From assembly GCA_905235805.1 (NCBI GenBank), contig CAJOMV010000059.1:1-34395 (forward strand): 34,395 bases of DNA, in the 5' to 3' direction. Source of the DNA: an uncultured Ruminiclostridium sp. (GTDB lineage: Bacteria; Bacillota; Clostridia; Oscillospirales; Ruminococcaceae). Numbering within the stretch: position 1 is the stretch's first letter; each line of letters starts with the position of its first letter. The position numbers and the translations under genes are program-made. The notes under the pieces were generated by a model. The model worked only from the letters and a program-made list of their open reading frames with translations, made no database searches and had not been told where the DNA came from. Positions 1 to 34,395 of the stretch are shown here, piece by piece.

Positions 1-28
1 ACGCGCGGTCTGTCGGTCAACCCCCTCT

Positions 29-62
29 GGCACCGTAGGTGCCACCTCCCCCAGTGGGGGAG
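29..62. repeat. Two adjacent short hairpins
   Basis: GGCACC-GTA-GGTGCC (29-43) is followed directly by CTCCCCC-AGT-GGGGGAG (46-62). Both are perfect inverted repeats. Nothing here codes for a protein. The pair resembles dispersed intergenic repeats of Clostridia, but only one copy is visible in this window. Confidence 0.55.
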
Positions 63-147
63 ACACGTTGCATCCGAATTCCGTCTGTTACGTCCTGCTT
101 TTTTTGTAACTCTCTGCCTCGCAGCCGTTATGCTCTGCAAGTATTAT

Positions 148-341
148 AGTAAAATAAGCCTGTCATTTCGTACTGAGATGACAGGCTTTTTTACTTTCTT
201 ATCTTTCAAAAGGCGCACAGCCTCTGCCCGCTGCAGGCGCAGCAATTAAAGTTTTTTGAAAGGGGGTCTGGGGGAAAAATTTTTTGAAAAAAATTTTTCC
301 CCCAGTCTTGAGCGCAAGCGACTTTCTCGAGCGCAGGCGAC
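148..341. repeat. Modular intergenic repeat, copy 1
   Basis: Modules in plus-strand order are: the GTCATTTCGTACTGA hairpin (156-188), a CTTATCTTTC link, a GCCCGCTGCAGGCGCAGCAA block (about 217-245), a long perfect hairpin with CTGGGGG arms (268-305), and two 15-mers of the form CT(T/C)GAGCGCA(A/G)GCGA (307-321 and 326-340). The last 15-mer ends one base from the fliJ stop codon. Modules recur near 12800-13022 (inverted) and 22473-22556. No ORF with gene-like features overlaps it. Confidence 0.7.
156..192. terminator. Bidirectional terminator-like hairpin
   Basis: AAGCCTGTCAT and ATGACAGGCTT (156-166 and 178-188) form an 11-bp stem. A T-run follows on the plus strand, and a T-rich stretch also follows on the minus strand. 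It lies downstream of fliJ and could end the flagellar transcript. An inverted, diverged copy lies at 12988-13016, so it is also part of a dispersed repeat. Confidence 0.6.
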
Positions 342-794
342 TTAATCGGAATGAGCTTTACGCCAGTCGGCGTTAGAAACGAACTCCTCGATGAACTGCT
401 CATTCTCTTTCTGCTCGGCAGCCTTATACTCCTCGATCTGCTGTTCCTCGAGCTTTTCGAGCTTGGAGACCTCCATGGTAGCGTCGATGACCACCTGGAG
501 CTGGTGTTCAATCTCGCGGTTCTTCATGAGGATCTGGTGGCGCTTCATGTGGAGCTCCTGCTGTTTGGCGTTGATATAACGCTTGTGTATCGCTATATCG
601 GTGGCATTGGTCACCTGCTTGTATTTCTCAAGCAGCTCGCGGTTAAGGCGGGCAAGCTCCTCGAGTATGTCCTCCAGCTCCGCTTCGAGCTGGGCGAGGT
701 CAGCCCGCAGCTCCGCGAGCGTTCCCTTCTCGGTATCGAGGGTCTGCTCGCGGAACTCCTTCAGTCTCTGCAAAGTGAACACGAACCTTTTCAT
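342..794 (-). CDS. fliJ: Flagellar export chaperone FliJ
   Basis: This 150-residue, highly charged protein is predicted to be almost wholly alpha-helical coiled coil. The N-terminus (FVFTLQRLKEFREQTLDTEK) is typical of FliJ. FliJ is a soluble part of the flagellar type III export apparatus; it sits in the FliI ATPase ring and escorts export chaperones. The start at 794 has a strong AAGGAGGGG site 9 bases upstream. It lies 22 bp after fliI, last in the flgB-to-fliJ operon. The stop codon abuts a dispersed intergenic repeat, and no further flagellar gene follows in the window. FliJ sequences diverge widely, so position in the operon carries much of the identification. Confidence 0.9.
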   Translation of the reverse strand: MKRFVFTLQRLKEFREQTLDTEKGTLAELRADLAQLEAELEDILEELARLNRELLEKYKQVTNATDIAIHKRYINAKQQELHMKRHQILMKNREIEHQLQVVIDATMEVSKLEKLEEQQIEEYKAAEQKENEQFIEEFVSNADWRKAHSD

Positions 795-816
795 GCGGGC
801 AGCCCCTCCTTTTCTT

Positions 817-2121
817 TTAGCTTACTGCTTCCTTCAGCAGTCTGATAGTCTCGTCGAGCGAGAAGCTCTCATTTGTTTTCTGACACAGGAAGGCGTTTAT
901 CTTGTCTATCTTGCTGATAGCCTCGTCGAGCTTGGGATTTGTTCCCGTCTTGTACGCTCCTATCGAGATAAGATCGACATTCGCGTTGTAGAGCGCCATG
1001 AGGTTGCGCATACGGCTCGCCGCTTCCTTGTGTGACTCGTCGCAAATCATCGACATAAGTCGGGATACGCTCGGGAGAATGTCGATAGCGGGGTAGTGGT
1101 TCTGGGCGGCTATCTTTCGTGAGAGAATGATGTGTCCGTCAATGATACCGCGGACGGTATCGGCTATCGGCTCATTGGTGTCGTCGCCCTCGACGAGCAC
1201 CGCATAGATCCCGGTGATGCTTCCCTTCTCAAAGCAGCCCGCCCGTTCGAGGAGCTTCGGCATTTGCGCGTAGATCGACGGCGTATATCCTCGCGCGATA
1301 GGCGGCTCGCCTATCGACAGACCGACCTCTCTGTTCGCCATAGCGAAACGTGTCAGATTGTCCATCATCAGCAGCACGTCCTTGCCCTGTGACATGAAGT
1401 ACTCTGCGACCGCTGTGGCAGTCATCGGGCATTTGTAACGCATCATAGCGGGCTGGTCGGACGTTGCCACGACAACCACCGAGCGCGCCATACCCTCTTC
1501 GCCGAGGTCGTTCTCGATAAACTCGCGCACCTCTCTGCCACGCTCTCCCACAAGAGCTATGACGTTGATGTCAGCCTTAACCTTACGGGCTATCATTCCC
1601 ATGAGGGTACTCTTGCCGACACCGGAGCCCGCGAATATACCGATACGCTGACCCTTGCCGAGGGTGAGCAGCCCGTCTATCGCCTTGACACCGAGCTCTA
1701 TCGGCTCGGTGATCTTCGGGCGGGTGAGCGGGTTCGTGGGCTCTCCGGAAATGGATATGCTTCCGGTGTACTGTATCTCCCCGCCGCCGTCTATCGGCTC
1801 ACCTATCGCGTTGATAATGCGTCCTATCATCGCCTCGCCGGTCTTGACGCGGAGCTTGTCGCCGGTATTATCGACCACGCTGCCCGGCCCTACGCCCTCG
1901 ATGTCGGTGTACGGCATCAGCAGGACAGTCTCCTCCTGAAATCCTACGACCTCGGCGTAGATAAAGCTCTGCATATCCTTCGCATAAATGCGGCACACGT
2001 CGCCGATATTGCATTCCGGTCCCGATGACTCGATACTCATGCCGACAATTTTCTCGACCTTACCCATGTGGCGGTAGGTGTCGATAGCTCCCAGCTCTGC
2101 GCGAAAGCCTTTAAGATCCAT
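817..2121 (-). CDS. fliI: Flagellar export ATPase FliI
   Basis: The 434-residue F1-beta-like ATPase has a Walker A motif GSGVGKST (residues 165-172), a Walker B strand VLLMMD (249-254) and the family-specific GYTPSIYAQMPKLLERAG stretch. FliI forms a hexamer at the cytoplasmic face of the export gate and couples ATP hydrolysis to secretion of rod, hook and filament subunits. Length is normal for the family. The start codon is preceded by AAGGAGAAGCAA. The neighbours FliH (regulator) and FliJ (central stalk) are its direct partners. The family also includes type III injectisome ATPases, but the surrounding genes settle it as flagellar. Confidence 0.97.
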   Translation of the reverse strand: MDLKGFRAELGAIDTYRHMGKVEKIVGMSIESSGPECNIGDVCRIYAKDMQSFIYAEVVGFQEETVLLMPYTDIEGVGPGSVVDNTGDKLRVKTGEAMIGRIINAIGEPIDGGGEIQYTGSISISGEPTNPLTRPKITEPIELGVKAIDGLLTLGKGQRIGIFAGSGVGKSTLMGMIARKVKADINVIALVGERGREVREFIENDLGEEGMARSVVVVATSDQPAMMRYKCPMTATAVAEYFMSQGKDVLLMMDNLTRFAMANREVGLSIGEPPIARGYTPSIYAQMPKLLERAGCFEKGSITGIYAVLVEGDDTNEPIADTVRGIIDGHIILSRKIAAQNHYPAIDILPSVSRLMSMICDESHKEAASRMRNLMALYNANVDLISIGAYKTGTNPKLDEAISKIDKINAFLCQKTNESFSLDETIRLLKEAVS

Positions 2122-2184
2122 TTGCTTCTCCTTGATATGGTTATCCCGCCGCAGTGAGAACCGCGGCGGGTCGTTCTTGGTTTA

Positions 2185-3360
2185 TCAGTCGGTGTCTTCA
2201 CCGTCACCCTCGGCGGGGACTTCGATGCTCTGTACATCCGGAGCGTCCGTCTCATAGACTACGTCCGGCACTCCGGACTCGTCCTCGGGCTCCTCCTCCT
2301 TCGCGGCTTTCTTCTTTGTGCCGCGCTTTGACTTCTCGGCAGCCTGATCTCGTATCATATCCTTGATATCCTTGTCGCGGTACTTGCCCTTGCCGAGCTG
2401 CTCTACCATTTTGAGCTGCGTCATCACGCTCGCGTCGGTGATCTCGCTGCCGTCGTCTATCATCAATGTCCCTGCGGGAGCGTCCTCGAGAATTTCCACG
2501 TCGACGTTCTCACAGCTCCTGAACACGTCCTTCAGCAGGTCTTCATCTATCTCCGCTTCCTCGGATATATCCAGCTTTGACAGTGACAGCTTCACGGTCT
2601 TGCTGGAGCGGTACTTCTTTCCCGCCTCGCGTATCATACGGGTTATAACGCCCTTATCCTTCTGCGCGAGCGCTCCGGCAGTGACCTTCTGGCAGATATC
2701 GAATATGGTATCGAAAAGCTGCCGCTCATACTGCATCATTATATCGGTTTTGTCGGCGGTTATCTGCTCCGCGGTGTTCTTAAGCTCCAGCAGACTGTCC
2801 TTGCACTTTTTGAGTGCCTTTACATAGCCGTCGTCATAGCCCTGCTTCTCTCCCTCGGCGTACGCCTTTTTTCGTTCCTCCTCGGCGAGGCGTTTCGATT
2901 CCTCGGCGGCTTCCTTTTTGATTATCTCGGCGCTGTTCCGAGCGTCCTGAACGGTCTGCTCCGCCATTTCCTTGGTCTTCTCGTATATCTCGGTAGCCTT
3001 TTCCCGTGCGCGCAGCACGAACTGCTCTGACTCTCTCTCGTACTTTGCGCGTATCGCCTCGTATTCCGCCACGAGCTTCTCGCGTTCTATGCGCGCTTCC
3101 TCGGCGGAGATCCGTTCGCTTTCCGCTTCCTGTGCTGCTGCTGCGGCGGTGTCTTCGCTGCTCTCGTCGTCCTCTGACCGGTCCTGATTTTCCGATATCA
3201 GATCACGCACTCTTTGCTCGGCTTCCTCCATTGCGTTGAGGGGAAGCTCCTTTCCCTCCGGGCGCCTGCCGTAGATAGTTTTCATAACAGGCTCGTCGGT
3301 ATCAAAATTGTTTACATAAACATAGCTGTTTAAGCGGCCTTTGATAACGCTGCCTGCCAT
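2185..3360 (-). CDS. fliH: Flagellar assembly protein FliH, with extended tails
   Basis: FliH binds and restrains the FliI ATPase and docks it on the C-ring. The middle of this 391-residue protein is a long Glu/Lys/Ala-rich coiled coil (about residues 70-190), followed by the FliH/VATPase-E-like C-terminal domain (about 190-320). At 391 residues it is clearly longer than the roughly 220-270 usual for FliH. The excess is an acidic N-terminal part and a C-terminal tail of about 70 residues that is Lys-rich and then Glu/Asp-rich (KRGTKKKAAKEEEPEDE). The start has GGGAGGAAAGTC upstream. It lies between fliG and fliI as expected. The tails look disordered and their role is unknown. Confidence 0.88.
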   Translation of the reverse strand: MAGSVIKGRLNSYVYVNNFDTDEPVMKTIYGRRPEGKELPLNAMEEAEQRVRDLISENQDRSEDDESSEDTAAAAAQEAESERISAEEARIEREKLVAEYEAIRAKYERESEQFVLRAREKATEIYEKTKEMAEQTVQDARNSAEIIKKEAAEESKRLAEEERKKAYAEGEKQGYDDGYVKALKKCKDSLLELKNTAEQITADKTDIMMQYERQLFDTIFDICQKVTAGALAQKDKGVITRMIREAGKKYRSSKTVKLSLSKLDISEEAEIDEDLLKDVFRSCENVDVEILEDAPAGTLMIDDGSEITDASVMTQLKMVEQLGKGKYRDKDIKDMIRDQAAEKSKRGTKKKAAKEEEPEDESGVPDVVYETDAPDVQSIEVPAEGDGEDTD

Positions 3361-3381
3361 GACTTTCCTCCCTGCGTATCA

Positions 3382-4422
3382 TTAAGCGATGATCTCGTCG
3401 TCGCCGCCCTTGGATATGGTGAGCTTGCCCTCGTCCTCGAGGCGTCGTATGATAGCGACGATACGCTGCTGCGCCTCCTCGACGTCACGCATACGCACAT
3501 TGTGCAGGTACTCGACATCGGTCTGTGTGGACTCCTTGTTTCTCGAGGACATATTCGCGTAGATGACCTCCGCGACCTCTGCCGTGGAGCCCTTGATAGC
3601 GACCGCGAGATCCTTCGGATCGACCTCCGTGATGAACGCCTGTATGGACATGGAATCGAGGTTGACGATATCCTCGAACACGAACATCTTCGAACGTATC
3701 TCGTCCGCGAGCTTCGGGTCGCGGAGATTGAGCTCGTCGAAAATGAACTTCTCGGTCGAGCGGTCGACCTTGTTCAGTACGTCAGCGATGTAGTTCACAC
3801 CGCCGACCTCCATATTTTCGGTGGTGACGATATTCGCGAATTTCTTTTCGAGGGTATTTTCGAGACTCTTGACGACATCGGGGGACGCGGATTCCATTTT
3901 CGCTATTCTCTCAACGACCTCGATACGCATTTCCTTCGGGAGCTCGGCGAGTATCGCCGAAGCCTGATCGCTCCTCGCGTACGAGAGTATCAGCGCGATC
4001 GTCTGCGGGTGCTCGTTCTGCACTATCGCCAGCAGGTTCTTATAGTCCGCCTTGCGGACGAAGGCAAAGGACTTTGATTTGAGCTGCTTGGTTATCTTAT
4101 CGAAAAGCGAAGCCGCAGCCTGCGGTCCGAACGCCTTTTCCAGTATCTCACGGGCGTATTCTATACCGCCCTCGGAAATGACCTTCTGCGTCAGGCATAT
4201 TTCGTAGAAATCGTTGAGCACATCGGTCACGACTTCTACCGGCCAGTAATCCATTTTCGCTATCTCGAGCGTTATCTTCTCTATTTCGTCATCGCCGAAG
4301 AATTTGAACACCTGTGACGCGTTTTCCGAACCAATAGCCGAAATGACCATTGCCGCCTTCTGTATCGTAGTGACCTCCGCGGCACTGCGCGGTACGCTCT
4401 GCTGCTGTCCTTCTTCTGCCAT
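3382..4422 (-). CDS. fliG: Flagellar motor switch protein FliG
   Basis: This 346-residue protein is of typical FliG length. FliG forms the C-ring layer attached to the FliF MS-ring and contacts the stator; it generates torque and sets rotation direction. Recognisable parts are the N-terminal FliF-binding domain (IQKAAMVISAIGSENASQVF), the middle domain with the EHPQTIALILSY motif (FliM contact), and the C-terminal torque domain ending in VRMRDVEEAQQRIV. In the torque helix the usual basic/acidic segment reads SSRNKESTQTDVEY, which differs from the common KRAAALLKDELEF type, so the charged stator contacts are partly rearranged. The ribosome binding site is AGAGGTGA. It is cotranscribed after fliF. 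Confidence 0.96.
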   Translation of the reverse strand: MAEEGQQQSVPRSAAEVTTIQKAAMVISAIGSENASQVFKFFGDDEIEKITLEIAKMDYWPVEVVTDVLNDFYEICLTQKVISEGGIEYAREILEKAFGPQAAASLFDKITKQLKSKSFAFVRKADYKNLLAIVQNEHPQTIALILSYARSDQASAILAELPKEMRIEVVERIAKMESASPDVVKSLENTLEKKFANIVTTENMEVGGVNYIADVLNKVDRSTEKFIFDELNLRDPKLADEIRSKMFVFEDIVNLDSMSIQAFITEVDPKDLAVAIKGSTAEVAEVIYANMSSRNKESTQTDVEYLHNVRMRDVEEAQQRIVAIIRRLEDEGKLTISKGGDDEIIA

Positions 4423-4446
4423 CGGGTATCACCTCTTTGAATAAAT

Positions 4447-6141
4447 TTACTGATCCTCGCCCCTCATCCAGGTACGGATAAGCTGAGCCACGATCTCCGG
4501 ATTGTCCTTGGAGAACTGACGTATCTCCTTCTTGAGCAGAGCGTCGCGGGAGTTCTCGTCCTCCGCCCCGCTTAAGCTCTGGAGCTCATACTCATATTCT
4601 TCATCGGCAGACTGTGCCGGACCTCTTCTCATACTTTCTTCCTCATCATAAGCTATCGAGCCTGCCACTGCGGGACCATGTCCCGCGGCAGCCGCAGCGG
4701 CAGCTGCACGTCTTGCCTTGACTCTCTTCTTGTTGGAGCCTGCCGCCAGCAGCGCCACTACCAGCAGTATGACCAGCAGTATGCCCAGTGCTATCACAAT
4801 GAATACCAGCATATTGCGGTTGCCCTGTACCACAACGCCGCCGTCACCTGCCGACGAGCCTGCGGTCCTGTCGAGCTTGAAGTTCATTGCCATGAATGAC
4901 ACCTTATCTATCGAGGTGCCTATCGCCGTTGCTATGAATTTCTCCCAGCGCTCGGTCTCTGCCTGTGTGATATTCTCCGTATCCTCGTCAACGATGACCG
5001 AGGCGGAGATATTGTCGTAGCTGTAGCCGTCCTTTTCTATCTGGGTGATCTCCTCATTTACGAGGTAATGTATATTTCTCTGTGTTTCGTAATAGAACTC
5101 GTCGCCCTCGCCGATACGCAGGGTAGGGTAATCGGGGGAGATATCGGCATCGACGGTGGTTCCGACAAGTCCGCCCTCCGCGGCATTTCCACCGCCTGCG
5201 GACACATACTCCTCGCTGTCCACCATACCGCCGCGGTTGCCTTCGGAAACGACGGAGGGGGTGTATTCGGTTATCTGCTTTACCGTGGGGTCATAGTTGA
5301 GCTGTACATCGACAGCCACTCTGTAATCGTTGAACGCTCCGCCGAACAGCTCGCCGAGCTTTTCGTTGAGTATAGCGGCTATCCTGTTCTGGAAATCCAG
5401 TCTCCTGCGGTACAGCTCGACCTCGTCCTCTGTGTCAAGGTTCTCGATGACGGTCTCGGAGGTGAGCACTACGCCGGTGCTGTCGGTGACTGTGATATTC
5501 TCCTCCTCGAGCCCCCTTACCGAGCGTCTCACCAGATTGTACACACCCTCGATAGCCTCGGGTGTCAGCGCGTGGTCGAGCTGGAGCATGACCGAAGCGC
5601 TCGCCTCGTCGTGGTTGTCGGAGATGACGTAGTTCTGTGTCTGCGGGATATTGAGAATGACGATAGCGGAATGTATGCCGTCTATCATCGCGAGCGTCGC
5701 TCGGAGGTTCTCCTGAAGCTGCTGCTTCTGCTTCTCACGCTTGTCGGATTCGGTGGAGAACAGTCCCACGCTCTCGTCCCATATATTGTAGTTGAAGGTC
5801 TGCTTCGGGTAGCCCTGCACCGCGAGCTGAGCGCGCAGTGTCTCTACTTGATTGGCTGGCACCATTATCTCGCCCGTAGCCACATTGACGCGGACATCCG
5901 CCTCCGCGACGCCGAGATTGTTCTCGAGCACCGTGATTATCTCGGTCATTTCAGACTCGGTAGCTCCCGTATAGAGCACCGCGTACCGCGTGATCGAATT
6001 TATGACGATAAGAACGATCAGAGACACGACCAGCACTGACGCGACCGATATTATGATTATCCTTACCGTTTTACTGAACGCCTCCCAGCGCGTTTTTATC
6101 GCACCGGAAATTCTGTCCCATATTTCTTTGACTCTATCCAT
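4447..6141 (-). CDS. fliF: Flagellar MS-ring protein FliF
   Basis: FliF forms the membrane MS-ring on which rod and switch are built. The protein has 564 residues. A first membrane helix lies at about residues 27-48 (IIIISVASVLVVSLIVLIVI). Periplasmic ring-building domains follow, including LRAQLAVQGYPKQTFNYNIW, then a second helix near residue 440-465 (MLVFIVIALGILLVILLVV). The C-terminal cytoplasmic tail (KKEIRQFSKDNPEIVAQLIR) is the FliG-binding segment. An alanine run (ARRAAAAAAAAG) follows the second helix. The start has GAAGGGGCAG upstream. A 67-bp gap separates it from fliE. Confidence 0.96.
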   Translation of the reverse strand: MDRVKEIWDRISGAIKTRWEAFSKTVRIIIISVASVLVVSLIVLIVINSITRYAVLYTGATESEMTEIITVLENNLGVAEADVRVNVATGEIMVPANQVETLRAQLAVQGYPKQTFNYNIWDESVGLFSTESDKREKQKQQLQENLRATLAMIDGIHSAIVILNIPQTQNYVISDNHDEASASVMLQLDHALTPEAIEGVYNLVRRSVRGLEEENITVTDSTGVVLTSETVIENLDTEDEVELYRRRLDFQNRIAAILNEKLGELFGGAFNDYRVAVDVQLNYDPTVKQITEYTPSVVSEGNRGGMVDSEEYVSAGGGNAAEGGLVGTTVDADISPDYPTLRIGEGDEFYYETQRNIHYLVNEEITQIEKDGYSYDNISASVIVDEDTENITQAETERWEKFIATAIGTSIDKVSFMAMNFKLDRTAGSSAGDGGVVVQGNRNMLVFIVIALGILLVILLVVALLAAGSNKKRVKARRAAAAAAAAGHGPAVAGSIAYDEEESMRRGPAQSADEEYEYELQSLSGAEDENSRDALLKKEIRQFSKDNPEIVAQLIRTWMRGEDQ

Positions 6142-6208
6142 CGGATACTGCCCCTTCGGGCGTCACTCCTTCGCTTTTGCTTCCTGCTTCGTTTCCTTTT
6201 TCAATCCG

Positions 6209-6544
6209 TTATATGCTCATTCTCATTATCTCGTTGTAAGCGTCAACGACCGCATTCTTTACGTTCACGAGCAGTTCTGTGGCGACCTCTGCCTTGGCAA
6301 TGTTCATCTGCACCTTCTCAAGGCTCTCTGTATCGCCGAGCATGATGTTCATCATATCTTCGCTTTTCTGTGCCTGCGCCTCGGCTGCCTGGTTCCACAG
6401 CCCCGTGAGCGCGTCGAGGAATGTCCCCGTCTCGGGCAGCTCACCCGTCTTTGCGGGCTCCGCCGCTTCGGCAGGAGCGGAGTTGAATGCCTTATCCACC
6501 GCCGGGATAGTATGTATATTGGGCGACATCGGTATTATCTGCAT
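6209..6544 (-). CDS. fliE: Flagellar hook-basal body protein FliE
   Basis: FliE joins the MS-ring to the proximal rod and is the first export substrate. At 111 residues it has family length. The C-terminal half (EDMMNIMLGDTESLEKVQMN, then IAKAEVATELLVNVKNAVVD and AYNEIMRMSI) matches the conserved FliE region, including the final YxEIMRM signature. The start has AGGAGAATGATAT upstream. It lies between flgC and fliF as in most Firmicutes flagellar operons. Confidence 0.95.
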   Translation of the reverse strand: MQIIPMSPNIHTIPAVDKAFNSAPAEAAEPAKTGELPETGTFLDALTGLWNQAAEAQAQKSEDMMNIMLGDTESLEKVQMNIAKAEVATELLVNVKNAVVDAYNEIMRMSI

Positions 6545-6594
6545 ATATCATTCTCCTGAAAAATCAGCCGCTTATTGCGGAGCCTTGCTTCTCG

Positions 6595-7101
6595 TCAGCC
6601 GTTCTGACCTATCGTGAGCGCCTTGTTCGCGAGAGATTTAAGACTGTTGAATATCGTGAGGTTAGCCGAATACGACTGTGTTGCCGCGAGCATATCTATC
6701 TGCTCCTCCGCCACATCGACGTTCGGCAGGTAGTAGTAGCCGTCCTCGTCGGCGTCGGGGTGTGTGGGGTCATACACCGGTGTCGGGGGAGTGGGGTCTT
6801 CGACTATCTGCGTGAGCAGTACGCCCTCCATAGTCTGTTCTCTCTCCCTGCCCGCGAGTCCGCGGAGGTGTTCGAGGCGCTTTCCGAGCACTGTCTTGAA
6901 CTCGATGGCGCTGTAGCTTACGTCCTTAGTCCGGTAGTAGGACTTGTTTTCGGTGAATACCACGTTCTGACGTACATAGGGTCCACCGTTCGCGGTCCTT
7001 GTGGTATCCGCGTTTGCGACGTTCTGCGCTATGACATCGGCGCGTGCGCGCTCTGCCATCATTCCCGAGACCGCTATGTCAAGATTGCTTAAAAATGCCA
7101 T
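6595..7101 (-). CDS. flgC: Flagellar basal-body rod protein FlgC
   Basis: FlgC is one of the proximal rod subunits exported through the basal body. The N-terminus (LDIAVSGMMAERARADVIAQ, then NVANADT) is the rod/hook-family motif. The C-terminus (NVDVAEEQIDMLAATQSYSA) matches the matching helix that pairs with it. At 168 residues it is somewhat longer than the common 135-150. The extra length is around VEDPTPPTPVYDPTHPDADE, a proline/acid-rich loop before the conserved YYYLPNVD segment. The start at 7101 has GGGAGGGCGCAGTAA upstream. It follows flgB closely. Confidence 0.95.
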   Translation of the reverse strand: MAFLSNLDIAVSGMMAERARADVIAQNVANADTTRTANGGPYVRQNVVFTENKSYYRTKDVSYSAIEFKTVLGKRLEHLRGLAGREREQTMEGVLLTQIVEDPTPPTPVYDPTHPDADEDGYYYLPNVDVAEEQIDMLAATQSYSANLTIFNSLKSLANKALTIGQNG

Positions 7102-7116
7102 TTACTGCGCCCTCCC

Positions 7117-7488
7117 TCAGCTCTTTCTCATTGCCGTTCTCATCATAGTGAACTCGGCGTTTATCTGGTTTATCAGAGCCTGATACTGTATCGCGTTTTT
7201 GGCGAACAGTGCGCTCTGTGTATCGGAATCGACGTTGTTTCCGTCGGGCTGGTCCTTCGTATTCTCGTCGGTATGTATCACCGAGGCGAGCTCGAGGCGC
7301 TTCTTGCCTGTTGACAAGCCCTTTGCGTCCATCTGCTCCTTCAGCACTCCGGCGAAATACAGGTACTTCGCCTTATACTCGGGCGTGTCCACATTGGCGA
7401 TATTCTGCGCTATCACCTGCTGCTGCCTGACCAGCAGATCGAGACCCTGCTCCGCTATACGGAACGAGGTGGTATCAAACAATGCCAT
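7117..7488 (-). CDS. flgB: Flagellar basal-body rod protein FlgB
   Basis: FlgB is a proximal rod subunit and the first gene of this operon. The N-terminal motif VRQQQVIAQNIANVDTPEYK is the conserved rod-protein signature, and the C-terminus (NAIQYQALINQINAEFTMMR) forms the pairing helix. The 123-residue length is normal. CGGAGGTCATT lies just upstream of the ATG at 7488. A near-consensus promoter is visible further upstream (7546-7574), giving a 5' leader of about 50 nt. It begins the minus-strand unit running to fliJ. Confidence 0.95.
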   Translation of the reverse strand: MALFDTTSFRIAEQGLDLLVRQQQVIAQNIANVDTPEYKAKYLYFAGVLKEQMDAKGLSTGKKRLELASVIHTDENTKDQPDGNNVDSDTQSALFAKNAIQYQALINQINAEFTMMRTAMRKS

Positions 7489-7545
7489 AATGACCTCCGT
7501 TTTGTTTCACTCGGCAAAACACGACATATTGTGTCATAATAATTT

Positions 7546-7574
7546 ATTATACCACACATCTTGATATTTTTCAA
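7546..7574 (-). promoter_or_regulatory. Sigma-A-type promoter of the flgB-fliJ operon
   Basis: Read on the minus strand, -35 TTGAAA (7574-7569) and -10 TATAAT (7551-7546) are separated by 17 bp. The flgB ATG lies about 50 nt downstream of the likely start. No sigma-28-like pattern was recognised, so this class of flagellar genes may be transcribed by the housekeeping sigma factor. Confidence 0.7.
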
Positions 7575-7615
7575 TATTTTTTGCCGAATTTCTGCTTATT
7601 TTTTCAACTTTCGGG

Positions 7616-7634
7616 CAGGAAATCATTTCCTGCG
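7616..7634 (-). terminator. Hairpin at the end of the unknown membrane gene
   Basis: GCAGGAAAT-C-ATTTCCTGC is a perfect inverted repeat overlapping the stop codon of the gene ending at 7623. Reading on the minus strand, an A-rich rather than strong T-rich stretch follows, so termination is possible but not certain. Confidence 0.4.
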
Positions 7635-8345
7635 TCCGTAAATGCCGTTCAGACCGCCTGTCATGCTTGTTCGCGGACGCCGTCTGATGATCTCGGGCTC
7701 CTTGAATTTGTAGGGCTTCGGCTTCGGCAGCTCGTCGAAGCGCTTCTTCGCCTCCGAAAGGGCGTCGCAGAGCTTCTGCGGGTCACCGAACACCGCCGGG
7801 AACTCCAGCACCGACAGCTCGGTGTAGCAGCCGTGCTCCAACCACGGGCGGTCGAACTCGATCCCGCCATTGCGGATATGGTAGCCGAGGCAGTCGCTGT
7901 CCATGCCGTACTCGCGGATACGTCCGGTGATGATGAGCTTCTTTCCGTTCCGCGAGGGCTCCGCCGAGACGAAGTCCGCGAAGGGGATATAGTACAGAGC
8001 CCGCCACACCGCGTTCTCGCCGTCGATATTGTAGATACCGTCGTATTTGCTCAGCACCGCGAATTTAAGCTGGATATCGGCGTAGGTATAGCGGCTGTTC
8101 ATTCTGACCTTCTTCTCTGCGGAAAGCACGGTATGTGTGCAGACCGCGAGTCCGATCAGCACCACGGCTCCCGCTGCCGCCGGGAGAAGGCGGAGCATAC
8201 CGCTCAGCTGCTTGCCGAGCACTCCGAACCAGAACAGCATGAACGCGATTAGGGCAGCTTCCGCGGCTATCGCGCCGGCAAGGACGGTGACTCTTGCCGC
8301 GTGTCTGCCGTACCGTGAGGTAACGCAGTGAAAATATGAGCGCAT
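7623..8345 (-). CDS. Unknown membrane protein with two N-terminal helices
   Basis: I do not recognise this family. The 240-residue protein has two hydrophobic segments near the start (LAGAIAAEAALIAFMLFWFG at about 22-41, and PAAAGAVVLIGLAVCTHTVL at about 54-73). About 160 mostly polar residues follow and probably lie in the cytoplasm. The end is basic (EPEIIRRRPRTSM). The start at 8345 has GGAGGTATGT directly upstream, which decides the frame over an overlapping ATG 4 bases earlier. It lies upstream of the flagellar operon on the same strand but is separated from it by that operon's own promoter, so no functional link is shown. Confidence 0.75.
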   Translation of the reverse strand: MRSYFHCVTSRYGRHAARVTVLAGAIAAEAALIAFMLFWFGVLGKQLSGMLRLLPAAAGAVVLIGLAVCTHTVLSAEKKVRMNSRYTYADIQLKFAVLSKYDGIYNIDGENAVWRALYYIPFADFVSAEPSRNGKKLIITGRIREYGMDSDCLGYHIRNGGIEFDRPWLEHGCYTELSVLEFPAVFGDPQKLCDALSEAKKRFDELPKPKPYKFKEPEIIRRRPRTSMTGGLNGIYGRRK

Positions 8346-8392
8346 ACATACCTCCGTTCCGACAGACTTCCGAATATACCTATATATAATAC

Positions 8393-8421
8393 ATTATACA
8401 ATGTTTTTCCCGATTTGTACA
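8393..8421 (-). promoter_or_regulatory. Possible promoter of the unknown membrane gene
   Basis: On the minus strand a perfect -10 TATAAT (8398-8393) lies 17 bp from a weak -35 TGTACA (8421-8416). It is about 45 bp upstream of the ATG at 8345. Confidence 0.4.
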
Positions 8422-8574
8422 GTAATTTTTAAATATTTTTGTTTCTTTAAGCATTTTCAACAAAAATAAAACCGCAAGCTCCCATTCCGCTATATGGAAT
8501 TTTGTTAAAAATGACGAATTTTATGTAACTTATGACAGTTTTTGCTTTCTTCAAAAAAATTTCGCCGTTCGCTA

Positions 8575-8604
8575 TTGACTTTTTTGCGCATTTTAATGTA
8601 TAAT
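8575..8604 (+). promoter_or_regulatory. Promoter of the PilZ gene
   Basis: -35 TTGACT (8575-8580), an 18-bp spacer and -10 TATAAT (8599-8604). Transcription would start near 8611, leaving a leader of about 120 nt before the ATG at 8733. The AT-rich 8346-8574 between the divergent genes holds no convincing ORF. Confidence 0.65.
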
Positions 8605-8611
8605 TAATAAT

Positions 8612-8708
8612 AAGTGATTATGCCCGAAATGGGGTCAGCTGTCCGCGGCGGGAGTTTTTCCGCTGCCGGGACGGTATGCCCTGCCGCGCAGATATGCCGG
8701 AAATCACT
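8612..8708 (+). promoter_or_regulatory. Structured 5' leader of the PilZ gene
   Basis: AGTGATT (8612-8618), just after the predicted start site, can pair with AATCACT about 85 nt later (8701-8708). The enclosed G/C-rich sequence contains further inverted repeats, such as GGCGG with CCGC around 8647-8670. The ribosome binding site lies just downstream. I do not see the conserved core of either c-di-GMP riboswitch class, so this is only a candidate structured leader. Confidence 0.35.
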
Positions 8709-8732
8709 CACTGCCGGAGGGAGGCGGTCCGC

Positions 8733-9446
8733 ATGATCGACAAAGACGGCATCATGACTATCCGCATCACCGGAATGGACGGGAAGTTCCTGCTCGAGAC
8801 GGACAAGGAGCACTTCTCCTTCCCGCGGATGTTCGTGAATAATGTACCCGTCAACAATATAATCATGATAAAGGGCAGAGATATGCCCGAATTCGACGCG
8901 GACACAGGTCTGTACGTCATCACCAATATGAAGAACGGCGACAGGATACGTTACGTCGGCCGTGTTAAGATGTCGCTCGAAAATCAGCTCAATATCCAGA
9001 TACGCGATGAGTACGGCACCGTAATGGAGGAGCGCCGCAAATATTTCAAGGTGCGCTCGAACCTGCGCTGCATCATCAGCGGACATGAGCGCGACGGCAC
9101 GCTCTATGAGTATGACGCGCCCGTTTTCACCGTCATCAAGAATGTCAGCATCGGCGGAGTCTTCATCGAAGGCACCGACCCGCCTTACCGCAAGGACGAT
9201 ATCCTGCTGCTCAACTTCATGGTCGATAACGCGCTGGTGGGAGCCGTTGTGCGCGTGCTGCGCCTGCAGCTGCTGATAGACGGCACTCTCGAGGGGTACG
9301 GCTGCGAATTCACGAACGTCGATCAGAAAATGGAGGGGCAGCTCGCCAATCTGGTCAACGCGATACAGCGTGAACAGCGGCAGGAACAGCTCGAGCGCGA
9401 CGACAGACGCCGTGAGGCGGAAAAGCGCATCAAGGGAAGCGGTTAG
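8733..9446 (+). CDS. PilZ-domain protein, probable c-di-GMP effector
   Basis: The C-terminal half carries the PilZ c-di-GMP-binding signature: a basic RRKYFKVR stretch (residues 101-108) and NVSIGGVF (137-144), matching RxxxR and (D/N)xSxxG. Residues 1-95 form a YcgR-like N-terminal domain. There is no signal peptide or membrane segment, so it should be cytoplasmic. Start choice: an upstream in-frame ATG at 8676 has no ribosome binding site, whereas the ATG at 8733 is preceded by GGAGGGAGG, giving 237 residues. It lies 75 bp before a diguanylate cyclase gene and near the flagellar operon. YcgR-type proteins slow the flagellar motor in response to c-di-GMP. That role is a reasonable inference here, not shown. 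Confidence 0.85.
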   Translation: MIDKDGIMTIRITGMDGKFLLETDKEHFSFPRMFVNNVPVNNIIMIKGRDMPEFDADTGLYVITNMKNGDRIRYVGRVKMSLENQLNIQIRDEYGTVMEERRKYFKVRSNLRCIISGHERDGTLYEYDAPVFTVIKNVSIGGVFIEGTDPPYRKDDILLLNFMVDNALVGAVVRVLRLQLLIDGTLEGYGCEFTNVDQKMEGQLANLVNAIQREQRQEQLERDDRRREAEKRIKGSG

Positions 9447-9474
9447 CGCTTTCACATTATAATAGTAAATTATA

Positions 9475-9487
9475 CGGCATCATGCCG
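9475..9487. promoter_or_regulatory. Perfect palindrome before the GGDEF gene
   Basis: CGGCAT-C-ATGCCG sits between the PilZ and GGDEF genes, 12 bp after a TATAAT (9458-9463) that has no clear -35. It could be an operator or a short RNA hairpin. Confidence 0.35.
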
Positions 9488-9521
9488 ATAAATAATTTAA
9501 GGTTAGGAATGGTAAGAATAT

Positions 9522-11489
9522 ATGAATATCAAGGTTAAAACCGCCCTCAGGGTCATCCTCATCGGAACGACGGTGCTCCCGCTCATTATCGTGGCACTGG
9601 TCGCTGCCCTCCAGATCTTCGGCTTCGCAAGCACGATGATCGGTGATGAAGCAGCTACCTCCGGAGCAGCGCTAAGCTCGGGTGTTTCCAATATCGCGAC
9701 AAGCTACCTCAACGACGCGGAAGCGCTCGCGGGTATGGATTTCGTGAATACCTCGATCAAGAACCTTAACGGCGTCAAGGCAGACCTCGACAGCATCGTG
9801 ACGGTGATGAAGGCTGACAGAAATGTGCTCGATATCGCGGTCACCGACAGCGAAGGCAGGCTGATCTACGATTCGAAGGGTTCCTCCGCAGGCTCGACCT
9901 TCTTCGCCTACAGCGATAAGTGGAGCCCCACAAAGGAAGCGTTCGTTTCCAAGTTCTACAAGAATGAGACGACCTACAGCGCAAACCTCTTCGTAGCTAC
10001 AGCTCCCCTCAAGGGCAACGACGGCGGCTATGTCTCCATAGTTGTGGACATCTCCGAGATAACCGATTACCTCAAGAAGGCGCAGTTCCTCACATACGGC
10101 ACTCTCGTTGTAGCCGACGCGGATTCCGTACTTAACTACAACAGCACCGATATAAGCGCAAGCACAGACCTCTCGGGTGTTGTCAAGCCCGATCTCACCA
10201 AGATGCTCTCCTCCAAGACAGGCGACACCGGCGAGAAGCTCGAGGACGGCACATACCTCGGCGCGTACGGCAATATCAACGGCACCGAGTGGGTATGGAT
10301 AGCTCTTTATCCCGCTTCCCAGACCAGCAGCGCCGTAATGCTCGTAGTCATCATCGGTCTCGTGATAATCGTAGCACTCGCGCTCGTATGCGTTCTCGCG
10401 GCTATCATAGCTTCTCAGAAGGTCATCGACCCCATGCTCAACATGCTCAAGACCATGAAGGGTATCAACGAGGGCAACCACAACGAGCGTATCAACACAG
10501 CGGGCATGGGCAAGGAGTTCGCGAATATGTCGAACGTTTTCAACGACATGATGGACCAGTCCCTGCTCAGTGAAGAGCTCCACAGGACCGTTACCGAAAT
10601 TTCCGATAATATGCTGTTTGAATGGGATTTCGCAAAGGAGTCCATGTACGTTTCTGATAACTTCAAGAACAAGATCGAGCTCGATGTTTCCGGAGCTACC
10701 CTCAGCAACGGTCGCTTCCTCGATTCCATGATGGAAGAGGAGGAAGCAGAGAAGTACAAGCGTGATATCTCCACCCTCTTCAAGAACAAGGACGATGTCG
10801 GCGGCGAGTACAAGATCAAGAACAAGGGTCAGGATATGTGGGTTTCCATGAGAGCTCACTGCATCACCGACCGTCTCGGCGAAGTCCTCCGCGTTGTCGG
10901 AGTCCTCACCGATATAACCAGCGAGAAGAACGCTACCCTCAAGCTCGCGGAGCGCGCAAGCTTCGACTTCCTCTCGCAGCTGTACAACAGAAATACCTTT
11001 GAGCGTGAGTTCGCTTCCGAGCTCGAGAGAAATGTGGGCAAGAAGGTCGCTGCTCTGTTCATAGACGTCGACGACTTCAAGTTCATCAACGACCGTTACA
11101 GCCATGCTGTCGGCGATGAGGTCATCAGATTCGTTGCCGATACTATCAAGAAGAGAACAGGCGAGACAGGCTTCGCGGGACGCTTCGGCGGTGATGAGTT
11201 CGTACTCTGCATCTCCGACCCGAACCTCGTTGAGAATGTCGAGGTCCTCTCCATGGATATCATAGATGACCTTTATGCGGGCTACTATTCGGCATCGGTA
11301 GATACCACCCTCAATATCAAGGCATCTATCGGTATTGCTATCTATCCCGACCACAGCACGGACGGCAAGGAGCTGGTAGGCTGCGCGGACGCTGCGATGT
11401 ACTTCGTTAAGAAGAACGGTAAGGCAAACTACCACATCTACGTTCCGGACGACAGCAACCTCGAAGGAAACTTCACTTCCTCGCTCTAA
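9522..11489 (+). CDS. Membrane-bound diguanylate cyclase (Cache-like, HAMP, PAS, GGDEF)
   Basis: The GGDEF domain makes c-di-GMP from two GTP. An N-terminal membrane helix (about residues 10-32) and a second one (about 270-297) enclose an extracellular, probably Cache-type, sensor. A HAMP-like linker follows (about 298-350), then a PAS domain (about 365-470) ending with VVGVLTDITSEK, then GGDEF (about 490-645). The active site FGGDEF is intact at about 555-560, with the usual DVDDFKFIND metal-binding motif. The inhibitory RxxD I-site is absent: the equivalent positions read GETG. It is closely similar in layout to the protein at 31185-33092. It follows the PilZ gene by 75 bp and is followed by a terminator. 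The sensed signal is unknown. Confidence 0.93.
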   Translation: MNIKVKTALRVILIGTTVLPLIIVALVAALQIFGFASTMIGDEAATSGAALSSGVSNIATSYLNDAEALAGMDFVNTSIKNLNGVKADLDSIVTVMKADRNVLDIAVTDSEGRLIYDSKGSSAGSTFFAYSDKWSPTKEAFVSKFYKNETTYSANLFVATAPLKGNDGGYVSIVVDISEITDYLKKAQFLTYGTLVVADADSVLNYNSTDISASTDLSGVVKPDLTKMLSSKTGDTGEKLEDGTYLGAYGNINGTEWVWIALYPASQTSSAVMLVVIIGLVIIVALALVCVLAAIIASQKVIDPMLNMLKTMKGINEGNHNERINTAGMGKEFANMSNVFNDMMDQSLLSEELHRTVTEISDNMLFEWDFAKESMYVSDNFKNKIELDVSGATLSNGRFLDSMMEEEEAEKYKRDISTLFKNKDDVGGEYKIKNKGQDMWVSMRAHCITDRLGEVLRVVGVLTDITSEKNATLKLAERASFDFLSQLYNRNTFEREFASELERNVGKKVAALFIDVDDFKFINDRYSHAVGDEVIRFVADTIKKRTGETGFAGRFGGDEFVLCISDPNLVENVEVLSMDIIDDLYAGYYSASVDTTLNIKASIGIAIYPDHSTDGKELVGCADAAMYFVKKNGKANYHIYVPDDSNLEGNFTSSL

Positions 11490-11509
11490 TATCACCGAAA
11501 CAAAACGCA

Positions 11510-11545
11510 AGAGGCGGCTGTATATGTTGCAGCCGCTTCTGTTTT
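11510..11545 (+). terminator. Terminator between the GGDEF gene and parA-like gene
   Basis: AGAGGCGGCTG (11510-11520) pairs along its full length with CAGCCGCTTCT (11530-11540), with one G-U pair, and is followed by GTTTTAG. It should end or attenuate transcription from the GGDEF gene before the ParA-type gene. Confidence 0.65.
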
Positions 11546-11564
11546 AGAAAAGGATCTGTACTCT

Positions 11565-12389
11565 ATGACCAAGATCATCACGCTGACCAACCAGAAGGGC
11601 GGTGTCGGAAAGACCACTACCTGTGCGGGACTCTGCGGCTGCCTCACCAAGCTCGGCAAGAAGGTGCTCGCGCTCGACCTTGACCCGCAGGGGAATTTAA
11701 GCTTCAGCCTCGGCGCGGACACCGACTCCTCCTACACTATCTACGACGTATTCAAACGGAAAGCTGACATATACGACACCGTACAGCACTGCGACTGCTG
11801 TGACGTCGTTCCCGCGAACATTCTGCTCTCGGGCGTTGAACTCGAGATAACCTCTGTCGGCAGGGAATATATGCTGCGGGAGCATCTATCCACTATTGCG
11901 GATCAGTATGACTATGTACTTGTGGACACGCCTCCCGCGCTTTCGATACTGACGATAAACGCGTATGCGGCATCGAACCAGCTCGTCATACCAATGGTGC
12001 CGGAAATACTGTCACTTCAGGGAATAGCACAGCTTAAGGAGACAATTTTCGCGGTAAAGAAATACTACAACCCTTCACTTGAGATACGCGGCATTCTGCT
12101 GAACAAGTACTCTCCGCGTCTTGTCCTGACAAAGGAGGTCGAGGAGCTTGCCAATATCATAGCGGAGCAGCTCGACACAGATGTATTCGACCAGAAGATA
12201 AGCGGCAGCGTCATCATCGCGGAGGCTCCCGCTCACGCAAAGACGATCATCGAGTATGCGCCTCGCTCAAAATCCGCCCGCGAATTCATGGACCTTACAT
12301 ACGAGATCCTCGGTCTTGAGAAACCGAAACGCACAGAGCAGAAGCTTGGACGCGGCAGACCTCCCAAGAATCGTCCGCCGCAGTATTAA
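11565..12389 (+). CDS. ParA/Soj-type ATPase with an AT-hook-like tail
   Basis: This 274-residue ATPase has the deviant Walker A motif KGGVGKTT (residues 11-18), the LDLDPQGN switch-I region and YDYVLVDTPPALS (Walker B region). ParA-type ATPases position DNA or protein cargo by dimerising on the nucleoid or on partner proteins. The last 13 residues (GRGRPPKNRPPQY) contain a GRGRPPK core like a eukaryotic AT-hook, which binds the minor groove of AT-rich DNA; this tail is not part of the ordinary ParA fold. AAAAGGA lies upstream of the ATG. No ParB gene follows; instead a ComFB-like gene starts 11 bp later. Chromosome segregation, chemoreceptor or flagellar positioning, or a mobile-element role are all possible. 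Confidence 0.85.
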   Translation: MTKIITLTNQKGGVGKTTTCAGLCGCLTKLGKKVLALDLDPQGNLSFSLGADTDSSYTIYDVFKRKADIYDTVQHCDCCDVVPANILLSGVELEITSVGREYMLREHLSTIADQYDYVLVDTPPALSILTINAYAASNQLVIPMVPEILSLQGIAQLKETIFAVKKYYNPSLEIRGILLNKYSPRLVLTKEVEELANIIAEQLDTDVFDQKISGSVIIAEAPAHAKTIIEYAPRSKSAREFMDLTYEILGLEKPKRTEQKLGRGRPPKNRPPQY

Positions 12390-12400
12390 GGTGACGTGAC

Positions 12401-12799
12401 GTGGCAAGATCTTCCAAAACCAGCAAGGTGCTCGGGCTCCTCGGCGAGGAAACGCCCCGCCGGTCCGCGGCAAACCCCATAATAAAAACCCCCGAAAAGG
12501 AAACCGTACCGCCGGTTTTTGTAAAGTCCGATACCGGCACTCAGTTTGTCAATATCCCGTTTCTGCTCATCAACGAGCAGCTCGGCAGCATTATGGAGCG
12601 TTTCCGCTGCTGCACCTGTGAGAAATGTATCGCGGCAGTCACCGAGGAGGCGCTGCGGGAGCTCCCCGCAAATGTAGTGCGCGTTAAGCGTGTATCGGAC
12701 ACCGACTCCGTCAACCGCGCAGCAGCCGATATGCGCAGCGACGCTATCCGTGTCCTCACTAAAGCCGTCATGCTCGTCAAAACTAACCCGCGGCACTGA
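12401..12799 (+). CDS. ComFB-like protein (late competence development family)
   Basis: The 132-residue protein has a basic, low-complexity N-terminus of about 45 residues, then a ComFB-like domain: INEQLGSIMERF, a cysteine cluster with CxCxxC (C71, C73, C76, plus C70), and EEALRELPANVV, matching the family's helix-cysteines-helix-LP pattern. The start is a GTG at 12401 with AAGGTGA 5 bases upstream. The gene is probably translated together with the preceding ParA-type gene (11-bp gap). ComFB of Bacillus lies in the comF operon, and cyanobacterial ComFB-type proteins have been reported to bind c-di-GMP. That would fit the PilZ and GGDEF neighbours, but it is inferred. The assignment rests on a short motif. 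Confidence 0.65.
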   Translation: MARSSKTSKVLGLLGEETPRRSAANPIIKTPEKETVPPVFVKSDTGTQFVNIPFLLINEQLGSIMERFRCCTCEKCIAAVTEEALRELPANVVRVKRVSDTDSVNRAAADMRSDAIRVLTKAVMLVKTNPRH

Positions 12800-13022
12800 G
12801 CCGTTCGCTGGCGCTCGAGCCGGCGAACGGCGCGCTTTGGTCGCTTGCGCTCGAGTTGGTCGCTGGCGCTCAAGTGCCTCCGGCGGCAAGCCCTTTAAAA
12901 AGGGCTTGAGCCTAAACTTAATTGCTGCCGCCTGCAGCGGGCGGAGACACTGCGTTTTTTGAAAGCTAAGCAAAGATAAGAAAGCAAAAGCCCGTCATTT
13001 CAGTACGAAGTGACAGGCGTTT
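12800..13022. repeat. Modular intergenic repeat, copy 2 (inverted relative to copy 1)
   Basis: It begins at the base after the ComFB-like stop codon. It contains three 15-mers TCGC(T)(G/T)GCGCTC(G/A)AG at 12805, 12841 and 12860. The first is inside a 13-bp hairpin (12800-12831). A perfect CAAGCCCTTT/AAAGGGCTTG palindrome (about 12888-12909) follows, then a CTGCAGCGGGC block, an AGATAAGAAAG link and the GTCATTTCAGTACGAAGTGAC hairpin core. The order is the reverse complement of copy 1, except that the CTGGGGG hairpin is replaced by the other palindrome. The 287 bp between 12799 and 13087 hold no gene. Confidence 0.7.
12988..13022 (-). terminator. Terminator-like hairpin for the SDR gene
   Basis: On the minus strand, GCCTGTCACTT pairs with AAATGACGGGC (with wobble) and is followed by TTTTGCTTTC. 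It lies between convergent genes and belongs to repeat copy 2. Confidence 0.5.
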
Positions 13023-13086
13023 ACTTTTTTCTGCAAAGATGCAGACACTTATTCAAGTGTACGCGAAGCGACCTCTCAGGTACAGT

Positions 13087-13848
13087 TCAAATAGCAGGCA
13101 TGACGCGACCACCGCTGACGGGGATATAGGCGCCGGTGGTGAAAGCGGCGAGGTCGGAGGCGAGGAAGGCTGCCATGTTGGCGATATCGGTGTCGGTGCC
13201 GCGGCGAGCGAGTGGAACGGTGGCAACGTACTCAGGGGCGGGGTTTATGCCTGTGGCACGCTCCTTGTCCGTGACAGTCCAGCCGGGAGCTATCTGATTG
13301 ACTGTGATATTGTTGGAGCCGACTTCCTTGGCGAGAACGCGCACGATGCCGTCAAGTCCGCGCTTGGCGGAGGTATACGCGGAGCAGTTCGGTTCCGCCA
13401 TATAGGCGCATTCGGTGTTCATCACGACTATCCTGCCGTAGTTCTGCTGCTTCATGTGGGGAACAAATTCCTTCGACATATAGACCATTTGCATCACGCA
13501 GCTTTCAAACTGGCTGTAGTAGTCCTTGATATCCTGCTCGATAAGGGGCTTCCATTCGTACTGGATAACGGCGTTGACCACCATTATATCCGGCATCCCG
13601 AAGGTGGCTTCCACTGCTTTCCGCAGTTCTCCGACGCTGTTCTCATTTGTTACATCGGCTTGGTATGCGGCAGCTTTTCTGCCTGCTGCCGTGAGCTCCG
13701 AGACGAGGCTGTCCGCACTGATCTTGTCGGAGTTGTAGTGTATGGCGACGTCAGCGCCGCATTCCGCGAGAGTGCGGACTATCGTTCTGCCGAGACCGCC
13801 GCTTCCTCCGGTGACTATTGCTTTCTTGCCTGTGAGGTCGATGTTCAT
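13087..13848 (-). CDS. Short-chain dehydrogenase/reductase (SDR, FabG-like)
   Basis: The classical SDR fold is shown by the cofactor loop TGGSGGLG (residues 13-20), the Tyr-x3-Lys pair YTSAK (Y158, K162) and a C-terminal SGGRV region. It should carry out NAD(P)(H)-dependent oxidoreduction of a hydroxyl or keto group; the substrate cannot be told. Two positions deviate: the catalytic serine 13 residues before the tyrosine is a threonine (T145, in MNTECAY), and the usual NNAG motif reads VNAVI. The start at 13848 is chosen over an ATG at 13884 because GAAAGGAG lies just upstream of it, while the earlier ATG lies inside the terminator hairpin of the gene upstream. It is 253 residues long. The FabG label is only family-level. 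Confidence 0.85.
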   Translation of the reverse strand: MNIDLTGKKAIVTGGSGGLGRTIVRTLAECGADVAIHYNSDKISADSLVSELTAAGRKAAAYQADVTNENSVGELRKAVEATFGMPDIMVVNAVIQYEWKPLIEQDIKDYYSQFESCVMQMVYMSKEFVPHMKQQNYGRIVVMNTECAYMAEPNCSAYTSAKRGLDGIVRVLAKEVGSNNITVNQIAPGWTVTDKERATGINPAPEYVATVPLARRGTDTDIANMAAFLASDLAAFTTGAYIPVSGGRVMPAI

Positions 13849-13873
13849 GTTGTGTATTGCTCCTTTCAAATCA

Positions 13874-13907
13874 AAAAGCCGCATCTATGAGTAATGCGGC
13901 TTTGATG
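13874..13907 (-). terminator. Terminator of the DUF1508 gene
   Basis: On the minus strand, AAAGCCGCAT, a 9-nt loop and ATGCGGCTTTTTG form a 10-bp hairpin followed by a T-run. It lies between the DUF1508 gene and the SDR start, so those two genes are probably separate transcripts. Confidence 0.8.
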
Positions 13908-13940
13908 TCGGTTCAAGTACGGAAAGGTGAAAGGGAGGAG

Positions 13941-14318
13941 TTATTCGGCAGGCTCGATGACAGGTGAGTTGACCGAGTTCTTCTTGACACTCTCTATCCC
14001 GTTCTTGCAGTTTGCCTTGGAGGTGTAGCCCTCGCTCACGGCGATGACCTGTCCGTTCTTAGCCTTCAGGCGGAAACGGAACTCACCCGCTTTATCGCTG
14101 TATATCTCGAATTTGGGATTTTTGGCTGTGCGATAGCCCTCCACTGTCTGATCCTCGACCGCGGCAGCGGGAGCGTTCGTTTCTACGCTTTTTACTCCGT
14201 TTCTTACAGACTCGAGGCTCGAGTATACCTCGCCGCCGGTTGCGATCGTCTCACCGTTTGCCGCTTTAAGTCCGAATGTATATCCAGTAGCGGTCTTGTT
14301 TATAACATATTTTCCCAT
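13941..14318 (-). CDS. YegP-like protein with two DUF1508 repeats
   Basis: The 125-residue protein has two copies of the roughly 50-residue DUF1508 unit. The first starts at MGKYVINKTATGYTFGLKAA; the second centres on FEIYSDKAGEFRFRLKAKNG. Each has the F-x-L/R-L-K-A-x-N-G-x-x-I-A core followed by a Y-x-S-x-x-x-x-x-N-G-I/V-x-S-V segment. A Pro/Ala/acid linker joins them. The function of this family is not established. The start at 14318 is set by GGAAGGAGTAAAAGTT; the in-frame ATG at 14426 lies in the promoter's -35 box and cannot be used. It is monocistronic, with its own promoter and terminator. Confidence 0.85.
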   Translation of the reverse strand: MGKYVINKTATGYTFGLKAANGETIATGGEVYSSLESVRNGVKSVETNAPAAAVEDQTVEGYRTAKNPKFEIYSDKAGEFRFRLKAKNGQVIAVSEGYTSKANCKNGIESVKKNSVNSPVIEPAE

Positions 14319-14397
14319 AACTTTTACTCCTTCCATACAAGGCGGGGCTTTTGATAAACAAACTGCGCTTGATTTATGTTTGTTTACTACTATAACT

Positions 14398-14426
14398 ATT
14401 ATAACAATATATGTCCGAATTGTCAA
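14398..14426 (-). promoter_or_regulatory. Consensus promoter of the DUF1508 gene
   Basis: On the minus strand, a perfect -35 TTGACA (14426-14421), 17 bp and a perfect -10 TATAAT (14403-14398). The leader of about 70 nt includes an AAACAAAC/GTTTGTTT stem (14356-14387). High expression is expected. Confidence 0.85.
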
Positions 14427-14509
14427 GGGGGAATATACAAAAAATCATTGATTGTTTTATACTTTTTGTTGATTGCTACAAATTTATATGACAATCTGTT
14501 TTACTCAGA

Positions 14510-14552
14510 GAAAAACCCCGCACTTATCCGTTTTACGATAAAGTGCGGGGAT
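14510..14552 (-). terminator. Terminator of the cellobiose phosphorylase gene
   Basis: On the minus strand, CCCCGCACTTTATCG and GATAAGTGCGGGG form a long GC-rich stem followed by TTTTTC. It starts about 20 bp after the stop codon at 14570. Confidence 0.85.
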
Positions 14553-14569
14553 ATTGTTATTTAAGGGAT

Positions 14570-17071
14570 TTAACCGAGAGTTACCTCAACCTCGTGAACG
14601 CCGTTCGCGAAAGCGGGGATAACGTTGCCGTCAACCGGCTTGCCGTCCACTGTCATGGACTTGACGCCGCTCGATACATGATCGGGGTTCTTGACGGTGA
14701 CATTATAGGTCGCGCCTCTGAACAGTCTGGAGATCTTGAAGCCGTCCCATGCCTTCGGAATGGACGGGTCGATCTTGAGCCCGCCGTACTGGGGCTTCAC
14801 GCCGAGGATATACTGGGAGATAGCCACGAAGTTCCATGCCGCCGTACCGGTCAGCCAGCTGTTCTTTGCCTCGCCGTGACGGGGAGCGTCCTTGCCGGCG
14901 ATCATCTGAGCGTAAACGTACGGTTCTGTTCTGTGCAGGTCGGAGTGCTCTTCCCTGAATGCGGGAGCGATCTTTGAATAGTATTCAAACGCCTTGTCGC
15001 CGCGTCCCACAGCAGCCTCGGCGCACATGATCCACGCGTTGTTGTGGCAGAAGATGCCCGCGTTCTCCTTGTAGCCGCCGGGGTATGTGGAGATCTCACC
15101 GTACTGGATATAGTAATGTGTGAATGCGGGGTTGTTGAGCACAAGACCGTGGTCGGAGTTGAGGTACTTGTCGACGCTGTCGAGGGTCTTGATATCGTCG
15201 CCGGTCTCCTTGCCGAGACCTGCGAGAACGCAGAAGCCCTGCGGTTCGATGAATATCTTGCCTTCCTCGTTCTCATGCGAGCCGACCTTCTGTCCGTAGT
15301 GGTCGTATGCGCGCAGGAACCACTCGCCGTCGAAGCCGTACTTCATTGTGGCTTCCTTCATCTTCGCGACCTCGGCGTCGGCGCGCTTTGCTTCCTCCTC
15401 GTCGCCCATGAGCCTGCACATAGCGGCGTACTCCGGACCGATGAAGCAGAACATACCCGCGATCATCACGGATTCCGCCACCTGGCTGTAGAACGGCGGA
15501 TCCTTGAACATATCCTTGTTGTTGTAGGTCTGGAAGGATTCACCCGGCTTGTCCGAGAAGCAGGAGAGGTTCAGGCAGTCGTTCCAGTCCGCGCGTCCGC
15601 TGAGGGGCAGTCCGTGAGGTCCGACATTCCTTACGACGTGATCGAATGCTCTCTTCATGTGGTCGAGCATGGACGCAGCCTTGCTGTCGTCGTTCTCGTA
15701 GGGAACTACCTCATCGAGAATGGACTTGTCGCCTGTCTCCTTGATATACGCTGCAACCGCGAGTATCATCCACAGCGGGTCGTCGTTGAAGTTGGAGCCG
15801 AGCTCGTGGTTGCCCTTCTTTGTGAGGGGCTGGTACTGGTGATAAGCGCCGCCGTCCTCAAGCATTGTCGCCGCGAGGTCGAGCACACGCTCACGCGCTC
15901 TCTCGGGTATCTGATGAACGAAGCCGAGCAGATCCTGGTTGCTGTCGCGGAAGCCCATGCCTCTGCCGATACCGCTCTCGAAGTAGGAAGCGGAGCGGGA
16001 CATATTGAATGTGACCATACACTGGTACTGGTTCCAGATATTGACCATTCTGTTGACCTTCTCGTCGGGGGAGTCAACATGATACTGGCAGAGCAGGTTG
16101 TCCCAGTAAGCCTTCAGCTCTGCGAAGAGCTTGTCCGCCTTCTCCGCGGTGTCGCAGAGGGCTATCATCTCGTGAGCCTTGGTCTTGTTTATGATGTTCT
16201 TCTTTGAATTTGCGGTGGTGATTATCTTGTCGTCGGGAGTAAGGTCGGGAGCGAACTTCTCCTCCGGCTTGTTCTCAACGTAGCCGAGCACGAATACGAG
16301 ATCCTTGCTTGCGCCTGCCTCGAGATCAACGTTGATGTAGTGGGAAGCGACAGGCGACCAGCCGTCTGCAACGGAGTTGTTCGGGCTGCCCTGCATAACG
16401 GTCTGCGGCTCGCCGAAGCCGTTGTACAGACCGAGGAAGCTCTCTCTGTCGGTATCGAAGCCGCTTATCTTCGCGTTTACGGAGTAGAATGCGTAGTGGT
16501 CGCGTCTCTCCTTGTATTCGGTCTTGTGGTAGATAGTGCTGCCCTCTATCTCTACCTCGCCGGTATTGAAGTTTCTCTGGAAGTTCGTGGAATCGTCCTG
16601 TGCGTCCCAGAGGCACCACTCGAGGAAGCTGAACAGCTTGATGCTCTTGAATGCGCCGGTCTTGTTGGTGATCGTCACCTTCTGTATCTCGCCGTTGAAG
16701 TTCTGGGGGACGAAGAAGGTCACCTTCGCTTCTATCCCCTTGGACTCGCCCTTTATAATAGTGTAGCCCATACCGTGGCGGCACTCGTAGTTGTCGAGGT
16801 CAGCCTTTACGGGAGACCAGCCGGGGTTCCACACATGACCGTCGTCATTGATATAGAAATAGCGTCCGCCCATATCGACGGGGACATTGTTGTAGCGATA
16901 GCGTGTGATGCGGCGGAGCCTTGCGTCCTTATAGAAGCTGTAGCCGCCGGCGGTATTCGAGATGAGGGAGAAGAAGCCCTGTGTGCCGAGGTAGTTTATC
17001 CACGGGTAGGGGGTTCTGGGGGAGGTGATGACATATTCCTTATTGGCGTCATCGAAAAAGCCGAATTTCAT
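14570..17071 (-). CDS. Cellobiose phosphorylase (GH94)
   Basis: The enzyme splits cellobiose with phosphate into glucose 1-phosphate and glucose, saving ATP during cellulose-derived sugar use. The 833-residue protein has the GH94 N-terminal beta-sandwich ([20 protein letters not shown], then [10 protein letters not shown]) and the (alpha/alpha)6 catalytic domain. [10 protein letters not shown] (near residue 495) carries the general-acid Asp, and [14 protein letters not shown] the substrate-site residues. There is no signal peptide, so it is cytoplasmic. Length agrees with known clostridial and ruminococcal cellobiose phosphorylases. The relatives cellodextrin phosphorylase and chitobiose phosphorylase are alternatives, but the start and length favour cellobiose. 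A GAAAGGA site lies upstream. The promoter has a LacI/cre-like operator beside it. No transporter or LacI gene is adjacent in the window. Confidence 0.93.
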
Positions 17072-17122
17072 GTGAATTTACCAGTCCTTTCTTCGGAAGA
17101 AACTTCCAAACGATATACATCA

Positions 17123-17151
17123 ATTATATAATATTTCGGCAAAAATATCAA
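17123..17151 (-). promoter_or_regulatory. Promoter of the cellobiose phosphorylase gene
   Basis: On the minus strand, -35 TTGATA (17151-17146), 17 bp and -10 TATAAT (17128-17123). The ATG is at 17071, leaving a leader of about 45 nt. Confidence 0.75.
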
Positions 17152-17155
17152 TAGT

Positions 17156-17170
17156 CGTAAACGATTACAT
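17156..17170 (-). promoter_or_regulatory. LacI-family/cre-like operator
   Basis: ATGTAATCGTTTACG on the minus strand fits the catabolite-response consensus WTGNAANCGNWNNCW at all but the last position, and has the central CG typical of LacI-family sites. It lies 5 bp upstream of the -35 box of the cellobiose phosphorylase promoter. A site upstream of -35 could serve activation or local repression. Confidence 0.55.
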
Positions 17171-17223
17171 AAAATTTTACAATTATTACAATATTTTTGC
17201 GAAAATGTTGTGCAGGTTGACGA

Positions 17224-17253
17224 TTGGCTTTGAGCGCCTTTCTGTGTTATAAT
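17224..17253 (+). promoter_or_regulatory. Extended -10 promoter of the structured leader
   Basis: -35-like TTGGCT (17224-17229), 18 bp and perfect -10 TATAAT (17248-17253), with an extended TGT just before it. Transcription should start at about 17260, one base before the first arm of the leader's closing stem. A TTGACG at 17217 is too far from the -10 to be used. Confidence 0.7.
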
Positions 17254-17259
17254 AATCGG

Positions 17260-17480
17260 GCCAAACAACACAATTAAATATTTCCGGATATTCTCATGAG
17301 TATTACTGTTTCCATAACACACCCTTACTATATGGTAAGGGTGCAGTTTCGGGTGTGTTATGGACTCGGAATATTTGTGTTGTTTGGCGACAATCAAAGC
17401 TGCATTTTTACAGTGCGCGGCTCTGATTGCCGCGCATTTTTATTTATACAGACTTTCAAACAACACAGGAGGAACAGAAA
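17260..17480 (+). ncRNA. Candidate structured leader/attenuator RNA before the lipoprotein
   Basis: P1: CCAAACAACACA (17261-17272) pairs perfectly with 17376-17387, and the stem continues through AATATTTCCG with CGGAATATT (one bulge). Inside, TCCATAACACACCC (17311-17324) pairs perfectly with 17351-17364. Alternatively CACCCTTAC (17320-17328) pairs with GTAAGGGTG (17335-17343); the two share bases. CAATCAAAGC (17391-17400) can pair (9 of 10) with 17420-17429, which would disrupt the terminator at 17414-17436. CAAACAACACA recurs at 17457-17467 and touches the AGGAGG of the lipoprotein, so the 3' arm of P1 could instead mask that site. I recognise no known riboswitch class. A miniature inverted-repeat element is the main alternative. 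Confidence 0.5.
17414..17448 (+). terminator. Intrinsic terminator inside the leader
   Basis: TGCGCGGC (17414-17421), loop TCTGATT, GCCGCGCA (17429-17436), then TTTTTATTTATA. It is a perfect 8-bp GC-rich stem with a T-run, placed between the promoter and the lipoprotein ATG at 17481. Confidence 0.85.
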
Positions 17481-18407
17481 ATGAAGAAAACAAATGTAAG
17501 AATAATGGGAATATCGCTTTGCGCGATAATGGCATTAATGGCTACTGGCTGTAATAATAACAGCGGCAATACCAATGCCGCTACATCAAATACCACAGTT
17601 GCGGTAAGTAAAGATGAATACGAAACAGAGGTAACTACACTTGCCGCTACGGAAAAAGAAAATAACAATACGGAAATCACAAGCGGCGAGGTTTATGTTC
17701 CTTCACATAAGGTTGATGAAATATATAACACAACGCTTGAACCGAATATTTCTGACGACATAACATTTCAGGTTGATTTCAAATATTTTCCAAATGGAAA
17801 TATAGACTGGTTACATCAATTTGAAGATGATATGTCTGTATATACATTTGATTTAGACAATAATCCTACATATTCGGATATTGTTGATAATCTTCCTATG
17901 AAATTATATACATACGAAAATTCGGTTGGTAATGTTGATATGGATAATGATATAATGAAGTTTAAATATACATCAATAGCTCATACTATAGTAGAACCGA
18001 CAGATGATTACAAAGAAGCAAATAGAATATCATTTGAACTTGCTGATACATCGGGTAATATAATATCAATTAATGATATAAATAAAAACGCTCACATAAA
18101 AGCTGTATCAGCATTGAAAGCATCGTCGAGTATAAGCAATGAATTATATCCTTGTCTTATAACAATAACAGTAAAAAATACAAGCGGCGATTATATTAAT
18201 ATTATGGCGGGAAATGATTTTGATGATACAATATCAAAATTATCAAAATTAACCGAAACAGATGAAAATAATATGAAAGCAGGAAGAAATAATACCAACA
18301 ATGTAAGGATAATAAAAAATAATAAATATACATTATATATAGAAGATGTAAATACAGAATGGGGAAAAGTAATAATGCGGATTATATTAATCAACAATGA
18401 GATATAA
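17481..18407 (+). CDS. Unknown lipoprotein
   Basis: I do not recognise the family. The first 24 residues form a lipoprotein signal (basic MKKTNVR, hydrophobic core, lipobox MATGC), so the mature protein should be anchored on the outer face of the membrane by C24. A Thr/Asn/Ser-rich linker follows to about residue 75. A mixed domain to residue 308 looks like a beta-rich extracellular fold but has no motif I can name. The start at 17481 follows AGGAGG by 8 bases; an earlier in-frame ATG at 17427 would put the terminator stem inside the coding region. The gene is much richer in A/T and uses AAT, ATA and AAA far more than its neighbours, which suggests recent transfer. It sits behind a structured leader and ends at a good terminator. 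Confidence 0.8.
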   Translation: MKKTNVRIMGISLCAIMALMATGCNNNSGNTNAATSNTTVAVSKDEYETEVTTLAATEKENNNTEITSGEVYVPSHKVDEIYNTTLEPNISDDITFQVDFKYFPNGNIDWLHQFEDDMSVYTFDLDNNPTYSDIVDNLPMKLYTYENSVGNVDMDNDIMKFKYTSIAHTIVEPTDDYKEANRISFELADTSGNIISINDINKNAHIKAVSALKASSSISNELYPCLITITVKNTSGDYINIMAGNDFDDTISKLSKLTETDENNMKAGRNNTNNVRIIKNNKYTLYIEDVNTEWGKVIMRIILINNEI

Positions 18408-18421
18408 TAAACAAATATAAA

Positions 18422-18446
18422 ACAGGCTGAAAAAACAGCCTGTTTT
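18422..18446 (+). terminator. Terminator of the lipoprotein gene
   Basis: ACAGGCTG, loop AAAAAA, CAGCCTGT, then TTTGTATTT. Perfect 8-bp stem starting about 15 bp after the stop codon. Confidence 0.85.
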
Positions 18447-18507
18447 GTATTTATATAACTTAGTTGACAAATAACAATATATTTGATATGAAATAAACAG
18501 AAATGTG

Positions 18508-18536
18508 TTGCAATTTGCGATACTTTGTGATATAAT
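18508..18536 (+). promoter_or_regulatory. Promoter of brnT-brnA
   Basis: -35 TTGCAA (18508-18513), 17 bp and -10 TATAAT (18531-18536), with an extended TGA. The likely start site (about 18543) falls on the GGAGG ribosome binding site, so the leader would be only about 13 nt. BrnA-type antitoxins usually repress their own promoter. Confidence 0.7.
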
Positions 18537-18555
18537 AAGAATGGAGGGTGACACA

Positions 18556-18852
18556 ATGGAAATAGTGTATAATGATATAACTTTTGAGTGGGATTCTGAT
18601 AAAGAAAAAATCAATATCAAAAAGCATGGAATGGATTTCAGGACGGCAGTCCGTGTATTTGGCGATGAAGGAAGGATCGAACTCTATGATCAGAAGCATT
18701 CGACAGAGGAGGACAGATATCTGACTATCGGAATAATAGATAATAAGGCGATTGTTGCAACAGTATGCTATACGGAAAGAACCGATAAGCTGCGGATAAT
18801 ATCCGCCAGAGAAGCTACAAAGGAAGAAAGGAGATTGTACAATGATCGTTAA
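18556..18852 (+). CDS. brnT: BrnT-family toxin
   Basis: The 98-residue protein matches the BrnT family (RelE-like ribonuclease toxins). It starts with the typical FEWDSDKEKINIKKHGMDFR, has the E/D-R-Y-L-T-I-G core (EEDRYLTIGI) and ends in LRIISAREATKEERRLYND. All the usual motif positions are present, so it looks intact. BrnT cleaves RNA and stops growth until bound by BrnA. The start at 18556 has GGAGG 8 bases upstream; an earlier in-frame ATG at 18505 lies inside the promoter. It overlaps brnA by 11 bp, the standard toxin-first order for this type II system. It is more A/T-rich than brnA and the flanking genes. Confidence 0.92.
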   Translation: MEIVYNDITFEWDSDKEKINIKKHGMDFRTAVRVFGDEGRIELYDQKHSTEEDRYLTIGIIDNKAIVATVCYTERTDKLRIISAREATKEERRLYNDR

Positions 18853-19156
18853 AACTACGCTTAAGGACGTTATGAGCCAGCCGCTTACCGAGGAACAGAA
18901 GAAAATGCTCGACGCACTCGACGGAGATCCCGTTCCCGATGAGGACTGCCCCGCGTATTCTTATGAGGAGCTCAAGGAAATGAAGCGGCTTGCGGACGAA
19001 CGCAGAGCAGAGCGCAACAAGCAGTCCGTCACGCTTCGCCTGACCCCGGAGACTTTAAGAAAAGCCCGCGCTCTCGGCAAAGGCTACACCTCGATACTTG
19101 CACGGATAATCGAAAACGCGCTGAATGACCCGGAAACCATAAGGAAAAATCTTTGA
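18842..19156 (+). CDS. brnA: BrnA-family antitoxin
   Basis: The 104-residue protein has a variable acidic N-terminal half (about residues 1-58), then the conserved C-terminal ribbon-helix-helix DNA-binding segment KQSVTLRLTPETLRKARALG, followed by KGYTSILARIIENAL. BrnA binds and neutralises BrnT and, through the ribbon-helix-helix domain, represses the shared promoter. The start codon overlaps the end of brnT, giving translational coupling. GGAG within the end of brnT acts as its ribosome binding site. Base composition is closer to the chromosome than that of brnT. Confidence 0.88.
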   Translation: MIVKTTLKDVMSQPLTEEQKKMLDALDGDPVPDEDCPAYSYEELKEMKRLADERRAERNKQSVTLRLTPETLRKARALGKGYTSILARIIENALNDPETIRKNL

Positions 19157-19229
19157 GACGGTTTGCGTGTCAAAATATCTTTTGTCACAAATAACCAAAA
19201 ATCCCGACGTTATTTTTCTTTTTCCGCTA

Positions 19230-19258
19230 TTGAAAAAAATATGCAAGTGTGATATACT
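19230..19258 (+). promoter_or_regulatory. Promoter of the phosphoribosyltransferase-like gene
   Basis: -35 TTGAAA (19230-19235), 17 bp, -10 TATACT (19253-19258). About 45 bp upstream of the ATG at 19303. Confidence 0.7.
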
Positions 19259-19302
19259 GAAAATTGCAGAATAATATTTCCGCAATCAGAACGGAGGTTT
19301 AT

Positions 19303-19941
19303 ATGGAAAGCAGAAAAGTTACAATCACAGCCACAGGAAACAAGAAGATACACATGGGCGTTATCCCCGGTCATTTTGCAACAAACCACTCGCACATAAA
19401 CCATTATGTCGACCTCAACTCCATAAAGACAAGCTCCTTTATGGCGCGTGAGACCGCTAAGGTGATAGCGGCAAAGTACGCGACAGTGCAGGTAGATACA
19501 ATAATCTGCCTTGAGGGCACCGAGACCCTCGGCGCGTATATCGCGCAGGAGCTCTCCGATTCCGGTGTGGGTTCCGTGAATTCCGGCAAGGATATCGACA
19601 TTCTTACCCCCGAGATAAACTCCAACGGTCAGATGATCTTCCGCGACGACGCGCAGAAGAAGATCTGGAACAAGCAGATACTCCTGCTCATCTCCTCCGC
19701 CTCCACAGGCTGGTCTATCGAGAGATTTGCGCGCTGCCTCGACTACTACAGCGGCAAGCTCGCGGGCTGCTGCGCTCTGTTCAGCGCTATCGACGAGATC
19801 ATCGGCATAAAGGTGGACGCTATCTTCACTCCCGATGATATCCCGGATTACCACACCTACGCTGCGTCGGAATGCCCGATGTGCAAGGCTAAGCAGAAGA
19901 TAGACGCGCTCGTAAACGCGTTCGGCTACTCGAAGCTTTAA
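19303..19941 (+). CDS. Phosphoribosyltransferase-like protein with an altered PRPP loop
   Basis: The 212-residue protein resembles the type I phosphoribosyltransferase fold of orotate phosphoribosyltransferase: VDTIICLEGTETLGAYIAQE fits the first conserved region, and KQILLLISSASTGWSIERF sits where the PRPP-binding loop should be (about residues 124-142). The usual loop has two acidic residues before TTGGS; here they are Ser-Ser, and the second Gly is Trp. The C-terminus has an ECPMCKAKQKID segment with a CxxC pair that may bind a metal. It is cytoplasmic, with no signal. The start at 19303 follows ACGGAGG. It is monocistronic with a promoter and terminator. Orotate phosphoribosyltransferase activity should not be assumed. 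Confidence 0.7.
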   Translation: MESRKVTITATGNKKIHMGVIPGHFATNHSHINHYVDLNSIKTSSFMARETAKVIAAKYATVQVDTIICLEGTETLGAYIAQELSDSGVGSVNSGKDIDILTPEINSNGQMIFRDDAQKKIWNKQILLLISSASTGWSIERFARCLDYYSGKLAGCCALFSAIDEIIGIKVDAIFTPDDIPDYHTYAASECPMCKAKQKIDALVNAFGYSKL

Positions 19942-19957
19942 TGAAGATCCTCAAAAA

Positions 19958-19998
19958 AGGCTGTGCGGTTCCTTACCGTGCAGTCTTTTTGATTTTTT
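19958..19998 (+). terminator. Terminator of the phosphoribosyltransferase-like gene
   Basis: AGGCTGTGCGGT (19958-19969) pairs with ACCGTGCAGTCT including three G-U pairs, followed by TTTTGATTTTTTT. Confidence 0.75.
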
Positions 19999-20042
19999 TG
20001 AAAAATATGGTGACAAATCGGCTTTTTCAATCGTTTATTATA

Positions 20043-20057
20043 TGAAAGGTCCTTTCA
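20043..20057. promoter_or_regulatory. Perfect palindrome upstream of the ECF sigma gene
   Basis: TGAAAGG-T-CCTTTCA lies 2 bp after a TATTAT (-10-like, 20036-20041) whose -35 is unclear. It overlaps the likely transcription start and could be an operator. Confidence 0.4.
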
Positions 20058-20085
20058 GGGAATTCCTAAAACCGAGGTACATATA

Positions 20086-20589
20086 ATGACAGAACAAGAG
20101 CTTACCCGCCTTGTCGGGAAATATCGTGCGAACGTGTACAGGCTCGCACTGTGCTATACGAAGAACCACGCCGACGCGGAAGATGTGACGCAGGAGGCTT
20201 TCTTAAAGCTGTTCAGAAGCGGCATGGACTTTCTTATCGACGAGGAGGCTAAGGCATGGCTTTTCAGGGTAGCAGCGAACAAGTGCAAGGACTTGCTCAA
20301 GTCCCACTGGTATAAGTTCTCCGAGCCGCTGACCGACGATATGAGAGCGCCGGAGAGCGGCGACGAGGACGGGGAGCTGCTCTCGCTGATGTCGAAGCTC
20401 CCGCCGAAAACGCGGACAGTGCTTTATATGTACTACTACGAAGAATATTCCGTAAAGGAGATTGCGAGGTTCCTCGGTGAGACCGAGACTTCGGTCACAT
20501 CGCAGCTGTGGCGCGGGCGCAAGCGCCTGAAAGCACTGCTGGAACAAGGTGAATGCGGGAAAGGAAGTGAGCTTCATGACGGAATATAA
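20086..20589 (+). CDS. ECF-type RNA polymerase sigma factor
   Basis: The 167-residue protein has sigma region 2 (YRLALCYTKNHADAEDVTQE, then AFLKLF) at about residues 17-45 and region 4 (LPPKTRTVLYMYYYEEYSVK, then EIARFLGETETSVTSQLWRG) at about 105-150. Regions 1.1 and 3 are lacking, as in ECF factors. It should direct RNA polymerase to a small regulon in response to an envelope or extracellular signal. GAGGTACATATA precedes the ATG. Its end overlaps the next gene by 14 bp, and the next protein is membrane-bound with a short cytoplasmic head, the usual partner arrangement. A palindrome lies at its likely start site. Regulon and signal are unknown. Confidence 0.93.
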   Translation: MTEQELTRLVGKYRANVYRLALCYTKNHADAEDVTQEAFLKLFRSGMDFLIDEEAKAWLFRVAANKCKDLLKSHWYKFSEPLTDDMRAPESGDEDGELLSLMSKLPPKTRTVLYMYYYEEYSVKEIARFLGETETSVTSQLWRGRKRLKALLEQGECGKGSELHDGI

Positions 20590-22441
20590 CAAGATATTCA
20601 GGAATGCCTTTGACAGAATAACGCCGGCATCACCCGACGCGGATTTTATCGGGGGCATTATCGAAAGGGCTGATAAAATGGAGAAGGAAAGAAAGAATAC
20701 AAACAGCACCGTTTATCGCGCGGCTGAGGAATCAATGCCGCAGGTGGACTATAAGCCGAGGAAGGCTCCCATAGTTGCGGGTGTGGCAGCGCTCACAGCC
20801 GCTGCGGCGGGTATAGGCTTCTTCGCGGGCGGCGGCAATTTCGGAGACTTTCATTTCATACCGCTGAAAGAAGGCGGCGGAGCAGGGTATTCGGCGGGTG
20901 TGGACACCGACGCAGCGACTACTACTGTGCCGGTAATGACCGAGGACAGTGCCGCGGAATATACCACAGTTATCATGGACACAGCACCCACCGGCATTCC
21001 GGCGGAATATGATCTGGGCGGCTGTACGGTCAGGGTGAACGGGTATGAATTCGACTCCGCCGTTCTGAAACTGTTCTTCGATGTCGAGGGGGACGGCAGA
21101 AATACCACGGACGGGAACTTGCCCATAGGGCTTGCCGTTAATTCCGAGAAGGGCTTTCTCTCGCGCTATGAGAGGCTGGGCGACAGCAACAGCTATATGG
21201 CGCAGTTCATACTGTACCAAGCCGATAGAAAGTTCGATGTGTCATTCGCGGAGCTCGGAGGAAGCTTTGAACCCGAGAACGTATTCACCGCGGTATGCGA
21301 TAATAACGTGCAGGTGTGGGAGTTTGTCTGCGGGGAGGATATTCCCGGAACAGGCATAGGCAGTATACTCATTTCTCCCTATGAGGCAGTGGTATATTAT
21401 GATATGCTCGAAGGCACCGATGCGGAGAATGAGGAGAAAATGCAGGACGAGCGCCCCGTCATAGAGATACGCGACCATAACGGCGTGCGCGCCGAGTTTG
21501 CGGAGAGCCGCACTGTCGCTTATGACCACGGCAAGGGTTATCTTGTTCTCGGCTTCGTGGAGCAGTTCGCAAATATGAACACGTCATTCATCTCGATAAA
21601 TGGCGTGACTATATACGATGACAGCGAAAGCGCCGAGACATCGACTTATTACGAAGAATATGAGCAGATTGAACCACACACTATCTCCGTCGGCGGGAGC
21701 TGGGAAGGTCATTCGTTCCTCGGCTTCACCGGCAATGAGGTCGCAATGACCGGCTGGGAGTATGACGGACGTATCCTGAAGGTACGGCTTGTGGGGACGT
21801 CCGAAGATGTCGGTTACGTCGCAATACGCTCGACGACTTACCCCAGAAATATTCTCCAAAGCCATAACAGATACGACGAGGAGACAGGCACAGGCATATT
21901 CTACGCGATTTTAGATATACCCGCGGGAGAATATGATACCCTTGAATTCATAGACTTGGGTGCGGTTCTGGAAGGGAACTATCCCGAGGCGGGAAGTTCT
22001 CTGACCATAAAGGGCATTGATGACAGCGAACCGCTTATGGAGCGGGTAGGGCTGGATATGACGGAGTACGGTATGCCGGGACTTACGCTTGAATGGCTCA
22101 CACTGTCCCCCTTCGGGCTGGAGCTGTCGCTCACTGGCACGGAGCAGTTCAATTCTCCGGAGATATGGGTGGATATCACCTCCTTGAACGGCACGACTTT
22201 CCGGAACAGCGGCTACAGTTCCGTTGACCTTGTGGACGAGGAGACCGGCATTTATCACACCTCGGTCATCATAGTTCCCGAGGATTACATGACCGACCTT
22301 ACACAGATGAGAGAGTTTTCTATCAACGGTCTGAAAACCAAGCGCGCTGAATTCATGGCGAAGAGCTTCTGGGATATCCCAGAAAGCGAGAACGAGCTTA
22401 CACCGGTAGAAACTGCCGTGCAGGTCGTTACACCGGACTGA
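20576..22441 (+). CDS. Probable membrane anti-sigma factor with a large extracellular part
   Basis: The 621-residue protein has a cytoplasmic head of about 63 residues, one membrane helix at about 64-85 (PIVAGVAALTAAAAGIGFFA) and about 530 extracellular residues of beta-rich character. The latter include repeated stretches of the form VELTGWEYDGR-like strands and two long segments after residue 330. No named domain was recognised. The anti-sigma role is inferred from its 14-bp overlap with the sigma gene and its topology; the small head would hold the sigma factor. The start at 20576 is preceded by AAGGAAGTGA, whereas an upstream in-frame ATG at 20549 has no site. The large outer part may sense or bind a ligand. 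No protease is encoded nearby. Confidence 0.7.
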   Translation: MTEYNKIFRNAFDRITPASPDADFIGGIIERADKMEKERKNTNSTVYRAAEESMPQVDYKPRKAPIVAGVAALTAAAAGIGFFAGGGNFGDFHFIPLKEGGGAGYSAGVDTDAATTTVPVMTEDSAAEYTTVIMDTAPTGIPAEYDLGGCTVRVNGYEFDSAVLKLFFDVEGDGRNTTDGNLPIGLAVNSEKGFLSRYERLGDSNSYMAQFILYQADRKFDVSFAELGGSFEPENVFTAVCDNNVQVWEFVCGEDIPGTGIGSILISPYEAVVYYDMLEGTDAENEEKMQDERPVIEIRDHNGVRAEFAESRTVAYDHGKGYLVLGFVEQFANMNTSFISINGVTIYDDSESAETSTYYEEYEQIEPHTISVGGSWEGHSFLGFTGNEVAMTGWEYDGRILKVRLVGTSEDVGYVAIRSTTYPRNILQSHNRYDEETGTGIFYAILDIPAGEYDTLEFIDLGAVLEGNYPEAGSSLTIKGIDDSEPLMERVGLDMTEYGMPGLTLEWLTLSPFGLELSLTGTEQFNSPEIWVDITSLNGTTFRNSGYSSVDLVDEETGIYHTSVIIVPEDYMTDLTQMREFSINGLKTKRAEFMAKSFWDIPESENELTPVETAVQVVTPD

Positions 22442-22472
22442 TGACAGCAGCAGAAACATAAGGAGTCTGTGC

Positions 22473-22556
22473 GCGAAGCAATTAAAAAGTCTTTTGAAGG
22501 GGGTCTGGGGGAAACTTTTCTTCAGAAAAGTTTCCCCCAGTCTCGAGCGGAGCGAC
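22473..22556. repeat. Modular intergenic repeat, copy 3 (partial)
   Basis: GCGAAGCAATTAAA, TTTTGAAGGGGGTCTGGGGG, a perfect 17-bp hairpin (22505-22521 with 22524-22540) and CTCGAGCGGAGCGA follow the same order and orientation as copy 1. The inner stem differs from copy 1 at several paired positions, with both bases changed. The GTCATTTCGTACTGA hairpin is lacking. Confidence 0.7.
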
Positions 22557-22559
22557 TAA

Positions 22560-22596
22560 AAAAACCGTCACATTGATGTGTGGCGGTTTTTCTGTG
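22560..22596. terminator. Bidirectional terminator between the anti-sigma and rpiR-like genes
   Basis: AAAAACCGTCACA, TTGA, TGTGTGGCGGTTTTT form a stem with A-run and T-run on either side, serving both convergent genes. Confidence 0.75.
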
Positions 22597-23463
22597 TTAT
22601 GTCTCGTCGTCCTTCTTGTAGGCGTCATTTTCTGCCCAGACCTCCTCGAGACGGGTGAGGGTGTCCTCGAGACGGGCGCTGTTGCGCATACCGACGGCGG
22701 CTACAAGCGCGTTGATAAGGCTCAAGGGAGCGGCAAGGCTGTCGGCGTAGCTGATGATGTCGCTCTTGGCAAGCAGGAGCTGGTCGGCGTATTCCGCGAG
22801 GGGGGAGGCTTCGGAATCGGTTATCGCTATGATGTCCGCACCGCTCTTCTTGGCGAATGCCGTGGCGGTGAGTGTGTTGTTGAAGTAGCGGGGGAAGGAG
22901 ATAGAGATGAACACGTCCTCGCTCGTAAGGCGGATAAGCTGCTGGAGTATGCCGCTGGAATTTATCGGCTGAACGTGAATGACGCTCTGGCATGAGAGAC
23001 CGAGGTAATTGCTCAGGAAGCGGGCGAGTATATCGCTGCTCATGGCGCCGAAGATGTAGACGTGCTTTGCCGAAATGATGCGGTCCACCGCCTCGGTGAA
23101 CACCTCCTCCGAGATGTTTTCGAGAGTGTAGCGTATACGCTCGATATCCTGCGACATCACCGTTTTGATAAGATCCTCGCCGCCGAAGCGGTCATTGGAT
23201 ATATCGAGCCTTTGCAGGGTGGTGAGGCGGTTGCGTCCGTAGCTGCGGAGAGCCTTCTGCATTTCCGGGTAGCCGTCGAAGCCCATTTCGTCGGCGAAGC
23301 GCACCACCGTACTTTCGCTGACCCCGACTGTCGCGCCGAGTTTCGCGGCGGTCATGAAGGCGGCTTTTTCATAGTGCTCGGTGATGTATTTCGCGATATA
23401 TTTCTGACTTTTTGAAAACTCCGGCATTCGCTCTTCGATGTCGGCTATAAGATTGACGGACAT
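22597..23463 (-). CDS. RpiR/MurR-family regulator with SIS domain
   Basis: The 288-residue protein has an N-terminal helix-turn-helix of the HTH_6 type (residues 1-77, with LGATVGVSESTVVRFADEMG as the recognition part) and a C-terminal SIS sugar-phosphate-binding domain (about 110-245, starting HVYIFGAMSSDILARFL). Such proteins control sugar or amino-sugar catabolism in response to phosphosugars; SIS ligands include N-acetylmuramate 6-phosphate. AGGAAAGAGAA-type spacing follows GCGGAGG upstream of the ATG at 23463. It is divergent from cdaA, with a palindrome just upstream of its own -35. No sugar genes lie next to it, so its target is unknown. Confidence 0.92.
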   Translation of the reverse strand: MSVNLIADIEERMPEFSKSQKYIAKYITEHYEKAAFMTAAKLGATVGVSESTVVRFADEMGFDGYPEMQKALRSYGRNRLTTLQRLDISNDRFGGEDLIKTVMSQDIERIRYTLENISEEVFTEAVDRIISAKHVYIFGAMSSDILARFLSNYLGLSCQSVIHVQPINSSGILQQLIRLTSEDVFISISFPRYFNNTLTATAFAKKSGADIIAITDSEASPLAEYADQLLLAKSDIISYADSLAAPLSLINALVAAVGMRNSARLEDTLTRLEEVWAENDAYKKDDET

Positions 23464-23498
23464 TTCTCTTTCCTCCGCATTTCTTCAATGTTGCTACT

Positions 23499-23527
23499 AT
23501 TATACAACCTTTTTCGGAAAAAATCAA
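23499..23527 (-). promoter_or_regulatory. Promoter of the rpiR-like gene
   Basis: On the minus strand, -35 TTGATT (23527-23522), 17 bp and -10 TATAAT (23504-23499), about 35 bp upstream of the ATG. Confidence 0.75.
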
Positions 23528-23535
23528 TACAAAAA

Positions 23536-23561
23536 TGCAATTTTGCACCCGCAAAATTGCA
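23536..23561. promoter_or_regulatory. Inverted repeat, probable operator in the rpiR-cdaA gap
   Basis: TGCAATTTTGC (23536-23546), ACCC, GCAAAATTGCA (23551-23561): perfect 11-bp arms. It lies 9 bp upstream of the rpiR-like -35 box and about 50 bp upstream of the cdaA -35 box, and the first half (TTGCAATTTT) recurs at the cdaA -35 (23610). It could be the RpiR-type regulator's own site. Confidence 0.5.
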
Positions 23562-23609
23562 AATGACGGAGGAGACGCAAAAAAATTCGCAGAAATCGCG
23601 CAAAAACAC

Positions 23610-23637
23610 TTGCAATTTTACAAAAATATGATACAAT
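23610..23637 (+). promoter_or_regulatory. Promoter of cdaA-cdaR
   Basis: -35 TTGCAA (23610-23615), 16 bp and -10 TACAAT (23632-23637), with an extended TGA. Start site near 23644. Confidence 0.7.
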
Positions 23638-23644
23638 AATATAT

Positions 23645-23657
23645 GTGACAATGTCAC
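23645..23657. promoter_or_regulatory. Palindrome at the cdaA start site
   Basis: GTGACA-A-TGTCAC, a perfect palindrome 7 bp after the -10 box and overlapping the predicted transcription start. An operator position typical of repressors. Confidence 0.5.
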
Positions 23658-23673
23658 TATTCTGAAACACAGG

Positions 23674-24567
23674 GTGCTTGAATTGCTGTACTACCTTACC
23701 GATATATGGAATTCGCTGGTAAGCGTTTTCCGTTCTGTCACTTTCATCGATATTCTTGACATACTTTTCCTCGCGGTTATCCTGTACTGGGTGATCAAGC
23801 TCGTGCATGAGACCCGCGCAGAGCAGCTCATCAAGGGCGTTGCTGTGCTCGCGGTGGTATTGTTCCTGCTCAATCAGTTCGAGTTCAAGGCTATGAAGGT
23901 CATCGGCGATATGGTGGTAAATGTGGGACTTCTCGCGTTTATCGTCATGTTCCAGCCGGAGCTTCGCCGCGCTCTCGAAAAGGTCGGACGCTCAAAGATG
24001 ATGAAGCCGATACAGCTGTTCGATACATCGCTCCCGGAGTCCATGGACAAGGAGAACTACATGGTCGAGCAGATAGGCTTTGCCTGCGAGAAGCTTTCGC
24101 GTACGGCGACCGGCGCGCTGATAATCATTGAGCGCCAGACAAAGCTCGGCGAACAGATCGAGACCGGCACTGTCATCAACGCTATCCCGAGTGAGGAGCT
24201 TTTCCGCAATATATTCTTCCCGAATACACCGCTCCATGACGGCGCGGTCATTATGCGTGACGGAATGATATACGCCGCGGGCTGCTTCCTCCCGAAGCCC
24301 TCGAAGGAGGAGCTCATCAACAAGGAGCTCGGCTCCCGCCACCGCGCGGCTATCGGTATGAGCGAGGTCTCGGACGCTATCGTCATAGTAGTTTCCGAGG
24401 AGACCGGAATGATCTCCATAGCGGAGAACGGACAGCTCGAGCGCGGCTTCGACCGCGACAAGCTCTGCAAATACCTCCGCAGGAAGCTCTTCCCCGAGGC
24501 GGCAGACGCGAAGAAATCGAAAAAACAGCGTGCAAACCGCGGAAAGAAAGGCGGTGAGCAGTCATGA
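23674..24567 (+). CDS. cdaA: Diadenylate cyclase CdaA
   Basis: CdaA makes c-di-AMP from two ATP; c-di-AMP controls potassium and osmolyte uptake and wall homeostasis. The 297-residue protein has three N-terminal membrane helices (about 24-44, 50-67 and 78-95) ending in the conserved FQPELRRALEKVGR, then the DAC domain with catalytic DGA (189-191) and RHR (222-224) motifs intact. The C-terminus is Lys/Arg-rich. The start is probably GTG at 23674, with only a weak AGGG site; translation may be low. It overlaps the next gene by ATGA. In many Firmicutes glmM follows cdaR; it does not here. Confidence 0.95.
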   Translation: MLELLYYLTDIWNSLVSVFRSVTFIDILDILFLAVILYWVIKLVHETRAEQLIKGVAVLAVVLFLLNQFEFKAMKVIGDMVVNVGLLAFIVMFQPELRRALEKVGRSKMMKPIQLFDTSLPESMDKENYMVEQIGFACEKLSRTATGALIIIERQTKLGEQIETGTVINAIPSEELFRNIFFPNTPLHDGAVIMRDGMIYAAGCFLPKPSKEELINKELGSRHRAAIGMSEVSDAIVIVVSEETGMISIAENGQLERGFDRDKLCKYLRRKLFPEAADAKKSKKQRANRGKKGGEQS

Positions 24568-25883
24568 ACGCAGTATTCAAGAGATTTGCGAGCGGGTTTG
24601 TCAATAACCTCAAGACTATAATTCAGGCGCTCGTCTTCTCCGTAGTTATATGGGTGTTCATCTCGGTGCAGATATTCCCGGATATCTCGATGCATGTTCA
24701 GGATATCGCCGTTTCCTGTGAGCCCACGTCCTTCATGGAGGACGAGAACCTTCATATCTCCTCTGTCGATACCTCCAAGGTCACAGTGCAGATAGAGGGC
24801 AAGCGCTATTCGATAAGCAATCTGACCGCGGACGATTTCAAGGCGTCCTGTGACCTGTCCGAGGTCTACGGCTCCGGCACCTATACCGTGCCGATCAATG
24901 TCACCCTGACGGATACGGACGTGGACTGCACTGTCTCGACAAACAATCTCACGGCGTCGGTCACGGTCATCAAGATAGTGACCCGCGAGGTCAGCGTGTA
25001 TCCCAACACAAACAGCCTTACCATAGCCGACGAAATGCAGATCGAGGGAGACGTGACGGTATATCCCACCTCCGTCGAGATAACCGGCGAGGAGACCCTC
25101 GTGAATTCCGTCGACCATATACAGGCTGTCGCGACATACGACGAGGGCGCGATAGACCATTCCATGGCGATAAGCGCCTCGCCGATGTATTTCAACAGAA
25201 ACGGCATCAAGCTCGTTTCCCCGTCCCTCACCTGCAGCACGAACGAGTTCGTCGTGAATGTTCCCGTATATAAGGTCAAGACCCTGCCCATTCAGATAAA
25301 GTTCACGGGCTCGACCTATTACTCGGGCTTCTCGGCTGACGACCTCGAGTACACCATGTCGATAGATGAGCTTACCATAGCTTCTCCCGACAGCTCGATA
25401 GACAACCTCGACGCCATAGATATAGGCGAGATATCCCTCGGAGCGCTCACCCTCAAGGACCTCCAGGGCGGCAAGACCCTGCCGATAGAGCTTCCCGAAG
25501 GCTATAAGAACATCTCCGGCAACAAGTCGCTGACAGTCTACTTCCCGCAGTATGAGGAATTCGGTCAGCTCGGCTTCACGGTACCGTCGGACAATATCAC
25601 TGTCATAAACAAGCCGTCGAACTTCGATGTCAAGATACTCACGAATGAGATAGTCGTCAATGTCGTAGGATATTCAAACTATATCCAGACCATGACCTCC
25701 TCCAATATCTACGCGACAGTGAACCTGCTCGGCATGGAGCTTACGGAGGGCACAAAGACAGTCTCCGTTACGTTCCGTCTCTCCGGCGCGAACGTTCAGG
25801 CGTGGGTAACGGGTGAGGACTATAAGGTAGAGCTGCTCATCACCGATGCTGTCGAGGATATCGAGGAATCGGAGAGCGTCTGA
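24564..25883 (+). CDS. cdaR: CdaR/YbbR-domain regulator of diadenylate cyclase
   Basis: The 439-residue protein has one N-terminal membrane helix (TIIQALVFSVVIWVFISVQI, about residues 19-38) and an extracellular part built of YbbR-domain repeats, seen as recurring stretches such as PDISMHVQDIAVSC, VSVYPNTNSLTIADEMQIEG, LPIQIKFTGS and GQLGFTVPSDNITV. CdaR binds CdaA and adjusts c-di-AMP output. Translation is coupled to cdaA by the ATGA overlap. It ends in an acidic tail and is followed by a long terminator. Slightly shorter than Bacillus CdaR. Confidence 0.92.
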   Translation: MNAVFKRFASGFVNNLKTIIQALVFSVVIWVFISVQIFPDISMHVQDIAVSCEPTSFMEDENLHISSVDTSKVTVQIEGKRYSISNLTADDFKASCDLSEVYGSGTYTVPINVTLTDTDVDCTVSTNNLTASVTVIKIVTREVSVYPNTNSLTIADEMQIEGDVTVYPTSVEITGEETLVNSVDHIQAVATYDEGAIDHSMAISASPMYFNRNGIKLVSPSLTCSTNEFVVNVPVYKVKTLPIQIKFTGSTYYSGFSADDLEYTMSIDELTIASPDSSIDNLDAIDIGEISLGALTLKDLQGGKTLPIELPEGYKNISGNKSLTVYFPQYEEFGQLGFTVPSDNITVINKPSNFDVKILTNEIVVNVVGYSNYIQTMTSSNIYATVNLLGMELTEGTKTVSVTFRLSGANVQAWVTGEDYKVELLITDAVEDIEESESV

Positions 25884-25905
25884 TAAAGGAACACAGAGCA
25901 TATAA

Positions 25906-25963
25906 AGATAACCGGCTTCGCTTTTTGGAAGGTTTCCTACCATAAAGCGGAGCCGGTTTTTAT
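25906..25963 (+). terminator. Terminator of cdaA-cdaR
   Basis: AACCGGCTTCGCTTT and AAAGCGGAGCCGGTT flank a loop of about 20 nt and are followed by TTTTATT. Between here and the heat-shock promoter (25964-26067) I see no gene. Confidence 0.8.
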
Positions 25964-26067
25964 TGTGCCGGATATGCTTTTGCGTGTGGGCGCATATTCA
26001 GAATAAGGTATTATATCGGCGAGCTTTGCGTGATATCAACTTTTTTGAAAAAATTTTGAAAAAGGTA

Positions 26068-26096
26068 TTGACAAAGGGAGAAAAAAGTGTTATAGT
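26068..26096 (+). promoter_or_regulatory. Promoter of the hrcA-grpE-dnaK-dnaJ operon
   Basis: -35 TTGACA (26068-26073), 17 bp, -10 TATAGT (26091-26096). The CIRCE operator begins 4 bp after the -10 box. Confidence 0.9.
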
Positions 26097-26100
26097 ATGT

Positions 26101-26127
26101 TTAGCACTCGGAGAGATAGAGTGCTAA
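26101..26127. promoter_or_regulatory. CIRCE operator (HrcA binding site)
   Basis: TTAGCACTC-N9-GAGTGCTAA matches the consensus at every position. It covers the transcription start of the operon that encodes HrcA itself, so the operon is autoregulated and induced by heat. A GGGCAT/ATGCCC stem lies further into the leader (about 26152-26171). Confidence 0.97.
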
Positions 26128-26205
26128 CACTCGGAAGGGCGGACTGCTAAAGGGCATGAATGAGAATGCCCGCCGGAGCGGTGAGAATTCAAAGAAGGTG
26201 TGGAA

Positions 26206-27267
26206 ATGGAGAAGAGAGCCTACAAGATACTCGAGACTATCGTTGACGAGTATATCCGCACGGGCGAGCCTATCGGTTCAAAGGCTGTGCAGGAGCTGCT
26301 CGATATAAAGGTCTCCTCCGCCACTATACGCAACGAAATGGCATCGCTGGAGCAGCAGGGTCTGCTCGAGCATCCGCACACCTCCGCCGGCAGAGTCCCC
26401 ACATACAAGGGGCTCAGGCTGTACATCAGCCGACTTGCCGAGAAGCAGATACCCGAGTCCGACAGACAGGAGATAGACCGTATCTTCGAAGAGCTCGATG
26501 GCATGACCGATGAGGTCATCATCGAAAACGCCGCGAGAGCGCTTGCGGACCTCACCAAATGCGCGATAGTCTCCGCGAACGATACCGACAAATTCTCGGT
26601 CATCACAAAGGTCGAGGTCATACCGACCGGGCGCAGAATGTACGTCCTGATGATGATGACCTCCGGCGGCGGGATAAAGAACCGCGTGTGCAGGCTTTCA
26701 TTCGACCTCACGCATGAGCAGATGGACTTCTTCAGGAACTTCGTTTCCGAGAACCTGCAGGGCGTGAACCTGCGGCAGATGTCCGATACCTTCATGGACG
26801 ACCTCACCGCGGCACTCGGGAGCTATATGCTGACGCTGTCGCCGCTCCTCAAAGCGATAGCGGATCTCTCGGCGGATATGATAAACGAGAGAGTGCATAT
26901 AGAAGGCGAGGAGAACCTCATCGAATGCAGCGAGCTCAAGGGCAGTGAGATAGCCGCGGTGCTCCGGCAGAAGGAAGCGCTTACGGCGGCGTTCGACAAG
27001 ACCTTCTCGGGCATAAATGTCGTGTTCGGCGAGGAAAACAATACCTTCGTCATCTCGAACTCCAGTATGATAACCGGGACGTTCAGCAAGGGCGGGGAGA
27101 GCGCCGGGGGCTTCGGAGTGATAGGACCCATGAGACTTGAATACAAGAAGATCATTCCTTATATAGAATATTTTACCGATAAAGTCAGCGATATGCTCTC
27201 AAGAGACGCTGACGGCTCGGAGGGAGATGGTACAGATGAAGTTAAGGAGGAAAAGAAAGATGAGTGA
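26206..27267 (+). CDS. hrcA: Heat-inducible repressor HrcA
   Basis: HrcA represses class I heat-shock genes by binding CIRCE and needs GroEL to stay active. The 353-residue protein has an N-terminal winged helix (YKILETIVDEYIRTGEPIGS, then SSATIRNEMASLEQQGLLEH with PHTSAGRVPTYKGLR) and the C-terminal HrcA domain with the IGPMRLEYKKIIPYIEYF ending. The start is placed at ATG 26206, because AAAGAAGG ends only one base before the alternative GTG at 26200. It overlaps grpE by 8 bp. A perfect CIRCE lies at its promoter. Confidence 0.96.
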   Translation: MEKRAYKILETIVDEYIRTGEPIGSKAVQELLDIKVSSATIRNEMASLEQQGLLEHPHTSAGRVPTYKGLRLYISRLAEKQIPESDRQEIDRIFEELDGMTDEVIIENAARALADLTKCAIVSANDTDKFSVITKVEVIPTGRRMYVLMMMTSGGGIKNRVCRLSFDLTHEQMDFFRNFVSENLQGVNLRQMSDTFMDDLTAALGSYMLTLSPLLKAIADLSADMINERVHIEGEENLIECSELKGSEIAAVLRQKEALTAAFDKTFSGINVVFGEENNTFVISNSSMITGTFSKGGESAGGFGVIGPMRLEYKKIIPYIEYFTDKVSDMLSRDADGSEGDGTDEVKEEKKDE

Positions 27268-27817
27268 TGAAAAAAATGAGAAGCTTGAAAATGATGAGGA
27301 GATAAAGGAGGAGACGGCGGAAACAGCCGGAACGGAAGAAGAGGCTCCCGCTGAAGCGGAGGCTCCTGCCGAGGCGGAGGTCGTCACCGAGGAGCCGCAG
27401 AAGGACGATGAGTCGGCGAAGCTCAAAGAGCAGCTCATGCGGACAATGGCGGAGTACGATAACTACCGCAAGCGCACCGCGAAGGAAAAGACCGAGATGA
27501 TGCCGGATATCACCGCGAGAGTGGTGAGCGAGTTCCTCCCGGTGCTGGACAGCCTTGAGAGAGCTCTGACGGCGGAATGCTCCGACGAAGGCTACAAGAA
27601 GGGCGTGGAGATGATACACGGCACGTTCCTCGAGACGCTCGAAAAGCTCGGTGTGGAGAAGGTACCGACAGAGACCTTCGACCCGTCCATGCATCAGGCG
27701 GTACAGCAGGTGCAGAGCGATGAGCATGAGACCGGACAGATAGTGAGCGTGTTCCAGAACGGCTACCGTATCGGGAATAAGGTGCTCCGGTTCGCAATGG
27801 TCTCGGTAGCACAGTAA
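27260..27817 (+). CDS. grpE: Nucleotide exchange factor GrpE
   Basis: GrpE releases ADP from DnaK. The 185-residue protein has a long acidic, Glu/Ala-rich N-terminal region (about 1-60), the coiled-coil helix (AKLKEQLMRTMAEYDNYRKR) and the C-terminal beta domain ending in VFQNGYRIGNKVLRFAMVSV, the family signature. The start at 27260 follows AAGGAGG and overlaps the end of hrcA. An in-frame ATG at 27227 has no ribosome binding site. Confidence 0.96.
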   Translation: MSDEKNEKLENDEEIKEETAETAGTEEEAPAEAEAPAEAEVVTEEPQKDDESAKLKEQLMRTMAEYDNYRKRTAKEKTEMMPDITARVVSEFLPVLDSLERALTAECSDEGYKKGVEMIHGTFLETLEKLGVEKVPTETFDPSMHQAVQQVQSDEHETGQIVSVFQNGYRIGNKVLRFAMVSVAQ

Positions 27818-27860
27818 ACAAAGTCAAAGCAAGAAATAAATATAACAGGAGGCAATTATT

Positions 27861-29705
27861 ATGAGCAAGATAATAGGTATCGACTTAGGAACAACAAACT
27901 CGTGCGTATCCGTAATAGAGGGCGGCGAGGCAACAGTCATCACCAACAGTGAGGGCAGCAGAACAACACCTTCCGTAGTGGCATTCACAAAGGACGGCGA
28001 GAGACTTGTGGGTCAGCTTGCCAAGAACCAGGCTGTCACCAACCCCGAAAGAACGATCATCTCCATCAAGCGCCACATGGGCAGCGATTACAAGGTGGAC
28101 ATCGACGGCAAGAAGTACACACCGCAGGAGATCTCCGCGATGATACTCCAGAAGCTCAAGACAGAAGCCGAGAGCTACCTCGGCGAGAAGGTAACGGACG
28201 CTGTCATCACAGTCCCCGCGTACTTCACCGACTCGCAGAGACAGGCTACCAAGGACGCCGGACAGATCGCGGGTCTGAAGGTGCACAGAATAATCAACGA
28301 GCCTACCGCGGCAGCGCTCGCGTACGGTATCGACAAGGAGAACGACCAGAAGATCGTCGTATACGACCTCGGCGGCGGTACATTCGATGTATCCGTTATC
28401 GAGATAGGCGACGGCGTTCAGGAGGTCCTCGCGACAGCCGGCAACAACAAGCTCGGCGGCGATGACTTCGACCAGAGAGTCATCGACTTCCTTGTAAATG
28501 AGTTCAAGAAGTCCGACGGAATTGACCTGCGCAACGACAAGTTCGCTATGCAGAGACTCAAGGACGAGGCGGAAAAGGCTAAGATAGCGCTCTCCAACTC
28601 CACCTCCGTCAACGTGAATATCCCGTATATCACAGCGGACGCGACAGGTCCGAAGCACCTGAACGTTACTCTCTCGAGAGCTAAGTTCAACGAGCTCACC
28701 GCGGACCTCGTGGAAGCTACTATGGGACCGCTCAAGCAGGCAGTAAGCGACAGCGGACTCAAGCTGAACGAAATAGACAAGATACTCCTCGTAGGCGGCT
28801 CCACAAGAATACCCGCCGTTCAGGAAGCGGTCAAGAACTACCTCGGCAAGGAGCCGTTCAAGGGCATCAACCCCGATGAGTGCGTGGCAATGGGCGCGGC
28901 TCTCCAGGGCGGCGTACTGAACAAGGAGGTCACCGGACTTCTGCTGCTCGATGTAACGCCTCTGTCCCTCGGTATCGAGACCCTCGGCGGCGTATGCACC
29001 AGAATGATCGAGAGAAATACAACTATCCCGACCAAGAAGACGCAGGTATACTCCACAGCCGTTGATAACCAGCCCAGCGTTGATATCAACATTCTGCAGG
29101 GCGAGCGTGAATTCGCGAAGGACAACAAGTCCATAGGCACCTTCCGTCTCGACGGCATCGCTCCCGCTCCCAGAGGCGTACCGCAGATCGAGGTAACATT
29201 CGATATAGACGCGAACGGTATCGTGAATGTTTCCGCGAAGGATCTCGGCACCGGCAAGGAGCAGCATATAAGCATCACAGCGTCCACCAACATGAGCAAG
29301 GAAGATATCGACCGCGCAGTAAAGGACGCTGAGGCGTATGCTGCTGAGGACGCAAAGAAGAAGGAAGAGATCGACGCGCGCAACGAGGCCGACCAGATGG
29401 TATATCAGGTCGAGAAGTCGATGAGCGATTTCGGCGACAAGGTGACACAGGCCGATAAGGATGCCGTGAACCCGAAGGTCGAGGCTCTCAAGGAGGCTCT
29501 CAAGGGCAGCGATATCAACGCTATCAAGAACGCCAAGGACGAGCTCCAGAAGGCATTCTACGAGGTGGCTCAGAGAGTTTACCAGCAGACCGGCGGCGGT
29601 CAGGACGGCGGCGCGGGTCCCGATGTGAGTGGTCAGGGAACGAGCTCTATGGGCGGAAATCCCGACGACAACATCGTTGACGCTGATTTCAAGGACGCGA
29701 ACTGA
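27861..29705 (+). CDS. dnaK: Chaperone DnaK (Hsp70)
   Basis: The 614-residue Hsp70 has the nucleotide-binding domain ([39 protein letters not shown]), the linker [20 protein letters not shown], the substrate-binding domain (about 390-500), a helical lid and a Gly-rich tail ending in [10 protein letters not shown]. It folds and refolds proteins with DnaJ and GrpE. A strong AGGAGG lies upstream. All key motifs are intact. The codon use is the G/C-rich pattern of highly expressed local genes. A hairpin separates it from dnaJ. Confidence 0.99.
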
Positions 29706-29715
29706 TTGATTTTAT

Positions 29716-29760
29716 AGCAGAGTGCTATCAGGTTTATCCTGATAGCACAATGCTGTTTTT
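29716..29760 (+). terminator. Hairpin/attenuator between dnaK and dnaJ
   Basis: GTGCTATCAGG (29722-29732), TTTAT, CCTGATAGCAC (29738-29748): perfect 11-bp stem, extended by AGCA with TGCT and followed by GTTTTTGG. It should end part of the dnaK transcripts and so lower dnaJ. Confidence 0.75.
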
Positions 29761-29798
29761 GGAAAAATATCCTTTCTTCGGGAAGGAGGAGGTAAGTT

Positions 29799-30989
29799 AT
29801 GGCGGAAAAACGCGATTATTATGAAGTCCTCGGCATACAGAAGGGCGCAAGCGAGGACGAGATAAAAAAAGCATACCGCAAAATGGCAAAGCAGTATCAC
29901 CCCGATCTGCACCCGGACGACCCGGAGGCTGCCGAGAAATTCAAGGAAATCAACGAGGCTAACGACATTCTGTCCGACCCCCAGAAGAGACAGCGCTATG
30001 ACCAGTTCGGACACGCAGGGGTCGATCCGTCATACGGTGCCGGGGGAGGCGGCGGGTTCGGCGGCTTCGGCGGGTTCGGAGGGTTCTCCGACGGAGAGGG
30101 CATAGATCTCGGCGATATCTTCGATTCGTTCTTCGGGGGCGGAATGGGCTCGCGCTCAAGCTCCAACCCCAATGCCCCGAGACGCGGCGCGGACTGCAGC
30201 GTGAGCGCGACCATTTCCTTTATGGCGGCTTGCAAGGGAACGTCCATAGACCTCACCTTCAACCGCACGGAGGTCTGCGATGTCTGCAACGGCAGCGGCG
30301 CTAAGCCGGGCACTACCCCCAAGACCTGCCCGGACTGCGGCGGCACGGGCAAGATACGCTTCAATCAGCGGACTATGTTCGGTACAATGGCGTCTACCAA
30401 GGCATGTACCAAGTGCGGCGGCAAGGGCAAGATCATAGAGTCTCCGTGTCCGAGCTGCCGGGGCAACGGCAGAGTTGCCAAGAGCTCCACAGTGACGGTC
30501 AATGTCCCGGCGGGCATCGACGACGGACAGATACTCCGTGTCGCGGGACAGGGCAATGTCGGCACAAACGGCGGACAGAGAGGCGACCTCAACGTCCGTA
30601 TCAGCGTGAAGAATGACCCCCTGTTCGAGAGAAAGGGCTTCGATATCTGGACGGAAATACCGATAACCTATTCGCAGGCTGTGCTGGGCGACGAGATAAC
30701 CGTTCCGACTATCGACGGGAACGTTACTTATACCGTGCCTGCGGGAACGCAGCCGGATACGATATTCAGGCTTCGCGGCAAGGGCGTCCAGCGTCTCCAG
30801 CGCGAGGGCAGAGGTGACCAGCTCGTGAAGGTCACCCTCGAGGTCCCGAAGAACCTGAACAAGAAGCAGAAGGACGCGCTTATCGCGTTCTCCGAGCAGC
30901 TCACCGAAAAGAACTACGAGAAGCAGAACGGATTTATGGATAAGCTCAAGAGGTTCACGGACGACATCAAGAAAAATTTCGGTATGTGA
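29799..30989 (+). CDS. dnaJ: Co-chaperone DnaJ (Hsp40)
   Basis: The 396-residue protein has a J domain with HPD at residues 34-36, a Gly/Phe-rich linker (about 75-110), four zinc-binding CxxCxGxG repeats ([32 protein letters not shown]), and the substrate-binding C-terminal domains ([19 protein letters not shown]). DnaJ stimulates DnaK's ATPase and delivers clients. GGAAGGAGGAGG precedes the start. It is the last gene of the operon and is followed by a terminator. Confidence 0.98.
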
Positions 30990-30994
30990 TCTTC

Positions 30995-31028
30995 CTTCCC
31001 CTGCCGGTCATTCGGCGGGGGAAGTTTT
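30995..31028 (+). terminator. Terminator of the heat-shock operon
   Basis: CTTCCCCTGCCG (30995-31006), GTCATT, CGGCGGGGGAAG (31013-31024), then TTTT. Twelve paired positions with one G-U. Confidence 0.85.
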
Positions 31029-31095
31029 ATGATAGGCAAAATAACCAAAACAGACAGGAATTTTTAAGTCAAACATACAAAATCGTGCTAAATTC

Positions 31096-31124
31096 TTTAC
31101 AAGTCGGTAATTTTGTGATATTAT
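31096..31124 (+). promoter_or_regulatory. Promoter of the second GGDEF gene
   Basis: -35 TTTACA (31096-31101), 17 bp, -10 TATTAT (31119-31124) with an extended TGA. Start site near 31131. Confidence 0.55.
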
Positions 31125-31126
31125 AA

Positions 31127-31155
31127 AGTAAGCGAGTATGCGTTTTTCGCTTACT
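31127..31155 (+). promoter_or_regulatory. Hairpin at the start of the second GGDEF leader
   Basis: AGTAAGCGA and TCGCTTACT form a 9-bp stem around a loop of about 11 nt, spanning the predicted transcription start and ending 10 bp before the ribosome binding site region. It may be an operator or an RNA structure. Confidence 0.4.
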
Positions 31156-31184
31156 ATATTATAATGGAGAGTGTTCAGAACAGT

Positions 31185-33092
31185 ATGAAGATCAAAATGA
31201 AACTCATTATCGTTGCGGCTGCACTGCTCATCGTGACGATCGCTGTGTTCAGTGTTTTCCTGAATATCCAGCTCAACTCAACAGCAGATACCATTTTCCG
31301 TACCTACCTCTCGGATATCTCCAAGCTGCAGGCGGAAAGCATAAATTACTATGTTCAGGATACCGTCGCGAGATATGACGTTATCGCGTCTCTCCCCGGT
31401 GTGAGCAAGTTCACCTCCGGTACATACAGCTCGGGAAGCGCGGAGTACAATGCCGCACAGTCCGAGCTCCAGTCTCTCATAGATTCCGGGACACTCTCCG
31501 GTGCCGTTATCTATAAGGCGGGCGGCGAGATAGTCCTGTCAGCCGGCGGCAACAGCTCCGTTACAAACGCTGCAGGCTTCTGCAACATCGAGGCTCCCGC
31601 CAAGTCCCCCGTTATCTTTACCGCTGAGGGCGACAAGAGCTACAATGTGTCCGTTACCGATAAGGCGGGCAACTATAACCTCGGTCTCCTGTTCTCGAAC
31701 AGCGGAGTTTCCAATGTCATACAACAGGCAAAGGGTCTTGTGTTCCTGGTGGATCCCCTCGGCTCCGTAGCTACCACAGGTCAGACCTACGGAGGCAACT
31801 ACAATGACAATTCGGCTACCCAGCAGTTCAGCCCCTACAAGGCAGTTGTCGAGAAAGCCGCTGTCGAGCCCGCTTCTTATGTGTCCGACGACGGCGCTAT
31901 GCTCGCTTTCGCGGCAAACAGCGAGAGCGGCTGGAAGGCTGTCGCGTATCAGGAAGCCGTAAAGGCTAAGAGCGCTGCGAACAGCGCTGTATCCACAGTT
32001 ACCGGCATTGCCGTTGCAATGCTCGTTATCTGCCTCGTTGCCGCGATTATTCTCATAATCATGGTAACAAAGCCGTTCTACAAGATCCAGGAAACACTGC
32101 TCAAGATCAGCCGCGGCGACCACGAAGCGCGCGTGGAGATCATGTCCCACAACGAGTACGGTGATATCGCCCGAGTATTCAACGATATCGTTGATAACAT
32201 CATCGTCAGTGAATCCCGCTACAGAACCATTATCGAGATGTCCGACAACATCATCTTCGAATGGAACCTCGACACAAAGCAGGTCAACTTCTCCAACAAC
32301 TTCAACAAGAAGTTCAGCTACCGCGCTCCGTCCGAGCACTTCGCGGATTCCTTCCTCATTAAGTGCAAGGTGCACCCCGAGGATTCGGAGAGATATACCG
32401 CCGACCTTCAGAAGCTCGAAAAGGGCGAGAACTTCAAGCATAACGAATACCGTATCAAGAACATCTACGGCGACTATATATGGGTGCTTATCCGTACATC
32501 GTCCATTCTTGACAGCGAGGGCAAGACCGTAAAGATCGTCGGCGTTATCGTCGATATCGACCGCGCTAAGAAGAGCGAGAATATCCTCACGGCGCGCGCT
32601 TCCTTCGACTCCCTCACGAACGTATTCAACCGCGAGACTATCGAGGTTGCTATCAACAACGAGATCGAGCTTATCGCGGCAAGAAAGTCCGAGTTCGCTA
32701 TCCTGTTCGTGGATATCGACGACTTCAAGTTCTACAATGACCAGTACAGCCATGCTACCGGTGACCAGGTGCTCCGCTTCACCGCGACTACTATCAAGAA
32801 CGCTGTGGGCGACAAGGGTATGGTAGGACGCTACGGCGGTGACGAGTTCATCGTCTGCATCAAGGACGCTGACGCGAACGACCCTGCCGTTATCGCGGAG
32901 AATATACTCAATACCCTGAAAGCCGGCTTCGACAGCGACTCCGGCGATCACCTCTCTGTCAACGTTTCTATCGGTATCTCCGTTATCAGAGATAACACCA
33001 AGCGCGTTGAAGAGATCATCGGTCAGGCGGACGACGCTATGTACAGGATCAAGAAGAGCGGTAAATCCAACTTCGGTTTCCTTGAGTCATGA
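31185..33092 (+). CDS. Membrane-bound diguanylate cyclase (sensor, HAMP, PAS, GGDEF), paralogue
   Basis: This protein makes c-di-GMP. It has the same plan as the protein at 9522-11489: an N-terminal membrane helix (LIIVAAALLIVTIAVFSVFL), an extracellular sensor of about 245 residues, a second helix (GIAVAMLVICLVAAIILIIM), HAMP, PAS, then GGDEF with YGGDEF intact and DIDDFKFYND. The RxxD inhibitory site is absent: GDKG lies in its place. Start choice: ATG 31185 has GGAGAG 13 bases upstream; the in-frame ATG at 31164 has none, though it cannot be excluded and would add 7 residues. It is monocistronic, between its own promoter and a terminator. The extracellular domain differs from the paralogue's, so the two may answer different signals. 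Confidence 0.92.
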   Translation: MKIKMKLIIVAAALLIVTIAVFSVFLNIQLNSTADTIFRTYLSDISKLQAESINYYVQDTVARYDVIASLPGVSKFTSGTYSSGSAEYNAAQSELQSLIDSGTLSGAVIYKAGGEIVLSAGGNSSVTNAAGFCNIEAPAKSPVIFTAEGDKSYNVSVTDKAGNYNLGLLFSNSGVSNVIQQAKGLVFLVDPLGSVATTGQTYGGNYNDNSATQQFSPYKAVVEKAAVEPASYVSDDGAMLAFAANSESGWKAVAYQEAVKAKSAANSAVSTVTGIAVAMLVICLVAAIILIIMVTKPFYKIQETLLKISRGDHEARVEIMSHNEYGDIARVFNDIVDNIIVSESRYRTIIEMSDNIIFEWNLDTKQVNFSNNFNKKFSYRAPSEHFADSFLIKCKVHPEDSERYTADLQKLEKGENFKHNEYRIKNIYGDYIWVLIRTSSILDSEGKTVKIVGVIVDIDRAKKSENILTARASFDSLTNVFNRETIEVAINNEIELIAARKSEFAILFVDIDDFKFYNDQYSHATGDQVLRFTATTIKNAVGDKGMVGRYGGDEFIVCIKDADANDPAVIAENILNTLKAGFDSDSGDHLSVNVSIGISVIRDNTKRVEEIIGQADDAMYRIKKSGKSNFGFLES

Positions 33093-33110
33093 TAGATCGG
33101 CAATAAAAAT

Positions 33111-33142
33111 AAACGGTGCGTCGGGAGATGCACCGTTTTGTT
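33111..33142. terminator. Bidirectional terminator
   Basis: AAACGGTGC (33111-33119) and GCACCGTTT (33130-33138) form a perfect 9-bp stem with T-rich tails on both strands. It serves the second GGDEF gene and the convergent DUF4259 gene. Confidence 0.85.
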
Positions 33143-33144
33143 GT

Positions 33145-34032
33145 TTACTCTTTCTGAGCGTTCATTATTCCCGCGGCAAAGTATGAATCGGGATTGAAAC
33201 CGTCGTAGTCATTGCCGAAGGTTGCCATGACCTCGTCCCTGCAGTCGGAAAGCCTTTCCGCGCTGCCCGGTTCATTTCCGAGAAGGACATATTTCCTGCG
33301 CCTGAAATACACCATACTGCTTTCGCACCAGAATATCGGCGTATGACGACCATTGAATAAGAAAACGGAAAAATCGGCGTCGGGCAGACTCATAGCTTCA
33401 TCAAATGAGAGCGGCTCGGAGAAAAATCCCGTACAAAGCCGAAATCTTGCCCAGATGTCGTGTATCTCCGGTACAAGCCGCGACTGCCAGCTGATGTTGT
33501 CGCGTATTTTCTGGACAACGATGAATTTGCCGTCGAGAGCGTGAAAGTTTTCTTCCGTTATGGAAAAACTGCGGCTGCAAGCATATTTCTTCCCCGCGGT
33601 CTGCAGTCGGATCGCGACAAAGTCTCCGGTATCGAATATCTGGTTTAAGTGGAAGTTCGGCTTTATCTTTTTAGGCGCAGGCTGTTCGGAAAGGAGCTGT
33701 GTCCGGAGCTTGTCCAGGACCTTTTTCCGTTCGCGCAGGGCGGATTTGCCGGCGTCTTCCCATTCCTCCAGCCCGAAGCCGCTGTCGATCATCTTTATCA
33801 CACAGTCACGGACTTCCGGCGTCAGTATGCCTTTTTTCCACATAAAATCGGCGAGCGAATAGCGATAGGCGCACCAGCACTGCTCGTCAGATTCGTCGAA
33901 CATCGTGCGGACATACTCATCTATTTTTTGCAGTGCTTCGTCGATACCGTATTTGTAAAAAGCGCAGACGTACTCGTCACGAAGATCCTGCGCAGTGTCG
34001 TCGCTGTATATTCCGGCTCCCCAAGTTCCCAT
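33145..34032 (-). CDS. DUF4259-domain protein with an unknown C-terminal half
   Basis: Residues 1-130 start with MGTWGAGIYSDDTAQDLRDE, the DUF4259 signature, and continue with the family's acidic helical region. The C-terminal half (about 145-295) is not recognised; it begins FDTGDFVAIRLQTAGKKYAC and may be a small beta domain. The function is unknown for both parts. The start at 34032 follows AAAGGAGAGCTGAT; an in-frame ATG at 34191 lies upstream of this gene's promoter. It is 295 residues long, cytoplasmic and monocistronic, and ends against the shared terminator. Confidence 0.8.
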   Translation of the reverse strand: MGTWGAGIYSDDTAQDLRDEYVCAFYKYGIDEALQKIDEYVRTMFDESDEQCWCAYRYSLADFMWKKGILTPEVRDCVIKMIDSGFGLEEWEDAGKSALRERKKVLDKLRTQLLSEQPAPKKIKPNFHLNQIFDTGDFVAIRLQTAGKKYACSRSFSITEENFHALDGKFIVVQKIRDNISWQSRLVPEIHDIWARFRLCTGFFSEPLSFDEAMSLPDADFSVFLFNGRHTPIFWCESSMVYFRRRKYVLLGNEPGSAERLSDCRDEVMATFGNDYDGFNPDSYFAAGIMNAQKE

Positions 34033-34059
34033 ATCAGCTCTCCTTTCTTTGATATCTTC

Positions 34060-34088
34060 AGTATAGCATATATTTCCGGGTATGTCAA
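34060..34088 (-). promoter_or_regulatory. Promoter of the DUF4259 gene
   Basis: On the minus strand, perfect -35 TTGACA (34088-34083), 17 bp and -10 TATACT (34065-34060). Confidence 0.8.
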
Positions 34089-34184
34089 TATCTGGAGATT
34101 TACAGTTATTTGGTGAATATCGACTAACAAGACGGTAATAATAATATGGTAAAATGATGTAATTGTAGAATATGAAAAAAGCTA

Positions 34185-34213
34185 TTGACAACGGTGAAAA
34201 CCTATGCTATAAT
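34185..34213 (+). promoter_or_regulatory. Tandem promoter P1 of an off-edge transcript
   Basis: Perfect -35 TTGACA (34185-34190), 17 bp, perfect -10 TATAAT (34208-34213) with an extended TGC. Confidence 0.85.
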
Positions 34214-34282
34214 AACACTATTCCGCCGCAAGAAGCGCGAAAGTCGAAAGATAAAATTTTTCAAAGAAATTTGAAAAAAGAC

Positions 34283-34311
34283 TTGACAAAGAGTAAAGAT
34301 TGTGGTAAAAT
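34283..34311 (+). promoter_or_regulatory. Tandem promoter P2 of an off-edge transcript
   Basis: Perfect -35 TTGACA (34283-34288), 17 bp, -10 TAAAAT (34306-34311), 98 bp after P1. Two strong promoters in tandem are typical of rRNA or other stable-RNA operons. Confidence 0.8.
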
Positions 34312-34317
34312 ATTAAA

Positions 34318-34395
34318 GCTGTCGATGATGACAGCGGCACATGAGCGAAAGCGAATGTGGGTGTCTGCGAGCACGGCGGAGCCGGGCGGACAAAC
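34318..34395 (+). other. 5' end of a structured transcript running off the window
   Basis: A GCTGTC/GACAGC hairpin begins exactly at the predicted P2 start. It is followed by a hairpin CACAT-GA-GC-GAAA-GC-GA-ATGTG (34338-34359) with a GAAA tetraloop and facing GA/GA mismatches, then TGTCTGC pairing with GCGGACA (about 34362-34392). No ORF is evident. It may be an rRNA leader, another stable RNA or a riboswitch leader; the sequence stops before this can be decided. Confidence 0.45.

Follow-up and report, generated by a model that had tools for sequence, protein, structure and literature searches.

A putative riboswitch-like transcription attenuator family upstream of genes for exported proteins in gut bacteria

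Architecture of the leader in the window

An uncultured Ruminiclostridium sp. carries a long, highly structured leader between a promoter and a lipoprotein-like gene, and the locus raises the question of whether this leader is a regulatory RNA and, if so, of which kind. The window analyzed here is the whole 34,395-nt stretch of DNA, a single contig (G000:C59) from a draft genome of 2.43 Mb. A first-pass annotation had read the leader as an RNA switch that controls both termination and translation by strand exchange, had named a miniature inverted-repeat element as the competing idea, and had proposed folding, an Rfam covariance search and covariation among homologous leaders as checks. In our reading, the element is quite likely a cis-acting transcription attenuator from a new RNA family working like a riboswitch. 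It is similarly probable that the regulated genes are envelope genes, and the family is called riboswitch-like here, with binding of a small ligand being putative. The parts of the element and its surroundings are as follows.

17224..17253, + strand: promoter, TTGGCT (4/6) at 17224-17229 and extended -10 TGTGTTATAAT at 17243-17253 (from the sequence)
17260..17441, + strand: complete RNA element, running from about +1 through the terminator U-run (R2 match at E = 2e-22, which is not independent because the window copy is part of the R2 training set)
17260..17273, + strand: P1 5' arm, pairs with 17375-17388 over 14 bp (fold)
17287..17304, + strand: P2, optional local hairpin (fold)
17311..17324, + strand: P3 5' arm, partner 17351-17364, 14 bp (fold)
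17320..17343, + strand: P4 hairpin, 17320-17329 paired to 17334-17343, which competes with inner P3 and with PK1
17335..17349, + strand: PK1 5' strand, inside P1/P3 (duplex prediction; co-variation)
17375..17388, + strand: P1 3' arm, whose end doubles as part of the antiterminator (fold)
17387..17400, + strand: antiterminator 5' strand, the linker between P1 and PK1 (duplex)
17396..17411, + strand: PK1 3' strand, directly 5' of the terminator (duplex of 12-15 bp with 17335-17349)
17412..17441, + strand: intrinsic terminator, stem 17412-17421/17429-17438, U-run 17437-17441
17420..17433, + strand: antiterminator 3' strand, comprising the top of the terminator 5' arm, the loop and the 3' arm (duplex)
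17457..17467, + strand: second CAAACAACACA copy, adjoining AGGAGG and particular to the window
17467..17472, + strand: AGGAGG ribosome-binding site (sequence)
17481..18407, + strand: downstream gene encoding 308 aa, whose signal sequence contains, by eye, a lipobox-like MATGC

The minimum-energy fold of 17260-17480 reaches -78.8 kcal/mol compared with -46.1 kcal/mol for shuffled sequences (z = -8.8; 0 of 200 shuffles as good). The extended -10 promoter, the inner 14-bp stem (P3) and the terminator hairpin are present as the first-pass annotation had them. The closing stem (P1) does begin at about +1, but it spans 14 bp rather than 12, and the competitor hairpin on the strand of the inner stem exists as P4, with 10 bp ending in a U-G pair instead of a perfect 9-bp helix. 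The segment before the terminator can likewise pair with the terminator loop and stem as suggested, although the extent of this antiterminator core (17387-17400 with 17420-17433) is 12 of 14 positions rather than 9 of 10. Two features go beyond that annotation, namely the PK1 pairing (17335-17349 with 17396-17411) and the finding that the window copy is one of many. P2 is absent from some relatives (e.g., L053), and the sequence of P3 is highly variable among them.

The gene downstream of the element has a GC content of 0.30, versus 0.52 for the window, and its product has no Pfam match above the cut-off. The surrounding window contains, by Pfam, a GH94-type gene divergent from the element (14570-17071, minus strand) and a pair of BrnT toxin and BrnA antitoxin genes past the lipoprotein gene (18505-19156). 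A Sigma-70 family factor, ECF-like by size, followed by an overlapping 630-aa frame without a Pfam match, is located at 20086-22441.

The suggested control of translation was built on an exact repeat of CAAACAACACA beside the AGGAGG. The repeat is real, as CAAACAACACA occurs at 17262 and 17457 only, and an 11-mer of the P1 5' arm was found again in 75 of 200,000 shuffles of 17442-17480. However, it is no feature of the family. When the P1 3' arm was compared with the 60 nt downstream, complementarity of 8 or more was found in 3 of 90 copies versus 1.7% of cross-pairs, and the duplex test of this arm against the ribosome-site region gave z = -1.8 (p = 0.06), so that pairing of the ribosome site with P1 was rejected for the family. 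Translation control through the repeated CAAACAACACA is possible in the window alone. Three copies (window 17457-17467, L047 and L049) have the context AACACAGGAGGAAC 5' of the start codon in common, and the window repeat may derive from this shared ribosome-site context.

Distribution, promoters and gene context of the family

The window RNA is one copy of a large family. BLASTN found one copy in its own genome and matches in 4 of 59 other related genomes, all of the same genus. By eye, these relatives share a long closing stem at +1, a variable arm, a conserved block 5' of the terminator and a gene with an export-type start just past the terminator. Covariance models were required because BLASTN alone found few copies; with window 17260-17441 as the seed, R1 was built from 6 sequences and R2 from 91. 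Within the genus, R1 matched 34 of 71 genomes (E ≤ 0.01), and within the order 107 of 394, covering 59 of 168 genera (E ≤ 0.001); R2 matched 100 of 391 genomes of the class in 57 of 222 genera (E ≤ 1e-4). The window's own genome is included in each count. A phylum-wide draw with R2 gave 1 match in 398 genomes (E ≤ 1e-5), namely the window's own genome, in a sample that included only some genomes of the class, of which those listed had no match. Six candidates were scored per genome in the order, class and phylum draws, and these counts are therefore lower bounds. With 150 candidates scored in each of eight chosen genomes, 4 to 30 matches per genome were found, a few of which are reverse-strand shadows (3 of the 13 matches in G312, 1 of the 6 in G585, and none of the 30 in the genome with the highest copy number). 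The window's own genome has four R2 matches, which are 58-73% identical to one another compared with about 50% for shuffled sequences.

Scanning 84,980 named species genomes with a pattern that describes just the terminator block identified at least 112 stretches, of which 80 loci were examined. At the place of the pattern, 79 of these loci match R1 or R2 (75 match R1 and four more R2), in a scan that is not fully independent because both models contain the same block. The exception is an actinomycete locus (L084), where the match extends over 48 nt and reaches only E = 0.011. Most of the named records are rumen and gut metagenome assemblies labelled Ruminiclostridium, Ruminococcus, Oscillospiraceae or Clostridia, and on account of these labels the class of the family is very probably Clostridia.

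For analysis of the family, 3 reverse-strand matches of 77 were left out of the first set of relatives and 6 of 85 out of the second (L117, L112 and L122 as reverse-strand matches, L132 twice, and L106, which matches R2 at 2e-12). The remaining 153 rows represent 136 distinct elements, 131 of them with 300 nt downstream; the end of the L007 element was set by hand. Helix parsing failed for 5 of the 136, and L040 and L083 were misparsed and dropped, leaving 129 elements and 91 non-redundant representatives. A further set (75 of 84 rows) contained 74 elements, 7 of which were already in the first set, and thus added 67 further distinct copies.

Element length ranges from 145 to 247 nt (median 163) among the 91 non-redundant copies, and the median length of P1 is 13 bp. 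P1 encloses, in order, the optional hairpin P2, the variable stem P3 and P4 with a GGUAAAA-type 3' arm, and is followed on its 3' side by a AGCAAUCGGAGC-type linker, the sequence UGCAUUUUU(A)C and the terminator, in this order. In 201 of 202 distinct copies, the element is preceded by a -10 box (≥4/6) that ends 5-8 nt upstream of it (shuffled rate.45), with the extended -10 TG in 192 (.07) and a -35 box of ≥4/6 in 176 (.24), where the shuffled rates were computed on 209 upstream regions including duplicates. Because the -10 lies in a fixed register, transcription probably starts at the foot of P1. The copies are promoter-RNA-terminator units starting at about +1, and they also occur in tandem: 16 distinct consecutive pairs lie 47-154 nt apart, and in the six tandem arrays that were read each unit has its own promoter. 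Two near-identical whole tandem units in L139 (1936-2101 and 2205-2370), promoter included, are probably a recent cassette duplication.

The units are positioned ahead of genes. A Shine-Dalgarno-led frame of ≥60 aa, with its start within 70 nt on the same strand, follows the terminator at 17-67 nt in 96 of the 131 copies, versus 142 of 2259 random positions (p = 8e-75). By a simple rule, 70 of these 96 genes encode an export-type N-terminus, versus 75 of 353 control frames (p = 1e-20). The remaining 35 copies have no such gene start within 70 nt, and 10 of these are upstream members of tandems. The proportions are weaker in the 67 further copies but still far above random, with a gene in 38, an export-type product in 25 of those, and no nearby gene start in 29. 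In the window's own genome, all four copies precede genes that look lipoprotein-like or membrane-protein-like by eye.

A Pfam scan of 91 of the 96 downstream proteins, leaving out five near-duplicates, identified BspA-type leucine-rich repeats in 19, versus 1 of 91 control genes (one control, L115:4095-5294, itself starts 198 nt past an element), and Big_2 in 10; the BspA-type repeats recur in 13 of 42 proteins of a second set that has one protein in common with the first. Other products include AbrB/MazE-like, zinc-ribbon, methyltransferase and AMP-binding proteins. Exported or surface proteins are thus enriched in a set that also contains many proteins without known function and some cytosolic ones. 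At L199, L200, L201 and L207, from several genomes, the element is followed by members of one family of small proteins (about 78 aa, MNIKxELLKxYI...).

The long inverted repeat, the several copies per genome and the local tandem duplications are what a miniature inverted-repeat (mobile) element would also present. The evidence nevertheless makes this explanation extremely improbable, as the copies in the window's own genome, at their modest identity, are not near-identical dispersed copies, the promoter register is fixed, genes follow on the same strand, and the alternative helices described below are conserved. Two patterns had no match among viral contigs, and one member gave no plasmid match. 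For this member there were also matches in two unannotated 'phage' records, one of which (MT835845) was examined and looks like bacterial chromosome. This record (MT835845.1, L266, labelled Bacteriophage sp.) carries an element at 2077-2229 (R2, E = 2.6e-25) before a lipoprotein-like gene, and it has ClpB-like and YicC-like frames.

Competing helices and the proposed attenuation

The conserved helices of the family are mutually exclusive: P4 competes with PK1, and P1 together with PK1 competes with an antiterminator that undoes the terminator. PK1 pairs the block UGCAUUUUUAC with the 3' arm of P4 and the bases that follow it (median 15 bp), and folding yields, in 91 of 91 copies, a P4-like hairpin that overlaps PK1. 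The antiterminator, with a median of 16 bp, joins the foot of the P1 3' arm and the linker to the top of the terminator 5' arm, the loop and the 3' arm. Of the 91 copies, 88 show an overlap of the antiterminator with P1, 88 with PK1 and 90 with the terminator 3' arm.

As a test for co-evolution, the pairing of the two strands within a copy was compared with that of strands taken from different copies (20,000 permutations). The own duplexes of PK1 have -16.7 kcal/mol versus -13.6 kcal/mol for cross-pairs (z = -12.8) and those of the antiterminator -20.7 versus -17.9 kcal/mol (z = -12.0), with 0 of 20,000 permutations as good in either case across the 91 copies, while the control pairings gave z = 0.1 (downstream with linker) and z = -1.7 (upstream with linker). 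Both results hold in the 65 copies with a tetraloop terminator (PK1 z = -10.6, antiterminator z = -6.4) and in the 25 with a longer loop (z = -5.6 and -8.6). In the narrowest subclass, 24 copies of nearly invariant sequence, PK1 is still significant (z = -4.5) and the antiterminator is not (z = -1.2). In alignment A4, which was fitted to P1, P4 and the terminator and leans towards those helices, changes on both sides occur at 14 of 14 pairs of P1 and 8 of 10 pairs of P4. Paired cells amount to 92.0% for PK1 and 84.3% for the antiterminator. None of 500 shuffles reaches the percentage paired or the covariation score of P1/P4/terminator, of PK1 or of the antiterminator; for the latter two, both values also exceed all slid versions, a comparison that favours them since both structures were taken from one member (L022). 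The number of PK1 pairs changed on both sides was equalled or beaten by 35 of 500 shuffles. The permutation and column tests ignore the relatedness of the copies. The co-variation of the competing helices across relatives supports the first-pass proposal that termination is controlled by strand exchange.

The terminated RNA of 145-247 nt could instead be the product itself, a stand-alone small RNA acting in trans. Each unit has its own promoter, in fixed register, and its own terminator, both RNA ends lie inside helices, and copies without a nearby gene start (35/131, and 29/67 further ones) as well as the tandem pairs would fit such a product; occurrence as cassettes is uncommon among riboswitches, which leaves room for the small-RNA reading. 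We consider it unlikely, however, as a gene begins 17-67 nt past the terminator in 96 of 131 copies, the own strands pair better than cross-pairs, and the antiterminator would be purposeless in an RNA of this type. A leader-peptide attenuator of the trp/ilv-leader type would likewise make use of the terminator and antiterminator. This alternative was rejected and has a very slim chance of being correct, as Shine-Dalgarno-led starts inside the element are not above chance (17 of 91 copies versus a shuffled mean of 20.3).

An attenuator of the riboswitch type thus remains the preferred explanation, and the support for such switching is computational. A conserved, co-varying domain lies in the 5' leader, and it is coupled to a computed expression platform with mutually exclusive folds. 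Transcription would begin near the first G of P1. Fold A would have P1 closed, and the strand before the terminator would invade the P4 hairpin, making PK1; P1 and PK1 would then hold both ends of the antiterminator strand, the terminator would form and the gene would be off. In fold B, the base of P1 and PK1 would be open, and the freed strand would pair with the terminator loop and 3' arm, allowing the polymerase to read on. Because P1 and PK1 hold the antiterminator ends, transcription should terminate while the sensor domain is folded and continue into the gene once it opens. The balance may be set by some signal acting on the P1-PK1 domain, which could be a small molecule, a protein or another RNA. 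Computation supplied the helices, the evidence that they exclude one another and co-vary, and the gene context, whereas we infer the start site, which fold is off, and the existence and identity of the signal.

Folding of growing transcripts of the window gave the antiterminator as the best fold for 3' ends at 17429-17433 and the terminator from 17435. In the complete window RNA, the terminator fold wins by 3.7 kcal/mol when six antiterminator pairs are forced, and across the 91 complete elements, forcing the whole antiterminator costs a median of 9.1 kcal/mol relative to the best fold. Since the terminator fold wins in complete RNAs, the switch would have to be decided during transcription, and given the deficit of 9.1 kcal/mol, fold B must be kinetic or assisted. 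In L003-L006, a GCGCACCGT-like segment between the terminator and the Shine-Dalgarno sequence is complementary, by eye, to the terminator 5' arm ACGGTGCGC. The family test of this arm against the 45 nt downstream was not significant (z = -1.8, p = 0.11).

The best candidates for a binding site, judged from conserved and enriched motifs, are AAUC in the linker, AATA and GAAA beside P1, and UUUC after PK1. In members with a tetraloop (n = 65), the four linker positions are conserved as A in 60, A in 55, U in 45 and C in 38; AAUC would lie between P1 and PK1 in fold A and be largely unpaired in fold B. AATA occurs near P1 in 64 of 91 copies versus 31 in shuffled sequences, GAAA in 48 versus 13.5, and UUUC 3' of PK1 is enriched over shuffles. 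The motifs near P1 would also suit a sub-case of the attenuator, in which an RNA-binding protein holds P1/PK1 or frees the antiterminator. The many copies per genome before varied envelope genes would be in keeping with a one-factor regulon, and we regard protein control as a possible but less probable form of the mechanism.

Known RNAs, novelty and significance

The first-pass annotation knew no riboswitch class with this layout, and Rfam 15 agrees, as no family matches the window at its gathering cut-off or at E ≤ 0.1. Ten matches in the window region at E ≤ 10 are all far below gathering (best E = 0.54). Across 18 member loci, a tRNA was the sole match, and 10 further loci searched at E ≤ 0.5 had no element match at gathering. 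A SNORA68 match (E = 0.19, 27.8 of 43 bits) covers the first 25 nt of one element, and the sub-threshold matches look like chance. No T-box match at the cut-off was found in the window or the 18 member loci. A paper of 2017 reportedly presented 224 candidate RNAs. In a literature search that covered titles and the openings of abstracts, no paper describing the RNA was found. The family is apparently uncatalogued, although a piece of the element RNA may appear among the 3161 human-microbiome candidates in the supplements of PMC8040213.

In its logic, the element resembles several known riboswitches. SAM-I, lysine and purine riboswitches use an antiterminator controlled by P1; the element shares with this type a 5' leader position and a P1 3' strand that is common to the antiterminator competing with an intrinsic terminator. 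It differs in having no Rfam match at the cut-off, in a terminator and antiterminator that are conserved parts of the motif, in its fixed promoter register and in tandem units with a promoter each. The ZTP and fluoride riboswitches are pseudoknot riboswitches in which the strand just before the terminator decides termination. The pseudoknot strand of the element is likewise located directly before the terminator, but its PK1 is about 15 bp long, would displace P4 and sequesters the antiterminator rather than the terminator.

The c-di-GMP-I and -II riboswitches (RF01051 and RF01786) occur in many copies per genome with surface-protein genes downstream. The element has the same habit, and the window itself contains a GGDEF gene (Pfam; 9522-11489), so that a c-di-GMP riboswitch of unfamiliar shape might be considered. 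The odds are strongly against it: the c-di-GMP-I and -II models have no match at the cut-off in the window or in the 18 and 10 member loci, and no GGDEF match was found in 6 of 30 element-bearing genomes (5 of 27 good-quality ones), which makes c-di-GMP unlikely as a universal ligand. A weak riboswitch candidate with a terminator-loop pseudoknot is described in PMC11109978 (Nucleic Acids Res. 2024). Its terminator stem-loop may form a pseudoknot with a preceding part and prevent termination, similarly to the element, but the candidate is tied to a tetrahydrofolate-formylation gene and the partner is the preceding hairpin (PMC11109978).

The chances are about even that the family is a new riboswitch class, probably with a new signal, that it controls a large regulon of envelope genes in gut Clostridia, most of them uncultured, and that it multiplies in the form of entire promoter-sensor-terminator cassettes. 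With its presence in about one quarter of the sampled class genomes, up to 30 copies per genome and no family in Rfam 15, the RNA would rank among the commoner uncatalogued regulatory RNAs of gut bacteria, and it offers a handle on the control of surface proteins in poorly known gut Clostridia. Its interlocked helices provide a clear model, amenable to testing, in which strands displace one another as the RNA is transcribed. Should the element sense a small molecule, that molecule could well lack any known RNA sensor.
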